Shown here: positions 1-64,000 of the stretch, piece after piece | Layout: every line of letters starts with the position of its first letter | How positions within the stretch are numbered: position 1 is the stretch's first letter | DNA from: Affinundibacterium nitidum | GTDB lineage: Bacteria > Pseudomonadota > Gammaproteobacteria > Burkholderiales > Burkholderiaceae_D | Direction: 5' to 3' | Length of the DNA: 64,000 nt | Assembly (NCBI RefSeq): GCF_014284155.1 | Contig: NZ_JACOFZ010000011.1 | Location: 1-64,000 of the forward strand | Made by a program: the position numbers and the translations under genes | Notes under the pieces: model-generated | Told to the model about the DNA's origin: nothing | The model's database searches: none | The model's input: the letters and a program-made list of their open reading frames with translations, nothing else

Positions 1-82
1 TACCCAAGGCGACATATCCCATCGGGCCCTCTAAATATTCTTGCACTACACGGTACTTAAATTCTTCTGCATGTTTCGTCAT
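1..82 (-). CDS. IS3-family transposase OrfA, N-terminal fragment (runs off the window)
   Basis: Only the first 27 codons are visible. The peptide begins MTKHAEEFKYRVVQEYLEG and continues PMGYVALG, the usual opening of the helix-turn-helix OrfA protein of IS3-family elements, which binds the element ends. In this family OrfA is normally joined to the OrfB integrase by a -1 frameshift; that part is outside the window. The ATG lies directly behind a strong hairpin with a T-run and no Shine-Dalgarno sequence can be seen, so translation is probably weak or coupled to transcription from inside the element. Frame and start are clear; intactness of the whole transposase is unknown. Confidence 0.7.
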   Translation of the reverse strand, partial: MTKHAEEFKYRVVQEYLEGPMGYVALG

Positions 83-83
83 T

Positions 84-120
84 AAAAAACCCCAAAAGTT
101 GGTGTCCAACTTTTGGGGTT
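84..120 (-). terminator. Hairpin plus T-run between the IS end and orfA
   Basis: Bases 88-102 and 106-120 form a perfect 15-bp stem with a 3-base loop. Read toward the transposase it is followed by six T's and then by the ATG. The stem uses part of the terminal inverted repeat. It should stop transcription entering the element from the flank, a known protective device of insertion sequences. Confidence 0.7.
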
Positions 121-149
121 CAGTTCAATTTGCCCTTTTTTCTTTCATT

Positions 150-1052
150 TTACGGTTGCCAGTAATTTGGTTTGCTATAGGCTGCGCGCAAATAATCAAC
201 AAAGGCGCGAATACGTAATGGCAGATGGCGACGTTGAGCAAAGATGGCGTAAATATCGTTACCTGGCGCATTGTATTCATCAAGTACCGTGATTAGCTTT
301 CCTTGTTCAATTTCACTTCCGACTTCCCACATCGAGCGCCAAGCGAGTCCTTTGCCAGAGAGTGCCCAATCATGCAGTACGGCGCCATCGTTGCACACCA
401 TGTTGCCTTCGACTTTGAGCAAAATATTCTTACCATTATCTCGGAAAGTCCAACCTCGTTGACTACCATCGCTACTGAACGTCAGACAGTTGTGCTTGCT
501 TAAGTCGTGCAGATTCATCGGCTTGCCGTGTTTTCGAATGTAGTCTGGGGAGGCTACCACCACACGCTTATTGTCTGCAAGCTTAACGCCAATAAGATTA
601 GAGTCGGTCAGGGTCGCAATACGAATCGCAACGTCAACGCCTTCACCGATGAGGTCCACCACTCGGTCATTCAAATTCAGGGTCAGTTTGACTTCTTGAT
701 GTTCTGCGAGAAAGGCGGGAATCAACGGCGCCACGTGTTGTCGACCAAATCCTGCTGGCGCAGAGATCGTTAATTGACCACTTGCTTTAGCACTTCGCTC
801 GGAAACTGAGGTTTCGGCTTCTTCGAGTTCCGTCAAAATGCGTTGGCAGTCCTCCAGAAAGGCGGCGCCTTCTATCGTAAGCGCGATTTTTCGCGTGGTA
901 CGTTGTAAAAGTTTAACGTTGAGTCTTTCCTCTAAAGCATCGAGCCGACGGCCGATCATCGCAGGTGCGACCCCTTCGGCGCGCGCCGCGGCCGACAAGC
1001 TGCCGCGAGTAGCGACCTCAGCAAAAGTAGAAATTTGTTTGAATTGATCCAC
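150..1052 (-). CDS. LysR-family transcriptional regulator, divergent from malate synthase
   Basis: DNA-binding transcription factor of about 300 residues. The N-terminal winged helix-turn-helix (about residues 3-60: FAEVATRGSLSAAARAEGVA, then RLDALEERL and LLQRTTR) is followed by a periplasmic-binding-like effector domain (about 90-295). I place the start at the GTG at 1052 because AGGAGAG stands just upstream; the longer ATG start at 1100 adds 16 residues with no LysR similarity. The gene is transcribed away from aceB with a 433-bp shared upstream region, so control of aceB and of itself is the natural guess. The effector is unknown. The sequence resembles the large group of LysR proteins whose C-terminal domain contains the 'GEGVDVAIRI' motif. 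Confidence 0.88.
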   Translation of the reverse strand: MDQFKQISTFAEVATRGSLSAAARAEGVAPAMIGRRLDALEERLNVKLLQRTTRKIALTIEGAAFLEDCQRILTELEEAETSVSERSAKASGQLTISAPAGFGRQHVAPLIPAFLAEHQEVKLTLNLNDRVVDLIGEGVDVAIRIATLTDSNLIGVKLADNKRVVVASPDYIRKHGKPMNLHDLSKHNCLTFSSDGSQRGWTFRDNGKNILLKVEGNMVCNDGAVLHDWALSGKGLAWRSMWEVGSEIEQGKLITVLDEYNAPGNDIYAIFAQRRHLPLRIRAFVDYLRAAYSKPNYWQP

Positions 1053-1485
1053 CGCTTCTCTCCTAATTCTTTGGGAATTGCCCTTGTTCTGACAGGGCAA
1101 GCGCCAAGGGTCTCTTTTTTTATTGGATTTCCATGCTCGATTTACCGCTCGTGAGTAGCGAAAACGATTAAAGAGCTTTAGTTTTTTAACTAAAGTCTTT
1201 TTACAAAAAACACTTATATATTTGCATAGTAAAGCTCATTTGCAACTAAAATGCAAAAATACTGTGATATTTCGACGTATTATGTACACGGAAATGTTGA
1301 ATATACTGTGTTTCAACAGTTCAATTTATTCTTTATGTGACGTGTTTTTTTGTTTTTTTTAAATAATTTTTAGTTTTATGAATGATTTAGTCATTTATCC
1401 AGCTAAATATCGTTACAGATAAAAATATGTTGCGGTGCGATGAATAAATCCGAAACGGCGGTTTTTCTTTGATAGTGAGGTCAGC
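1053..1485. promoter_or_regulatory. Divergent LysR/aceB control region
   Basis: This AT-rich region of 433 bp contains no supportable gene. Three TTTGCA half-sites cluster in it: TTTGCAT at 1221-1227, TTTGCAA at 1239-1245 and ATGCAAA (inverted) at 1251-1257. Such a cluster could bind a regulator of acetate/glyoxylate metabolism. A short inverted repeat (GCCCT...AGGGC, about 1080-1098) lies in the LysR leader. I could not assign -10/-35 boxes with confidence. Confidence 0.4.
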
Positions 1486-3072
1486 ATGACACAATTACAT
1501 TTACCAAACGGTTTGCAAATCACGGGCGATATCAAGCCCGGCTTCGAACAGATTTTGACGAGAGATGCGCTGAACTTAGTCGTCAAACTCAGTCGTCATT
1601 TCGAGAACCGCCGACAAGAACTCCTTGGACTGCGGGTAGAACGAGCCAAGCGTATGGATGCAGGCGAACGCCCAGATTTCCTTCCTGAAACCGCACACAT
1701 TCGTACAGGTGATTGGACAATTGCGCCGATTCCTAAAGCTTTGGAATGCCGTCGTGTCGAAATTACGGGGCCAGTCGAACGTAAAATGATTATCAATGCG
1801 CTCAATTCTGGTGCGGATAGTTACATGACAGATTTCGAAGATTCCAATACTCCTAACTGGGATAATCAAATATCGGGACAAATTAATTTGCGCGATGCTG
1901 TGCGTCGCACGATTAACTTGGAGCAGAACGGTAAGAGTTACCAGCTCAATGACAAAATCGCGACACTGGTGGTGCGTCCACGTGGTTGGCATCTCGATGA
2001 GAAGCATGTGCTGGTCGATGGCAAGCGTGTGTCAGGCGGTATTTTTGATTTTGCTCTCTTTATGTTTCATAACGCGAAAGAACAAATCGCACGCGGCGCT
2101 GGGCCGTTTTTCTATTTGCCCAAAATGGAATCGCATTTGGAAGCGCGATTATGGAACGACATTTTTGTGATGACACAAAATGAACTGGGTCTTCCACAAG
2201 GCACGATCAAGGCAACGGTTCTGATCGAAACCATCGTTGCTGCTTTTGAAATGGATGAGATTTTGTATGAGCTGCGCGAACATAGTTCCGGCTTGAATGC
2301 TGGACGTTGGGATTACATCTTCTCGTGTATCAAAAAGTTTAAGAATGATGGGGATTTCTGTTTAGCAGATCGTGCGAAAGTGACGATGACTTCACCGTTT
2401 ATGCGCTCTTATGCGTTGTTGTTGTTGAAGACCTGCCACAAGCGTAGTGCTCCCGCAATCGGCGGAATGGCAGCATTAATTCCGATTAAGAATGATCCGG
2501 AGAAAAATGAAGTGGCGATGGCTGGTGTTCGCAATGATAAAGCGCGTGATGCAACCGATGGTTATGATGGGGGATGGGTTGCTCATCCAGGATTAGTAGA
2601 TTTGGCGATGGCAGAATTCAAGAAGGTATTAGGTGATGCTCCAAATCAAATTCACAAACAACGCCCAGACGTGAACGTGACAGCGCAAGATTTGTTGAAC
2701 TTTCAGCCAGAGACACCAATTACAGAAGCTGGTCTGCGTTATAACATTAACGTTGGCATCCATTACCTTGGTGCATGGCTTGCAGGTAATGGTTGCGTGC
2801 CTATCCATAATTTAATGGAGGATGCTGCAACGGCGGAAATTAGCCGTTCTCAAGTATGGCAATGGATACGTTCTGCAAAAGGTTTGCTGGAAGATGGTCG
2901 TAAGATAACTGCTGACATGGTCAAGGCAATGATCATTGAGGAATTGGTGAAAGTGAAGCAATCGGTAGGCGAAGGAACGACCTACGATCGTGCGGCGAAT
3001 ATTTTTGAAGAAATGTCGACGTCTTCCGCATTCGCAGAATTTTTGACATTACCTTTGTATGAAGAGATTTAA
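1486..3072 (+). CDS. aceB: Malate synthase A
   Basis: Condenses glyoxylate with acetyl-CoA to malate, the second step of the glyoxylate bypass, in the cytoplasm. The protein has 528 residues, the usual length of the A isoform. Visible family marks are the segment YMTDFEDSNTPNW (about residue 110), RPRGWHLDEKHV (about 160, with the catalytic Arg) and the malate synthase signature LREHSSGLNAGRWDYIF (about 260-275). The ATG is preceded by GAGG. The upstream LysR gene points away and probably regulates it. Isocitrate lyase, its usual partner, is not in the window. A strong terminator follows about 90 bp downstream, so it is likely transcribed alone. Confidence 0.97.
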   Translation: MTQLHLPNGLQITGDIKPGFEQILTRDALNLVVKLSRHFENRRQELLGLRVERAKRMDAGERPDFLPETAHIRTGDWTIAPIPKALECRRVEITGPVERKMIINALNSGADSYMTDFEDSNTPNWDNQISGQINLRDAVRRTINLEQNGKSYQLNDKIATLVVRPRGWHLDEKHVLVDGKRVSGGIFDFALFMFHNAKEQIARGAGPFFYLPKMESHLEARLWNDIFVMTQNELGLPQGTIKATVLIETIVAAFEMDEILYELREHSSGLNAGRWDYIFSCIKKFKNDGDFCLADRAKVTMTSPFMRSYALLLLKTCHKRSAPAIGGMAALIPIKNDPEKNEVAMAGVRNDKARDATDGYDGGWVAHPGLVDLAMAEFKKVLGDAPNQIHKQRPDVNVTAQDLLNFQPETPITEAGLRYNINVGIHYLGAWLAGNGCVPIHNLMEDAATAEISRSQVWQWIRSAKGLLEDGRKITADMVKAMIIEELVKVKQSVGEGTTYDRAANIFEEMSTSSAFAEFLTLPLYEEI

Positions 3073-3162
3073 GTCGCATTTCTGCGCTAGTGGTCAAATC
3101 GAGTGGGAACGAGGAGATACGTCACTATCTGAATCATCGGGAAGATAGACGTAAAATCGAAG

Positions 3163-3195
3163 AGAGTGAGATCAAAAGTCTCACTCTTTTTTTTT
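3163..3195 (+). terminator. Rho-independent terminator after aceB
   Basis: Nine-base stem AGAGTGAGA / TCTCACTCT with a 7-base loop, followed by about nine T's. It closes the aceB transcript and separates it from the exported protein downstream. Confidence 0.85.
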
Positions 3196-3319
3196 CGCGG
3201 AAAGCGGGTGTTTACTCTACAATGAGCTTCGTAGGAATTATTCTTGTGATAGTAAAAACTATGTCAATCGCGCCAGCATTTGGCAAACCCATATTAAACG
3301 GCGACCGGAAAGATAAGCG

Positions 3320-3961
3320 ATGAAGAAAATTAGTGTGGTACTCATGATGTTTTTTTGCGTACTTAACGTTGCATACGCAGAAAAGAAGAAACCTGAAACA
3401 ACAACTGTCGATCAAATTACTTTCACCAACGAGATGTTTGATTTCAGCATCAAGAAGCCAGAAACGTGGGTCGCACAGAATACGACTGATTTGTTAGCCT
3501 TGCAGCAAAAAGGTTCGGCCCTTATGGCAGGCGATAACAAAACAATGAAAGCCGCACTCGATAGAGCCTTGGATACATCATTGCCCTTGTTTTCTTTTCT
3601 GAGTCATCCCTTAGGTACGAAAGGTCAAGCGATCATTAGTGTGGTATCTGCGGCTGAAAATGTGAAAGCGGCGCCAGTGTCATTGACTGCGTGTGATTAC
3701 CTTGAACATGTGAAAACGCTCATGGCAAAAGCAGCGGTGAAATCGACAATGTCGGATAAATGCCAAGTGCTAGATACTGGAAATGCGAAATTATCCTATT
3801 TTGATTCGAAAATGGAGGTCAATGGTGTAGTCATCCAACAGCGTTTCCATGCTTGTCGCAAGAGTGGATATATGGTGAACGTTGTGCAATCTTTTTTGGA
3901 TGAGAGTGGTCGACAACAAACTACAGATATCGTGAAAACCTTGAAAATTCGTTGTGATTAA
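3320..3961 (+). CDS. Exported protein of unknown function
   Basis: I do not recognise this 213-residue protein. It starts with a clear cleavable signal peptide (MKKISVVLMMFFCVLNVAYA, cleavage likely after AYA), so the mature protein of about 193 residues should be periplasmic or secreted. The mature part shows a motif 'FSIKKPETWVAQNTTD' near its start and four cysteines that could form disulfides (TACDYL, DKCQVL, FHACRK, KIRCD). No membrane helix follows the signal. GGAAAG stands before the ATG. It is separated by terminators from aceB and by 305 bp from the chemoreceptor gene, so it appears to be a single-gene unit. Confidence 0.75.
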   Translation: MKKISVVLMMFFCVLNVAYAEKKKPETTTVDQITFTNEMFDFSIKKPETWVAQNTTDLLALQQKGSALMAGDNKTMKAALDRALDTSLPLFSFLSHPLGTKGQAIISVVSAAENVKAAPVSLTACDYLEHVKTLMAKAAVKSTMSDKCQVLDTGNAKLSYFDSKMEVNGVVIQQRFHACRKSGYMVNVVQSFLDESGRQQTTDIVKTLKIRCD

Positions 3962-4266
3962 TCTCAATGATCGTTTTTGTTCGTAACGCAGGCCGTCAAC
4001 TTTCCATGTACTTTTAAAGTTTGTGATTTTTAATTCTTAAATTATTAATGCTGTCGATTGCAATGCACTTGCTATGTGCGGTATTCGCATCGTTGTTCAA
4101 TCTTTATCGGCGTGCGCGCTTCCCATCCGTATTAAACGTAGTAGACTAGGAGCAACTATCTCTCCAGTTCATCCACTTTTATTTTCTATTTTCACGACAT
4201 CTGTCATCGCTAACGCGAACACGTAGTCAGTCATACTCGCTAGTTTTGTGAATTCATGGGGGCTTT
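3962..4266. other. Intergenic region before the chemoreceptor gene
   Basis: This 305-bp stretch has no reading frame worth reporting and no hairpin with a T-run. It presumably carries the chemoreceptor promoter, but I could not find a convincing sigma-70 or sigma-28 match by eye. Confidence 0.3.
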
Positions 4267-5883
4267 ATGCTACAGAATCTTTCGATCAAGAGCAGCTTGT
4301 ACTTTGTATTGTCTATCCTGTTGATCATGCTGACGACGAATGGAATTGTCAGTATCGTCGGGCTTAACTCTGTTAATGAATCATTACGAACGGTGTACGA
4401 TGATCGATTAGTGGCAATGGGGCAACTTGATCAAGTGATTCGCCTAGAAAGCGAGAATCATTTTTTAGTGGCAAAAGCGTTGAGTGATGATCCTGCACAA
4501 ATAAAACAAGTGATCGATCAAATTGAAAAGAATAAAACGACTGCAGCTAAAGTTTGGGCCGAGTATTTGGCGACTTATTTGACCCCGGAAGAGAAGCAAC
4601 TTGCCGCGGTGTTTTCTATGGCTTTTAAGACGTTTAATGATGATGCTCTTAGTGCTGCCGTCACGGCGCTGAAAGCGCAAGATATAGAACAAACATCTAA
4701 GCTTTTGAGTGGTAAGTTGGCACAACAATATGCAAAATTGATTGAGCCTATGAATGCGCTCATTCAGTTGCAACTCAATGTCGGGAAAGCGGAATATGAG
4801 CAATCACAGAGCTTCTTTGGGAAGTTCAAGATTTTCTCGATTGTTCTCATCTTGTTAGGAATTTTGGTTGGGGCAGTCATCGGCTATTGGTTGATCTCCC
4901 GAATTACACAGCCTTTAAATTATGCTGTAGAGATTGCACAAACGGTCGCCGCAGGTGACTTGCGCCAAAAAATAAACGTAGATAGCGAAAACGAAACCGG
5001 CCAGCTTTTAATCGCACTGAAAGGCATGAATGAAAGTTTGATTCAAACTGTGTCGCAGGTACGTTTTGGTACCGATACAATTGCCGCTGCTTCAAAGGAA
5101 ATTGCAACAGGAAATATGGACTTATCTTCGCGGACCGAGTCGCAGTCGTCTAGCCTCGAGCAAACAGCGTCAGCCATGGAAGAGTTGACCTCTACAGTGC
5201 AGCAAAATGCTGATAATGCACGACAAGCAAATCAATTGGTTTCTCGCGCTTCGGATTATGCAACCAAGGGCGGGGATGTGGTTGATCAAGTAGTAATGAC
5301 AATGGGATCAATTAAAGAGAGTTCACGAAAAATTGTCGATATTATTGGCGTGATCGATGGAATCGCTTTTCAGACAAACATTTTGGCGCTCAATGCTGCA
5401 GTGGAAGCGGCAAGGGCGGGGGAACAAGGACGAGGCTTTGCTGTTGTCGCGAGCGAGGTACGTAGTCTCGCTCAACGTTCTGCAAGCGCTGCAAAAGAAA
5501 TTAAGGAGTTAATTGGTGACTCGGTTGAGAAAGTGGAGGCCGGTGGTCGTCTTGTAGACGAAGCTGGCGTTACGATGGGACATATTGTTACCTCAGTAAA
5601 ACAAGTAGCGGACATCATGGCAGAGATTGCAGCAGCGAGTGGCGAGCAAAGTGACGGAATCGCGCAGGTCAATCAGGCTGTAATTCAAATGGATACGACG
5701 ACCCAACAAAATGCAGCCTTAGTTGAACAGGCTGCCGCTACGGCTGCTAGTCTAGAAGAGCAGGCGGCTAATTTGGCCGAAACGGTAGGAGTTTTTAAGC
5801 TAGATCTAAATCATACGGTGCATGTTGTAAAGAATGTAGTCTCATCGAGGAGAAGATCCGACTCGTATCAACTTTCTGCTTAA
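4267..5883 (+). CDS. Methyl-accepting chemotaxis protein
   Basis: Transmembrane chemoreceptor of 538 residues that passes ligand occupancy to CheA/CheW. Layout: first membrane helix at about 8-32, a periplasmic four-helix-type sensor domain to about 185, second membrane helix at about 188-210 ([19 protein letters not shown]), HAMP at about 211-265, then the signalling hairpin. The highly conserved tip [20 protein letters not shown] followed by [17 protein letters not shown] (about 364-400) is intact. The tail ends [12 protein letters not shown] and lacks the NWETF-like pentapeptide used to tether CheR/CheB in some receptors. The ligand is unknown. It stands alone, between a 305-bp upstream gap and a strong terminator. 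Confidence 0.93.
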
Positions 5884-5900
5884 ACGAGGCTTCACAATGT

Positions 5901-5929
5901 AAAAAGCGAGCTCGAAGCTCGCTTTTTTT
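5901..5929. terminator. Bidirectional terminator between the chemoreceptor gene and yggX
   Basis: A 12-bp stem (5901-5912 with 5916-5927) and a 3-base loop, A-rich on one side and T-rich on the other. It can end both convergent transcripts. Confidence 0.85.
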
Positions 5930-5951
5930 ATTCACAAATGACCTTTAAGCT

Positions 5952-6224
5952 TTAGGCGCTTGGTGGCACATAACCTTGAGCAGCATCCGCGCCGTCGCCA
6001 AAGAAATGCTTTTCCATTTGTGTTGCCAGATATTTGCGTGCACGTACATCGGCCAAGTTCAAACGATTTTCATTAACCAACATGGTTTGGTGTTTGAGCC
6101 AAGCAGCCCAAGCTTCTTTGGACACGCCTTCGAAAATCTTTTTGCCGAGTTCGCCAGGATACGGTGGAAAGTCTAAACCTTCAGCTTCTTTATCTAATTT
6201 AATGCAGTGGACCATGCGGGCCAT
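5952..6224 (-). CDS. yggX: Fe(2+)-trafficking / oxidative damage protection protein YggX
   Basis: Small cytoplasmic protein of 90 residues. The family is linked to iron handling and protection of Fe-S clusters against oxidants. The typical pattern is present: [20 protein letters not shown] with the conserved Cys at position 7, [30 protein letters not shown] and the C-terminal [18 protein letters not shown] precedes the ATG. It lies 86 bp downstream of argA on the same strand, the usual neighbour in Burkholderiales, and may be read from the argA promoter. Confidence 0.95.
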
Positions 6225-6310
6225 AATCGGTACTCCCTTATATCATTTGTCATTCAAAATGCAGGCTGGATTATACGTTTGATTCTTAAATTCCGTTGAA
6301 CATTGGTGAT

Positions 6311-7621
6311 TTAGAGTTGCTTGATCAAAACCAAAGACTTACGCTGCCAGTTGTACATCTTTTGACGATCTTTGGGTAAATCGTCGACTGTAGCTTGAAC
6401 GAAACCTCGTTTCAAGAACCAATGTGCAGTGCGAGTCGTGAGTACGAACAAAGAATGGAAGCCAGCGCGACGTGCGCGTTTTTCGATGTGCTTCAAAATA
6501 CGTTCGCCATCACCCTGGCTTTGCACTTCTGGATTCACCGTCAAGCATGCCATTTCCCCCATTTTGTCGAAGGGGAAGGGATACAATGCCGCGCAACCGA
6601 AGATCACGCCATCATGTTCGATGACTGAGAAGTAGTTAATCTCGCGCTCGATCAGTTCACGACCGCGTTTGACGAGCGTACCATCGGCTTCGAGTGGCTC
6701 GATCAATTTAATAATACCGCCGACATCTTCAATGGTTGCTTCGCGCAAGCTTTCGAGATTTTCTGTTGATACCATGGTACCAACGCCATCATGGGTAAAT
6801 AATTCGAGTAAGGCGGATCCGTCGATTTTATAGGGCACGATGTGGATACGTGGCACACCACCGCGGGATGCTTTCACTGCATGTTCGAGGTAGAAGCTCG
6901 CATCAGCAGGTAAGTATTTTTTCTCGAGTTCGATTTCTGCTTGCTTGTAGGAGAGCTCGCGAATTTCGTCGCCATCTTGATCCATCATCATCGGTGTTTC
7001 AGAAATGATGATGAGCTTGTCAGCGCGTAATGCACTCGCCGCAGAAACCGCTACGTCTTCCATGGTTAAGTTGAACGCCTCGCCTGTTGGCGAGAAACCG
7101 AGCGGTGACAATAATACTAAGCTACCAGCATCGAGAATACGACCGATGGTGTCATAAGCAATTTTGCGCGTGACTCCGGTCAATTGGAAGTCAACACCAT
7201 CAACGATACCGATCGGTTTGGCCGTAATGAAATTGCCGGAAATGATGCGAATCGCGGAGTGGGCCATTGGTGTGTTAGGCAAACCTTGGCTAAACGCTGC
7301 TTCAATATCTAAACGTAATTCACCTGCTGCTTCTTTCGAACACTCAAGCGCTGCTGTATCGGTAATACGTACGCCGTTGTGGAAGCGGCCTTCGACATTA
7401 CGCAGAGCCAGCTGCTCAGCGACCTGCGGGCGTGAACCGTGGACAATGACAATTTTGATGCCCAGTGCATGTAAAAGCGATAAATCCTGTGCCAAAACGG
7501 GCAGGGCGCCAGCCACCACTAACTCCCCCGGAAAGGCAACCACAAAGGTTTTCCCACGGAAGGCATGAATATACGGCGCGACGGAGCGCAGCCATTGAAC
7601 GAATTGAACAGAATTTTCCAT
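6311..7621 (-). CDS. argA: Amino-acid N-acetyltransferase (N-acetylglutamate synthase)
   Basis: Transfers acetyl from acetyl-CoA to glutamate, the first step of arginine biosynthesis. The 436 residues match classical ArgA length. The N-terminal amino-acid-kinase-like domain (about 1-285; KTFVVAFPGELV, IVIVHGSRPQVAEQL, LLSPLGFSPTGEAFNLTMED) serves for arginine feedback in this family. The C-terminal GNAT domain (about 290-430; FGCAALYPFP, MACLTVNPEVQSQGDGERIL, FVLTTRTAHWFLKRGF) carries catalysis. The start is set by the MENSVQFVQWLRSVAPYI opening typical of ArgA. It is divergent from hrpA with only 23 bp between the start codons. Confidence 0.96.
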   Translation of the reverse strand: MENSVQFVQWLRSVAPYIHAFRGKTFVVAFPGELVVAGALPVLAQDLSLLHALGIKIVIVHGSRPQVAEQLALRNVEGRFHNGVRITDTAALECSKEAAGELRLDIEAAFSQGLPNTPMAHSAIRIISGNFITAKPIGIVDGVDFQLTGVTRKIAYDTIGRILDAGSLVLLSPLGFSPTGEAFNLTMEDVAVSAASALRADKLIIISETPMMMDQDGDEIRELSYKQAEIELEKKYLPADASFYLEHAVKASRGGVPRIHIVPYKIDGSALLELFTHDGVGTMVSTENLESLREATIEDVGGIIKLIEPLEADGTLVKRGRELIEREINYFSVIEHDGVIFGCAALYPFPFDKMGEMACLTVNPEVQSQGDGERILKHIEKRARRAGFHSLFVLTTRTAHWFLKRGFVQATVDDLPKDRQKMYNWQRKSLVLIKQL

Positions 7622-7629
7622 AGACGAAT

Positions 7630-7635
7630 TATAAT
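7630..7635 (+). promoter_or_regulatory. Candidate -10 element of hrpA
   Basis: A perfect TATAAT lies 9 bp before the hrpA ATG. If it is used, transcription would begin within a few bases of the start codon, giving a leaderless or nearly leaderless message. No good -35 at 17 bp is visible; TTGAAC at 7604-7609 is spaced 20 bp. Confidence 0.4.
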
Positions 7636-7644
7636 CGCAGGACT

Positions 7645-10600
7645 ATGTCATCTAACAAAACTACGAAAAATTCTCCGGAAAAAGTCGCTTCCGATCTGCG
7701 TCAACTACGCGATAAGCTGCGCCAGACCGCTCAAGAGGCCGTAAAACCCAATAAATTCCATAGCAAGGCAAAGCCAGCTGCGGTCAAAGATAGTCGAGAT
7801 CTTGATAAAAATAATGCGGAAAAAGCAATAAAATCGAGCGCACAGAGCCCGATGAATAAGCAGAATCCTCAGCCTGAGTCGCAAAAGCGGACTGCAAAGC
7901 CTTTGCCCAATGAGCGCAAGCAAGAGCCCGCAACCACCTTTCGTAACCCGATTCCCACAATAACTTATCCGGAAGAGTTACCGGTTTCTGGGCGTCGACA
8001 AGAAATTGCGACTGCCTTGCAAGAAAATCAGGTCGTGATTGTGTGTGGTGAAACGGGCTCAGGAAAAACGACCCAATTGCCGAAAATTTGCCTCGAACTC
8101 GGACGAGGGCAAAAAGGGTTGATTGGGCACACGCAGCCACGTAGGATCGCCGCTTCATCAACGGCCAAGCGTATCGCGCAGGAGCTTAATTCTCCACTCG
8201 GGGAACATGTCGGTTTTAAAGTACGCTTTACTGATACCTTGAGCAAAGGTGCCTCAGTCAAATTGATGACCGATGGTATTTTGCTGGCGGAGACGCAGAA
8301 TGATCCTTTGCTGCGTCAGTATGACACCATCATCATCGACGAGGCACATGAACGTAGTCTAAACATCGATTTCTTGCTGGGATATCTCAAGCAAATCTTA
8401 CCGAAACGTCGTGATCTGAAAGTGATCATTACTTCAGCGACCATCGATGCGCAACGCTTCGCCAATCATTTTGCTGATGGCGGTAAAGCCGCACCCATCA
8501 TTGAAGTGTCAGGGCGCTTGTATCCGGTAGAAGTTCGTTACCGCCCCGTACAAGAAGGTGAAAAAGACAAAGAGCGCGATTTGATGGTGGCGATCACCGA
8601 TGCAGTTGACGAGTTGTGCCGTTTAGGATCCGGCGATGTCTTGGTGTTTCTGCCAGGTGAACGTGAAATTCGCGATGCCGCGGAAGCCTTACGTAAGCAT
8701 CATCCACCGCATGTAGAAATTTTACCTTTGTTTGCTCGTCTTTCTGCGCAAGAGCAAGAACGGGTGTTCAAAACTTCGAATGCGCGACGCATTGTGCTGG
8801 CGACCAACGTTGCAGAAACATCTCTGACAGTGCCAGGAATTCGTTACGTGGTCGATGCGGGATTGGCTCGTGTGAAGCGCTACAGCTATCGCAATAAAGT
8901 CGAACAATTACAGATCGAGCCAGTTGCACAGTCGGCGGCTAACCAACGCGCAGGTCGTTGCGGTCGTGTGGCAGCAGGTGTTTGCATACGGCTTTATGAC
9001 GAACAAGAATTTAAACAGCGCCCGCCGTTTACTGAGCCAGAGATTTTACGCTCGTCTTTAGCGGCGGTTATCTTGCGCATGAAGTCTTTGCGTTTGACTG
9101 ATGTAGAAACTTTCCCCTTTATCGAACCACCGATGGGGCGTGCCATCGCAGACGGTTACCAACTCTTACAAGAGTTAGGCGCCATGGATGACAGCAATCA
9201 GTTGACGGCTGTCGGTCGCGAACTCGCTAAGCTTCCGCTTGATCCTAGAGTGGGTCGCATGATCTTGGCTGCGCGCGACAACCAAGCATTAAGCGAAGTG
9301 CTGATCATTGCTGCGGCTTTATCGGTGCAAGACCCGCGCGATAGACCGATGGATGCGCAGAGTGCAGCAGATCTCGCGCATAAAAAATTCGCAGATGAAA
9401 AATCTGAGTTTTCTTCTTACCTAAAAATATGGAAGTGGTTTGAAGATGCTGTGGAACACAAGAAAACCAATCGCCAATTGCAAGAAAATTGCCGCAGTAA
9501 TTTCTTAAGCCAAATGCGCTTGCGCGAATGGCGTGAAGTTCATTCGCAATTGCTGACGATCGTGAAGGAACAAGGCTGGCGTTTAAACGAAGCTCCCGCG
9601 ACCTACGAGCAATTACATCTCGCTTTGTTGACTGGTTTGCTCGGTAATATTGGATTCAAATCTGAAGAAGATTCTCACTATCTTGGCGCGCGTGGCATCA
9701 AATTTTATGTGTGGCCCGGTTCTTATCTGGCGAAGAAAGCTGGTAAGTGGATTATGGCAGCGGAGTTGGTTGATACCACACGTTTGTATGGACGCTGCCT
9801 AGCACAAATTCAACCTGAATGGTTAGAAAAGGTCGGCGGTCATCTTCTGAAAAAATCATATGGTGAGCCGCGATGGGAAAAGCGTACAGGGCAGGTCTCA
9901 GGCTTTGAACGGGCAACGCTATACGGTTTGGTGGTGTATAGCCAACGGCGCATTCAATATGGATTGACCCATCCAGCAGAAGCACGAGAAATCTTCATTC
10001 GTGAAGCCTTGGTTGAAGGGGATTTTGACACACGTGCACCATTCCTCGCCTATAACCAGAAACTGGTACGTGAAATCGAAAACATTGAACATAAATCACG
10101 ACGCCAAGACGTCTTGGTCGATGATCATTTGATTGCGGCATTCTACGACAAGCACCTGCCTGCGGATGTATATAACGCTGTCTTGTTCGAGCAATGGCAT
10201 AAAGAAGCGACGAAGAATAATCCGAAATTACTCTATCTAAATAAAGACGAATTGATGCGGCATGAGGCGGCTGGTATCACCACTGATGTCTTTCCTAAGA
10301 CTATGCAGGTGTCGGGTGTTGCTTTGCAGTTGTCCTATCATTTTGAACCGGGTAGTCCACGTGATGGCGTCACTTTGTGGGTGCCTTTATTCTCCTTGAA
10401 TCAAGTGTCGAACGAGCGTTGTGAGTGGTTAGTGCCGGGTATGGTTAAAGAGAAAGTACAACTCTTGCTGAAATCTTTGCCACAAAAGATTCGTCGTCAT
10501 TGCGTTCCTTTGCCAGACTACGCTGCTGGATTTTGTGAGCGCAATGATTTCGGTAAAGGGAACTTTCTTGATACGCTTATCGCCGATATACGTGATCAAA

Positions 10601-11790
10601 AAGGCTTGCAGTGTTTGACGACAGACTTCAAGTTCGAATTGCTACCGCCCCACTTGACGATGAACTTCAAAGTAATCGATGAGCATGGACGTCAGTTAGA
10701 AATGGGGCGCAATCTGGCGAGCTTGCGCGCCGAGTTTGGCGCACAAGCGCGAGAAAGTTTTCAAAAAATTGCGAGCGCTGATAAATTGGCTTTATTGGAG
10801 GGTGGAAAGCTCCTTGCGAATAAAGATACAACGAGCCATGCATCTAGCCCAGCAAATAAGTCAGCAAATAAGCTAGAGCATAAGCATGCGGCATCTTCGC
10901 CGCGATCAGACGCGCTCACTGCACAGCCAGCCGCTATGGCGCAGGAGAACATCACCGCCTGGACTTTCGATGAATTACCTGAGTTACTTGAGGTTCAGCA
11001 GGGAAAACAGACTCTAATTGGTTACCCAGCATTGGTCGACAAACAAACGCATTGCGTGATTGAGGTATTTGATGATCCTGATGAAGCAGCTCGGATACAT
11101 CACATAGGCTTGCGCCGTTTGTTTGCATTGCAAATGCGTGAACAATTGAAATTCCTAGAAAAAAATGTTCCTGGCCTGCAGCAAATGGGGATGCAATTTA
11201 TGTCCTTGGGTTCGCAGGAAGAATTGCGCGAGCAAATTATTACGACTGCTTTAGACCGCGCGTTTATGCAGTCGCCATTGCCTAAGAATTCTGGGGAGTT
11301 CAATCGACGCCGTGAAGAAGGTAAGGCAAGGTTGAATCTGTTAGCCAACGAAATTGCACGGCTCGCGGGATTAATCTTGGCCGAATATTACAGCCTGCCG
11401 AAAAAGCTGCAAGGACTAAAAGCCCATGTGCAAGCTGCCGCAGATATGCAACAACAGCTACAACAACTAGTGACCAAACGATTTATTGCAGAAGTCGATT
11501 TTGTGCAGTTAGCCCATTATCCGCGTTATTTGAAAGCGATCACGGTGCGCATGGATAAATTACGCGCTGATCCAGCGCGCGATTCAAAGTTGATGACAGA
11601 GTGGAATACGGTTGCCGCTCCATGGCAAAGAACACCACGCCGATCAGGTGCTGATGCCGATCCAAAATTAGTTGAGTTTCGCTGGTTGTTGGAAGAGTTG
11701 CGCGTGTCCTTGTTCGCACAAGAGTTGAGGACGCCGATGCCGGTATCGGTGAAGCGCTTGCAGAAGGTGTGGGAGAGTTTGTTGCGTTAA
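7645..11790 (+). CDS. hrpA: ATP-dependent RNA helicase HrpA
   Basis: Large DEAH-box RNA helicase of 1381 residues, close to the usual 1300. The first 110 residues are a low-complexity, Lys/Gln-rich extension. Helicase motifs follow: I GETGSGKTTQ (about 134), Ia TQPRRIAA, II DEAH (about 232), III SAT, V NVAETSLTVPGI and VI QRAGRCGR (about 436). After these come the winged-helix/ratchet and OB-type regions and the long HrpA-specific C-terminal part. In this family the enzyme unwinds RNA and helps rescue stalled ribosomes. A variable Ala/Ser-rich linker sits at about residues 1050-1100. The ATG at 7645 has AGGA only two bases upstream, so initiation may be leaderless. Confidence 0.96.
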   Translation: MSSNKTTKNSPEKVASDLRQLRDKLRQTAQEAVKPNKFHSKAKPAAVKDSRDLDKNNAEKAIKSSAQSPMNKQNPQPESQKRTAKPLPNERKQEPATTFRNPIPTITYPEELPVSGRRQEIATALQENQVVIVCGETGSGKTTQLPKICLELGRGQKGLIGHTQPRRIAASSTAKRIAQELNSPLGEHVGFKVRFTDTLSKGASVKLMTDGILLAETQNDPLLRQYDTIIIDEAHERSLNIDFLLGYLKQILPKRRDLKVIITSATIDAQRFANHFADGGKAAPIIEVSGRLYPVEVRYRPVQEGEKDKERDLMVAITDAVDELCRLGSGDVLVFLPGEREIRDAAEALRKHHPPHVEILPLFARLSAQEQERVFKTSNARRIVLATNVAETSLTVPGIRYVVDAGLARVKRYSYRNKVEQLQIEPVAQSAANQRAGRCGRVAAGVCIRLYDEQEFKQRPPFTEPEILRSSLAAVILRMKSLRLTDVETFPFIEPPMGRAIADGYQLLQELGAMDDSNQLTAVGRELAKLPLDPRVGRMILAARDNQALSEVLIIAAALSVQDPRDRPMDAQSAADLAHKKFADEKSEFSSYLKIWKWFEDAVEHKKTNRQLQENCRSNFLSQMRLREWREVHSQLLTIVKEQGWRLNEAPATYEQLHLALLTGLLGNIGFKSEEDSHYLGARGIKFYVWPGSYLAKKAGKWIMAAELVDTTRLYGRCLAQIQPEWLEKVGGHLLKKSYGEPRWEKRTGQVSGFERATLYGLVVYSQRRIQYGLTHPAEAREIFIREALVEGDFDTRAPFLAYNQKLVREIENIEHKSRRQDVLVDDHLIAAFYDKHLPADVYNAVLFEQWHKEATKNNPKLLYLNKDELMRHEAAGITTDVFPKTMQVSGVALQLSYHFEPGSPRDGVTLWVPLFSLNQVSNERCEWLVPGMVKEKVQLLLKSLPQKIRRHCVPLPDYAAGFCERNDFGKGNFLDTLIADIRDQKGLQCLTTDFKFELLPPHLTMNFKVIDEHGRQLEMGRNLASLRAEFGAQARESFQKIASADKLALLEGGKLLANKDTTSHASSPANKSANKLEHKHAASSPRSDALTAQPAAMAQENITAWTFDELPELLEVQQGKQTLIGYPALVDKQTHCVIEVFDDPDEAARIHHIGLRRLFALQMREQLKFLEKNVPGLQQMGMQFMSLGSQEELREQIITTALDRAFMQSPLPKNSGEFNRRREEGKARLNLLANEIARLAGLILAEYYSLPKKLQGLKAHVQAAADMQQQLQQLVTKRFIAEVDFVQLAHYPRYLKAITVRMDKLRADPARDSKLMTEWNTVAAPWQRTPRRSGADADPKLVEFRWLLEELRVSLFAQELRTPMPVSVKRLQKVWESLLR

Positions 11791-11856
11791 ATATTGACCA
11801 CTGGACGGGCTGCTTGCAGCATCGTCGTTAGTTTTTACCTATGTAGGTTACTAAAG

Positions 11857-12522
11857 CTAAGTCAATGCACCAGACCAATACTCGCCCAATGCCGCTCGCA
11901 GTTCGGTATGAAATTCTGGACGAATCGGTTCGAACATTTTATGTGCCAACAACTGCTGTAGATGGTCGGGATAGTCGAGTGATTGCCATAGACCTCGCAT
12001 GAGTGCGTAGGTGCGCATTAGTAGCGTGACGCCACGGCCCGCTTCGAGGGCGAAGATTAGATCGACTTGCTTTCCGGTGTCGACCAGAGCGCGCGTGAGT
12101 TCAAACTTAAAGGCATACAAAAAATCATCGCTGAGATTCTGCTCCAAAACGCTGTAGGACATCGCGTCTAGCCTAAGAAACTCCGGATGAGACTGTACAT
12201 AATTCGTCACCGTGGCAATCAGTTCTTTGGCGAGTTCCTGCTTTAGTTTTTTGTTCGGTTTTTTGGTCGAGCTCAGTAGGCTTAGGCACCGGTGAATACT
12301 CGATAGTAATCCGGAAAATTCTTCCGCTAGCAGTGCCAAGAAAATCTCTTCTTTGGTACTGAAATACAGATAAACAGTACCTTTTGCAAGGCCTGCTTGG
12401 GTCGCGATCGTGGCGACTGCTGGAAGTTGTCGGTCATCTGCGAGAAATAAGTCGCGAGCCGCACTGAGAATGAGGCTGCGTTTGATCTGCTTTTCGTCAC
12501 TGCTGATAGCGCGTGTTTTCAT
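11857..12522 (-). CDS. TetR-family transcriptional regulator
   Basis: Repressor-type protein of 221 residues. The N-terminal DNA-binding domain (about 12-60) has the TetR pattern: ILSAARDLFLADD, the helix-turn-helix VATIATQAGLAKGTVYLYF, then STKEEIFLALL. The remainder is a helical ligand domain that is not diagnostic. It is the third gene after an SDR and an NAD(P)-binding protein, with gaps of 15 and 25 bp, so all three are probably one operon. Palindromes of the form AAATGACC-N3-GGTCATTT in the leader of the first gene are the likely operators, which makes this an autorepressor. The Shine-Dalgarno is weak, as often in coupled genes. The inducer is unknown. Confidence 0.9.
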   Translation of the reverse strand: MKTRAISSDEKQIKRSLILSAARDLFLADDRQLPAVATIATQAGLAKGTVYLYFSTKEEIFLALLAEEFSGLLSSIHRCLSLLSSTKKPNKKLKQELAKELIATVTNYVQSHPEFLRLDAMSYSVLEQNLSDDFLYAFKFELTRALVDTGKQVDLIFALEAGRGVTLLMRTYALMRGLWQSLDYPDHLQQLLAHKMFEPIRPEFHTELRAALGEYWSGALT

Positions 12523-12547
12523 GTTTGATGGAAGTTGTGTTGTAGTC

Positions 12548-13198
12548 TTATTTTAGCTTTGTTTGCGTATAGATTGCGTCGGATTCAATCACAACTTTTC
12601 CTTTCACATCAGACTTAGCTAGTGCCCACATCATGCTCGCCACTTTGGTGGTACTCACCGCACGATAACGCAGGGGCAAGAGTGGTGCAAGCATCTTGGC
12701 CAAGAAAATGGCGATCGCTTCGCCTTGTCGTTTTTCGGGGCGAGGTCCGCCATCAAGAAAAGAAGGGCGGACAATACCGAGTTTGGCAAAACCTAGGTTT
12801 TCTAAATCCGCCTCAACTTTGCCTTTCACTTGCAAATAGAAGGAACCTGAAGTTGCATCGGCACCCAGCGATGAGTTGTACACAAATGTTGATACCCCCG
12901 CGTCTTTGGTGATACTTGCTGCCCGTAGGACATAGTCGTGATCAATGGTCCAAAATGCCTCGCGAGTTCCTGCGATCTTCATCGTGGTGCCGAGCGCACA
13001 GAGGGCAACATTTGCCTGCCACCACGACGCGTCTAGGGGAAGATTGTCGAAATCGACGATAGGGTTCCTTAACTTCGCGTGAGGCGGCAATGGTTTTCTC
13101 GTTGGTGCGATCACTTCGCTGATCGTAGTATCTTCTAGCGCTTGTTGCAGCAACTGTTGCCCGACAAGTCCTGTCGCGCCAAGTATTAGGCATTTCAT
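12548..13198 (-). CDS. NAD(P)-binding short-chain epimerase-like protein
   Basis: Protein of 216 residues with an N-terminal Rossmann nucleotide-binding motif (KCLILGATGLVGQQLLQQAL) and an atypical-SDR active site pattern Y-L-Q-V-K (about residue 126-130) preceded by a serine (VYNSSLGADA). It resembles the HTATIP2/YwnB-like group of NAD(P)H-binding proteins; the substrate is unknown. AAGGAG stands before the ATG. The gene is 15 bp downstream of the SDR gene and upstream of the TetR gene. Co-expression with an SDR and its repressor suggests an inducible redox or detoxification unit, which is inference only. Confidence 0.82.
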   Translation of the reverse strand: MKCLILGATGLVGQQLLQQALEDTTISEVIAPTRKPLPPHAKLRNPIVDFDNLPLDASWWQANVALCALGTTMKIAGTREAFWTIDHDYVLRAASITKDAGVSTFVYNSSLGADATSGSFYLQVKGKVEADLENLGFAKLGIVRPSFLDGGPRPEKRQGEAIAIFLAKMLAPLLPLRYRAVSTTKVASMMWALAKSDVKGKVVIESDAIYTQTKLK

Positions 13199-13213
13199 AT
13201 CGCCACTCCTTCT

Positions 13214-13999
13214 TTAGTTTTTCATTAAGAGATAAGCTAATTTGGTTTGAATGCTGCGCGATGCAAAACGATTTGAGAAGATCGTCAACTTATTGATTAA
13301 GCCTGGTACTACACTCGCTTTTCCTGCAAAAAGGGCTTTCAAGCCTATCGCTGCAACGGGTTTGGATTGCATCATCACCATGCGTTGATAGAGCGTTGCT
13401 TTTTGTCCTGAGACTTGTAAGAAACTGGTTGCCGTAATACCAGGAGATAACACACTTACTTTGATGTTGTGCTTGGCTAACTCATGATGTAGCGCTTCGC
13501 CAAACAACAGCACATAGGCTTTGGAAGCCGAATAGGCCGCATAAGTAGGCGTGGCTTGGTAGGCACCGATACTGGCGACTAGCAAAATGTTCCCACCTCC
13601 ATGTTGTTTCATATCTTGGGCGAATACGTGGGTAAGGGCTGTTAAGGAGAACATGTTGAGCTTGAGCATCTCTTCCGTTTTACTCAAGGCTTGATCGAGA
13701 AACTCACCAAATAAGCCAAAGCCGGCATTGTTGATGAGCGTCGTAATTCGTATTCCTTGTGCATCGAGGGTTTGCTTTAGTTCCGATGCTGCTTCCGTGG
13801 TGCTCAAGTCTCGCCCCAGTACTTTTACTTTCACAGCATATCGATGTTCGAGTTGTGCCGCGAGTTCTTGCATCGGTTCGATGCGGCGCGCAACCAATAC
13901 TAAATTTGAACCGCGTTCAGCCAGTAAATGGGCGAAATCGATACCGAATCCGCTTGAAGCTCCAGTGACTAATGCCCAGGTGTTTGTTAAGTCTTTCAT
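13214..13999 (-). CDS. Short-chain dehydrogenase/reductase
   Basis: Classical SDR of 261 residues, first gene of the TetR operon. The cofactor motif TGASSGFG (about 14-21), the NNAG motif (about 90), the catalytic Ser in LLVASIGAY and the catalytic Y-x-x-x-K (YSASKAY, about 155-160) are all present. The C-terminal end RSIQTKLAYLLMKN matches the DltE/YqjQ-like SDR group often annotated as ketoacyl or general oxidoreductases. GAGG is placed before the ATG. It has an unusually long leader of about 110 bases that contains three palindromes (14027-14109). The substrate cannot be inferred. Confidence 0.88.
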   Translation of the reverse strand: MKDLTNTWALVTGASSGFGIDFAHLLAERGSNLVLVARRIEPMQELAAQLEHRYAVKVKVLGRDLSTTEAASELKQTLDAQGIRITTLINNAGFGLFGEFLDQALSKTEEMLKLNMFSLTALTHVFAQDMKQHGGGNILLVASIGAYQATPTYAAYSASKAYVLLFGEALHHELAKHNIKVSVLSPGITATSFLQVSGQKATLYQRMVMMQSKPVAAIGLKALFAGKASVVPGLINKLTIFSNRFASRSIQTKLAYLLMKN

Positions 14000-14026
14000 T
14001 TTACTATCCTCACTTCATTGAATTTT

Positions 14027-14109
14027 AAATGACTGATGGTCATTTGTGTTTGAAAATTAAATGACCAGAGGTCATTTTTCTTGTAAAAAGAAATGACCGT
14101 TGGTCATTT
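14027..14109. promoter_or_regulatory. Three phased TetR-type operators
   Basis: Three 19-bp palindromes lie in a row: 14027-14045 (AAATGACTGATGGTCATTT, one mismatch), 14059-14077 (AAATGACCAGAGGTCATTT, perfect) and 14091-14109 (AAATGACCGTTGGTCATTT, perfect). Their centres are exactly 32 bp apart, about three helical turns, so all face the same side of the DNA. They fit the operator style of TetR-family proteins, and the operon encodes one. They lie between the predicted promoter and the SDR start codon. Confidence 0.85.
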
Positions 14110-14116
14110 ACTCGTT

Positions 14117-14145
14117 ATCATAGAAAAACATGAACTCACGGTCAA
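14117..14145 (-). promoter_or_regulatory. Sigma-70 promoter of the SDR-TetR operon
   Basis: On the minus strand, TTGACC (14145-14140) and TATGAT (14122-14117) are separated by exactly 17 bp; each differs from consensus by one base. Transcription would start near 14110, at the edge of the first operator palindrome. Confidence 0.7.
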
Positions 14146-14259
14146 GCGAGTTCTTTAGAAAATACTTTCTAAAGATTGTCATTTAGTTCTTATTTGGAAA
14201 CTCACGATGGCGTAGGAAAGTCCTTGTGATTCGAAAAGTGATGTAGTACCTGTCGATAC

Positions 14260-14829
14260 TTACCAAGAAGGTTTGCGTCTGCCTTTTGCCCAGTCCGTAT
14301 GAGTCGGGCTCGCGTCGATTTGCAAATCATCGGTGGTCATGAACAGATACTTGCTGCCCACACGCCCACGATAGATGCTCTTGGCCTCCGATACGGTTCG
14401 AGTTACGGCTGCTAAATTCCAAGCATCGGCCATGCTGCACTTCACAGTGCCTGTGAGGAATAAGGGGTGACGGTGGAAACGTCCCCAATTGCGTGCCTGT
14501 TTTGCGTGAATCTGTTGATTTTTGCTGAGACTTTTTTGCGCCCATGCCCAAGTGAAGCTGCCGCTAGTCTCATCATATATGCCAACACTTTGAAAGTGGC
14601 AGGTCGCCGTTCGGTCTCCTGCGAACTTGAAAACGATGACCCCAGCGTCGAGATCTGCGGTCCAACCAGTCTCCTTACCATACTGCCAGTTTGCCGCATG
14701 CTGACGATTGTGCTCAAGCATCTCGTTGAATGCGGTTTGCATGAACAAGCGTGCGCCTTCATCTGGTGAAGATGAAGTTCCCTTAGAGAGAAAAGATAGT
14801 AGGAAATTAGTAAATTTGAGCATAATCAC
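14260..14829 (-). CDS. Conserved protein of the DUF6882-like type, function unknown
   Basis: Protein of 189 residues. The core 'GWTADLDAGVIVFKFAGDRTATCHF' region, the following 'GIYDETSGSFTWAWAQ' segment and the Trp-rich pattern resemble the family I remember as DUF6882, which has no known function; this assignment is from memory and should be checked. The N-terminus (MLKFTNFLLSFLSKG) is hydrophobic but short and not a clear signal peptide. Two starts two codons apart (14829 or 14823) are possible. It stands alone between the SDR operon promoter and an intergenic region of 250 bp. Confidence 0.65.
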   Translation of the reverse strand: MIMLKFTNFLLSFLSKGTSSSPDEGARLFMQTAFNEMLEHNRQHAANWQYGKETGWTADLDAGVIVFKFAGDRTATCHFQSVGIYDETSGSFTWAWAQKSLSKNQQIHAKQARNWGRFHRHPLFLTGTVKCSMADAWNLAAVTRTVSEAKSIYRGRVGSKYLFMTTDDLQIDASPTHTDWAKGRRKPSW

Positions 14830-15081
14830 GAGCGAAAGCCGTCAACGTACCACGGTCACTATAAACTCATGTGCTAGGCATTGATACGACAAATACAAAC
14901 AAGATTTCACATGAATTTGCGAAATGAGTGTTGCATTATATCATTATTTTTAGCATTGCCTAATTTGTAGGCACTGCAAGCCATTGGCATATACTCGTTT
15001 GCGTTGTGTTCTTTTGCAAAAAATTCTTGATAGTACGTCGAATCGTGAGATCGAAATTTTATTAAAAGAGAAAGATAGGCC

Positions 15082-16290
15082 TTAAAAACGCATTTTGAAA
15101 TTAAACCGGTTAAGTACAGCAACTAGGGTAAAGATGAATGCAGCATATAGCACGCATGCCAATATTCCTATCGCCCCAGTCAATTGATGAAGTGGAGAGT
15201 GCCATCCCGTCATCCCATAAATTGCTTCAACGATGAAAGGGATCAGATAGCAAACTAAGGGATTGACTGCCGCAGGTTCAAAAAGGGATATCCAACTGTG
15301 AAGTTTTTTGAGATCAATCAAATAATACAAGACCGAAAAAAAACCGACGCAGATAGCAGCCGAATAAAAACACCAGCTTGGTGTTGCATAGATTTTCGAA
15401 ATAGCGAAATAGGGACGCAGAAGCGCTGCCGAGAGGGCTAAGGAACATGCGAACGATACGGCCTTAATAAAACGTCCTTGGATAGTAGTGGAGATGGCGC
15501 CATCAAAAAAGATCATGCTACAAACGAGCCCCGATAGTACGATCGTGGTATGGGCTGCATGTGCATCTTGACTCAGCAGGAAGCGAAATCCCAGATGCAG
15601 CGTACTAAAAGTAGAGTGACTGAGGGCATAGTAGACGGTGCAAATGAGAATCGCGATTAGCAAAGGAAAAATTCGCGTTGGGTTCAATAGAAAGATTAAG
15701 CTACTCAGCAAGTAGGCCCAGCCGATTAAACCAAGAATTCCCCACCATTGAACGCTCATCCAAGAGTTATTCTGGTCACCTCGATAGCAAGCCGCTAATA
15801 TCAACAGCAAAAGCATGCCTGCGAGTTTGCCAGTTCGATTCCAAACCGGATTGTCGAAACGATATACACCCCATATCATCATAAACGCGAGGTATGAAAG
15901 CATGGACCAGGTTGCGATCGGTATCAGCATTTTACTTTCATCGAAGCCCGATTCCGCATTAACCATGAAGAGTCCCATCGTGATCAGGGCGAGGGCTCTA
16001 GCGAAGATGTGTTGAATGATTTGCCTAGAAGTTTCTCCTCGGCTGATTCTAGTTTTGATGCCGAATGGAATTGACATTCCTACGATGAATAAGAAGGCTG
16101 GGAATACCACATCGGGAAAACTCATAGCATCAACCTCTGCAGGCATGTGTTTGAGCCATGCGGAGATTCCACTGATACCATGTAGCTCATTGACAATAAC
16201 CATTAGAAAAAAGGTGATGCCTCGAAACGCGTCGATCGATAAAATACGAGCTGATTTGATCGGCGAATCGCTAGATTGGGTTGTTATCAT
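15082..16290 (-). CDS. Multi-pass membrane protein, DUF5009 / heparan-alpha-glucosaminide N-acetyltransferase-like
   Basis: Inner-membrane protein of 402 residues with about ten hydrophobic helices. It opens with the family signature RILSIDAFRGITFFLMVIVN and 'FPDVVFPAFLFIVGMSIPFG' (about residues 16-75), seen in the DUF5009/HGSNAT-like and YeiB-like membrane acyltransferase group. Relatives transfer acetyl groups to sugars across a membrane, so modification of an envelope sugar is plausible but not shown here. It is a single-gene unit pointing away from the binding-protein gene at 16476. Confidence 0.75.
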   Translation of the reverse strand: MITTQSSDSPIKSARILSIDAFRGITFFLMVIVNELHGISGISAWLKHMPAEVDAMSFPDVVFPAFLFIVGMSIPFGIKTRISRGETSRQIIQHIFARALALITMGLFMVNAESGFDESKMLIPIATWSMLSYLAFMMIWGVYRFDNPVWNRTGKLAGMLLLLILAACYRGDQNNSWMSVQWWGILGLIGWAYLLSSLIFLLNPTRIFPLLIAILICTVYYALSHSTFSTLHLGFRFLLSQDAHAAHTTIVLSGLVCSMIFFDGAISTTIQGRFIKAVSFACSLALSAALLRPYFAISKIYATPSWCFYSAAICVGFFSVLYYLIDLKKLHSWISLFEPAAVNPLVCYLIPFIVEAIYGMTGWHSPLHQLTGAIGILACVLYAAFIFTLVAVLNRFNFKMRF

Positions 16291-16475
16291 TGAGTATGCT
16301 TTCTCAACATGAGTGATTGATGTTAAGGCTTACTTTAATGGAACGGCTGCAGTTTGACTATGCTGAGATCTACTTTCCAGGATAAGGGAATTTACCTATT
16401 ATCTAAATCTACTCGGCAGTGTTCAATCACATCACTTGTTAGACATTTTCTATATTCGGAAAGCATCGCGCTAAT

Positions 16476-17834
16476 ATGATCTTTACTTTTGGTTCCGCTT
16501 TTAGGTTTTACATCCTCCTTGTGAGAATGTTTCTTGGGCTAGCTATCCTTGGCGCGCATACCTGCGCCCAAGCGAACGAATTAAATGTATGGGTAATGTC
16601 GACTACTGCGCAGCCGCAACAAGATATGAAAGATATCTTGCGTCCTTATTTGCAGGCCAATCCATCACTACGAGTCAATGTAACGGTGCTAAATTGGGAG
16701 TCAGCGTGGGCGCGTATCAATGCTGCAGCGGAGTCTGGACAAGGCCCCGATTTGCTTGAATTGGGTAGTACTTGGGTTACAGCGATTTCGGCAAAAGGTG
16801 CGTTAGAACCTGTGCCAAGTACCGTTCAAGGCCTAGTCGGTGGTGCTAAACAATTTTTCCCAGCTCTATGGGGGAGCACGCATCGTTTGAACGATAGCCA
16901 GATCTATGCAATCCCTTGGTATGCTGGTGCGCGAGTAGCTTTTTATCGTAGCGACTTGTTTCAACACGCGGGAATTCGCCCCAATGAAGCTTTTGCCAAT
17001 TGGGGAAGTTTCAAACAAGCGATGCAGAAACTCAAGGGAATTAAGCTAGATGGAAAACTTGTTGGCGCGTTTGGCTATCCTGGTAAGAATGACTGGGATA
17101 TTCTGCATAATTTAGCACCGTGGATTTGGAATGCTGGCGGTGATTTCCTGAACGCAGATCAAACGAAAGCGATTATAAACTCTCCAGAAGCGATGCAAGC
17201 AATACGCTATTTCAAAAGTTTTGCCGATGAAGGAATCGTACCTGCATCGGCATTGGAGAGGGATTCTGCGCAAATTGAAGCAGGCTTCTTCAAGGGAGAA
17301 TATGCAGTGATTTTTAGCGGTCCTTGGGTCTTGAAAATGTTGAGCACAGATAAGGCAAAAGGCGGTCAGCGGGAGTCAGTAACGGCGAGGAACTTCGGCG
17401 TCGCTTCGTACCCTGCAGGTATTAAGGGAAATCAAACTTTTTTCTCTGGCTCTAACTTAGCGGTAATGAAGTCTTCTAAAAACAAAGAACAGGCTTGGAA
17501 GCTATTGCAATTTTTAGTGTCGCGCGAAGCACAAATTAAGTACAGTACATTGTCAGGTATGTTACCAGCACGATTGGATGCTCTGGATGACCCTATACTT
17601 CAACAAATGCCACATTATGCGGATTTCATAGCACAAGTGAAATTGGGACGCCATTATCCAGTGCTACCTGCTTGGGGTAAATTAGAAACGGTGTTCCGCA
17701 CCCATATCGCACAGGCGGTAAGTATGAAAACAAATGATGGCAGTGATTCAAACAAATTAGGTGCATTATCTCTTAAGCGAGTTTTAGACCAAGCGGCAAA
17801 TGAGGCAGATCGTATTTTGAAGGAAAATCCTTAG
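16476..17834 (+). CDS. ABC-type sugar-binding protein, family 1, without a transporter
   Basis: Exported solute-binding protein of 452 residues. A signal peptide covers about 1-33 (FLGLAILGAHTCAQANE). The mature protein has the MalE-like family 1 fold marks: ELNVWVMSTTAQ, GQGPDLLELGSTWV, YAIPWYAGARVAFYRSDLF, GDFLNADQTK and GEYAVIFSGPWVLKML. Proteins of this class bring sugars or oligosaccharides to ABC permeases, but no permease or ATPase gene is near. Its stop codon overlaps that of the convergent response regulator, and a sensor kinase with a periplasmic domain is next. It might feed a distant transporter or present ligand to the sensor; this is inference. Confidence 0.88.
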   Translation: MIFTFGSAFRFYILLVRMFLGLAILGAHTCAQANELNVWVMSTTAQPQQDMKDILRPYLQANPSLRVNVTVLNWESAWARINAAAESGQGPDLLELGSTWVTAISAKGALEPVPSTVQGLVGGAKQFFPALWGSTHRLNDSQIYAIPWYAGARVAFYRSDLFQHAGIRPNEAFANWGSFKQAMQKLKGIKLDGKLVGAFGYPGKNDWDILHNLAPWIWNAGGDFLNADQTKAIINSPEAMQAIRYFKSFADEGIVPASALERDSAQIEAGFFKGEYAVIFSGPWVLKMLSTDKAKGGQRESVTARNFGVASYPAGIKGNQTFFSGSNLAVMKSSKNKEQAWKLLQFLVSREAQIKYSTLSGMLPARLDALDDPILQQMPHYADFIAQVKLGRHYPVLPAWGKLETVFRTHIAQAVSMKTNDGSDSNKLGALSLKRVLDQAANEADRILKENP

Positions 17835-18508
17835 AACGATTGCCATAGACTAGGCGGGATATCTCTCAGTTTTGCCGCCAACTCCATACTAGTTCTGACA
17901 TTAAGCTTTTGGCAGATATGTAAGCGATGAGCCTCCACTGTTTTGGGGCTGATATTGAGATGGTCAGCGATCTGTTTGCCGAGATAACCTGCCACGACCT
18001 CCGTGAGTACCATGCGTTCACGTTGGGTTAGCTCTGCAATCTCTTTCAAAATCGCTGCTTGGCTCTGGAAATTTTCTCTTTCTCTTGCATCCGTTTGTAA
18101 GGCGCGGCTTATCGCATCCAAGAGACTGCGATGGTCGGCAGGTTTCTCAAGAAAATCGACTGCACCTTGCTTTAGTACCCGCACAACTAAGGGGATATCA
18201 CCATGCCCACTCAGAAAAATTACAGGTGGCAGATATTGATGCTGTTGTTTACTACGGCGTAAAAGCTCGTCAAATAGTTCTAGTCCGTTCATCTCAGGAA
18301 TGCGTACGTCGACCACTAAGCAATTAAAGTCTGTAAGCTTGGCATTTGATAAGAAGTCGTGGGCTCGTTCGAATTCTACACTGTGCCATTGCTTAGTTTC
18401 GAGGAGCATGGCGAGTGAGTTTCTGACGCTGCTATCATCGTCGATGATGGCGACACATGCTTGACTGCTTTGACTCTCTAAAGTTGCAGGATTCATGGAC
18501 ATATTCAT
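17831..18508 (-). CDS. FixJ/NarL-type response regulator
   Basis: Two-domain regulator of about 225 residues. The receiver (about 15-130) has the acidic pocket IIDDDSSVR, the phospho-accepting Asp in CLVVDVRIPEMNG and the conserved Lys in DFLEKPADH. The C-terminal LuxR-type helix-turn-helix (about 160-215: LTQRERMVLTEVVAGYLGKQ, then ISPKTVEAHR) binds DNA. The reading frame extends to 18538, but the ATG at 18508 follows the kinase stop by one base and gives a normal length, so I take it. Kinase and regulator are translationally coupled. Similar FixJ-like pairs control catabolic or transport genes; the adjacent TonB receptor and the binding protein are candidate targets. Confidence 0.9.
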   Translation of the reverse strand: MNMSMNPATLESQSSQACVAIIDDDSSVRNSLAMLLETKQWHSVEFERAHDFLSNAKLTDFNCLVVDVRIPEMNGLELFDELLRRSKQQHQYLPPVIFLSGHGDIPLVVRVLKQGAVDFLEKPADHRSLLDAISRALQTDARERENFQSQAAILKEIAELTQRERMVLTEVVAGYLGKQIADHLNISPKTVEAHRLHICQKLNVRTSMELAAKLRDIPPSLWQSF

Positions 18509-18509
18509 T

Positions 18510-20273
18510 TCAATTAGAGATGGCGACTGATAGCACACCTGACGGTACTAATGGGGCGGTCGTTTTCGGAAGGCGAATCGTAAAGCTGGCGCCCGTATTT
18601 TCTTTGGTATTGTCAAGCGTCGGATCGGTGTAATTGTTAGCGGTGATACGTCCGCCATGGTTTTCGACGACTGTACGGCAGATCGCGAGACCTAAGCCCA
18701 TACCATCAGCCTTGCTGGTGTAAAACGCCTGAAATAGTTTATCAGGCTCAGACAATCCTGGGCCACTGTCGAGTATTTGGATGATATAGGCTGTTTCGTC
18801 TTCTTGGAGGACGCAAGTGATATTACCTCCCAATCCGATTCCTGCCATAGCTTCGATTGCATTGCGCAATAAGTTGAAGAATACTTGTTTCAGCATTTCT
18901 GGGTCACATTCAATTGGCATCGCGGCACATTCTTGCTTGATTTCGATGCCGATATGGTTTCTGCGCGCGAGATCTTGTACGAGTTCGATCGCATCGATTA
19001 GGAGATGATGGAGCTCACGTAGTTCAAATGGTGCGCTATGCTTGTGAATGAAATTTCGCATACTATGCATAATTTTCCCTGCACGACGTGATTCCTCACC
19101 CATTTTTTTTAAAGCATGTTCAATCTTTGGCCAAGGTGGTTCTGGTGTATTCATGAAGCTTTCGATGGCAGCTGAATAATTCGCAATTGCTGCCAAAGGT
19201 TGATTCAGTTCATGTGCGATACCAGATGCAAATTCCGCCAAACTCGACAGGCGCGCAGTATGTTGAAGTAACTCGTCGCGTTCACGTAGTGCTTGTCGCG
19301 CACGACTGCGTTCCTGAAACCACCTTCGCAGCACGTGCAATAACCATGCAATCAATGCCCCAAATACGACGACTGCTAAACCTAAACTAGGCAAGAGCCA
19401 CTCAGCAAAACGTTTTTCGCGCACACTGGTTTTTAAACTAAGTCCGCTATGAATCCCACCAAAATCAAGACGATTCACATCGCCTTGATGTTCTACGGTG
19501 CCGCTATCGCTAGGTGAAAGTTGTTTGTTCTCTTTGTCGACTAAATTTAAGTTGTAACGCTGGACAAACCACCAGGGAACTTCTTGGGTAAGTAACTTAT
19601 CGAGGTCGTAGGTAATGATGACGTCGCCTAAGAGGCGACTTTCACTGTAGAGTGGAACGACAAGTACCCATAACGGCGCAAATTGTTCTATGACGTTACT
19701 ATAGCTCGCTTGTTTTAAACCATGTGCTTTGCTCAAGGCTTCTTGAATTAAGGGGTCGTTCAAGGGGGGGAGTTGTACGGGACGCTGTTCATATATGGGT
19801 AGTCCGAGCACGCGTCGCTGGTCTCGATCGATATATTCAATAGCAAGAATCGCGCGATTTTCTTTAATTAAAGCGTCGATGCGTCGTAAAAATTCGGCAT
19901 GACTTTGATCGTTGTGTGACTGAATGTCTTCGCCCCAATTCTGCAGAATACTTCGATGGGTTTCAAGTTTGTTGGTAATGGTTTGTTCAATCCAAAGCAG
20001 ATCTAGTGAAGACTGCCTAGCATTGGAGGCTTGTTGGTCAGCATACCAATTCCACCCAATCGTGCTGAGTACGAAAAGACCTGTTGTAAGAAACAGCGCC
20101 AAACTGGCCCAAAGCCAACGACTATTCAAAGAGCGGGATGGTAGAAATCGCATAGAGCTTGGCGTGACCCGGATGGTTTGCGAATGTGAAAGTGTTGATG
20201 ATGTTAAATCATCTGTTAATTTAACATTGGCAGCTAGGCTTGGTAAAGCAATCGATTGGCGAATTGAATGCAT
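18510..20273 (-). CDS. Membrane sensor histidine kinase (DctB-like layout)
   Basis: Sensor kinase of about 587 residues, partner of the FixJ-like regulator. Layout: membrane helix at about 53-75 (LWASLALFLTTGLFVLSTIG), a periplasmic Cache-like sensor of about 220 residues, a second helix at about 310-330 (LLPSLGLAVVVFGALIAWLL), a short coiled coil, HisKA with the phospho-His in IAHELNQPLAAI, and HATPase motifs LRNAIEAM, DSGPGLS and GMGLGLAI. The open frame runs to 20471, but a terminator at 20321-20354 lies inside that extension, so the ATG at 20273 (or 20153, which leaves 547 residues) is more likely. Neither start has a clear Shine-Dalgarno. Confidence 0.88.
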   Translation of the reverse strand: MHSIRQSIALPSLAANVKLTDDLTSSTLSHSQTIRVTPSSMRFLPSRSLNSRWLWASLALFLTTGLFVLSTIGWNWYADQQASNARQSSLDLLWIEQTITNKLETHRSILQNWGEDIQSHNDQSHAEFLRRIDALIKENRAILAIEYIDRDQRRVLGLPIYEQRPVQLPPLNDPLIQEALSKAHGLKQASYSNVIEQFAPLWVLVVPLYSESRLLGDVIITYDLDKLLTQEVPWWFVQRYNLNLVDKENKQLSPSDSGTVEHQGDVNRLDFGGIHSGLSLKTSVREKRFAEWLLPSLGLAVVVFGALIAWLLHVLRRWFQERSRARQALRERDELLQHTARLSSLAEFASGIAHELNQPLAAIANYSAAIESFMNTPEPPWPKIEHALKKMGEESRRAGKIMHSMRNFIHKHSAPFELRELHHLLIDAIELVQDLARRNHIGIEIKQECAAMPIECDPEMLKQVFFNLLRNAIEAMAGIGLGGNITCVLQEDETAYIIQILDSGPGLSEPDKLFQAFYTSKADGMGLGLAICRTVVENHGGRITANNYTDPTLDNTKENTGASFTIRLPKTTAPLVPSGVLSVAISN

Positions 20274-20320
20274 CTTAGTAAAGGTGATTGAACCCGCGAT
20301 TTGTGTTACTTTTATTAAAC

Positions 20321-20354
20321 AAAAAAGCGGCAAACTTGCTGAGCAGTTTGCCGC
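20321..20354 (-). terminator. Rho-independent terminator of the TonB receptor gene
   Basis: Perfect 10-bp stem GCGGCAAACT / AGTTTGCCGC with an 8-base loop, followed on the minus strand by six T's. It ends the receptor transcript before the kinase gene, so kinase and regulator need their own promoter between about 20273 and 20320 or depend on read-through. Confidence 0.9.
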
Positions 20355-20505
20355 GAAAGCCAGTACCAAGCCTCTTGGATTGCAAGGGCGATAAAGCGGA
20401 CCTCGATCAACTAAGGTGTAGCTTGCGTCCTTTGAGAACAAACCATGGGGGGATGATCTGTCATTGCTCAAACGGAGGAAGGTCCTGGGGGAAGATCTAC
20501 TCTCA

Positions 20506-23178
20506 TTAATAGTCTATGCCCAAGCGGATACCGAACATGCGTGGATCATTCCAAGTGGCTTTGATAAACCCACCTGCATCGCCCGCGCTGTTTTTAGTCA
20601 TCGTGTTCGCAAGGTTGAGCACGTAGGCTTCTGCATACCAGCGACGATCAGGAGAGGTTAGTCGTACACTTGCATCAATCTTGCTATAGGCTTTTTGTGC
20701 GTCCGATAAATGTGGGTTATCGAAATTACGAAGCGTGAAATACATCTTGTCCTGCCATTTCAAGGCAAGCCATGGTGTTAAGGTATAGCCATTCTCTAAT
20801 CCAAATTCCTGCGAGAAATTGAAACCAAATGTGAACTTAGGCGATAGCGGCAGATGATTGCCTGTGATGTCATAAATCCGACGACCTGCCAAAGTGCGAT
20901 CTGTGCCGCTATAAAAATCAGGACATGAAACAGCGCCAAATTCTTCGCGTACACCGCAGCCCCAGCCATCACTGAAAGACGGATAGTCTTTCATTTTCGT
21001 GTTGAGGTATGAGAAGAATCCCATTAGGCGTGCTCCGCCCCAAGGTTTATAGTCGAGCTCCAATTCAAGTCCTGAAATATCGACCACACCAACATTCGTT
21101 GTCTGCCATTTGCTGACGATGTCGCAGTTGGGATTGTCCTCAGGACAAGGACCGTTATGCTTGACTTTAGCAGAGAAGAAATCACCAGTAACTTGCATGT
21201 CTTTGTACTGACTATAGAAGCCTGTCATCCGCACGTTCATTCGGTTATCGAGCATTTTTGTTTTGTAGCCGAGCTCAAAATTGGTGACGGTCTCCGGTTT
21301 ATAAGCGAAGAAGCTATACTGTGGTCCACTCGGTCCATCGATGCATTCTTTGCCACCGCAACGATCGTCTTTATCGCCAAAGCCGCCCGATTTGTACCCT
21401 GTGGAAAGAGAGGTGTAGATCATTTCATTCGGGCTGATATCTTTCATCAGTCCAATGCGATAGGTGAGTTTCTTCCAACTCTGTGCATGATCATTTTGGG
21501 CCGGTGGGCCGTATTCATTATAGGCATCAGGTCCAGCGAAGGCTCCCATTTGATTGTTCAAGTTGGCACTGTTGTGGGCTTTAAACCCGATGGCGCCTGG
21601 TGTGCCAGGATGAAATAGTCCGTTGTAGTAAGCAGGTAAAGTGGCGTCCCATCCACCATATACTTTCCCGCCTTGATCATCTTTGCTATCACGACTAAAA
21701 CGGGCACCTAAAGTGGCAGTCCAAGTCGGTATGAATTGCCAATCTGTTTGGGCGTAAATGGCTTTGGCATCAATTTGACGATTCGGCTGCTGGTAATACT
21801 GGCTGATCGGGAAACCAAAAGGTGCATTGACCAGAAACTCTTGCGCATAGTTGATCTGGTTTTTCTCATGCATCCAAAAAGCACCGAACACGTATTTGAG
21901 ATCGTTGTCGCTGTGCTTAAACTGCACATCGTGTACCGTCGATACGTATTTCGAATCGAGCGTAAGTGAAGAATTATCGATTACAGGCCATACGCCCCAG
22001 TCCCCATCAGCTGAAAGCGGTAGAGTCGCTGTGTCGTGACTAACGATAGGGTGGTAGCCCGAGTCATCGTCGCTCTGTTGTTTGCGCCTTTGATCAGCAT
22101 ACGCGAAACCGTATTCGATCGTATTTTTGCTGTCGAGATTCCAAGTGAGGCCAGAACGCACGGTATCAATTGACATATCGATTTTACCTGGCACATTGAT
22201 TTTAATGTCCCATTTGCCGCCAGTACAGGCGAACCGTGTGCCGGCCGCTTGCTCGCAATCCTTTAAACCAATATCGCCCGCGCCATTGTTTTGAAATTTT
22301 TCATATGATAATTGCCATTGCAAGTCTGGACTGAGTTTGAGACGAGCTGCAAGACGAGCGGCCCATTCATTTTTATTATTGTAAAAGTCTTTGCGCTGAA
22401 CTTTTTGATTGTGTCGTTGGTCGACGTCGGGAATACCATCGGCGAAGAAGCCATGGTCGGGGATGTTCACATCGGTAAAATCTTGTGCCTGATTGATCCA
22501 CCCATCGCGCTTTACGTTCATTAATGTTGCTCGTAACGCCAGAGTATCATTGACCGCTATATTTTGGATGATGTTGACTTGACGTTGGCGATAGTTTCCT
22601 AGCTCGACATTGGTGCTCCCGTAGGTACCACCGAAATCTGGTTTTGCTGGAATTAAGTTGATGCTGCCAGCAGTCGAGTTGCGCCCGAAGAGTGTGCCCT
22701 GTGGACCTCGCAGGACTTCGACTTGATCAAGGTCAAACATGAGGGCCATAGCGCCTTGTGGGCGAGGTGAATACAAACCTGCAACGTGCAAGCCAACGGC
22801 TGGGTCACCGATTTCAGTGAAGTTGTTGGAGCTCACGCCGCGGATACTGATCTGCACACCTGAGTCTGCACCCGTTGATAATTGTAGGTTCGGAATTATT
22901 CCAGATAGCCCACGTACATCAGTAATGCCTTCGCGGCTGAGGCTCTCTTGTGTTATCGCAGATACGGCAACAGGCGTTTTGAGTAGTGAGCTAGCTTGCC
23001 GTGTGGCTGTAACAATCACTTCCTGCAAGCTATCTTTATCTTGTTTTTTTATTTTTTCGTTACCGGTATTGTTCGCACTCTCTTGTGCTAACAAAGGTAA
23101 TGAAAATGCGCACAAGGTGCTACTAATCGCTAGGTGCATTAGAGTCTTACGGCTTGGAATACTGAAACGTCGGGGCAT
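20506..23178 (-). CDS. TonB-dependent outer membrane receptor
   Basis: Outer-membrane active transporter of 890 residues. A signal peptide (about 10-31, ending LPLLAQ) precedes a TonB-box-like stretch (LQEVIVTATRQ). The plug domain (about 55-165; ALMFDLDQVEVLRGPQGTLFGRNSTAGSINLI) is followed by a long beta-barrel ending in aromatic strands (FGIRLGIDY, with a C-terminal aromatic residue). The open frame begins at a TTG at 23193, but the ATG at 23178 has AAGAGAG upstream. The CirA-like plug is common among receptors for siderophores and also for plant or algal compounds; the substrate cannot be told. Placement next to a sensor pair and a sugar-type binding protein suggests regulated uptake. Confidence 0.93.
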   Translation of the reverse strand: MPRRFSIPSRKTLMHLAISSTLCAFSLPLLAQESANNTGNEKIKKQDKDSLQEVIVTATRQASSLLKTPVAVSAITQESLSREGITDVRGLSGIIPNLQLSTGADSGVQISIRGVSSNNFTEIGDPAVGLHVAGLYSPRPQGAMALMFDLDQVEVLRGPQGTLFGRNSTAGSINLIPAKPDFGGTYGSTNVELGNYRQRQVNIIQNIAVNDTLALRATLMNVKRDGWINQAQDFTDVNIPDHGFFADGIPDVDQRHNQKVQRKDFYNNKNEWAARLAARLKLSPDLQWQLSYEKFQNNGAGDIGLKDCEQAAGTRFACTGGKWDIKINVPGKIDMSIDTVRSGLTWNLDSKNTIEYGFAYADQRRKQQSDDDSGYHPIVSHDTATLPLSADGDWGVWPVIDNSSLTLDSKYVSTVHDVQFKHSDNDLKYVFGAFWMHEKNQINYAQEFLVNAPFGFPISQYYQQPNRQIDAKAIYAQTDWQFIPTWTATLGARFSRDSKDDQGGKVYGGWDATLPAYYNGLFHPGTPGAIGFKAHNSANLNNQMGAFAGPDAYNEYGPPAQNDHAQSWKKLTYRIGLMKDISPNEMIYTSLSTGYKSGGFGDKDDRCGGKECIDGPSGPQYSFFAYKPETVTNFELGYKTKMLDNRMNVRMTGFYSQYKDMQVTGDFFSAKVKHNGPCPEDNPNCDIVSKWQTTNVGVVDISGLELELDYKPWGGARLMGFFSYLNTKMKDYPSFSDGWGCGVREEFGAVSCPDFYSGTDRTLAGRRIYDITGNHLPLSPKFTFGFNFSQEFGLENGYTLTPWLALKWQDKMYFTLRNFDNPHLSDAQKAYSKIDASVRLTSPDRRWYAEAYVLNLANTMTKNSAGDAGGFIKATWNDPRMFGIRLGIDY

Positions 23179-23392
23179 AATCGCTCTCTTCAAGAAGTGT
23201 CAATACAATTTGAATCGAGCAAAAAGAGTGTTAAAGCGCTCGATTCTGAATGAAATGACTAAGCGTATTGATGTCTCCCTTTGACGCAACAATAAGCTAG
23301 TCGGAGCTTAGTGTTCACTTTTTGGTCAGGACGAGCAATGCAGAAATTTACCGCTCGTTATCAGGGAAATTACTGAGTTCTGAAAAGTAATT

Positions 23393-24793
23393 TCAGAGCA
23401 GTAGTTGAGCTGCAGCAATACCACTACGTGCTGCAGATTCTAGAGTGGCTGGGTAATCGCAGGCGGTGTAATCTCCGGCAAGCACCAGACCAGCACGTGT
23501 GGTTAGGTTGGTGGGACGCTGCAAGTTTGGTGTGCAACTAAATGTGGCGCGTTTTTCACTGATCACTTGATGCCACACTGGATGTGCCAATTCTGGCAGT
23601 TGCAAGACTTGCGCAAGCTGAGCGGCAATTTGAGTGGCTAAGGTTTCTCGCTCAATGTTGACTGCTTCCGCCGCAGCACTGACAACAACGGCCAACATAC
23701 CTTGTTGGTCTCGATGCAGTTGGCCACGATCAAAAACAAATTGCCCCCAATGTTGTTGCATGGGATTGTCAACTAAAGCAAAGAAAGGGCGTTCAAGCCT
23801 GAGCGTTGGTCCGTACTGCAAATAACACGTTGTAATGGCCTCGTAATTGAAGTCCTGCGGAAACTCAATTGGTCGAGGAACACCGAAAGCTTGATCGGTC
23901 GATTCGAGACTTGGCACATCTTGCTTTGAAGCTTTGTTTGCTAACTTTATTAAGAAGCGTTTGCTGATTTCAGCTGGTGTTGCTAGCACGATGCCATCAA
24001 ATGCCATGGCATTAAGTTCTGGTGAGGTTGATACTAGGCGCCACTGCCCATCGTCTGCGCCATCAAGATCTTGAACAGCAGTACCGAGATGCACTTGTCC
24101 GCCGTGAGTAAGAAGATATTGGGCAGCTGCTTGCGGCATTAATGAGGTCAGGTCTGACGTTGGTAGCAGCATGTCTGAGGCACTACGTTTGGCACCTAAA
24201 CTGTCACGCAACACAGCAAGAAAAACACGCGCTGAGGCGCGTTCTGGTGGCGTGTTAAGCGCCGCGATACAAAGCGGATTCCACATTAATTGAATAAGAC
24301 GATCAGTTTGCTCATAGCGCTGTAAAAGCTCCGAAACGCTGCAATCCACATTCAATTGCCAATCCATCCAACGAGCAGTCGTCGAGAAACGAGCTAATAC
24401 CATTTTGTCGGCGCGAGTCAAGCCTTGCGCTCTAAACAAAGCGAGCGCCAGATGAAGCGGGGCAGGGAGCCTTGGAGCCACAAAATGCATACCGCTTTGT
24501 TTGGGGTAGACCATTTGCAAAGGAAGACGTAGAAAATTGTCTTCGAGCTTAATGCCGAGTATCTTGAATAATGCAAGGCAAGAGCTATACGCACCCAAAA
24601 GGATATGTTGGCCGTTATCCAGTATGTTGCCATTATGTTCGATTGCACGCGCACGACCACCCAGTTGGCGGCTTGACTCTATCCAATGAACTTCATGGTT
24701 TTTTTTCGCCAAACTGACCGCAGCAGCTGCACCCGCCCATCCGCCACCTACGACAGCGATTATTTTTCGTGATGCCGACTTACTTTTTGCCAT
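23393..24793 (-). CDS. hpnE: Hydroxysqualene dehydroxylase HpnE
   Basis: FAD-dependent amine-oxidase-like enzyme of 466 residues that reduces hydroxysqualene to squalene, the third step of the HpnCDE route to hopanoids. The N-terminal dinucleotide-binding motif VVGGGWAGAAAAV (about 14-26) with GGRARAIEHNG (about 46) and the C-terminal LVLAGDYTACDYPATLESA (about 435-455) are characteristic of the family. Phytoene desaturase-like proteins share this fold, but the direct link to hpnD (18-bp gap) settles the call. Squalene-hopene cyclase is not in the window. Confidence 0.93.
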   Translation of the reverse strand: MAKSKSASRKIIAVVGGGWAGAAAAVSLAKKNHEVHWIESSRQLGGRARAIEHNGNILDNGQHILLGAYSSCLALFKILGIKLEDNFLRLPLQMVYPKQSGMHFVAPRLPAPLHLALALFRAQGLTRADKMVLARFSTTARWMDWQLNVDCSVSELLQRYEQTDRLIQLMWNPLCIAALNTPPERASARVFLAVLRDSLGAKRSASDMLLPTSDLTSLMPQAAAQYLLTHGGQVHLGTAVQDLDGADDGQWRLVSTSPELNAMAFDGIVLATPAEISKRFLIKLANKASKQDVPSLESTDQAFGVPRPIEFPQDFNYEAITTCYLQYGPTLRLERPFFALVDNPMQQHWGQFVFDRGQLHRDQQGMLAVVVSAAAEAVNIERETLATQIAAQLAQVLQLPELAHPVWHQVISEKRATFSCTPNLQRPTNLTTRAGLVLAGDYTACDYPATLESAARSGIAAAQLLL

Positions 24794-24811
24794 AGCCTGC
24801 TTTTGTTTCGG

Positions 24812-25645
24812 TTAGCCCCGAATATACGTGATCCACGCAAGCCAGAGCTTGCGTATGGGGGTGAGAGAAATTCTTTGCTTGAGTACTTGAAACTGATCTG
24901 CTTTGATTTCTTCTAGTAGAGCCCGGTAGATTGCAGCCATGATGAGGCCAGTGCGTTGTGCGCGTCTATCCTCTGCAGGCAAAAGGGCAAAGGCCTCTTC
25001 ATAAGTCTTTTGAGCGCGTTCGTATTGAAACTGCATCAGCGCTTCAAATGCCGGCGTGTGACGGGCGTTCAAAATATCACTGGCTGGTACGAAAAACTGT
25101 TGAAGCTCATTGACCGGAAGGTAGATTCTTCCTTTACGTGCATCCTCTCCAACATCGCGAATGATATTCGTGAGCTGAAACGCTAAGCCGAGTCTCTCTG
25201 CAAATTGTTTGGTCTGGGGTTTCTTAATGCCAAAGATACTAGCGGAGAGGATGCCAACCACGCCTGCAGCATGCCAACAATATTTTTGAAGGCCGATAAA
25301 ATCTAAATACCTGTTTTGATTCAGATCCATCTCCATGCCGTCGATAATAGCAATCAGGTGGGCATGATCTAATTGATAGATCTGCATATGTGGTAAAAGT
25401 GCTGTTGTGACAGGGTGTGTCGGCGCATTCTGCTGCATTGCTTGTACTTCTTTGCGCCACCAAGCGAGTTTCGTTCTCGCTACCTGTTCGTCGCTGCAAT
25501 CGTCGACGATATCATCAACTTCGCGGCAGAAGGCGTAAAGAGCGGTGATCGCCCGACGCTTTTCATTGGGGAGAAAGAGGAAGCTGTAATAAAAGCTAGA
25601 GCCGCTCGCAGCAGCCTTCTGTTGGCAGTATTCGTCTGGTGACAT
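24812..25645 (-). CDS. hpnD: Presqualene diphosphate synthase HpnD
   Basis: Squalene/phytoene synthase-family enzyme of 277 residues that condenses two farnesyl diphosphates to presqualene diphosphate. Both Asp-rich metal-binding motifs are visible: CREVDDIVDD (about residue 41-50) and LTNIIRDVGEDARKGRIYLP (about 157-176). It pairs with hpnE downstream; hpnC is found 2 kb away rather than adjacent. The ATG at 25645 opens the typical MSPDEYCQQKAAASGSSFYY segment. The Shine-Dalgarno is poor. Confidence 0.94.
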   Translation of the reverse strand: MSPDEYCQQKAAASGSSFYYSFLFLPNEKRRAITALYAFCREVDDIVDDCSDEQVARTKLAWWRKEVQAMQQNAPTHPVTTALLPHMQIYQLDHAHLIAIIDGMEMDLNQNRYLDFIGLQKYCWHAAGVVGILSASIFGIKKPQTKQFAERLGLAFQLTNIIRDVGEDARKGRIYLPVNELQQFFVPASDILNARHTPAFEALMQFQYERAQKTYEEAFALLPAEDRRAQRTGLIMAAIYRALLEEIKADQFQVLKQRISLTPIRKLWLAWITYIRG

Positions 25646-25953
25646 GCTGAAAATTGATTTTGTGCAATGAATTAAGGCGTTATGCTAACTGGTTCGGCCC
25701 CAGAGTACAAATTTGATTGCGAAGTTGTCGGTCCTTAATCCCTGTACTATGGTTCCGCTGGTCCTCTAATCGGCTACATTTCATTACAAGAAAATGCATG
25801 AATGTTGAGCGCTGCTTGTTGTACAATGCGGGCTCTGCAGTGATTGCGGAACGGCCAATCATCACATGAGATTCTTTGTAATCAAATTTTATTGAGCCGC
25901 ACTACTGTCGGCTTTTGGCGTTCGACTCGTACTTTTAAGGTAGGTATATCTTG
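25646..25953. other. Intergenic region before the repeat lipoprotein gene
   Basis: About 308 bp between the divergent hpnD and lipoprotein genes. A TACAAT at about 25832 could be a -10 box, though no good -35 partner is visible. A small hairpin AGCCG-N9-CGGCT followed by four T's lies at 25895-25916 in the lipoprotein leader. AAGGTAGG at 25937-25944 is the likely ribosome binding site. No gene is seen. Confidence 0.35.
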
Positions 25954-26796
25954 ATGAAATTGAATAAAAAAACAGGTTTGCTTGGTGCTCTAGTCGGGCT
26001 AGTTTTGGTTGGCTGCGGTGGTTTCGTCTATACCACGGTCGGTGGAAAAGTGACTGGTTTGACGACAGGAAGTACGATAGTTTTGAAGAATGAAACTAAC
26101 TATACAAAAACTTTGTCTGCCGATGGCGAGTTTTCATTTCGTGTTGCGAGCAACGGCACTTACAGTATTTCTGTGGCGACGCAGCCCAATCCAGTGAACT
26201 GTACAGTAGCGAATGGAAGCGGGACAATGAGAGGTGAGACTCCAGTCACGAACATCGATGTGAAATGTGTACCAAATGTGCAATTGGGCGGGACATTGAC
26301 GAATTTGCCAAGCTCAGCGAGCTTGATTTTGGCCGTAAATGGAGATACTAGCTATCGTACGACCTTGACGGCGAATGGTCCATTTAGCTTGGCACGATAT
26401 GTAGTCGACGGCCAGACATATAAAGTCGAAGTCGCTTCACCACCAGCTGGACAGGTTTGTGCGGTGACGAATGGCAGTGGCACAGCGAGTCTTGCGAGTC
26501 CTGCCACTAATGTGGGAGTGAACTGCTTTGCTGGTGTTCCTATCGGCGGAACTTTGAGTGGACTGAAGGCAAACACCTTGTTGACCCTTACAAACAATAC
26601 AAACGACACTTATAATTTATTGGCTGATGGCGTCTTTACTTTCTTGTTTAGCCTAGCCGATGGCCAATCCTATGACGTTCAAGTGGCTACGCAGCCAACG
26701 GGACAAAAATGTACTGTGAATAACGGTAAAGGTATTGCATCTTTAGCCAATCCAACACCAGCTTCTGCGATTTCCGTTACTTGCGTTGCAGGGTAA
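25954..26796 (+). CDS. Lipoprotein made of three tandem beta-rich repeats
   Basis: Protein of 280 residues, function unknown. A lipobox (GLVLVGCGG, Cys about 21) predicts a lipid-anchored outer-membrane protein. The rest is three repeats of about 80 residues, starting near GGKVTGL, GGTLTNL and GGTLSGL. Each contains a 'ADG-F-F' or 'ANGPFSL' strand, a 'G-x-Y-x-V-x-V-A-x-x-P' strand and two cysteines (NCTVANGSGT...KC; VCAVTNGSGT...NC; KCTVNNGKGI...TC), so one disulfide per repeat is likely. This resembles carboxypeptidase-regulatory/transthyretin-like sandwiches. The frame begins at a TTG at 25951 but the ATG at 25954 is better placed after AAGGTAGG. It lies on the opposite strand between the two halves of the squalene locus. 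Confidence 0.82.
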   Translation: MKLNKKTGLLGALVGLVLVGCGGFVYTTVGGKVTGLTTGSTIVLKNETNYTKTLSADGEFSFRVASNGTYSISVATQPNPVNCTVANGSGTMRGETPVTNIDVKCVPNVQLGGTLTNLPSSASLILAVNGDTSYRTTLTANGPFSLARYVVDGQTYKVEVASPPAGQVCAVTNGSGTASLASPATNVGVNCFAGVPIGGTLSGLKANTLLTLTNNTNDTYNLLADGVFTFLFSLADGQSYDVQVATQPTGQKCTVNNGKGIASLANPTPASAISVTCVAG

Positions 26797-26813
26797 TCGT
26801 ATTGATCCATCAA

Positions 26814-26842
26814 AAAAAGCCAGGTCTAGTGCCTGGCTTTTT
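26814..26842. terminator. Bidirectional terminator after the repeat lipoprotein gene
   Basis: Stem AAAAAGCCAGG / CCTGGCTTTTT with a 7-base loop, symmetrical A and T runs. It serves the lipoprotein gene and the convergent M24 peptidase-like gene. Confidence 0.88.
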
Positions 26843-26853
26843 CATTGCTGGGG

Positions 26854-27561
26854 CTAGAGTAACTGCAGGCAGTCACTATCATCGAAGTAGTAGATGTCTT
26901 CATGTTTAAACCCCCAATGACCGCCTTTTACTCTGACGAATGGCTCGAAGCTAAAAAAGGCAATGTCACCGAGAGCAGTGTGGTCGTCGGCTTGTATGAA
27001 ATGTCGTTCATCACGAGAATTCGCTAGACTATGCCCAACATTGCCGCGGAAGTCTAAATTCACAAATCCTTTTTCGCGTATCTTTACATTCGCCCATTCA
27101 AACAGTTGATGCAAAGTGTGATGTGGTTTCAACCAATGCATCAGTTCTTGATGAATGTGCTGTTGGAATTGAAATCCATTTTGGTATTCGCGGGTTTTGG
27201 GGTGCTCAACCCAAGCACCTAATTCAAAAGCAAAAGTGCGAGAGTAGTCGCCCCAAACCTCGCCTTTTCTAGGGCTCAGGTCAATGCTGACGAGATTGGT
27301 ACCGCCCATAATTTCATTATGGGGTAAATAGGATTTGCCTGAAATTGACAGGCAACTTCTGCTTCCAAGTAATACTTGTGCTGGGCATTCATAATACCAA
27401 GTGTCAGGATAGCCCGCTGCGGCGAGCATTTGCGCTGCTTTCACGGCGATAGTCGCTTCGGTATCTTCTAAACTCAGTTGCGACGGCAGATCTCTTAATA
27501 CTGCTTTCGCTGCAGCTTGGACCTTTTGATACTCTTGAATGGTGTGCTTACTTGGTTTCAC
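26854..27561 (-). CDS. M24-family (aminopeptidase P / creatinase fold) protein
   Basis: Cytoplasmic protein of 235 residues with the pita-bread fold of M24 metallopeptidases and no N-terminal creatinase domain. Candidate metal ligands are in place: Asp in VSIDLSPRKGEV, Asp in WGDYSRTF, His in GNVGHSLA, Glu in SFEPFVRV and Glu in KHEDIYYF. A dipeptidase or aminopeptidase role is possible, though many members of this group have other functions. It starts 18 bp after hpnC and is probably co-transcribed with it, so an accessory role near the hopanoid pathway cannot be excluded. No signal peptide. Confidence 0.82.
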   Translation of the reverse strand: MKPSKHTIQEYQKVQAAAKAVLRDLPSQLSLEDTEATIAVKAAQMLAAAGYPDTWYYECPAQVLLGSRSCLSISGKSYLPHNEIMGGTNLVSIDLSPRKGEVWGDYSRTFAFELGAWVEHPKTREYQNGFQFQQHIHQELMHWLKPHHTLHQLFEWANVKIREKGFVNLDFRGNVGHSLANSRDERHFIQADDHTALGDIAFFSFEPFVRVKGGHWGFKHEDIYYFDDSDCLQLL

Positions 27562-27579
27562 GTGTTTCTTTAATTTGAG

Positions 27580-28389
27580 TTACATCTTGAGACTGCGCCA
27601 CATCAAACGGGCTGCGTCGATTTTTTTGATAGTCGGTCGCTTATTGAAAACATCGAAATCGATCTTCTCTAATTTGTCGAGAATGAGCAATCCGCCTTGA
27701 ACGATCATTCTTAGCTCAAAGCCAAATCGTCCAGGCAGTTCTAACGCTAGGCTCGATCCATTTATCATCATCTGCCGCGCGCGATCGACTTCAAACTGCA
27801 TTAACGCTCGCCATGCGTCGCGATTGTAATTGAGATCGAGTTTTTTTTCGTCGATGTCAAACTTCCGCATGTCTTCCTGAGGCAGATAAATTCTTGATTT
27901 GTCGAGATCGATTGCTACATCCTGCCAGAAGTTGATTAGTTGTAGTGAGGTACAAATCAGATCTGAACGTACTAGTTGTGAGGCGCTATCTTGCGAAAAT
28001 AAGCGCAACATGATTCTGCCAACGGGGTTGGCAGATCGACGGCAATAATCGAGTAGAGTTTCAAAGTCCGTATAACGCTTGGTAACGACATCCTGTTTGA
28101 ACGCTGAAAGTAAATCTCGAAATAGTTGCAAAGGAATCTCGTATTGTTCAACCACCTTCGCTAAGTCTTGAAATAAAGGCGAAGTGATTGGACGCTGCTC
28201 CTGAATGGCGTCTAATTCATACTCATATTGGTTCAAAAGCTCAAGCCTTTGCTCGTCACTGATATTCCCTTCGTCAGCAAAGTCATCCGCGCTGCGTGCG
28301 AACGCATACACCGTTCGTACAGCGGGTCTGACATGCGCTGGCATCAACCAAGATGCGACAGGAAAATTTTCGTAGTGACTAATTGTCAT
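27580..28389 (-). CDS. hpnC: Hydroxysqualene synthase HpnC
   Basis: Squalene/phytoene synthase-family enzyme of about 269 residues that converts presqualene diphosphate to hydroxysqualene. Asp-rich motifs are RSADDFADEGN (about 32-42) and LINFWQDVAIDLDKSRIYLP (about 155-175). The frame extends to a TTG at 28416, but MTISHYENFPVASWLMPAHV starting at ATG 28389 is the normal HpnC beginning. HpnC and HpnD are homologues; the FWQDVA motif and the short N-terminus identify this one as HpnC. An 18-bp palindrome lies upstream at 28407-28424. Confidence 0.92.
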   Translation of the reverse strand: MTISHYENFPVASWLMPAHVRPAVRTVYAFARSADDFADEGNISDEQRLELLNQYEYELDAIQEQRPITSPLFQDLAKVVEQYEIPLQLFRDLLSAFKQDVVTKRYTDFETLLDYCRRSANPVGRIMLRLFSQDSASQLVRSDLICTSLQLINFWQDVAIDLDKSRIYLPQEDMRKFDIDEKKLDLNYNRDAWRALMQFEVDRARQMMINGSSLALELPGRFGFELRMIVQGGLLILDKLEKIDFDVFNKRPTIKKIDAARLMWRSLKM

Positions 28390-28406
28390 AAAAGCACTTA
28401 AAAATA

Positions 28407-28424
28407 AATGACTCAAAAGTCATT
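28407..28424. promoter_or_regulatory. Palindrome upstream of hpnC
   Basis: AATGACT-CAAA-AGTCATT, two perfect 7-base arms with a 4-base spacer, ending 18 bp before the hpnC ATG. It looks like an operator. The same core AATGAC-N6-GTCATT occurs before the OmpR-type regulator gene at 55887. Confidence 0.45.
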
Positions 28425-28511
28425 GGCAAATAAAACTTTCGTCATTATAATTACTTACCCGCGAGTCAGTTATTAATTTGCCTGAGTTTTGTATCAATCA
28501 AGGCGAAACTT

Positions 28512-28540
28512 TTGACATACAGAAATAAACGCGTGATATA
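28512..28540 (+). promoter_or_regulatory. Candidate promoter of the RND efflux operon
   Basis: A perfect -35 TTGACA at 28512-28517 is followed after 17 bp by GATATA, or after 19 bp by TATATA, as a -10. The start codon of the membrane fusion gene is about 120 bp downstream. Confidence 0.45.
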
Positions 28541-28667
28541 TATTCGGGATCTAAGCAGCGAACGATAGTGACTGGTGTTCTTTTTTGTCTGGTCGGCTTC
28601 AATACCGCTATCGATGGTTCCTCCGCTTGGCTTTCACTGTTGTGCCGCATTAGTAAAGGAAATCTTC

Positions 28668-29840
28668 GTGTTAATTTTAAATCAATCTCCAGTTATGCGT
28701 TCGGTCAAAGCATCGACACGCTCTCAATACCTACTTCCGACTTTGCTATTGAACCTATCTATGGCACTAGCTGCTTGCAGTAAGCCAGCTGAGAAAACAG
28801 AAGACATTCGTCCAGTGCGCGTGATGACCGCAGCCTTGGAAGGCGGTGAAGTTCAAGCGGAGTTCTCAGGTGAAATTCGTGCGAAAGTAGAATCACGCCT
28901 TGGCTTCCGCGTGCCGGGGAAAATTATCGCTCGAAAAGTGGATGTTGGCACGATAGTAAAGCGCGGACAGGTATTGATGCAGCTCGACCCTCAAGATCTC
29001 ATGTTAGGTCAGGCGCAAGCGAAAGCTGGGTTGATGGCGGCAGAGAGTAATCGTGATTTGACGAAAGCGGAGTACAAGCGTTACCAAGAATTGCGTGAGA
29101 AAAATTTTGTGGCGCAAGCTGTGCTTGATGCCAAAGAGACGGCGTATAAAGCGGCGCAGGCCAGTTATGAACAAGCTAAAGCCGGTTTGTCGAATCAATC
29201 GAATCAAACTTCTTACAGCACGCTAGTCTCTGATGTGGATGGTGTGGTAACAGGAATCGACGCCGAGGTTGGTCAAGTCGTTGCCGCAGGCACTCCCGTT
29301 GTGCGCGTGGCAAAAGCAGGCGAGTTGGACATGGTCATTGGTATCCCAGAAGATAGAATTAACTCTATTCGCCAAATGAAAGATGTGAACGTACGTTTGT
29401 GGGCGAATAAAGGCGAAGTGATCGTTGCAAAGTTGCGTGAGTTGTCGCCAATTGCAGATCCGGTGACGCGAACTTTTACCGCTAAGTTGGCTCTTCCAGC
29501 AAGCGCTAAAGGCATTCAGTTGGGAATGACGGCAAATGCATCCTTTGGTATGAAAAATCCTCACGCTATGATCCGCCTACCTCTAACCGCCTTGTTTCAA
29601 GATAAAGCGGCGAGCTCAGTCTGGGTGGTTGAAAACTGTGCTGTACGCTTAGCACCTGTTCAAGTTGGTTCCACTGTTGATGAAGACTTGTTGATTGCTA
29701 CTGGCTTAACTCCAGGTCAGTCTGTGGTAACTGCTGGTGTGAATTTGTTGAAGCCAGGACAGAAAGTGACAATTCTTGGTTCTGAACAGTGCACAAAAGC
29801 GAGTGGAGCAGCTAGCGCATCTGCTGGAGCTGCCAAATGA
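28668..29840 (+). CDS. RND efflux membrane fusion lipoprotein
   Basis: Periplasmic adaptor of an RND pump, 390 residues. The reading frame opens at 28575, but the GTG at 28668 is preceded by AAAGGA at proper distance, and from there a signal with lipobox follows (LSMALAACSKP, Cys about 37), so the protein should be lipid-anchored in the inner membrane. HlyD-type features: SRLGFRVPGKIIARKVDVGT (biotinyl-lipoyl half), a helical hairpin (about 110-165), the second half DVDGVVTGIDAEVGQVVAAG and a beta-barrel domain. It overlaps the pump gene by four bases (ATGA). No outer-membrane channel gene follows. Confidence 0.92.
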   Translation: MLILNQSPVMRSVKASTRSQYLLPTLLLNLSMALAACSKPAEKTEDIRPVRVMTAALEGGEVQAEFSGEIRAKVESRLGFRVPGKIIARKVDVGTIVKRGQVLMQLDPQDLMLGQAQAKAGLMAAESNRDLTKAEYKRYQELREKNFVAQAVLDAKETAYKAAQASYEQAKAGLSNQSNQTSYSTLVSDVDGVVTGIDAEVGQVVAAGTPVVRVAKAGELDMVIGIPEDRINSIRQMKDVNVRLWANKGEVIVAKLRELSPIADPVTRTFTAKLALPASAKGIQLGMTANASFGMKNPHAMIRLPLTALFQDKAASSVWVVENCAVRLAPVQVGSTVDEDLLIATGLTPGQSVVTAGVNLLKPGQKVTILGSEQCTKASGAASASAGAAK

Positions 29841-32800
29841 GCGATCAATCCAAAGAAAAATCAGGGGGATTTAATCTCTCACGGTGGGCGCTGGAGCATA
29901 TCCCGCTGACTCGTTATCTGATCGTCGCCTTGCTATTGGGCGGAATTTTTAGCTTTAATCGTCTAGGTCAAGATGAAGATCCGCCATTTACTTTCCGTGC
30001 GATGGTCGTGCGTGCAGTGTGGCCAGGTGCAACAGCTTTGCAAATGGCAGATCAAGTTACTGATAAGTTAGAAAAGAAGCTACAAGAAACGCCTTATATC
30101 GATAAGATTCGCAGTTACTCTAAGCCGGGCGAAACCCTGATTATTTTGCAGTTGCGTGAATCCACTCCGCCGAAAGAAACTGCACAAACTTGGTATCAAG
30201 TTCGCAAGAAAATTGGTGATATGAGAGGCACGCTGCCTGCGGGCGTGGTTGGGCCGTTTTTCAACGATGAATTTGGTGACACTTATGGTTCGATTTTCGC
30301 TATTTCTGGCGAAGGCTTCAACTACGAAGAAGTGCGCCAATATGCTGATTTCGTTCGTCAGCAATTGTTGCGTATTTCTAAGGTCTCGAAGGTGGAGATG
30401 TTCGGTGTGCAGGATGAAAAAATCAACATTGAATTTTCCCAGAAAAAGTTTTCCCAACTAGGTGTGTCATTTGAAACGATCGTAGCCCAAATTGCTGCAC
30501 AAAATAGCGTCGAGGGGACGGGCGTACTGACGACGTCGAGTAGTAATCTTCAAGTGCGAGTATCGGGTGCTTTGATGACGGTCAAAGACCTTGAAAATCT
30601 ACAATTACGCGTAAATGGTACGAGCTTCCGACTTGGTGATTTCGCAAAGATTAAGCGTGAATACAAAGATCCACCGGGTGACAAGATGCGTTTCAATGGC
30701 AAAGAAGTGATTGGCCTAGGCATCTCGATGGAGAAGGGTGGCAACATTATCGACCTCGGTAAGAATCTTGAAAAAACGGTTGGCTCGATCAAGTCACAAC
30801 TTCCTGTAGGCATTCAATTGGAGCGTGTGTCTGATCAACCTAAGATCGTGGCTTCATCTGTGGGTGAGTTTGTTAACACTTTGATTGAAGCGGTGGTGAT
30901 TGTTTTGGCCGTGAGTTTCCTGTCGCTAGGTTTGCATACCAAACCATGGCGCTTGGATGTGTGGCCAGGTCTCGTGGTTGGTTTGACGATTCCATTGGTG
31001 CTAGCAGTGACATTCTTGTTTATGCGCATCTTGAATATCGATTTGCACAAGATTTCACTTGGGGCCTTGATTATCGCTCTCGGGCTGCTGGTTGATGATG
31101 CCATTATTGCGGTTGAGATGATGGTGCGAAAGATGGAGGAGGGCTTCTCGCGCTTTGATGCAGCGACTTTCGCCTACACGTCAACGGCGATGCCAATGTT
31201 GACAGGTACCTTGATTACTGCCGCTGGTTTCTTGCCGATTGGCCTCGCTGAGTCAGCCGCGGGTGAATACACTTTCTCTATGTTTTCAGTAAATGCTTTG
31301 GCGTTGCTGATTTCTTGGTTGGCAGCGGTATTGTTCACGCCGTATTTGGGCTATTTACTCTTGAAGGTAAAGCCACATGCTGGCGCTGATGGTCATCATG
31401 AATTGTTCGATACGCCTTTCTACACGCGTTTCCGTGCATTAGTGAATTGGTGCGTCGAATGGCGTAAGACGACGATTGCGATCACTTTGTTCGTATTTGG
31501 CCTCGGCGTTTTCGGCTTTAAATTCATTGAGCAACAGTTCTTCCCAGATTCAAGTCGTCCGGAATTAATGGTCGAGTTGTGGTTGCCAGAGGGTTCCTCA
31601 TTTAAGGCTACCGAAGCGCAGGCGAAGAAATTTGAGGCGTTTATCCAGAAGCAGCCGGGTGTGCAAAGTGTTACGAGTTACGTCGGCACTGGTAGTCCAC
31701 GTTTCTATTTGCCTCTTGATCAAATTTTCCCGCAAACCAACGTCACTCAAATCGTGGTCTTGCCAAAAGATTTGAAGGCACGCGAGAGCCTGCGCCTAGC
31801 CATCAATAAAGCGTTCAAGGAAGATTTTCCAGAAGTTCGCGGCCGCGTGAAGTTGCTCCCGAACGGACCACCAGTACCTTATCCAGTGCAGTTCCGTGTG
31901 ACAGGATTGGAAGTGGCAAAGGTGCGTGAAGTCGCTGACCGCGTTAAAGAAGTGATGCGCGCGAATCCAAACGCCTTGGGTGTCAACGATAACTGGAACG
32001 AGTCTGTTAAGGTGGTTCGTATCGATATGGATCAAGACAAGTTGCGTGCTTTGGGAATTACATCGCAAAGCGTAATGCGTGCAGCGAACACGATTTTGAC
32101 GGGAACGTCGGTAGGGCAATTCCGCGAATCGAATCGATTGATTGATATCGTGGTACGTCAGCCAGTCGATGAACGGTCTACGGTTCAAGCTCTGGCGAGT
32201 GCGAATGTGCCGACGGCGAGCGGTAAGACTGTACCTTTATCACAAGTGGCGACGATTGCTTTGGCGTGGGAGCCTGGTGTTGTTTGGCGCGAAGGGCGCG
32301 AATGGGCAGTCACGGTTCAGTGTGATGTGGTCGATGGTATTCAGGGGCCAACAGTATCCTCGCAAATTAATCCAAAATTAGATGCAATACGCGCGACTTT
32401 ATTGCCGGGCTATAAGATCGAATTGGCAGGTGCGGCTGCGGATAGCGGTAAAGCACAAGAATCGATCGCTGCAAACGTGCCTTTGGTGATCTTTATAATT
32501 TTCACCTTGTTGATGTTGCAGTTACATAGTTTCTCACGTGCTGTGCTGGTATTTTTGACCGGCCCATTGGGTGTGGCAGGTGCTGCGATGGCGCTCTTGA
32601 TTTTGCAAAGACCATTTGGTTTTGTGGCACAGTTAGGTGTGATCGCTTTGTTCGGAATGATTATCCGGAACTCTGTGATTTTGATTGATCAAATTGAGCA
32701 AGATCGTGAGGCTGGTGTCGATCCTTGGACTGCGATCGTCGAAGCTGCAGTGCGCCGATTCCGTCCGATTATTCTGACAGCGGCTGCAGCAGTGTTGGCG

Positions 32801-32941
32801 ATGATTCCTTTGTCGCGTTCTGTTTTCTGGGGGCCAATGGCGGTCGCGATTATGGGTGGTTTGATCATTGCGACAGCGCTAACCTTATTGTTCCTGCCAG
32901 CTTTGTATGCTGCTTGGTTCAGAATTAAGAAAGCGGCCTAG
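29837..32941 (+). CDS. RND-family efflux pump, inner membrane transporter
   Basis: Proton-driven transporter of 1034 residues with the AcrB/HAE plan: membrane helix 1 (YLIVALLLGGIFSF), large periplasmic loop (porter and docking domains), helices 2-7, a second large loop, helices 8-12. The proton-relay Asp pair is visible in helix 4 (IIALGLLVDDAIIAVEM, about 410-420), and the helix 11 region is RPIILTAAAAVLAMIPL. Substrates cannot be predicted; the protein looks closer to drug/solvent pumps than to the metal pump CzcA because it lacks a metal-site signature I could see. Translated by coupling with the adaptor gene. Confidence 0.93.
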   Translation: MSDQSKEKSGGFNLSRWALEHIPLTRYLIVALLLGGIFSFNRLGQDEDPPFTFRAMVVRAVWPGATALQMADQVTDKLEKKLQETPYIDKIRSYSKPGETLIILQLRESTPPKETAQTWYQVRKKIGDMRGTLPAGVVGPFFNDEFGDTYGSIFAISGEGFNYEEVRQYADFVRQQLLRISKVSKVEMFGVQDEKINIEFSQKKFSQLGVSFETIVAQIAAQNSVEGTGVLTTSSSNLQVRVSGALMTVKDLENLQLRVNGTSFRLGDFAKIKREYKDPPGDKMRFNGKEVIGLGISMEKGGNIIDLGKNLEKTVGSIKSQLPVGIQLERVSDQPKIVASSVGEFVNTLIEAVVIVLAVSFLSLGLHTKPWRLDVWPGLVVGLTIPLVLAVTFLFMRILNIDLHKISLGALIIALGLLVDDAIIAVEMMVRKMEEGFSRFDAATFAYTSTAMPMLTGTLITAAGFLPIGLAESAAGEYTFSMFSVNALALLISWLAAVLFTPYLGYLLLKVKPHAGADGHHELFDTPFYTRFRALVNWCVEWRKTTIAITLFVFGLGVFGFKFIEQQFFPDSSRPELMVELWLPEGSSFKATEAQAKKFEAFIQKQPGVQSVTSYVGTGSPRFYLPLDQIFPQTNVTQIVVLPKDLKARESLRLAINKAFKEDFPEVRGRVKLLPNGPPVPYPVQFRVTGLEVAKVREVADRVKEVMRANPNALGVNDNWNESVKVVRIDMDQDKLRALGITSQSVMRAANTILTGTSVGQFRESNRLIDIVVRQPVDERSTVQALASANVPTASGKTVPLSQVATIALAWEPGVVWREGREWAVTVQCDVVDGIQGPTVSSQINPKLDAIRATLLPGYKIELAGAAADSGKAQESIAANVPLVIFIIFTLLMLQLHSFSRAVLVFLTGPLGVAGAAMALLILQRPFGFVAQLGVIALFGMIIRNSVILIDQIEQDREAGVDPWTAIVEAAVRRFRPIILTAAAAVLAMIPLSRSVFWGPMAVAIMGGLIIATALTLLFLPALYAAWFRIKKAA

Positions 32942-33129
32942 TTACAATCAATAAACCATGGAAATGTGGTGCTTATAAAGTTCTCGCAGGAAAATTTGCT
33001 AGTCTTTAAGCAACACATTTCTCGTTTGATCGCATCTTCTTTCAATTTCAACATAAAAATGCGAGACAAGAGAAAGTAAAATCTAGTAGAATAGTTGGTT
33101 GAAGTTGAAATGCCACATGCAATAGTTAG

Positions 33130-33159
33130 GGGCGACACTTGAAATTTAGGTCGCCCTTT
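33130..33159 (+). terminator. Candidate terminator of the RND operon
   Basis: Stem GGGCGAC / GTCGCCC (33130-33136 with 33150-33156), 13-base loop, then TTTGCTTTT. A second perfect hairpin TACCGGT-N6-ACCGGTA follows at 33167-33186, just ahead of the tRNA gene. The interrupted T-run makes the terminator call tentative. Confidence 0.45.
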
Positions 33160-33200
33160 GCTTTTGTACCGGTTTTTCTACCGGTAAGTGTTTTCATCCC

Positions 33201-33287
33201 GCGAGGATGGCGAAATTGGTAGACGCACCAGGTTTAGGTCCTGACGCCAGCAATGGTGTGGGGGTTCGAGTCCCCCTCCTCGCACCA
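33201..33287 (+). tRNA. tRNA-Leu (anticodon UAG)
   Basis: An 87-base class II tRNA. The acceptor stem GCGAGGA/TCCTCGC, D-arm GGCGAAATTGGTAGACGC, anticodon loop TTTAGGT (anticodon TAG), a long variable arm, T-arm GGGGGTTCGAGTCCCCC and an encoded CCA end are all visible. It reads CUN leucine codons. It lies 26 bp before tig, an arrangement common in Burkholderiales, and may share that transcript. Confidence 0.97.
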
Positions 33288-33313
33288 CAGATTATTTTAT
33301 TTGGACGATTTTC

Positions 33314-34657
33314 ATGGCAACTGCAGTCGAAACTTTAGAAAAATTAGAACGCCGTATTACGATTTCATTTCCAATCGCTGATATGCAGCCGGAAATTGAA
33401 AAACGTTTGAAAGTACGTGCACGTACAGCAAAAGCACCTGGCTTCCGTCCAGGTAAAGTGCCGATGAAAATGGTCGCGGCACAATACGGTTACCAAGTTG
33501 AGAACGAAGTTCTGAACGAAAAAGTTGGTATCGCGTTCAATCAAGCAGTGCAAGAAAATAATTTGCGCGTTGCTGGTTATCCACGTATCGAACCAAAGAA
33601 AAGCTATTCCGATAATTACCTGACTTTCGATGCAACTTTCGAAGTGTATCCAGAGTTGACAGTAGGTGATTTGTCTGGCGTTGAAGTTGTTCAAGTTAAA
33701 ACGGATGTTACTGACGCTGAGATCGAAAAAACGATCGATATCTTGCGTAAGCAACGCGTCCACTTCCACGTTAAGGGCGAACAAGGTGCGCACGGTGACG
33801 GTGGCGCAGATCAATCTGCACAAAAAGGCGATCGCGCAACAGTAGATTTCGTTGGCACAATTGACGGTGTTGAATTTGCGGGCGGTAAGGCGGAAGGCTT
33901 TGCGTTTGTTTTGGGCGAAGGTCGCATGTTGCCTGAGTTTGAGGCTGCAACTTTGGGCTTAAAAGTCGGTGAATCTAAAGTGTTCCCGTTGGCATTCCCA
34001 GAAGATTACCATAGCAAAGATGTTGCTGGTAAAACTGCAGAATTCACAGTAACAGTGACGAAGATCGAATGGGCGCACTTGCCAGAAGTTGATGCTGAAT
34101 TTGCGAAGATGTTGGGTGTTGAAGATGGTGACCTCAGCAAAATGCGCAATGACATCAAGGAAAACTTGGAACGTGAAGTTAAGGGCCGAGTAAAAGCCAA
34201 GACTAAAGACAGCGTCATGGATGCCTTGGTGAAAGCGGTTGAATTCGATGCTCCAAACGCGTTGATCGAACAAGATGCACAACGTTTGGCTGAAATGACA
34301 CGTCAAGATATGGCGCAGCGTGGGATGAACGTGAAAGACGTTCCATTCCCGACTGAATTGTTCAATGCGCAAGCAGAGCGTCGTGTGCGTTTAGGTCTGA
34401 TCTTGGCTGAATTAGTTAAAGCGAATAATTTGCAAGCAACAACTGAACAGGTTAAAGCGCAAGTAGAAGATTTCGCACAAAGCTACGAAGATCCACAGCA
34501 AGTTGTGAAGTACTATTTCAGTGATCGTAATCGTTTGGCAGAAGTAGAAGCCCTTGTATTAGAAGAAAACGTCGTTAACTATGTCTTAGGTAAAGCAAAA
34601 GTCACTGACTCTGTTTTGCCATTCGACGAACTGATGGGTAATAATCAAGCACAATAA
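33314..34657 (+). CDS. tig: Trigger factor
   Basis: Ribosome-associated chaperone and peptidyl-prolyl isomerase of 447 residues. The N-terminal ribosome-binding domain shows the signature [12 protein letters not shown] (about 43-54). The FKBP-type domain (about 170-255; [35 protein letters not shown]) and a long helical C-terminal domain follow. It binds nascent chains at the ribosome exit. First protein gene of the conserved tig-clpP-clpX-lon run; clpP begins 9 bp after its stop, so tig and clpP are co-transcribed. Confidence 0.97.
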
Positions 34658-34666
34658 GGATATTCT

Positions 34667-35293
34667 ATGACAGGCATCATCCATAATTCAGCGTTAGATA
34701 CAAATATGCTAGGCATGGTGCCGATGGTGGTAGAGCAAAGTGGGCGCGGTGAGCGCGCCTACGACATCTACTCCCGTTTGCTCAAAGAACGTGTAATTTT
34801 TTTGGTCGGTCCTGTGACAGACCAAGCTGCGAACTTGATCGTAGCGCAATTGTTGTTTTTGGAAAGTGAAAATCCTGAGAAGGACATTTCTCTCTACATC
34901 AACTCACCAGGTGGTTCGGTCTCTGCTGGTATGGCAATTTTTGATACCATGCAGTTCATTAAGCCGGATGTCTCTACATTGTGCACAGGTTTGGCAGCGT
35001 CGATGGGTGCTTTCTTGTTGGCTGCTGGTGCGAAAGGCAAACGCTTTTCACTGCCGAATTCTCGCATCATGATCCATCAGCCATTGGGTGGTGCTCAGGG
35101 ACAAGCTTCGGATATCGAAATTCAAGCGCGTGAAATTTTATATTTACGCGAACGCTTGAACGGTATTTTGGCTGAAAAAACGGGGCAATCAATTGATCAG
35201 ATTGCCAAAGATACTGATCGAGATAACTTTATGTCAGCTGAAGCGGCTGCTCAATACGGTTTAATTGATCAAGTACTCACCCACCGTAGCTAA
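34667..35293 (+). CDS. clpP: ATP-dependent Clp protease, proteolytic subunit
   Basis: Serine protease subunit of ClpXP/ClpAP, 208 residues. The catalytic triad is visible: Ser in [14 protein letters not shown] (about 111), His in [11 protein letters not shown] (about 136) and the Asp in [13 protein letters not shown]-like [11 protein letters not shown] (about 185). The N-terminal segment [20 protein letters not shown] is typical, with a short propeptide likely removed. It forms a double heptamer fed by ClpX, whose gene follows after a terminator. Confidence 0.97.
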
Positions 35294-35311
35294 GATTCAA
35301 CAAAATCATAG

Positions 35312-35345
35312 ACGCCCGCATCATTGTCGATGCGGGCGTTTTTTT
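35312..35345 (+). terminator. Rho-independent terminator after clpP
   Basis: Perfect 11-bp stem ACGCCCGCATC / GATGCGGGCGT, 6-base loop, then seven T's. It implies that clpX (start 35481) has its own promoter or depends on partial read-through. Confidence 0.92.
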
Positions 35346-35480
35346 ATGTCTCACTTTGATGTTCATATTCGTATTTCCCTCACAAAACCCCTGAAATAGT
35401 GCAGACTACTCCGCAAGTTTGATGGTTTTTGCAGTAATATAACGTTCATCAAATACTTCGTTTATAAAATAATTAGTTCT

Positions 35481-36746
35481 ATGTCTGAAAAGAAAAGCTC
35501 CTCCGGCGAAAAATTACTGTATTGCTCTTTTTGCGGTAAAAGCCAACACGAAGTGAAGAAACTGATTGCGGGTCCATCCGTCTTCATTTGCGACGAATGT
35601 ATCGACCTCTGTAATGACATTATTCGCGACGAGATTAATTCTCTCGAACCAATTACATCTTCGAAAACCGATTTGCCGACCCCAGTGGAAATTACTGAAT
35701 TGTTGGATCAATATGTAATTGGTCAGGAAAAGGCAAAGCGTATTCTTGCGGTGGCCGTGTATAACCACTACAAGCGTTTAAAGCACTTAGGCAAGAAAGA
35801 TGACATTGAACTTGCTAAGAGTAATATTTTGCTGGTAGGTCCAACAGGTTCAGGTAAAACATTATTGGCGCAAACCTTAGCGCGTATGTTGAACGTGCCG
35901 TTCGTGATCGCTGATGCGACAACGCTGACTGAAGCAGGTTATGTTGGTGAAGACGTCGAAAATATCATTCAAAAATTGCTGCAGAACTGCAACTACGAAG
36001 TTGAGCGTGCGCAAAAGGGTATCGTGTATATCGACGAAATCGATAAAATTTCTCGTAAGGCAGAAAACCCATCGATTACACGTGACGTTTCCGGTGAAGG
36101 TGTGCAACAGGCTTTGTTGAAGTTGATCGAAGGAACTATGGCTTCTGTTCCACCACAAGGTGGCCGTAAGCACCCGAATCAAGATTTCATTCAAATTGAC
36201 ACTACGAACATTATGTTTATTTGTGGTGGTGCGTTTGATGGTTTAGCAAAGATCATTTCAGATCGCTCCGAGAAGAGTGGTATCGGTTTTTCAGCAAGTG
36301 TGAAGAGCCAAACTGAAAAAACAGCAAGCCAAGTGATGCTTGATGCGGAACCGCAGGATTTGATTAAGTTCGGCATTATTCCTGAACTGGTTGGCCGTTT
36401 GCCAGTCATAGCAACGCTAAGTGAGTTGGATGAAGCTGCTTTGATTCAAATCTTGGTTGAACCAAAGAATGCGCTGATTAAGCAATACGCAAAACTATTA
36501 GATATGGAGGGCACTGAGCTCGAAATTCGTCCTTCAGCTTTGCAAGCGATTGCGAAGAAGGCGATTGCTCGCAAGACTGGTGCACGTGGTTTGCGTAGCA
36601 TTCTTGAGCATGCTTTACTCGATGTGATGTACGAATTACCAAGCGAGAAAAATGTCGCCAAAGTCGTTATTGATGAGAATACGATAACGAATGGTGCCAA
36701 ACCATTGTTGATCTATAATGAGCAACCAAAAGTGGCAGGCGCCTAA
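35481..36746 (+). CDS. clpX: Clp protease ATP-binding subunit ClpX
   Basis: AAA+ unfoldase of 421 residues that delivers tagged substrates to ClpP. The N-terminal zinc-binding domain has four cysteines (YCSFCGKS and [10 protein letters not shown]). The AAA+ core shows Walker A GPTGSGKT (about 120), Walker [11 protein letters not shown] (about 184), the pore motif GYVGEDV and the ClpP-binding IGF-type loop SGIGFSA (about 272). C-terminal sensor 2 is in [10 protein letters not shown]. All key residues are present. Confidence 0.97.
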
Positions 36747-36844
36747 AAAACGATAAAAATCGTCGGATTTTGATCAAAAAATGACGAAATCTGACTTTTT
36801 TGTTGTACCTGACTCATTTGCCTGTGCAATTGCAAAATTAGCGG

Positions 36845-36919
36845 TACAATTAAATCAAACAATAGAAACCGGCTTCAATCGGAAAGCTACCCGGAGACCA
36901 CTCTGAGTAGCTTTTTTTT
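36845..36919 (+). ncRNA. Candidate short RNA or attenuated leader between clpX and lon
   Basis: A -10-like TACAAT at 36845-36850 is followed by about 60 bases that contain a small CCG...CGG hairpin (about 36869-36882) and then a terminator hairpin, AAAGCTAC (36883-36890) with GTAGCTTT (36907-36914), an inner GAG/CTC pair and eight T's. Transcription from this box would give an RNA of about 60-65 bases. It may be a free small RNA, a premature-termination leader of lon or simply the clpX terminator; a -35 box is not clear. Confidence 0.4.
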
Positions 36920-36999
36920 ATTGTTTTTTTTCGGATGACGGGCTTGAGTTTTAGCCTAGTGCGCCAATCTATTAACTGAAATTTTTTAAAAGGTGCGCC

Positions 37000-39408
37000 A
37001 TGACAACTTCCATCATTAAAGAACGTACAGAGTTACCATTATTGCCATTACGCGATGTCGTGGTATTCCCACATATGGTAATCCCCTTGTTTGTCGGTCG
37101 TCCTAAGTCTATTAAAGCCCTAGAAGCTGCAATGGAGCAGGGTAAGTGCATCATGCTCGCTGCGCAAAAAGCAGCGGCAAAAGATGAACCCTCGGCAGAA
37201 GATATTTACGAAATTGGATGTATCGCGAATATTCTGCAGATGTTAAAGCTGCCTGATGGCACTGTTAAGGTCCTTGTTGAGGGCGCACAGCGTGCTCGCA
37301 TTCATAAAATTCAAGATGGTGAGTCACATTTTGTTGCTGATTTGACTCCTATTGCACCCGAAGAAGGTGATGATTCAGAGGTCGAGGCTATGCGCCGTGC
37401 GATCGTTCAGCAGTTTGATCAATATGTGAAGCTGAATAAGAAGATTCCACCTGAGATCTTGGCTTCTTTGTCCGGTATCGATGATGCAGGTCGTTTGGCA
37501 GATACGATTGCCGCACATTTGCCGTTGAAGTTAGAGCAAAAGCAAGTGATTCTGGAAATTTTCAGTGTTGCTAAGCGCCTTGAGCATTTACTCGGCCAAC
37601 TCGAGGGTGAGCTCGATATTCTCCAAGTTGAGAAACGTATCCGCGGTCGCGTTAAGCGCCAGATGGAGAAGTCCCAACGTGAGTACTATCTGAACGAGCA
37701 AGTTAAAGCGATCCAGAAAGAACTCGGTGAGGGCGAAGAGGGCGCTGATATCGACGAACTCGAGAAGAAAATCACAGCGGCGAAGATGCCAAAAGAGGCG
37801 CGTGATAAGGCAATGAATGAGTTGAAGAAGCTCAAAATGATGTCGCCAATGTCTGCAGAAGCCACGGTCGTTCGTAATTACATCGATACTATCGTTAATT
37901 TGCCTTGGAAGAAAAAATCCAAGGTCAATAATGACTTGAGTAATGCTGAAAAAGTATTGAGTGACGATCACTATGGGCTTGATAAAGTCAAAGAACGCAT
38001 TCTTGAATATTTGGCGGTTCAGCAACGTGTCGACAAACTGAAGGCACCGATTCTGTGCTTGGTTGGCCCTCCAGGCGTGGGTAAAACGTCCTTAGGTCAA
38101 TCGATCGCGAAAGCGACCAACCGCAAGTTTGTGCGTATGGCTTTAGGTGGCGTGCGTGATGAGGCTGAGATTCGAGGCCATCGTCGTACCTACATCGGTT
38201 CTATGCCTGGCAAGATCTTGCAAAGTTTGTCTAAGGTCGGCGTACGTAATCCGCTGTTTTTGTTGGATGAGGTTGATAAGATGGGCGCGGACTTCCGCGG
38301 TGATCCATCTTCTGCTTTGTTGGAAGTTTTAGATCCTGAGCAAAATCATACCTTTTCTGATCACTATATCGAGGTCGATTTTGATTTGTCAGATGTGATG
38401 TTTGTGGCGACATCAAACTCCTACAATATTCCAGCACCATTGCTGGATCGTATGGAAGTGATTCGTCTCTCTGGTTATACAGAAGATGAAAAAGCAAGCA
38501 TCGCACAGCGTTATTTGTTGCCTAAGCAGATTAAAAATAACGGTTTGAAAGAGGAGGAGATTAATGTCTCTGAATCCGCAATCCGTGACATCATCCGTTA
38601 CTACACACGTGAAGCTGGTGTGCGTTCTTTAGAGCGTGAAGTATCGAAAATCTGCCGTAAGGTAGTGAAGATGCTTCTTCTCAAGAAGAATGAGAAGAAA
38701 GCGACTATTACAGCGAAAAACTTGGATAAATATTTGGGTGTGCGTCGTTACGATTTTGGCGTGGCCACAAAAGAAAACCAAGTTGGACAAGTGGTAGGAT
38801 TGGCTTGGACAGAGGTCGGTGGCGATTTGTTGACGATCGAAGCAGTATCAATGCCAGGTAAGGGTGGAACGATTCGTACAGGTACGCTCGGCGATGTGAT
38901 GAAAGAATCGATTGAGGCTGCTCGTACAGTTGTTCGTAGTCGTGCTGCACGTTTGGGTATCAAGGCAGACGTCTTCGAGAAGACAGATGTGCATATTCAT
39001 GTACCTGAAGGTGCGACTCCAAAAGATGGTCCATCTGCCGGTATTGCGATGACGACCGCACTGGTTTCTATTTTTACGGGAATCCCAGTGCGTGCCGATG
39101 TCGCGATGACAGGTGAGATTACTTTGCGAGGAGAAGTTTTGCCTATCGGTGGATTGAAGGAGAAGTTGTTGGCAGCTCACCGCGGTGGTATCAAGACCGT
39201 GTTAATCCCAGAGGAAAATGCGAAAGATTTGGCGGATATTCCTGATAACGTGAAGAACAAGCTGGAAATCATCCCAGTACGTTGGATTGACAAGGTTTTG
39301 GAAATTGCTTTGGAGCGTCAGCCTGTTGCGCTGACTGAAGAAGAAATGGCGGTGCCCGCCGTAGCAAAGGCGGAAGCCTCAACTGATACTTCCACAATTA
39401 AGCATTAA
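37000..39408 (+). CDS. lon: ATP-dependent protease Lon
   Basis: Cytoplasmic AAA+ serine protease of 802 residues that degrades damaged and regulatory proteins. The N-terminal substrate-binding domain (about 10-205; [20 protein letters not shown]) is followed by the ATPase core with Walker [11 protein letters not shown] (about 354), Walker [11 protein letters not shown] (about 417) and the C-terminal protease domain with the catalytic Ser in [15 protein letters not shown] (about 676) and Lys in [14 protein letters not shown] (about 719). AAAAGGTG stands before the ATG. A bidirectional terminator follows. Confidence 0.98.
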
Positions 39409-39496
39409 TGTTTTTGGTGTTAGTTTGGAAAGGCTCTTGCAAAAGAGTCTTCGAGACTTTCATCGAGGCCTCTCCTGATATCTGTAATTCGAGTCG

Positions 39497-39527
39497 AAAA
39501 AAAGCCCGATTAATTCGGGCTTTTTTT
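39497..39527. terminator. Bidirectional terminator between lon and lexA
   Basis: Stem AAAAAAAGCCCGA / TCGGGCTTTTTTT with a 5-base loop. It serves both convergent genes. Confidence 0.92.
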
Positions 39528-39557
39528 ATTTGACGGTTGAAGTTGATTTTGTGGTGA

Positions 39558-40211
39558 TTACCAGCTGCGCAATAATCCAACTGCTAGTCCCTCTAATGCA
39601 AATTCTTGCTCGCTCTCGTTGACGATGATTGGTGAGAAATCTGGGTTTTCTGGTAGTAATTCAATCCCTTGCGACGTCTTCATATAGCGTTTCACCGTGA
39701 CTTCTTCGCCGATACGAGCTACTACAATTTGGCCATTTCGGGCGCTGTCCGTCTTTTTCACTGCCAGCAAATCGCCATCCATGATGCCGATATCGCGCAT
39801 CGACAAGCCACGGACTTTTAACAGGAAATCAGGCTTGGCCGAAAACAGTGACGGGTCGACGTTATATGTGGCCTCTACATGTTCGGTGGCCAAGATCGGC
39901 GAGCCTGCAGCAACACGCCCAACCAATGGCAAACTCAATTGCATGAGTGCAGGGTGAGGCAAAGCCATTTGCATGCTGGGCATATGGTTCGATAACTCGG
40001 AGTCCAAGAGGCGAATGCCACGGGAAGTTCCCGCTGAGATTTCAATAACGCCTTTGCGAGCTAAAGCTTGTAAATGTTCTTCAGCGGCATTGGTTGAGCG
40101 AAATCCTAATTCGTTGGCAATTTCGGCACGAGTTGGCGGAAACCCAGTGTTTTGTATTGCATCTTTGATCAGAGTTAATATTTGTTCTTGGCGAGCGGTG
40201 AGCTTTAGCAT
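39558..40211 (-). CDS. lexA: LexA repressor
   Basis: SOS repressor with self-cleaving protease activity, 217 residues. The N-terminal winged helix (about 1-65; [20 protein letters not shown]) binds SOS boxes. The cleavage site Ala-Gly is in RVAAGSP (about 101-102), the nucleophile Ser in GLSMRDIG (about 135) and the general base Lys in VTVKRYMK (about 172). RecA filaments trigger cleavage. Two SOS boxes lie 27-59 bp upstream of the ATG, so it is autoregulated. Confidence 0.97.
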
Positions 40212-40237
40212 GATGTCGTGGCCTTTTATTAAATAGG

Positions 40238-40270
40238 CTGTATATATAAGCAGACTGTATTTTTATACAG
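40238..40270. promoter_or_regulatory. Two LexA (SOS) boxes
   Basis: CTGTATTTTTATACAG at 40255-40270 fits CTGT-N8-ACAG perfectly. CTGTATATATAAGCAG at 40238-40253 has one mismatch in the second half. Their centres are 17 bp apart. They overlap the expected lexA promoter. Confidence 0.93.
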
Positions 40271-40490
40271 TGCATGCATAAATGCAAGTAAACATCGCTA
40301 TTTTCCTTATATTTGTCGCATTTATTTCAGATTTAGCTCTGTTTTTCTTGATGTGGAAGTTTGCACGTAGTTGAATTTGCCATAAGTGATTGATTAAATT
40401 ATGAAAACCAGTTATCATCGTGGGCTGTCCTCTTCCTGCACTCGTCTTGACGCCGAGGCAGGCTATATTTTTTGTCCACAAGGAGAAATT

Positions 40491-40859
40491 ATGCGTCATT
40501 ATGAAATCGTATTTATCGTACATCCCGATCAAAGCGAGCAAGTGCCTGCAATGATCGAACGTTACAAAGCTACTGTAACAACACGTGGTGGCCAAGTTCA
40601 CCGCGTTGAAGATTGGGGCCGTCGTCAATTGGCTTACATGATTCAAAAATTGGCTAAAGCTCATTATGTTTGCATGAACATTGAGTGCGACGCTGAAACT
40701 TTGCTTGAGTTGGAAACAGCATTCAAATTTAATGATGCCGTTTTGCGTCACCTCACAGTGAAAATGAAAAAAGCAGAAACAGCTCCTTCTCCAATGATGA
40801 AGTCTGTGCAGAAAGAAGATTCTGCTAAGGCACAACGCGTTGAAGCGCCAGCAGCTTAA
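40491..40859 (+). CDS. rpsF: 30S ribosomal protein S6
   Basis: Small-subunit protein of 122 residues; pairs with S18 on the platform. [19 protein letters not shown] and the [18 protein letters not shown] segment are typical. The frame extends to 40401, but the ATG at 40491 sits behind AAGGAG and begins the real protein. The acidic/Ala-rich tail after about residue 100 is usual for betaproteobacteria. First gene of the rpsF-priB-rpsR-rplI operon. Confidence 0.97.
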
Positions 40860-40907
40860 TAATTTTGACTAAGAGCGTGTAAGGACTGTAAAAGCATATA
40901 AGAGCTT

Positions 40908-41222
40908 GTGAATCAATTTAAAGTCGTTGCCACCGTGGTAGAGAAATCGGTGTTGCGTTATACCCCAGCGGGAATACCTATCGCGACAGCTACGTTGGTA
41001 CATGATTCTAAGCAAGAACAAGCAGGCGGCCAGCGCCAAGTTGAGTTTGAAATACCTGCGATAGCCGCAGGTGAAATTTCAAAACGATTCTTGGATATAG
41101 AGCTTGGAGCGCCGATGTGTTTTACAGGATTCTTAGCACGTAAGAACCGCAACAGCAAAAGTATCGTTTTTCATGTGACTGAGTTTGAAGTCGCGGAAAA
41201 CGAAACAAATTTACTAGATTAG
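40908..41222 (+). CDS. priB: Primosomal replication protein N (PriB)
   Basis: Single-strand DNA-binding OB-fold protein of 104 residues that helps PriA reload DnaB at stalled forks. The OB strands are recognisable (NQFKVVATVVEKSVLRYTPA, QRQVEFEIPAIAAGEI, VFHVTEFE). Starts with GTG at 40908 and a poor Shine-Dalgarno, so translation may depend on upstream rpsF. Placement between rpsF and rpsR is the classic location and confirms the call. Confidence 0.93.
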   Translation: MNQFKVVATVVEKSVLRYTPAGIPIATATLVHDSKQEQAGGQRQVEFEIPAIAAGEISKRFLDIELGAPMCFTGFLARKNRNSKSIVFHVTEFEVAENETNLLD

Positions 41223-41231
41223 GAGCCAAAA

Positions 41232-41516
41232 ATGGCATTCGGTAAAAAATTTGATAAAAGCAAATTGAAACAAAAGCGTCAGCAACAAAATCCTTTGTTC
41301 AAGCGTAAAAAATTCTGCCGCTTCTCAGCGGGTCATGTAGCTGCAGTTGACTACAAAGACATCGATACATTGAAAGATTTCATCCAAGAAAACGGCAAAA
41401 TTATGCCTGCACGTTTGACTGGTACTAAAGCTTTGTATCAACGTCAAGTTGACACAGCAGTGAAGCGCGCACGCTACTTAGCGTTGTTGCCATACACTGA
41501 TTTGCACACAGCGTAA
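41232..41516 (+). CDS. rpsR: 30S ribosomal protein S18
   Basis: Basic protein of 94 residues with the S18 core [33 protein letters not shown] and [12 protein letters not shown]. It binds 16S rRNA as a heterodimer with S6. TAGGAG lies before the ATG. The N-terminal Lys/Gln-rich extension is normal for betaproteobacteria. Confidence 0.97.
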
Positions 41517-41553
41517 TTCATCGAATAACGCAGACAGAAATTAGGAGAAAAAA

Positions 41554-42006
41554 ATGCAAGTTATTTTGATGGATAAAGTCGTTAATCTCGGCAACTTGGG
41601 TGATGTAGTTCGTGTTAAAGATGGTTACGCTCGTAACTTCTTGATCCCACAACGTATCGCTCGTCGTGCAACTGCAGCAGCGATCGCTGAGTTCGAAGCG
41701 AAACGCGCTGAGTTGGAAAAAGCAGCTGCAGCTAAATTGGCTGAAGCTCAAGCACAAGGCGAAAAATTGAACGGTTTGACAGTTCAAATTTCTCAAAAAG
41801 CAGGTGTTGATGGTCGTTTGTTCGGTTCCGTAACAAACTTCGACATCGCTGAAGCGTTGACAAAACAAGGCTTCGCAGTTGAGAAAGCACAAGTTCGTTT
41901 GCCGCAAGGTCCTTTGAAAACAACCGGTGACCATTCTGTTTCTGTGGCATTGCACACAGACGTGGTAGTGGACGTTGTTGTTGCAGTATTGGGCGAACAA
42001 GCGTAA
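41554..42006 (+). CDS. rplI: 50S ribosomal protein L9
   Basis: Large-subunit protein of 150 residues. N-terminal domain [20 protein letters not shown], then [12 protein letters not shown], a long charged connecting helix (about 40-75) and the C-terminal domain with [16 protein letters not shown]. Last gene of the operon; a strong terminator follows. Confidence 0.97.
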
Positions 42007-42026
42007 TACTGGTTCTTCATCGAATC

Positions 42027-42055
42027 AAAAAAGCCGGGTACTCCCGGCTTTTTTT
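42027..42055 (+). terminator. Rho-independent terminator after rplI
   Basis: Stem AAAAAAGCCGGG / CCCGGCTTTTTT with a TACT loop and a T-run. It separates the ribosomal operon from dnaB. Confidence 0.93.
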
Positions 42056-42174
42056 ACGCCCTTCATGATGTTATAAAAATAACTTGTGAATTCATTATCT
42101 ACTCTAAAGCTCTAGGCTTTGGATGCTTCGTTTGCGACACTTCTTCTGCTTTTGCGAGCGAATAAAAAGGTATA

Positions 42175-43572
42175 ATGCGCACCATGAAACCATCTTCAGA
42201 TCCTCAGTTAGATTCCATCCGAGTTCCTCCACATTCCATCGAAGCTGAACAGTCAGTTTTGGGTGGATTGTTGCTCGATAATGCCGCTTGGGACCGCATT
42301 GCCGACTTCATTAGCGAAGATGATTTTTATCGCTTTGATCATCGCTTAATCTTTCAGGCAATCGTTAAGCTCATCAACTCCTCGCGCCCAGCCGACGTAA
42401 TCACTGTATTCGATTACCTCAGTGCTTCGGCTAAAGCAGACGACGCTGGTGGTTTGAGTTACTTGAATGCTCTGGCTCAAAACACTCCATCCGCAGCGAA
42501 TATTCGTCGCTATGCGGAAATCGTGCGTGATCGTGGCATCCTGCGTAAATTGATTACGGTAGCCGATGAGATAGCCGGACAAGCTTTAAATCCCCAGGGT
42601 AAAGAAGTCAAGCAAATGCTGGATGATGCCGAGTCCAAGATCTTTGCAATTGCCGAAGAGGGCGCTCGTGGTGCTCAAGGTTTCCAGGCTATTCAACCTC
42701 TGTTGACGCAAGTTGTTGAGCGTATTGATGAGCTTTATAATCGCGACCACACTAGTGACATCACCGGTGTACCAACTGGTTTTATCGATTTGGATCGCAT
42801 GACGTCTGGTTTGCAACCAGGCGATTTGATTATTGTCGCTGGTCGTCCCTCCATGGGAAAAACAGCGTTCTCAATCAATATTGGCGAAAACGTGGCGATC
42901 GATAGCGGCTTGCCGGTGGCTGTGTTTTCGATGGAGATGGGCGGTGCGCAGTTAGCGATGCGTATGTTGGGTTCGGTGGGTAAGCTCGATCAACATCGTT
43001 TGCGTACGGGTCGTTTGATTGATGAGGACTGGCCGCGCTTGACGCATGCTATCCAAAAAATGAATGAAGCACAGTTTTACATCGACGAGACTCCAGCATT
43101 GAGCTCGATTGAATTGCGTGCTCGTTCACGTCGTTTGTCGCGTCAATGTGGCAAGCTTGGTTTGATCATTATCGATTACTTGCAGCTGATGGCCGGCAAC
43201 TCTGGCGGTGAAAATCGCGCAACAGAGATTTCTGAGATTTCACGAAGCATGAAAGGTTTGGCGAAAGAACTGGGTTGCCCGGTGATCGCTTTATCGCAGC
43301 TAAATCGCTCCTTGGAGCAACGCCCTAATAAACGTCCTGTGATGTCAGATTTACGTGAGTCTGGTGCTATTGAGCAGGATGCTGACGTTATCTTGTTTAT
43401 CTATCGTGACCAGGTTTATAACCCAGATTCACCTGACAAAGGTACGGCGGAAATCATTATCGGTAAGCAGCGTAATGGCCCGATTGGTAGCGTGCGTTTG
43501 AGTTTCTTAGGTGAATATACGAAGTTTGATAATTACGTTGGCTCCTTGAGCGTATACGGTGACAACGAATAG
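42175..43572 (+). CDS. dnaB: Replicative DNA helicase DnaB
   Basis: Hexameric 5'-3' helicase of 465 residues that drives the replication fork. The N-terminal DnaG-interacting domain (about 20-125; PPHSIEAEQSVLGGLLLDNA) is followed by the RecA-like motor with Walker A GRPSMGKTAF (about 222), Walker B LGLIIIDYLQLM (about 330) and QLNRSLEQRPNKRPVMSDLR. No intein. Two ATGs are possible, 42175 and 42184. The first overlaps a TATAAT at 42171-42176, so if that box is a promoter the second ATG would start a leaderless protein three residues shorter. Confidence 0.97.
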   Translation: MRTMKPSSDPQLDSIRVPPHSIEAEQSVLGGLLLDNAAWDRIADFISEDDFYRFDHRLIFQAIVKLINSSRPADVITVFDYLSASAKADDAGGLSYLNALAQNTPSAANIRRYAEIVRDRGILRKLITVADEIAGQALNPQGKEVKQMLDDAESKIFAIAEEGARGAQGFQAIQPLLTQVVERIDELYNRDHTSDITGVPTGFIDLDRMTSGLQPGDLIIVAGRPSMGKTAFSINIGENVAIDSGLPVAVFSMEMGGAQLAMRMLGSVGKLDQHRLRTGRLIDEDWPRLTHAIQKMNEAQFYIDETPALSSIELRARSRRLSRQCGKLGLIIIDYLQLMAGNSGGENRATEISEISRSMKGLAKELGCPVIALSQLNRSLEQRPNKRPVMSDLRESGAIEQDADVILFIYRDQVYNPDSPDKGTAEIIIGKQRNGPIGSVRLSFLGEYTKFDNYVGSLSVYGDNE

Positions 43573-43614
43573 TTTTTGTAGTTTTGTTTTTTGTTTTACC
43601 ACTAAGTCAGATGA

Positions 43615-43644
43615 TCTCTCACTCAGCTTGCATACAGTGAGAGA
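43615..43644 (+). other. Stem-loop in the leader of the DUF47-pit operon
   Basis: A perfect 9-bp inverted repeat TCTCTCACT / AGTGAGAGA with a 12-base loop, not followed by a T-run. It lies 37 bp before the DUF47 start codon. It could be an operator or an RNA structure; it is not a normal terminator. Confidence 0.4.
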
Positions 43645-43680
43645 GCAATTATAAAAATTTTCTAATTCAGGGAAATAAAC

Positions 43681-44307
43681 ATGTTCGGACGATTAATGCC
43701 CACAGAGGGTAAGTTTTTTGATCTTTTCAATCAACACGCTGAATTGTGCGTGAAGGGTTCAAAAGAAATGGTCGCGTTGATGACAAATTTCGATGATCTC
43801 GAAATTCGTGTGCACGCAATCGAAGGCGTTGAAAAACAAGCTGATGCAGTCACTTACAACACCATTGAACTGTTGCATAAGACTTTCATTACACCACTAG
43901 ATCGTGATGATATCCATAAATTGATCACCAAGATGGATGACATTTTGGATCTGTTGGAAGATGCTGCACAAACAATCTCTTTATACGACATCCGTGAAAT
44001 CACACCTGAAGCAAAACGCTTAGCTGAATTGTGCTTGGCATGTTCAGAAAAAGTAAAAGCGGCGGTAGCTTTGTTGCCGAATATGGATAACTCTCGCCAG
44101 ATTTTGACTATCTGTGAAGAAATCGATCGTTTGGAATCCGATGCAGATCACGTCATGCGTGCAGCAATGTCTAAATTGTTCCGTGATGAACCAGACGTAC
44201 GTAATTTGATCAAGCTGAAAGCCATTTACGAAATTCTCGAAACAGTGACAGATCGTTGTGAAGACGTGGCAAATATCATTGAGGGTATTGTGGTTGAAAA
44301 TGCTTAA
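43681..44307 (+). CDS. DUF47 (PhoU-like) protein, Pit accessory factor
   Basis: All-helical cytoplasmic protein of 208 residues. The opening MFGRLMPTEGKFFDLFNQHA and the acidic motifs HKLITKMDDILDLLEDAAQT and IDRLESDADHVMRAAMSKLF match the DUF47/PhoU_div family. These proteins accompany Pit phosphate transporters and are thought to modulate them. It sits 66 bp upstream of the pit gene on the same strand. Confidence 0.92.
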   Translation: MFGRLMPTEGKFFDLFNQHAELCVKGSKEMVALMTNFDDLEIRVHAIEGVEKQADAVTYNTIELLHKTFITPLDRDDIHKLITKMDDILDLLEDAAQTISLYDIREITPEAKRLAELCLACSEKVKAAVALLPNMDNSRQILTICEEIDRLESDADHVMRAAMSKLFRDEPDVRNLIKLKAIYEILETVTDRCEDVANIIEGIVVENA

Positions 44308-44373
44308 AGCATTTCAATTGCATGCTTCCTAATTTTTGTTTGCGTTCAACGCAGATCAACGAGAGAATTTATT

Positions 44374-45375
44374 ATGCAAACTAGCTTGTATGTCATCATT
44401 TTGTTGGTGACTTTAGCCTTATTGTTCGACTTCATGAATGGATTTCATGATGCAGCGAATGCAATTGCGACAGTCGTTTCGACCGGTGTTTTGCGCCCTG
44501 GTCAAGCGGTTGCGTTGGCAGCTATTTTTAATGTATTGGCCTTTTTTGTTTTCAATTTGTCGGTGGCGAAAACAATTGGTAAAGGTACGATTGATCCAGC
44601 AGTGATCGATCATTATGTGGTTTTTGGTGCTTTGGTTGGCGCTATCTTTTGGAATCTGGTCACTTGGTATTTTGGTATTCCATCTTCATCTTCACATGCG
44701 TTAATTGGTGGTTTGATTGGTGCTGCGGTTGCAAAAGAAGGAACCAGCGCGTTGATTTCCGCTGGCCTGATCAAGATCATCACATTTATCGTGCTTTCTC
44801 CCCTTATCGGTTTCTTACTTGGTTCACTATTAATGTTATTGGTATCGTGGATTTTTGTGAAATCGACTCCGTTGAAAGTAGATAAATGGTTCCGTCGCTT
44901 GCAGTTGGTTTCTGCTTCTGCATTTAGCTTGGGGCATGGCGGTAATGACGCTCAGAAGACGATGGCGATCATTTGGATGTTATTGATTGCTGCAGGCTAC
45001 TGCAGTAAAAATGATCCGCTTCCTCCAATGTGGGTTGTTTACTCATGCTACGCTGCGATCGGTTTTGGTACATTGTTTGGCGGGTGGCGTATCGTAAAAA
45101 CGATGGGTCAAAAGATCACTAAACTGAAGCCAGTAGGTGGATTTTGCGCTGAAGGTGCCGGCGCCTTAACATTATTGTTTGCAAATCTGTCTGGCATTCC
45201 AGTTTCGACGACGCACACTATTACTGGCGCGATTGTCGGTGTAGGTTCTGCTCAGAAAATGTCTGCTGTTCGTTGGGGTGTTGCCGGTAATATTGTATGG
45301 GCATGGGTTCTGACTATTCCAGCTTCTGCGTTTGTTGCGGCGATCTCTTGGTGGGTCGGTACCAAGATCATGTAA
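44374..45375 (+). CDS. Low-affinity inorganic phosphate transporter (Pit family)
   Basis: Inner-membrane phosphate symporter of 333 residues with about ten helices. The two PiT family repeats are visible: FMNGFHDAANAIATVVSTGV near the N-terminus and SAFSLGHGGNDAQKTMAIIW in the second half, plus IPSSSSHALIGGLIGA and VSTTHTITGAIVGVG. Length fits the short PitA-like type. Forms an operon with DUF47 and ends at a bidirectional terminator. Confidence 0.94.
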   Translation: MQTSLYVIILLVTLALLFDFMNGFHDAANAIATVVSTGVLRPGQAVALAAIFNVLAFFVFNLSVAKTIGKGTIDPAVIDHYVVFGALVGAIFWNLVTWYFGIPSSSSHALIGGLIGAAVAKEGTSALISAGLIKIITFIVLSPLIGFLLGSLLMLLVSWIFVKSTPLKVDKWFRRLQLVSASAFSLGHGGNDAQKTMAIIWMLLIAAGYCSKNDPLPPMWVVYSCYAAIGFGTLFGGWRIVKTMGQKITKLKPVGGFCAEGAGALTLLFANLSGIPVSTTHTITGAIVGVGSAQKMSAVRWGVAGNIVWAWVLTIPASAFVAAISWWVGTKIM

Positions 45376-45393
45376 GCATCGGAAAATACAGCG

Positions 45394-45427
45394 AAAAAAC
45401 CCGAGCTGTGATGTTCGGGTTTTTTTA
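45394..45427. terminator. Bidirectional terminator between pit and the lipoprotein operon
   Basis: Stem AAAAAACCCGA / TCGGGTTTTTTT with a 10-base loop. It also closes the long minus-strand operon that runs from 55.8 kb to 45.5 kb. Confidence 0.88.
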
Positions 45428-45457
45428 TGTGCATTTGTTTTCGTTAGTACTTAAGAA

Positions 45458-46042
45458 TTAGAACATTAATTGAGTTTTCTTTTGTTCAAATTGATACCAT
45501 TGCTGATTTGCTTTGTAATTTACGATCAGCATTGTCGTCAAAGCTTGCGGTAGGCTAATTGTGCAGTTGGAGATATGTTCTTCGCTGATCGCATCCGCTT
45601 GGATCTCAAAAAAAACCATGTGTATATCCGCGCTTGGATCGACAATAAGCTGCATCGCATGTTCTCTCAGCGTTTGATGAAGCGATGAAGTCGATGGCCA
45701 TTTCCAATGTTGAATATTGAGATTGGCACCATTCGATTTGATTAACTTGGTTTCTGTCAACAAATGTGCATTTGCCTTGGTAGACAGTGAATCGAAATCT
45801 GAATCAGACAAAGCTGCAAAACGTAAGATGAAGTCTTTCTGGCTCAACTCTTTTGCGTAAAGTTGATGAAGAAATTCCAAGTAATTCAAGCGAAAAATTA
45901 AGTTGAGATGAATGTCATCCCGTAACACGATGGTGACCCGATTTGATTCTAATTCGTGCGCGTTTGCGTTTGCGTTTGGCAGACAGTAGCATGCGCCGAC
46001 CAAGATGCAACTAGATAGCCATTGTGAGTAGCGTAACCACAT
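45458..46042 (-). CDS. Small exported protein with predicted N-terminal His, function unknown
   Basis: Protein of 194 residues that I do not recognise by name. The signal peptide (about 1-27) ends in ANANA, and cleavage after it would leave HELESNRVTIVLRDDIHLNL as the mature start. An 'AHE' junction of this sort is seen in several periplasmic families, including HupE- and CopC-type proteins, where the N-terminal His can bind metal; similarity here is only at the junction. AAAGGAT stands before the ATG. The gene begins 12 bp after the YHYH protein gene and closes the operon, so the two may act together. Confidence 0.7.
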   Translation of the reverse strand: MWLRYSQWLSSCILVGACYCLPNANANAHELESNRVTIVLRDDIHLNLIFRLNYLEFLHQLYAKELSQKDFILRFAALSDSDFDSLSTKANAHLLTETKLIKSNGANLNIQHWKWPSTSSLHQTLREHAMQLIVDPSADIHMVFFEIQADAISEEHISNCTISLPQALTTMLIVNYKANQQWYQFEQKKTQLMF

Positions 46043-46054
46043 TTAAGTTATCCT

Positions 46055-48640
46055 TTATCTACAGTAGCTGATAGACGGCTGCGTTGTCGTGCCACTAGAG
46101 TTAATGAATTGAAAATTCCAACACATGGTCTTTCCGCTGTTCTTACTCTGTGCAAGTGCGGTACTCAGCTCAGTTCCACTTAAAGCTTTATAGCGTATCT
46201 TGTACGTGCCGGCTGTGTTTGTGTAGGAATCTGAACCTATCTCATTAGTGATAAACGTTTTTGCTGAAGTGAATTGTAGAACCTGATAACCGTCTGTGCT
46301 ATCTGTACTGAGTGTCATCGCACTTACGTTGAACGGGGTAACCGGTGGTTGGCGCATGGGGCTGTATTTACTCGATTGGTTGGCTAAGTCAGGGCTTGGC
46401 GTGCCGCGGAAGCATGACAGTACATATGGAGATGCATCGGTCACGTGATAAGCGTAGCCAGCAGGACCATTGCTGACGGGGTCAGTATTGCCACCACAGG
46501 TACTGTCGCGTGGAGCTACTTTGCCGTCAGCGTTGTTGTAACCATAGATGGCAAAGCCGTCGAGAGCCCAACCAATCGGATGAGTGTCCCAATAGCTGCT
46601 TGGTTTTGCCGACATTACACAGCTCGGCGCAGCATGATAATGATAGTCATCGGCGCGACCCGCGTGACCGTTACATATATCGAGTTCACCTAAGACTTTG
46701 GTATCGCCATTTTGGCAACCACCTTGTTTGCATGGATTGAAGATCGGTACGCCATTGATTGCAATACCGATCGGGCCATCAACTGCCGAGGTTGTCGTTG
46801 CGGCGATTGCTGGTGCGAGAGGAATCTTCCAGCCATTAGCACCGTTGAATTTTTGGACCGTTGGCACTTGAAGATTAGTTGCAGTGATACCGTTCATCAT
46901 TGCATGTGTGGTGATTCCAAGGGAGCTGACATAGGCATAGTTTGCATCGCAACTCACCACAGCATAACCAGTGTTTGATGCGTTCATCGAATTGCGAACA
47001 TTTACGCAGGCTGCGCTTGAACCCGTCATCGTCGTTCGGGTGAAGTTTAAATTGAGCGAACTAGACCCGAGCGTAATGTTGGCGATGGCATCACGTATGA
47101 TTGAGCCGGTGATAGCTCCAGAAGTGGGTAGGCTAGGGGATGCTGAAAGAGCATAGATTGTGAAGGTATAGATCTTTGCGCCAGGGCCTTGCGAGCAAGG
47201 CGGCTGATATGCCGCCATTGGACCATCACTGCCGACACCGAGAGTGCCGACGCCAAAGCTATCTTTTGCAAGGCTCGTCGTGGTGGCGGGAATGCTGTAT
47301 AACACCCAATTCCATTTGGTACTCCCATCTCCTGGGAGTGTTGTCATCAATAAAGCAAATTCCTTTGTTCCTGCAGGTGCATTTGTCCAGCTAAGAGGTA
47401 TCGTTGAACCAGTGCCGTCGCAGGTGTAATCCGCGGTCATTGCACTACCATCTGCGCCAGCACTGCTGCTTAATTTGAAACCGCTACTAGATACTTGTGG
47501 CGTCGCGGAGATGATGGATGAACTGTCACCGTCTCCGATTGCGTTGCTGGTTTTGACCGAGCATCGATAGGTCGTGCCATTATTGAGCCCACTCACGAGA
47601 AGTGGACTTGCTGCGCCGACTTTCTGTATCGTGGTTGAGTTATTGGTGCATGTAGCGGTGTACGAAGTAATGGTGCTTCCTCCATTTCGAGAGGGAGCGG
47701 TAAAGCTCAAAGAAATAGTGCCATCCGCTGCCGTTGCGTTGAGATTTGTTGGTGCTGGAGGTGTGGTCTTTGCGAGGTTAAAATTAGTATCAATCAAGCC
47801 AAGTGTCGCGATAGCTTGATCCGTGTCTTCAGCAGTCACTAAGCTGGCAATCGAAATTGATTTGCTGATGTTGTCGGCGACATTGAGGTAGCTTAATCCC
47901 TGCTCAATGCTTATGTATCTGCCTACGCTAATCTTGTTATTTAATAGGCGTGTGACCCAACCTACATTCGGATCATTGGCTAGGGAGCGAGCGGACACGA
48001 GCATGGCGATCACAACACTACTCCGCGTTTGATTGCCTGAAGCGATATCATTGCTCCAATAATTGACTTCCGTATCTGTTGGTGCGCTTGTACCTGTTCG
48101 ACCCAACACATTCTTATAAAGTATTTTGACGAAGTCGGCGTTACTCATATTTGCAGTGTAGCCTGTTAGATCAGGATAGAGTAAACCAGCCGCATAGAAG
48201 CTATCTGCAATTTGCGAGACGCTCTTACCTGCAAGCAGTTGTCTAATCCAATAATTCATCCCTTCAGCGTCTGGAACTCGGTTGAAGAAGGCAATGTATA
48301 ACTCAATCAGAGAACGAAGTTGAGTTTCTGAAATTTGTGGAACTAGTGTCCCAAGACTGAGATCGACGCTGAAATCGGTAAAGCTCAGTTTGCTTGACAT
48401 CGATACGGTGCGCGCACTCTCTTGTCCGGTAGCGTCTACGATGGTCGCATCACTCGCATTCGTGGTGATGCGATAGTTACTGCGCTTTCCAATTAACTGG
48501 ATAGCTTGTGTAGCGGCTGGTGTTGGCTTCATTGCAGTGCTCTGCATTGCATTATTCTCTTGATTACCCCCACATCCGTTCAACATTCCAAGCAGAATTG
48601 GTATGGCGATGATGGAAGGCTTGAGTTTTACGAGAAACAT
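46055..48640 (-). CDS. Lipoprotein with DUF4214, FN3, PEBP-like and YHYH domains
   Basis: Large surface or periplasmic lipoprotein of about 861 residues. Layout: lipobox LLGMLNGCGG (Cys about 23); a 'GKRSNYRITTNAS...IVDATG' module (about 48-95); DUF4214 (about 108-215; LIELYIAFFNRVPDAEGMNY, IADSFYAAGLLYPDLTGY, ILYKNVLGRTG); FN3-like domain (about 295-380; PPAPTNLNATAADGTISLSF); PEBP/YbhB-like domain (about 390-535; DYTCDGTGSTIPLSWTNAPA, WNWVLYSIPA); YHYH domain (about 545-790) with ADDYHYHAAPSC, IGIAINGVPIFNP and GWALDGFAIYGY. GGAG is best placed for the ATG at 48640 (48643 also possible). The function of YHYH proteins is unknown. It shares its N-terminal half with the two phosphoesterase lipoproteins upstream. 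Confidence 0.88.
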   Translation of the reverse strand: MFLVKLKPSIIAIPILLGMLNGCGGNQENNAMQSTAMKPTPAATQAIQLIGKRSNYRITTNASDATIVDATGQESARTVSMSSKLSFTDFSVDLSLGTLVPQISETQLRSLIELYIAFFNRVPDAEGMNYWIRQLLAGKSVSQIADSFYAAGLLYPDLTGYTANMSNADFVKILYKNVLGRTGTSAPTDTEVNYWSNDIASGNQTRSSVVIAMLVSARSLANDPNVGWVTRLLNNKISVGRYISIEQGLSYLNVADNISKSISIASLVTAEDTDQAIATLGLIDTNFNLAKTTPPAPTNLNATAADGTISLSFTAPSRNGGSTITSYTATCTNNSTTIQKVGAASPLLVSGLNNGTTYRCSVKTSNAIGDGDSSSIISATPQVSSSGFKLSSSAGADGSAMTADYTCDGTGSTIPLSWTNAPAGTKEFALLMTTLPGDGSTKWNWVLYSIPATTTSLAKDSFGVGTLGVGSDGPMAAYQPPCSQGPGAKIYTFTIYALSASPSLPTSGAITGSIIRDAIANITLGSSSLNLNFTRTTMTGSSAACVNVRNSMNASNTGYAVVSCDANYAYVSSLGITTHAMMNGITATNLQVPTVQKFNGANGWKIPLAPAIAATTTSAVDGPIGIAINGVPIFNPCKQGGCQNGDTKVLGELDICNGHAGRADDYHYHAAPSCVMSAKPSSYWDTHPIGWALDGFAIYGYNNADGKVAPRDSTCGGNTDPVSNGPAGYAYHVTDASPYVLSCFRGTPSPDLANQSSKYSPMRQPPVTPFNVSAMTLSTDSTDGYQVLQFTSAKTFITNEIGSDSYTNTAGTYKIRYKALSGTELSTALAQSKNSGKTMCWNFQFINSSGTTTQPSISYCR

Positions 48641-48698
48641 CATTTTCTCCGTTGGGCAAAGTAGAAAGAGCAAAAAAGAATATCTTTAAAAATGTTCG

Positions 48699-51203
48699 CT
48701 ATTGGGCTGGTGTCACCGTCCAGGTATCGTCAACTTGCCGATTCTTTCGCGTTGATGTCTCACTTCCAGGTAACCAAGAACGAATATATTCGCCTTTAAC
48801 GCCTTGGGCTGACACTGTTACCTTTAAGTGCCCTGAGCTACTTTGAATTACGCCTGAATCGTAGTGGTATTCTTTCGCGAGGTTGGCACCACTTGTGTTG
48901 TTGGCCGCGCTCGGTTGCGGTACTTCTTGATAAATAACACCATCTAGAATTTGTCTAGCGTAAACATGATCGTGTCCATGAAACACTGCAGTCACTCTGT
49001 TGTTGACTAGTAGTTTGTGGATAGGCATGCTCCAACCGGGACGTTTGACGTCAAAGCCATAGCTACCATCTGTGTTCTTTCCACCCCATTCATAAAATGA
49101 TGCGGCTTCAATTCCTCCACGCATTTGGCCATCGAGCCCTCCCACGAGATTGTGTAAAAAGACGAATTTGTATTTTGCGGAACTTTTACTTAAGGTATCT
49201 GATAGCCATTGATATTGAGTGCTTCCCAAAGTCATATTCCAAGCATCCTTACTTGCTTGTGCTTTTGTATTCCAATAAGGGTCGAGAACAATGAAAAGCG
49301 CATCGCCCCATTGCCACGCATACCAAGACGCACGTTGTCCAGTTAATTGATTCAGCTCGGGATCGCCACTGTAGAATTTATTCGGCAGAGGATTCGCGTA
49401 ATATTTTTGTCTCGCGAGGCTTGCCCAAACAGCGATATTGTTTGCAGAGCCGTTATAGAGCCAACCTAATTCGCCTTCATGATTCCCATTGGCAAGGAAT
49501 AAGGGGGTTGAATGAGTGATGCGACCAAAATGCTGGCGTTCATAAACATAACGGTCATTCACCATGCTCTGACTGGTTGCCATCGCCACGACAGCGTCAA
49601 ACGGCCCCATATGTTTCTCCGTCATAAAAGTATCGCCAAGATCGATGTGAAAATCTGGCTTGTCGAGGAGGATATTGTCGAGTGTTCGCTGGTACTGAGA
49701 TAAATTTGAGTTTTCATCAAGATGGGAGTCCGCTTGAATCGTAAAACTAAACGTGTCTCCAAACGATCTTGAGGTATGAAAGTCGTAGATTTTTGAGCTG
49801 GTCGCTGTGTTGGTCGCGGTACTTTGATAATTCACCATGTAATAAATAGAAGTGTTTGCAATTAAATTATCAAGTTGAAATTCGAGAGGGACGCCAGCGA
49901 GCAAAGCTTTCGTGGGCGTTTGATTAGATAACGCGTTCGGGCTTGTTCCGTAGTTGATAGAAACGAAACCTGCTTGTGAACTCGAAAGCAACTTGATTCT
50001 GACGCTTGAATCAGTCGGTGCACCCAACACAATATCGCCGCTGTATGGTGGGGATGCAATTCCTGTTCCAGTCACAATATTTAAAGTTGTTGAAGGCGAA
50101 CTCTGCCCGAAACTATTGCTTGCGGTGAGTGAACACAGATAACTTTGATTGGCGCTTAAGCTGCCGATTACCAATGGACTTGTAGTGCCTTTGACATTAA
50201 GAGTAGACGTGCCGCTAGAACAACTTGCACTGTATTCAAGAATTGGGCTGCCGCCATCGCTGAGCGGCAAATCAAAGCTAAATGAAATGCTGGAACTAGT
50301 GTTTGTACTGGTGATATTGCGGGGTGACTCTGGCGCGGTCACACTTAAATCGAAAGTGAGATCTTTGATGCCGATGAGTGACATCGCTCTGGTCGTGTCG
50401 TTGGGCGTAATCGCATTGGCAATTGCGATCGTGCGGGTAATGTTGTCGCTAGGATTCGAATAGCTAATGCCTTGAGCTACGGCGAAAAATTGAGCAACTT
50501 GTATCTTATTGTTGAGTAAAGTATTGACCCAGCCGACACTGGGGTCATTTGCTAGACTTCTTGCCGAGGCCAACATCGCAATCACAAGTGATGTTCTCGT
50601 TTGTCGACCACTTGCAATATCACTTGTCCAATAGGTGACTTCAGCGTCCGAAGGCGCAGTGCTGCCACTCCGACCGAGCACATTCTTATATACAATCCTC
50701 ACAAAGTCAGCGTTGCTCATGTCTTTGCTGTAACCAGTCAGTTCCGGATAAAGCAGTCCCGCTTGATAAAAGCTGTCGGCGATCTGAGAAATAGATTTTC
50801 CATTGATCAGTTGGTCCATCCAATAAGCTAGACCTTCGGAGTCTGGAATGCGGTTGAAATAGGCGACATATAATTCGATCAATGCTTGTGTCTGCGCTTT
50901 TGAAACCTTTTGTAACTGATTCGCGATCCCAAGATTAACCCGCAGGTCGCTAAAAACCAATGTACTTGCGTTACTAACGTCACTAAGCCCTTCATTGCCG
51001 ATCGCATCATTCAGTGTAGTATTGTTTTGTTTGCGCGTGATCGTAAAATTATTCCGACCTCCTGTCAGCGTTATGGTGTTGTTGATTACCGGAGGAGGTG
51101 CAATCAGCACATCCGATTGAGTGACATTGTTCTGAGACCCACCGCATCCTGTGAGGCCGATGCAGATCATGAAAATGGATTGTAATGTAGCAGTGATCTT
51201 CAC
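48699..51203 (-). CDS. Lipoprotein with DUF4214, FN3 and calcineurin-type phosphoesterase domains
   Basis: Exported phosphoesterase of 834 residues. Layout: lipobox IGLTGCGG (Cys about 20); 'GGRNNFTITRKQ' module; DUF4214 (about 105-215); FN3-like domain (about 290-375); purple-acid-phosphatase-like N-terminal sandwich (about 385-480); metallophosphoesterase domain (about 485-790). Metal-site motifs are present: D-x-H in QADSHLD, GD in DLGDTF, GNHE, the His in FLHNLVGG and GHDH. It probably cleaves phosphate esters outside the cytoplasm, substrate unknown. The open frame starts with TTG at 51224, but the GTG at 51203 has GGAG at the right distance. It lies 27 bp after its paralogue and 58 bp before the YHYH gene. 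Confidence 0.9.
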   Translation of the reverse strand: MKITATLQSIFMICIGLTGCGGSQNNVTQSDVLIAPPPVINNTITLTGGRNNFTITRKQNNTTLNDAIGNEGLSDVSNASTLVFSDLRVNLGIANQLQKVSKAQTQALIELYVAYFNRIPDSEGLAYWMDQLINGKSISQIADSFYQAGLLYPELTGYSKDMSNADFVRIVYKNVLGRSGSTAPSDAEVTYWTSDIASGRQTRTSLVIAMLASARSLANDPSVGWVNTLLNNKIQVAQFFAVAQGISYSNPSDNITRTIAIANAITPNDTTRAMSLIGIKDLTFDLSVTAPESPRNITSTNTSSSISFSFDLPLSDGGSPILEYSASCSSGTSTLNVKGTTSPLVIGSLSANQSYLCSLTASNSFGQSSPSTTLNIVTGTGIASPPYSGDIVLGAPTDSSVRIKLLSSSQAGFVSINYGTSPNALSNQTPTKALLAGVPLEFQLDNLIANTSIYYMVNYQSTATNTATSSKIYDFHTSRSFGDTFSFTIQADSHLDENSNLSQYQRTLDNILLDKPDFHIDLGDTFMTEKHMGPFDAVVAMATSQSMVNDRYVYERQHFGRITHSTPLFLANGNHEGELGWLYNGSANNIAVWASLARQKYYANPLPNKFYSGDPELNQLTGQRASWYAWQWGDALFIVLDPYWNTKAQASKDAWNMTLGSTQYQWLSDTLSKSSAKYKFVFLHNLVGGLDGQMRGGIEAASFYEWGGKNTDGSYGFDVKRPGWSMPIHKLLVNNRVTAVFHGHDHVYARQILDGVIYQEVPQPSAANNTSGANLAKEYHYDSGVIQSSSGHLKVTVSAQGVKGEYIRSWLPGSETSTRKNRQVDDTWTVTPAQ

Positions 51204-51230
51204 GAATGTGCTCCGTTGTCTCAAGAAGGG

Positions 51231-53738
51231 TTAAGGTATTGTGTAACTAAAGACGGGTGTTCCATTGACCTTGCCTGGGCCTTCGTCCTTAGGTAAGTAA
51301 GTTCGCACATATTCGACCTTGACGCCCGTTGGCTCTACTCGAACACGTGTATATCCGGTGCTTGGAAAGCGTTCCCCAGTTAGGTATGCATCTGAATTCC
51401 ACAATGCGTAATTTGGATCAGCTGGTTCTGAGAGGCTTTGGTAGGTGACACCATCCAATTGTTGATGAACCCAAATGTGGTCATGACCTTGGAAAAAAAT
51501 GGTGACTTTGTTCGCCACCATCAGTTGGTGAATGGGAAGGTTCCATTTCGGACGTAGCGCAGCAAACTCACTCACGCCTTTCGCATTTTTTCCACCCCAT
51601 TCCCAGAGCCCCGCGAGCTCGACACCGCCACGCCCAGTTCCCATTACATGGTGGGCAAAAACAAATTTATATTTTGATTTACTCTTTTCGAGCGTTTCTT
51701 TTAGCCATAGATACTGCTCATCACCATGTGTGACATCCCACATGTTCGTACGCTTGGGATCGCCACCAAAGACATTGTCAACCGCAACCGGTGAAGCCCA
51801 ATAAGGATCGATTACCACAAATAAAGCATCCCCCCAAGTCCAGGCATAGTAGTTTCTGAGTAGACCTATAAAGGGCACAATTTCCTTATTACCTGAATAG
51901 AAGTAATCTGGAGCAGGTTGTGAGTAATGGCTGTTACGTGCATTCTGTGCCCACACAGCGATATTCTCAGGTGTGCCGTTTAGGTTGAAACGCGCTGCTT
52001 GCTCATGATTACCGTTCACAAGAAAAACAGGTGAAGAGGTGCCGATAAGCCCGAGATAGGGGCGCTGAATCGTATAGCGTTCAGTCACTTTCGTCGCGTT
52101 GATGGTCTTGGGATCAAGTGTATCGACACTGAAATCATCGCCAAGTAAAAGATAGAAATCTGGTTTGTCCGCTGCCACCGTTTGTAGCGTGCGGGTATAC
52201 AAGGCGCTGTCAAATTGAGATTTTTCTCGTTCTGGATGAGAGTCGCCCTGTAAGGCAAATGTAAATGCTTGACCGGGGGATCTCGCTGACTGAAATGAAT
52301 ATTCGATTGTTGGGCCCGAGCCAATATTGTTTGAAGCCTGGAAGTCGAGTCGATAGAAGTAACGCGTATCCGCGTTGAGACCTGTCAGTATTAGTTCGAC
52401 TGGTGTATTCGCACTCAAATTTACGCGTTCGGTTTGCTTTTCGTATTGCCCTGGATTGCGGCCATAACGTATTGATACTGTGCCTGTCTGTGAAGTGGAG
52501 AAAATATTTGCTTTAATCGATGTATCGGTTGGGGAGCCGAGAACGATATTCCCTGAGAAATTTCCCAGTGCTACTTCGGCGGCTGGATTGATGGTCACGT
52601 TAGTAGACGCATTACTGCTAGCAAAAGCGGTGTTGGTATAGACTTGGCAAGTGTAGCTCTTCCCATTGCTTAGACCGTTGATCGATATAGGACTCGTGCT
52701 ACCGACACTAGATAAATTCTCGGTGCCAGCATTGCACTTGATCGTGTAATTGAGAATGGAAAGTCCACCGGAATTTGTAGGAGCATTAAAGTAAACGCCA
52801 CCACCATTATTATTTGAGAATGTACTGATTACTTGCGGTGCCGCTGGCACCGTTGCGAGCAGATTGAAATTTGCGTCTTTTACGTTGAAAGAATCGATAG
52901 CTTGAGTGATGTCGCTTGAACTAATTAGCGCCGAGATTGTGCTGAAGCGGCTGATATTATCGGTCGAATTGAGGTAGCTGACGCCTTGTTCGAGCGCAGC
53001 GTAGCGTCCCATCTTTACTTTATTATTGAGTAGTTGCGCCACCCATCCGAAATTGGCGTCACCTGCAAACGTCTTCGCAGAGGCAAGCATGCTGGCCACA
53101 AGTGAACTTTTCGTTTGACGTCCCGATGTTAGATCATTGACCCAATATTGAATTTCTTCAATGCTCGGTGCTGTACTGCCGGTTCTCCCTAATACGTTTT
53201 TATAAATAATGCGGACGAAATCTGCCGAGCTGAGTGTACTAGAGTAGCCAGTGAGTTCCGGAAATAAGGCACCAGCAGAGTAGAAACTGTCCGCGATCTG
53301 AGGAATCGTTTTTCCAGATTTGAGTTCTCCAATCCAATATGCCATTCCGTCTGAATCTGGTAGTCGGTTGAAGAAAGCAATATATAGTTCAACGAGGTTG
53401 TCGATGTCGGCACCGGAGACGGTAGGTACGAGGGCAGCGATTGTTAAGTTGACGCTCAAGTCGCTAAACACCAATTTGCTCGCATTGCTAGCGTCAGTGC
53501 TTCCATCACCGCCAACCAAGTCAATGACTTGGATTGAGTTGGTAGCTCGGTTGATTTGATAGTTTTGGCGTGGGCCATTAAATCAAATAACACCATTTTC
53601 AATTGGCGGAGCAGAAAGTGCAATTTTTGCAGGTGTGCTGGCATTCTGTCTGTCGTCATTGCCGCATCCAAACAATAGAATGCTTAGATACATTGACAGG
53701 GTGATTGTAATTAGTCGTTTTATCATCGGAAGTGCCAT
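51231..53738 (-). pseudogene. DUF4214-FN3-phosphoesterase lipoprotein gene interrupted by an in-frame TGA
   Basis: Paralogue of the next gene, about 835 codons if read through, matching the paralogue's 834. The ATG at 53738 follows the kinase stop directly (53726 is an alternative). Translation gives a lipoprotein signal (SMYLSILLFGCGN) and a linker, then TGA at 53583-53585. The same frame then continues with NGPRQNYQINRAT, DUF4214 (LVELYIAFFNRLPDSDGMAY), FN3-like, a phosphatase N-terminal sandwich, and a metallophosphoesterase with GDSHPE, LGDDF, GNHE, AHH and QGHDH. There is no ATG and no plausible start between the stop and the domain; only a TTG at 53519. So this is a nonsense mutation, a recoding site or a sequence error. 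Everything downstream of the stop looks intact. Confidence 0.85.
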
Positions 53739-55142
53739 TCAATTGATTGTTGTGTTCAGAGGCAAGGTTAGATGCAGTTGGACAACATCCAACGAGCTCT
53801 CTTCGAGGCGTAGCAGTCCTTTGTGAGCCCTTGCAATTTCAAGCGCCACATTTAGGCCAAGGCCCGTACCATCAATATGTCGCGTGCGGGCAGGGTCACC
53901 ACGATAGAAGCTATCGAAGAATCGTGATCGCTGGTTAAGATCGATGGGACTGCAAATGTTGGTAATGCGCAGTTCGAATTGGTGCTTGTCAACTTTGACG
54001 AAAAGATCGATCACCGTACCCTCGATAGCATATTTCACGGCATTGCTTAAAAGATTTGTGAGCAGCTGCCGAATTAACACTTCATCCGCGTTGATTAAGA
54101 TATGTTGGGGAGATCTTAAGTGGATGTGCTTTTTTGCGGCTAACATTTCCATATCGCCTGTTAATTCTTTGAGCATGTCGCTGATATCGAATTCCGATCT
54201 TTCGAGGATGAGATTTCCGCTTTCTGCCTGCGCCAAGAAAAGCAGGCGTTTCGTGATGTGCGTCAAACGTGTGACCTCATCAAGCATCTGAGATTGTTCC
54301 TGTTGAACGATACTGTTAGTGGTTTGGTTGAGCGATTTCTCTAGCTTTCCCTGAAGGATTGTGAGCGGTGTTCGCAACTCATGTGCGGCATTAGAGGCGA
54401 AGCGAGATGCCTGATGAAAACTTCGCTCAAGCCTTTCGAGCATGTCGTTGTACGAATCAATAAATCCTCTAAATTCAATATATTCATTTTCAGGATTGAG
54501 CCGTAAATGAAGTTCATTTTTGTCTATTCTGTTCATCGCCTCAGTGATGGTGTAGAGCGGTTGAGTGACAAGCTTGGTTAGTGCCCATGCTGCCAACACA
54601 CTACAGAATAGATAAACAGGAATTAAAATTTTGAAGGCGCGTCGCAGTGAAGCATTAATTTCGTTAAGTGCGGAATTTTTCTTGACAATGAGCGCTGCGA
54701 CAAATCGATCGTTTGCGAGTTGAGCACGGACCCATAGCTCATTCGATGTGCTCAAAGTATCGAGCTGGCAGCGATCCTTCTGCGCTGAAGCTGACGCTTC
54801 AGGTTGCTTGGAAATACGATTGAGCAGACTGAACTCGTTAGGCCAGTTTGACGTTCGAATTTGGTTTTTTGAAGGTTCTGAGTTGATGTCGTTGACGGTG
54901 AATGCGAGATCGCTCTTTTCTGCTAAGTGCAGTTTTTGTGCCATATCGCTCCAAATTTTCAAACTTTGATCGTAATCAATTGGGTTTTTTGTCAGTCGTT
55001 TGATTTCCATACACATACGATTTTCTACACGGCCAGATTCATACTGAGTCAGACTCTGTGTACCAACAACCAAAGCTAGAATGAGAAGTAACGATGCTCC
55101 GAGAATCGCACTAATGAATATCTTAACTCGATAACTCTTCAT
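53739..55142 (-). CDS. Sensor histidine kinase of the OmpR-partner type
   Basis: Membrane kinase of 467 residues. First helix at about 7-30 (VKIFISAILGASLLLILALVVG), a short periplasmic domain of about 120 residues with two or three Cys, second helix at about 155-175 (ILIPVYLFCSVLAAWALTKL), HAMP, HisKA with HELRTPLTILQGKLEKS (phospho-His) and HATPase with LSNAVKYA, DSFYRGDPARTRHI and GTGLGLNVA. The frame opens at 55301, but the ATG at 55142 overlaps the regulator stop (ATGA) and gives the normal start. It is followed immediately by the phosphoesterase lipoprotein gene, so sensing and output are co-expressed. Confidence 0.93.
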   Translation of the reverse strand: MKSYRVKIFISAILGASLLLILALVVGTQSLTQYESGRVENRMCMEIKRLTKNPIDYDQSLKIWSDMAQKLHLAEKSDLAFTVNDINSEPSKNQIRTSNWPNEFSLLNRISKQPEASASAQKDRCQLDTLSTSNELWVRAQLANDRFVAALIVKKNSALNEINASLRRAFKILIPVYLFCSVLAAWALTKLVTQPLYTITEAMNRIDKNELHLRLNPENEYIEFRGFIDSYNDMLERLERSFHQASRFASNAAHELRTPLTILQGKLEKSLNQTTNSIVQQEQSQMLDEVTRLTHITKRLLFLAQAESGNLILERSEFDISDMLKELTGDMEMLAAKKHIHLRSPQHILINADEVLIRQLLTNLLSNAVKYAIEGTVIDLFVKVDKHQFELRITNICSPIDLNQRSRFFDSFYRGDPARTRHIDGTGLGLNVALEIARAHKGLLRLEESSLDVVQLHLTLPLNTTIN

Positions 55143-55834
55143 AAATTTTCCCCTCTCGGTGGACGAAAGCGGTAGCCCGCGCCTCGTACCGCTTCGATGA
55201 TGGAAAAATTGGATTCGGAATCGATGCTGGCGATTTTGTCGCGAATACGCTTTACACAGACATCGACAATATTGGTGCTGGGATCGAAGTCGTATCCCCA
55301 AACATGCTCTAATATCTGTCCACGCGTAAAAATTTTTCCAGGGGAGCGCATTAAATACTCAAGTAAGTTGAATTCTCGGCTACTGAGATCGATTTTGACG
55401 GTATTGGCAAAGGCCTGACGGTTAATCCTATCAAGTTTGAAATCACCAACGCTAATGATGTATTCCCTTTCGCCAGATATGCGGCGAGCGATAGCCTTTA
55501 TACGGGCATCCAATTCTTCAACAAAAAATGGCTTTGCTAAGTAGTCATCGGCGCCTAAGTTCAGACCATCGACTCGATCCTTAAGTTGATTGCGGGCAGT
55601 GAGCAGGATTGTTGGAGTTGAGTTTCCAGCATTCCTCAATTCTTGAAGTATGCTGAGCCCATCTTTCCCAGGTAGCATAATGTCAAAGATGTGGAGGTCG
55701 AAAGTGCTTCGAAGCGCTGTCGTTAGGGCTTCTAAACCGTCTGCGATATGAGTTACCACATAGCCACGTTCCGTTAGTCCTGACGTGACGATATCTGCGA
55801 TCTTTATTTCATCTTCAACAAGTAGTATTTGCAC
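55139..55834 (-). CDS. OmpR/PhoB-type response regulator
   Basis: Regulator of 231 residues. The receiver (about 1-115) has the acidic pair VEDEIK, phospho-Asp in LHIFDIMLPGKDG and Lys in DYLAKPF. The winged-helix DNA-binding domain (about 130-225) shows LSSREFNLLEYLMRSPGKIF, ILEHVWGYDFDPSTNIVDVC and VRGAGYRFR. I choose the GTG at 55834 because AAGGGG precedes it and it opens the standard VQILLVEDE; the ATG at 55903 would add 23 unrelated residues. First gene of the lipoprotein operon and its likely controller. It resembles the CopR/CusR/QseB branch more than PhoB proper. Confidence 0.93.
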   Translation of the reverse strand: MQILLVEDEIKIADIVTSGLTERGYVVTHIADGLEALTTALRSTFDLHIFDIMLPGKDGLSILQELRNAGNSTPTILLTARNQLKDRVDGLNLGADDYLAKPFFVEELDARIKAIARRISGEREYIISVGDFKLDRINRQAFANTVKIDLSSREFNLLEYLMRSPGKIFTRGQILEHVWGYDFDPSTNIVDVCVKRIRDKIASIDSESNFSIIEAVRGAGYRFRPPRGENL

Positions 55835-55886
55835 GATTTGCCCCTTGTGTTCAAACTGAATTTTAGGTGGTATCGCAGAGGTGCAA

Positions 55887-55904
55887 AATGACATTTCTGT
55901 CATT
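55887..55904. promoter_or_regulatory. Palindrome upstream of the OmpR-type operon
   Basis: AATGACA-TTTC-TGTCATT, two perfect 7-base arms with a 4-base spacer, centred about 60 bp before the GTG. It also contains a CTGTCAT/ATGACAG element like a Pho-box half. It is a plausible autoregulatory site. Confidence 0.5.
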
Positions 55905-56162
55905 CATGTGACTAAATGTAAGTGTTCTGGCTAGGTCCTTTCGTGAAACTTACAGATCAACAAAGATGACTGTTGACTGGATCACGAGAGAATTGAAGTT
56001 ATTTTTTTACAATCGAACTTCCAAGGTGCACACAATACGGTGCTCTTTTGTGAAATTCAAAACCGATGATGGGAGTTTGAGAAATGCAGGAATAATGGTA
56101 TTGCTATACCCCCATTTGACTGCGTTCTTAATTGAAGCCAAATGGGAAATTGTCACAAACAC

Positions 56163-56921
56163 TTACATTTGTTTAAAAAGGTGGACGAAGCTTCGACTCA
56201 CTTCTAATTTCTCAGTTAACCCTTTGATTTGAACTAGGTGGCGCCCGCGCATATCGCGGACGACGCCAGAAATGGCTTTTGAATTGACTAATGTCGAACG
56301 GTGAATCTGCCAAAAAAGGTGTGGATCTAACTCGTCAGCGAGATCTCGAACGGGCTTGCGAATTAATGCTTCATAAGTGGCTGTTTGCACGCGCGTATAT
56401 TTCTCATCAGATTGAAAGAAAAGAATATCCTCAACTGGGATAAGGCGCAGCTCTTGTCCGATCGAAGCCTGAATCCATTGTAAATAATTAGGTTTCGGCG
56501 CAATACCAAGCTGTTTTGCAAGTTGAGCGAGCATATTGCTCATATCGTTGGGCTCTGTAGCACTTTGCAGTCGCGCCTTTAGGCGTTCAACAGTTTTGCC
56601 AAGTCTCTCAGGATCTGCTGGTTTCAACACGTAGTCGACTGCTCCTTGATCGAACGCTTCGACAGCATATTGGTCGTAGGCCGTGATGAAGACAATATGT
56701 GCTTTACTGCCAATGTCTCTGGCGGCTTCGAGACCGGTCTTTGCCGGCATTCTGATATCTAGGAATGCCAGGTCAGGTTTATGTTGTTCGACCATTTGCA
56801 CTGCTTCTTCTCCATTTTTTGCTTCATCGAGAATTTGTAATTCGGGCCAGACTTGTTCGAGACGAGATCTTAATTGATCTCGCATTAGTCTTTCGTCGTC
56901 AGCGATAATTGCGGTTGGCAT
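56163..56921 (-). CDS. LytTR-family response regulator
   Basis: Regulator of 252 residues. The receiver (about 1-118) shows IIADDERLMRDQL, phospho-Asp in LAFLDIRMPAKTG and Lys in DYVLKPADPER. A linker helix leads to the LytTR DNA-binding domain (about 150-250; RLIPVEDILFFQSDEKYTRV, LFWQIHRSTLVNSKAISGVV). It matches the AlgR/BtsR/LytT type. AAAGGAAG precedes the ATG. It lies 55 bp downstream of the partner kinase. Confidence 0.94.
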   Translation of the reverse strand: MPTAIIADDERLMRDQLRSRLEQVWPELQILDEAKNGEEAVQMVEQHKPDLAFLDIRMPAKTGLEAARDIGSKAHIVFITAYDQYAVEAFDQGAVDYVLKPADPERLGKTVERLKARLQSATEPNDMSNMLAQLAKQLGIAPKPNYLQWIQASIGQELRLIPVEDILFFQSDEKYTRVQTATYEALIRKPVRDLADELDPHLFWQIHRSTLVNSKAISGVVRDMRGRHLVQIKGLTEKLEVSRSFVHLFKQM

Positions 56922-56976
56922 ATTCTTCCTTTAATCGTCTTGTTGATATTTTGAAATGATCTTAACTTTCTTTTTT

Positions 56977-58305
56977 TTATTTGGCAATTTCGAAAGGAAT
57001 TTCGATTGCAACACATACGCCTGACGGTTGGTTTGCTGTAATGATCAATTGTGCGTTATCTTTGTAAATTAGCTTTAGCCGTTCTTTGATGTTTTGCAAA
57101 CCTAAACCCGTCCCATTACTCGGCACCGCACCGAAGCCTAAGCCATCGTCCTTGACAGTAACACGCAATTTTTCCCCCAGAATTTCAGCTCTAAATTGCA
57201 GTGTTCCACCTTCTGCCTTTACCTCTAGCCCATGTTTAATCGCATTCTCAACAACAGATTGCAGCATCATTGGGGGGAACGATGCAGACCGTAAATTTTC
57301 CGGCATGATGAAGTCGATATTTAAACGTTCTTCCATTCGCATCTTGATTAATTGCAGATAGGACTTCACGATATCAGCTTCACGCCCTAAATTTGTCTTT
57401 GCAGCGTTCTCACGCATTTGTGGAAGTACGGCTCTTAGATATGAAATGAGACTGCGCTGCATCGCTGCAGCCCTCGGAGGATCTGTTTCAATCAAATACT
57501 CAACGGATGCTAAAGTATTGAACAGAAAATGCGGCTCAACTTGTGCTTGCATCATCTGCATTTGAGCTTCGCTCACTTGACGCAACAGTGCTTCACGTTC
57601 AGCAGCGGCATTCGCGACTTTGGCTTGTTCTTCTGCACGTACTTTTCCGCCCATCAGTGCTTTCATGCCAAACAGGCCAAAGACCAAAAGGGCGATGAAA
57701 TTTTTAAACCATTTAGAAGATTTTGTTTTCTCTTCGGTCGTCGCTTCTTCAGCTGCGTCCGCTTTTGCTTTGTCTAACTCGGCCTGAATTTCTTTCGCTA
57801 ATTCTTTGGGAAGTCGAATGTGAACGTCGTCTTTACCGATCGTGATCCCAGGAAGTGAATTGCTGTTTGCTTCCTTCTTTTTGCTTTCATCGACAGCACC
57901 TTCAATTTTTTCCTTTATTTTTTCAGCTTGTTCGTCCACAACTTCCCAGCCATCGCCATTGATCTCGACACGCTTTCCAGACGCCATGTGCTCCGGTTTC
58001 TTTATACGTATTCCTGTGTTGTCGATTTCAAAGTTCGCGTCATCGGTTTTTATCGTGCGCTTTGCAGAATCCTCTTTTTGGGCGCGTTTCTTTGACGTAG
58101 ATTTATGTTGACTCGTCGTTGATTCGTTTGGTGAGAGTGCATCTTGAATAATGTCGCCAGAAATGAAGAGCAAGATTGCGAAAAGGAAGAACTTCCACCA
58201 CGAGAGCTTTCCAACCCAGGTGGCAGTCTTATCAAAGGCTATACTCAGTCCTGCTAGAACTTGACTAGCGAACAACTTCAATTTGGCGAGTGTTTGTGGA
58301 TCCAT
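56977..58305 (-). CDS. LytS-type sensor histidine kinase with an unusual inter-helix domain
   Basis: Membrane kinase of 442 residues. First helix at about 35-55 (WWKFFLFAILLFISGDII), then about 145 mostly charged residues, second helix at about 203-220 (NFIALLVFGLFGMKAL), a coiled coil (about 222-250) and the His-kinase domain with phospho-His in QVEPHFLFNTLASVEYLIE. The ATPase part shows LQSVVENAIKHG and DDGLGFG/GTGLGLQNI. The segment between the helices is Lys/Glu-rich and has two short beta-like motifs of similar pattern (NFEIDNTGIRIKKP and GITIGKDDVHIRLP), perhaps the sensing element. Known LytS-type kinases usually have 5TM-type or small sensors, so this one is atypical. Confidence 0.92.
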   Translation of the reverse strand: MDPQTLAKLKLFASQVLAGLSIAFDKTATWVGKLSWWKFFLFAILLFISGDIIQDALSPNESTTSQHKSTSKKRAQKEDSAKRTIKTDDANFEIDNTGIRIKKPEHMASGKRVEINGDGWEVVDEQAEKIKEKIEGAVDESKKKEANSNSLPGITIGKDDVHIRLPKELAKEIQAELDKAKADAAEEATTEEKTKSSKWFKNFIALLVFGLFGMKALMGGKVRAEEQAKVANAAAEREALLRQVSEAQMQMMQAQVEPHFLFNTLASVEYLIETDPPRAAAMQRSLISYLRAVLPQMRENAAKTNLGREADIVKSYLQLIKMRMEERLNIDFIMPENLRSASFPPMMLQSVVENAIKHGLEVKAEGGTLQFRAEILGEKLRVTVKDDGLGFGAVPSNGTGLGLQNIKERLKLIYKDNAQLIITANQPSGVCVAIEIPFEIAK

Positions 58306-58562
58306 GGCTAACTTCTTTTCGTATGATGCGGTATTGCGGCTAGTTAAAAATTTGAGCGATGTCGCTAAAAATCATACTCAAACGCTCGAGTATCTATAGT
58401 GTAGTTGTATCTCCAGATAGGGTGGCAAGATTTGCGACAGACTGGATAAATGAGGGTGTAGAGCGTCAAATCCAGAGTGAAAGCGGCGTTGAAAATGCAG
58501 CAATCATCAAGGTGGTTGTGTCTTGTTTTATGAGGAAAGCCCGCTCAAGGATTAACACATGC

Positions 58563-60821
58563 TTAATTCAATCTCCAATGATCTGGTCCTTGGGCAAGCC
58601 AAGCGCGCAGATCAAGCTGTGTTTTGGGGCGAGCATAAAGATAGCCCTGGGCCAAGTGACAGCCAAAACCCATTAAAGTGTCAGCTTGAAGCTTGGTCTC
58701 TACGCCTTCGGCGATTACTTTGATGTTTAAGCTCTGACTTAATTGCACAATCATTTTTGCGATGCTGCCTTCACCGCTCTTGTCATTAATTTCATTCACA
58801 AATGCGCGATCAATTTTGAGTTTGTCGACGTTGAGCTTTTGAAGATGACTCAAAGATGAAAAACCAGTGCCGAAATCATCGATCGAAATTTGCACACCAA
58901 GTTGTTTGATGTGATGTAGCGTTTTGATGAGCATTTCTGGGTCGTTCATCGCCATCGATTCAGTGATTTCTAATTCAAGGCAGTTTGCCGGCGCGCGAGT
59001 GTCAGTCAGCGCACGCTCTAGACTTTGTAGAAATAACGGATGCGAAAACTGCGCTTGAGACACATTGACAGCCATCTTAAAGTCAGTAAAACCTAGGTTG
59101 TGAAGGTGAATTAGCTCGAAACATGCGCTCCGTAGGACCCATTCGCCAATATCGACGATCAAACCTGAGTATTCAGCAATTGGAATGAATTGATCTGGAG
59201 GTACGAATTGACCCTCCTCATTTTTCCAACGTAATAGGGCTTCCGCGCCAACTGGGGACTGCGTTCGCATATCGATTTGCGGCTGATATACAACGAAGAG
59301 GCGTTCGTTTTCGAATGCCGCACGCAATGCATGCATCATACGAACTCGTTCACGAATTTCGACGCCCATGTCGACTGTAAAGTAGCTGTGTGAAGAGCGT
59401 TGGTGTGCCTTCGCACGTTTAAGAGCGATGTTGGTATCTTTCAATGCATCCGATCCACCACCTTCGTATCCACCTAAGCGAATGAGGCCGATCGTTGACG
59501 AAAGTTGAACCTCTTGTTTGTCCACTTCAAATGCTTGTTGAAAAATATTAAAAATTCTCGAAGGGGTAACCTGATCTTCGTCGCCGAGTAGGGCAAATGT
59601 GTCACCACCTACTCGAGCCAAATGGCAACTGGTGCCAAAATGGTCAAGAAGGCGCTTCGCTACGGAACACAATAGCAAGTCTCCAAATTGATGACCGAGC
59701 GCGTCATTGGTTTCCGCAAAATGATCGATATCGATCAAGGACAATACACTACGGTCTTTCATTCTTGACTGCAGAGTTTCGTTCAAGGTTTGAAGGAGTT
59801 TGAGACGATTTGCAAGACCAGTGAGCGGATCGAAATAGGCATATTGGTGAAGACGGCTTGTCAGCATCACATTGTTTAAGCCGACCGAGATATTGCTGCA
59901 AAATACTTCGAGCAAGCGTTGATCAAGATCGCTCACATCTGTATTTGTTTGTAAAAAGACCGTTAGATTCTTTTGTGACCCGCTCTCGAAGTGAAGAACG
60001 ATAAAACTATCCTTATAAATATTTCTCTTTTCAGATAGAGAACGCTCGATAAGTGTTTTGATTTCTGATTCGTCAATTTTGTTGGCAGCACGCTCACTCA
60101 AGTGGCTAAATTGTGCGCTTGTCGCAATAATATAAAGATCATCTAGTTTTAAAGATGGATGTTGATCATCTATCTGGTTGCACACAAAACCTTCGATTTT
60201 GCGACCCAGTAACACTGCGACTTGCTGTAAAACTCCAGAGGAGAAATTTTGCAAACCTTTTTGTGACATGAGTTCTGCGCTGGCGTTAACGATAAACTCA
60301 AGGCCGCGTTGGTTCGCTGATATCGAACAAATTTGTTCGTAAGATCGGATGGCTGAGGTTACCGTCGTGTAAAGCTTCGTGCGTGTTAGCTCTGATTTTG
60401 TCTTGTAATCATTAATGTCGTAATCGCGAATCGCGTCGATTTCAGGCGCATACCCTGGCTGCCCAGTTCGAAGAATGATACGAACATCAATAAGGCCTAA
60501 ATTTTTGCGGACATAGTTGACGAGATTGAGGCCCGCGTCTTCCTGCTCCATCACTACGTCAAGCAGAATCACAGCGATATCAGGCTCACGAGCAAGTATT
60601 TCTCTAGCTTCGTTCGCCGAGTAAGCATGAAGAAAGGTAAGTGTGCGATTTTGAATTTCTAGACTGCCCAAAGCGAACATCGTCGCTGAATGCACGTCAG
60701 GATCATCATCGATGATCATAATTCGCCAACTTGCCTTAGGAATGGGGGCGCCGTGTACACTGACACTTTGTTCATCCATGAAGATCAATGCATCGTCGTT
60801 CGCTTGATTCAAGTCACTCAT
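58563..60821 (-). CDS. Receiver-DUF3369-GGDEF-EAL signalling protein
   Basis: Cytoplasmic protein of 752 residues for cyclic-di-GMP turnover. The receiver (about 30-150) carries MIIDDDPDVH, phospho-Asp in VILLDVVMEQ and K in YKTKSE. DUF3369 (about 170-310) follows. The GGDEF domain has GGDTF instead of GGDEF at the active site (about 427), so it is probably not a cyclase. The EAL domain (about 500-745) looks catalytic: EALLRW, NVSQAQF, LELEITESM, IDDFGTGFSS, KIDRAFV, VIAEGVET. So a phosphodiesterase switched by phosphorylation is likely. The open frame reaches 60911, but the ATG at 60821 opens the more typical MSDLNQ start. Confidence 0.92.
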   Translation of the reverse strand: MSDLNQANDDALIFMDEQSVSVHGAPIPKASWRIMIIDDDPDVHSATMFALGSLEIQNRTLTFLHAYSANEAREILAREPDIAVILLDVVMEQEDAGLNLVNYVRKNLGLIDVRIILRTGQPGYAPEIDAIRDYDINDYKTKSELTRTKLYTTVTSAIRSYEQICSISANQRGLEFIVNASAELMSQKGLQNFSSGVLQQVAVLLGRKIEGFVCNQIDDQHPSLKLDDLYIIATSAQFSHLSERAANKIDESEIKTLIERSLSEKRNIYKDSFIVLHFESGSQKNLTVFLQTNTDVSDLDQRLLEVFCSNISVGLNNVMLTSRLHQYAYFDPLTGLANRLKLLQTLNETLQSRMKDRSVLSLIDIDHFAETNDALGHQFGDLLLCSVAKRLLDHFGTSCHLARVGGDTFALLGDEDQVTPSRIFNIFQQAFEVDKQEVQLSSTIGLIRLGGYEGGGSDALKDTNIALKRAKAHQRSSHSYFTVDMGVEIRERVRMMHALRAAFENERLFVVYQPQIDMRTQSPVGAEALLRWKNEEGQFVPPDQFIPIAEYSGLIVDIGEWVLRSACFELIHLHNLGFTDFKMAVNVSQAQFSHPLFLQSLERALTDTRAPANCLELEITESMAMNDPEMLIKTLHHIKQLGVQISIDDFGTGFSSLSHLQKLNVDKLKIDRAFVNEINDKSGEGSIAKMIVQLSQSLNIKVIAEGVETKLQADTLMGFGCHLAQGYLYARPKTQLDLRAWLAQGPDHWRLN

Positions 60822-61017
60822 TCGCTGAGGTGCTCCGGGTCTATTTGAGGTTCCCAACTTTATCGATATGCTGAGAAGCCCAGTTTCTGGCGTGTTACCA
60901 GTATAAAACAAGAATGCAAATCAATACTGTTGGATTGGTACAAATATCGAAAATTCGATAATTATATTTTTCTGATAATTTTCCCAATTACTTTTTAGGC
61001 CGATGTCCGCGAAGACT

Positions 61018-61045
61018 GTTAGAATCATGTGAAATTCTTTCTAAC
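61018..61045. other. Inverted repeat before aroC
   Basis: GTTAGAA (61018-61024) and TTCTAAC (61039-61045) form a 7-base inverted repeat with a 14-base spacer, ending 14 bp before the aroC ATG. TAGAAT inside the left arm could be a -10 box. Function is not known. Confidence 0.3.
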
Positions 61046-61059
61046 TTCGATCTGCGATT

Positions 61060-62151
61060 ATGTCTGGTAATACCTTTGGAACTCTCTTTACTGTCACAAC
61101 TTTTGGCGAATCTCATGGGCCTGCAATTGGATGTGTTATCGATGGCTGTCCACCTGGAATGCATCTGAGTGAAGCTGATATTCAACCAGAACTCGATCGC
61201 CGCCGTCCTGGCACGTCACGACATGTCACGCAAAGACAAGAACCTGATCAAGTTGAAATTTTATCGGGAGTATATGAGGGAAAGACGACTGGAACACCAA
61301 TTGCGTTATTGATTCGCAATCAAGATCAACGCAGTAAGGATTACGGCAATATCGTCGATACGTTCCGTCCCGGACACGCTGATTTTACCTACTGGAATAA
61401 GTACGGTATTCGTGATCCACGAGGTGGCGGGCGCTCATCGGCTCGATTGACCGCGCCAGTAGTTGGGGCGGGGGCAATCGCAAAAAAATGGCTTTTTGAA
61501 GCCTATGGCACGACTTTTCATGGGGGAATGACTCAACTTGGCGAAATTGCCATCCCATTTCAGTCTTGGACGCATACCAGCGAAAATCCTTTTTTTGCAC
61601 CAACAGATGATGCTGAATTGATTGCTCAACTTGAGGGCTATATGGATGCGTTGCGCCGTGATGGTGATTCCATCGGGGCAAAAATAGAAGTGGTCGCAAA
61701 TCAAGTTCCAATTGGCCTTGGGGAACCTATTTACGATAAATTAGATGCAGAGATAGCTTATGCGATGATGGGTATCAATGCTGTAAAAGGTGTTGAGATT
61801 GGCGCAGGCTTCGCTTCTATCGCACAGCGGGGATCGGTTCATGGAGATGAAATTACCCCCGATGGTTTTATAGGAAATAATGCGGGCGGCATATTGGGTG
61901 GGATTTCAACGGGGCAAGAAGTTCGTGTTGCAATGGCAATTAAGCCCACTTCATCCATTCGCGTCCCACGACAATCGATCGATAAAGATGGAAACCCAGT
62001 TCAAGTTGAAACATTTGGTCGTCATGATCCGTGTGTCGGGATTCGCGCCACACCTATTGCAGAATCTATGTTGGCATTGGTCTTAATGGATCATGCCCTT
62101 CGCCATCGTGCGCAGTGTGCAGATGTCCATGTGAAGACGAATAGAACTTGA
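61060..62151 (+). CDS. aroC: Chorismate synthase
   Basis: Last enzyme of the shikimate pathway; converts EPSP to chorismate using reduced FMN. The 363 residues show all signatures: [18 protein letters not shown] (about 15-32), [20 protein letters not shown] (about 127-146), [20 protein letters not shown] (about 274-293) and [20 protein letters not shown] (about 322-341). ATG at 61060. Single gene; no obvious terminator with a good T-run follows. Confidence 0.98.
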
Positions 62152-62377
62152 ATTTTATTGCATTTTTGTAAAGTGTTGCGACGAAATATTAGTTGGAATT
62201 TTTGTCTTTTTCCTGAAAATAGCCGACTAATATTTAGTTATTTCTAATTTCCCAGATTTTTATTTTGCTTTTCCGGCTTGAAAAAAACCGTTTTTGGCGG
62301 TTTTGCAGCGCACAATTGTGGCATAATCGAAAGCTTAGTTTTTAGCTTAACGATTTTTTACCATCAGGCTTCTGCAT
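62152..62377. other. aroC-leuC intergenic region
   Basis: AT-rich 226 bp. A small hairpin AAAACCG-N7-CGGTTTT (62284-62304) may weakly end aroC. CATAAT at 62322-62327 is a possible -10 for leuC, but spacing to any -35-like hexamer is poor. I see no Leu-rich leader peptide, so classical leu attenuation is not supported. Confidence 0.35.
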
Positions 62378-63778
62378 ATGTCTAAAACGCTTTATGACAA
62401 ACTTTGGGAATCGCATCTCGTACACTCTGAAGATGATGGGACTGCCATCATCTATATCGATCGTCATCTATTACACGAAGTGACTAGTCCTCAGGCGTTT
62501 GAAGGACTCAAGTTGGCAGGGCGCCAACCATGGCGCGTTTCGGCTAATTTGGTTGTTGCGGACCATAATGTTCCGACGACAAATCGAGCTAATGGCATTG
62601 ACGATCCGACTTCAAGACTGCAGGTGGAAACCCTCGATGCGAATGCAAAAACTTACGGGTTGACTTACTTTGGCATGAACGATTTGCGTCAAGGAATTGT
62701 GCATGTGATTGGGCCTGAACAAGGTGCTACCTTACCTGGGATGACTGTCGTTTGTGGTGATTCGCACACCTCTACGCATGGAGCTTTCGCTTGTTTAGCG
62801 CATGGTATCGGTACGTCGGAAGTTGAACACGTTTTGGCAACCCAAACCTTAATCGCGAAAAAATCAAAAACCATGTTGATTCAGGTCGATGGCGTAACTC
62901 CTGTGGGTGTGACAGCAAAGGATATCGTGCTCGCGATTATTGGCAAAATTGGTACCGCTGGCGGTACTGGTTATGCGATTGAGTTTGCTGGTCAAGCTAT
63001 TCGAGACTTGTCTATGGAAGGACGCATGACAGTTTGCAATATGGCGATTGAGGCGGGCGCGCGTGCCGGTATGATCGCTGTTGACCAAACGACGATCGAC
63101 TACGTGAAAGGAAGGCCATTCACTCCAGTAGGCGCTGACTGGGAAGCAGCAGTCGCGTATTGGCAGACTTTGCAAAGTGATGAGGGGGCTCAATTTGATA
63201 CCGTGGTTAGCCTGGATGCTGCTTCGATTCAACCTCAAGTGACGTGGGGCACCTCACCGGAAATGGTCGTAGCCATTGATGGAGTTACACCTGATCCGCA
63301 ACATGAAACAGATCCTGTTAAACGTGACGCTATCGTTAAGGCGTTGGCCTACATGGATTTGCCTGCCAATTTACCCGTGCAACAAATTTCAATCGATAAA
63401 GTTTTTATTGGTTCTTGTACTAACTCTCGAATCGAAGATCTACGCGCAGCCGCGGCGGTGGTAAATGGTAAACAACGCGCCTCTAGCGTGAAATTGGCGA
63501 TGGTTGTGCCTGGATCTGGTCTCGTGAAAGCGCAAGCTGAACAAGAAGGCTTAGATAAAATTTTTGTGGCCGCAGGTTTTGAATGGCGGGAGCCTGGTTG
63601 CTCAATGTGCTTGGCGATGAATGCGGATCGTTTAGAGCCCGGCGAACGCTGCGCCTCCACTTCGAATCGTAATTTTGAAGGGCGTCAAGGGCAAGGCGGA
63701 CGTACTCATTTAGTCTCGCCAGCGATGGCAGCAGCAGCAGGCATTGCTGGGCATTTTGTTGATGTTCGATCCTTTTAA
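62378..63778 (+). CDS. leuC: 3-isopropylmalate dehydratase large subunit
   Basis: Aconitase-family enzyme of 466 residues that isomerises 2- to 3-isopropylmalate in leucine biosynthesis with LeuD. The three cysteines that hold the [4Fe-4S] cluster are visible: [12 protein letters not shown] (about 347) and [13 protein letters not shown] (about 407-410). HxxT/S-type active-site stretch [20 protein letters not shown] is at about 125-145. An entericidin gene and leuD follow on the same strand. Confidence 0.98.
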
Positions 63779-63817
63779 TGCGAACTAATCTGAAATGATG
63801 AATAAAAGGGAATGGAA

Positions 63818-63940
63818 ATGAAAAAAACGATATTGATGTTATGTGCTCTTCTTGCTTTAACCGCTTGCAACACTATTCAAGGTTTTGGTAAGGATGTAAA
63901 AAAAGTGGGCGAGGTCGTTGAGACGGCTGGGAAAAAATAA
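63818..63940 (+). CDS. Entericidin A/B-type small lipoprotein
   Basis: Forty-residue lipoprotein precursor. The signal with lipobox (MLCALLALTACNTIQGFG, Cys 17) is followed by a short amphipathic tail KDVKKVGEVVETAGKK, the hallmark of the entericidin family. Family members are linked to stress-induced lysis and antidote action, but in most bacteria their function is unknown. It lies between leuC and leuD with only two bases before leuD, a location repeated in many Burkholderiales, so it is expressed with the leu genes. The ATG at 63818 is preceded by AAGGG at 7 bp; an ATG at 63812 is too close to it. Confidence 0.9.
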   Translation: MKKTILMLCALLALTACNTIQGFGKDVKKVGEVVETAGKK

Positions 63941-63942
63941 TA

Positions 63943-64000
63943 ATGGAAAAGTTTACCTTATTGGATGGTTTGGTGGCACCACTCGATCGTGCAAATGTGG
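63943..64000 (+). CDS. leuD: 3-isopropylmalate dehydratase small subunit (start only)
   Basis: The first 19 codons are visible (MEKFTLLDGLVAPLDRANV), the standard LeuD beginning. LeuD supplies the swivelling domain of isopropylmalate isomerase. The gene runs past the right edge. Its Shine-Dalgarno (GGGAAA) lies within the end of the entericidin gene, so the two are translated in close coupling. Confidence 0.93.
   Translation, partial: MEKFTLLDGLVAPLDRANV

Follow-up and report, generated by a model that had tools for sequence, protein, structure and literature searches.

What might a two-component pair, three lipoproteins with different outer domains and a small exported protein do together in one operon? 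The six genes lie on the minus strand, from 55834 down to 45458, of the window, the whole stretch of 64,000 nucleotides that was analyzed. An OmpR-family response regulator of the heavy-metal class (55139..55834; Pfam Response_reg and Trans_reg_C) is followed by a sensor histidine kinase (53739..55142; HisKA and HATPase_c) and by the genes for lipoproteins A (51231..53738), B (48699..51203, GTG start) and C (46055..48640). Each lipoprotein has a lipobox, a GxRxNY motif (GxRxNY-like in B), two DUF4214 domains and an FN3 domain, to which A and B add a metallophosphoesterase (MPP) and C adds PEBP (47042-47440) and YHYH (46535-46831) domains. The last gene (45458..46042) encodes a small exported protein with a mature N-terminal His and a predicted free-standing, anglerase-like fold. 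The dense packing described in a sequence-only reading was reproduced: the kinase ATG (55142) overlaps the regulator end (55139) by 4 bp, the kinase stop (53741-53739) directly abuts the next ATG (53738), and gaps of 27 bp (51231 to GTG 51203), 58 bp (48699 to ATG 48640, with an alternative lipoprotein C start at ATG 48643) and 12 bp (46055 to 46042) follow. Its domain assignments were recovered by Pfam. Its closing terminator corresponds to a bidirectional terminator-like hairpin, assigned to neither strand, at 45394..45426, which is flanked by A and T runs and precedes a convergent PiT gene; the fold of 45398-45440 has an energy of -9.2 kcal/mol (z -3.7). A consensus terminator scan with a loop limit of 8 did not list this hairpin, and the promoter and terminator scan was uninformative: it gave 6 promoter-like and 11 terminator-like sites, where shuffles gave 18.3 and 12.2. 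The PiT and DUF47 genes (Pfam) that adjoin the operon are both convergent to it. Directly upstream on the same strand (56163-58305) is another regulator/kinase pair, which looks LytTR-like.

The common layout of the three lipoproteins stands, and two of the three are intact in this assembly. Lipoprotein A is interrupted after its lipobox by an in-frame TGA at codon 52 (53583..53585, minus strand), past which the frame remains open for 783 codons. The copy in a genome of the same genus (G017, locus L063) is uninterrupted, and the gene is otherwise open and conserved, with pN 0.08 and pS 0.86 for the head in comparison with G017. The TGA may be an assembly error, a recent lesion or a site of readthrough.

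Both MPP heads exceed the Pfam cut-off of 21.5 bits (34.5 and 38.9 bits), and their metal-site columns DxH, GD, GNH and GHDH are invariant or nearly so across 25 sequences. PF00149 and these motifs are shared with purple-acid-phosphatase (PAP)- and PhoD-like metallophosphoesterases, and head A matches the PAP-type N-terminal domain weakly (22.6 bits, cut-off 30). No NCBIfam match to lipoproteins A and B was found at E≤0.01, nor was a PDB relative of head A found by phmmer at that threshold. In lipoprotein C, YHYH (PF14240) scores 70 bits against a cut-off of 25 and keeps its conserved His/Asp set; PEBP is indicated by both profile and fold, and PEBP filled the structure-search lists for the PEBP-YHYH head. 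The available part of PMC7824862 presents YHYH as a predicted Zn-binding hydrolase in phage tail proteins, whereas here it is joined to PEBP and a lipobox; mentions in the corresponding parts of PMC7029224 and PMC11992049 added no function. Single proteins joining MPP to YHYH occur in the same genome (G000:C4) and, by shared frame, in G009. At locus L060 (5162-9802) the gene for such a single-chain lipoprotein is divergent from a HupE/UreJ-2 gene whose product likewise shows AH behind a signal-like N-terminus, and a similar pair occurs in G009 (L068). SCO1-like genes stand directly beside YHYH genes at L065 (10615-11277, Pfam match) and L066 (2663-3397, judged by sequence).

The small protein (194 aa) belongs to no Pfam family. 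With the cleavage site judged by eye, the mature N-terminal residue is His in 35 of 35 sequences and the residue at -1 is small in 33 of the 35. The modelled fold is Ig-like as in 9GCE and is that of metal-binding proteins, and it is on fold that a kinship with anglerases would rest: the protein's profile matched HupE N-termini with a probability of only 5.7%, and in a search of PDB sequences it gave one weak match, to a designed protein (E 0.27). Compared with the anglerases Ang-1 and Ang-2 (PMC12537917), the small protein is free-standing, lacks the HupE/UreJ-2 permease domain, is encoded behind PEBP-YHYH and shows no significant sequence link. The second anglerase ligand is Asn41 in Ang-1, where it is not well conserved, and Asp33 in Ang-2 (PMC12537917); a clear counterpart in the small protein could not be picked.

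The same six-gene order, with the same dnaB-like, DUF47 and PiT neighbours, is present in G017, where an LytTR-like-type pair also lies 5′ of the operon with one extra gene intervening. A third genome of the genus, G003, has a run of regulator, kinase, four MPPs, PEBP/YHYH protein, small protein and TonB receptor without DUF4214; two TonB-receptor-like genes directly follow this cassette (L064 10422-14827). Since the order is kept within the genus and the heads recur across phyla, the operon appears to be more than a chance arrangement. Among 60 near genomes (the source genome, 35 of the same genus and 24 of the order), PF14240 was matched in 8 and the small protein in three (the source genome, G017 and G003); by these counts the gene set is sparse in the genus.

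Genome contigs were scanned with the PEBP-YHYH head, and the best 80 of 561 confirmed loci were divided into set 1 (the 40 closer, L103-L142) and set 2 (the 40 more distant). Within the best 80 of 561, set 1 consists mostly of metagenome-assembled genomes (MAGs) labelled Gamma-, Beta- and Alphaproteobacteria, Acidobacteria and Gemmatimonadetes, many with names that suggest lakes. Among these best 80 of 561, the small protein is encoded on the same strand within 400 bp downstream in 33 of the 36 set-1 loci having at least 600 bp of room (the exceptions are L127, L134 and L139, of which L139 has copies on the opposite strand), against 2 of 39 set-2 loci. From this difference, the small protein goes with the full PEBP-YHYH head, and their partnership is one of two firm results of the sequence comparison. 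An MPP (>40 bits) lies within 5 kb at 11/40 set-1 and 17/40 set-2 loci of the best 80 of 561; at 29/40 and 23/40, some cut by contig ends, none was seen. HupE lies within 3.5 kb at 3/40 and 0/40 of these best 80 of 561 loci, respectively. Neither MPP nor the small protein was found in a control of 243,508 bp of the source genome, which excluded L060 with its MPP-YHYH fusion, and none of 20 records from a plasmid search reached 80% coverage of the query at a single location.

A single-sequence MPP query in 299 Pseudomonadota genomes found the source genome, one strong match (368 bits) and one weak match (28 bits). PF14240 occurs in 21 of the 299, and the other genome with a strong MPP is not among them, so neither YHYH at large nor this MPP implies the presence of the other. 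With a 25-row profile, MPP scores >200 bits in 15 of 28 set-1 genomes; these belong to 44 genomes hand-chosen from the best 80 of 561 loci (16 from set 2 and 28 from set 1, the latter chosen mainly on locus length), and since 12 of the 16 were picked with an MPP neighbour already seen, only the set-1 rate is quoted. Within the 27 of the 44 genomes selected for MPP >200 bits, MPP lies within 6 kb of YHYH in 21, yet only 35 of the 115 MPP copies do so, because four genomes hold 12-26 copies each. These four, the genomes of L125, L127, L134 and L139 (G367, G369, G375 and G379), carry their copies (>200 bits) in 1.9-4.4 Mb, some in frames of up to 2436 aa. The co-occurrence check proposed in the sequence-only reading is positive for the pairing of PEBP-YHYH with the small protein and partly so for MPP.

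DUF4214 was considered as the core of the system and rejected: the same-type G003 cassette lacks it, and it was unseen near 38 of the 40 set-1 relatives among the best 80 of 561, some of them cut by contig ends. The three lipoproteins score 57.9, 64 and 69.8 bits to PF13946 (cut-off 23.2), and DUF4214 is matched 44 times in the source genome, in 22 proteins (counted from rows), 12 of them lipoproteins that share this N-terminal arrangement. Nine of the 12 lie outside the window and have DUF1800, S41 protease, cyclophilin, NHL propeller and MPP+YHYH heads, four being without a Pfam head. At L044 (2389-6316) a DUF1800 head on a DUF4214 chassis adjoins a gene that we take to be DUF1501-like, and a presumably DUF1501-like gene at L053 (8443-9795) adjoins another DUF4214 protein. 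The GxRxNY and DUF4214 module is shared with proteins without a lipobox, several with RTX-like repeats, in which it is C-terminal, whereas here it forms an N-terminal lipoprotein chassis. Between the window and G017, heads A, B and C are 86, 76 and 91% identical and the chassis 63, 53 and 70%; only pN and pS are used for heads and chassis, since synonymous sites are too saturated for Ka/Ks. In a 38-row tree, from which partial matches (L132, for example) were excluded, the chassis fused to an MPP or a YHYH head form one clade of 11 rows and 10 distinct proteins (support 100/99). The chassis of the PEBP-YHYH protein of an Oxalobacteraceae MAG (L137) falls elsewhere in the tree, which suggests that chassis and head were fused more than once. 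No match to the lipoprotein C chassis was found among PDB sequences, and the available part of PMC11970703 describes a DUF4214 protein as a possibly anchored exported enzyme. The idea of a common anchor or scaffold with different heads under one two-component pair is supported, in that the promoter palindrome, the kept gene order and the chassis tree fit it, but DUF4214 is not its defining part and the chassis is used genome-wide.

TGACA-N4-TGTCA occurs once in the window (55889-55902; expected 0.03), within a predicted response-regulator site found by motif scan, the CusR-type palindrome ATGACA-N4-TGTCAT (55888..55903, neither strand). The longer form has just one other copy in 4.38 Mb, and that copy lies inside a coding frame. 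The listed regulator ATG (55903) falls within the palindrome, and because most family alignments start at about residue 24-26, GTG 55834 is the likely start. The regulator/kinase pair is present in six cassettes, those of the window, L063 and G003 (L212/L064), which represent one genus, and those of L118, L121 (Inhella crocodyli) and L130 (Albitalea terrae). The L121 bacterium, a cultured one, combines the pair and the boxes with PEBP-YHYH, the small protein and two MPPs. Each of the six has the palindrome no more than 600 bp 5′ of the regulator, as an exact copy in five and with one mismatch in L121; at one mismatch, shuffles gave a mean of 0.117 of 6 and at most 2, and exact copies in none. 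Further exact or one-mismatch sites lie between kinase and PEBP-YHYH in L118, L121 and L130, 5′ of PEBP-YHYH in G003, and 5′ of MPP genes in L121 and G003, in G003 overlapping the final kinase codons. Exact sites were found in 9 of 211 loci, some of them overlapping; five are pair-bearing (L063, L064, L118, L121 and L130), and in the four without the pair (L080, L103, L143 and L150) the sites are away from any such promoter. Other one-mismatch sites outside promoters lie in the small-protein gene (window 45904, L063 3373) and at L063 8261, L212 3390 (= L064 890), L064 10850 and L118 16841. This conserved promoter palindrome is the other firm result. Since the pair is nearby in 3/40 set-1 relatives among the best 80 of 561 (3/30 having at least 3.5 kb upstream), and only 3/37 pair-less set-1 cassettes from the same best 80 have a site with one mismatch in their upstream 2.6 kb, CusR-type control is not general for the cassette.

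The best NCBIfam matches are TIGR01387 for the regulator (222.1 bits, under the cut-off of 279.2) and TIGR01386 for the kinase (234.6 bits, under 292.55), and the PhoB/PhoR cut-offs were missed by both (191.2 against 296.2 and 134.4 against 334.2 bits, respectively). The five other cassette regulators are 55-70% identical to that of the window and the five other kinases 34-50%. Two cysteines, C46 and C127, are invariant in the six aligned kinases and, as judged by eye, are probably extracytoplasmic. The available part of PMC11195947 gives AAAATGACAAnnTTGTCATTTT as the sequence bound by E. coli CusR; the box was also sought in the parts of PMC10003395 and PMC10920338 available, with no result. 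With CusRS, CopRS and HprRS the operon shares the regulator class, the adjacent kinase and TGACA-N4-TGTCA before the regulator, but here the scores are under curated cut-offs and the pair precedes genes for exported phosphoesterases and PEBP-YHYH rather than efflux or copper-oxidase genes. With its CusR-like box and heavy-metal regulator class, control looks metal-type rather than phosphate-type.

The explanation we prefer, which has about an even chance of being correct, is a metal-responsive and self-regulated operon, most likely for copper, encoding exported proteins that handle metal and hydrolyse phosphate esters. The kinase would sense a change of metal or redox state outside the cytoplasm, and the regulator, by binding the predicted palindrome before its own gene, would switch on the run. 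The PEBP-YHYH head and two calcineurin-like metallophosphoesterases would be tethered to the envelope, presumably at the outer surface, by the lineage-specific DUF4214 chassis. The small protein may bind a transition metal by its mature N-terminal His, as anglerases do, and the products may jointly handle metal and hydrolyse phosphate esters at the cell surface, the substrate possibly being phospholipid head groups, given the PEBP domain. Counting against this explanation are the scores of both regulatory proteins, under the heavy-metal cut-offs, the restricted spread of CusR-type control, the exact sites in loci without the pair, the many loci with no MPP seen nearby, the low profile probability linking the small protein to HupE N-termini, and the operon's lack of any metal efflux gene; oxidase genes are likewise absent from the six.

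A CusR-type box does not fix the signal, because in the available part of PMC8249747 HprR recognises the same DNA as CusR and responds to H2O2. An HprRS-like pair sensing H2O2 or HOCl through the two invariant cysteines, which would also suit redox sensing, could thus direct oxidant-responsive envelope repair or defence. We consider this unlikely but a serious contender. In its favour, the score of the regulator to HprR is 187.9 bits (cut-off 353); against it, the six include no gene for methionine-sulphoxide or thiol repair, and the small protein folds as metal-binding proteins do. Somewhat more doubtful still is phosphate scavenging, in which a PhoBR-like pair would govern MPPs that feed phosphate to the neighbouring PiT transporter. 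The intact metal-site residues of the MPP heads, the adjacent PiT and DUF47 genes and the regulator's partial score to PhoB fit such a role, whereas the shortfall from the PhoB cut-off, the CusR-type box, the convergent orientation of PiT across the hairpin, and the G003 cassette, which is followed by TonB receptors and not PiT, speak against it. That DUF4214 lipoproteins merely happen to lie behind a regulator pair, as their scatter beside unrelated genes genome-wide, the minority of the best 80 of 561 loci with MPP near YHYH and the rarity of the small protein in near genomes might suggest, is very improbable and already disfavoured by the order kept in G017, the presence in G003 of heads of these kinds with no DUF4214, the adjacency of the small protein in set 1 of those best 80, and the single MPP/YHYH chassis clade.

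Beyond the metal-responsive operon that we prefer, it is tentatively possible that the locus represents a new class of surface machine, in which a free-standing copper protein resembling anglerases would form, with a PEBP-YHYH metalloprotein and paired metallophosphoesterases, one metal-gated phosphoester-processing complex, present in several phyla, many of its bearers freshwater, with a CusR-type switch in some lineages and DUF4214 re-anchoring in one. The sequence-only reading knew of no described system of this composition, and no account of the gene set was found in literature on DUF4214, YHYH and PF14240, searched mostly outside subscription journals, but its parts do resemble CusRS-type pairs, anglerases, and the YHYH and MPP families. 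Very few papers in the literature searched deal with YHYH or DUF4214, both of them domains of unknown function, and the locus offers the two a testable setting, with a predicted class of inducer, a predicted binding site and a partner of metal-protein fold. Because the cassette occurs in nature both with DUF4214 and lacking it, the chassis could be tested separately from the heads. PEBP-YHYH, the small protein and MPP make up a little-studied set whose parts recur together across several phyla.
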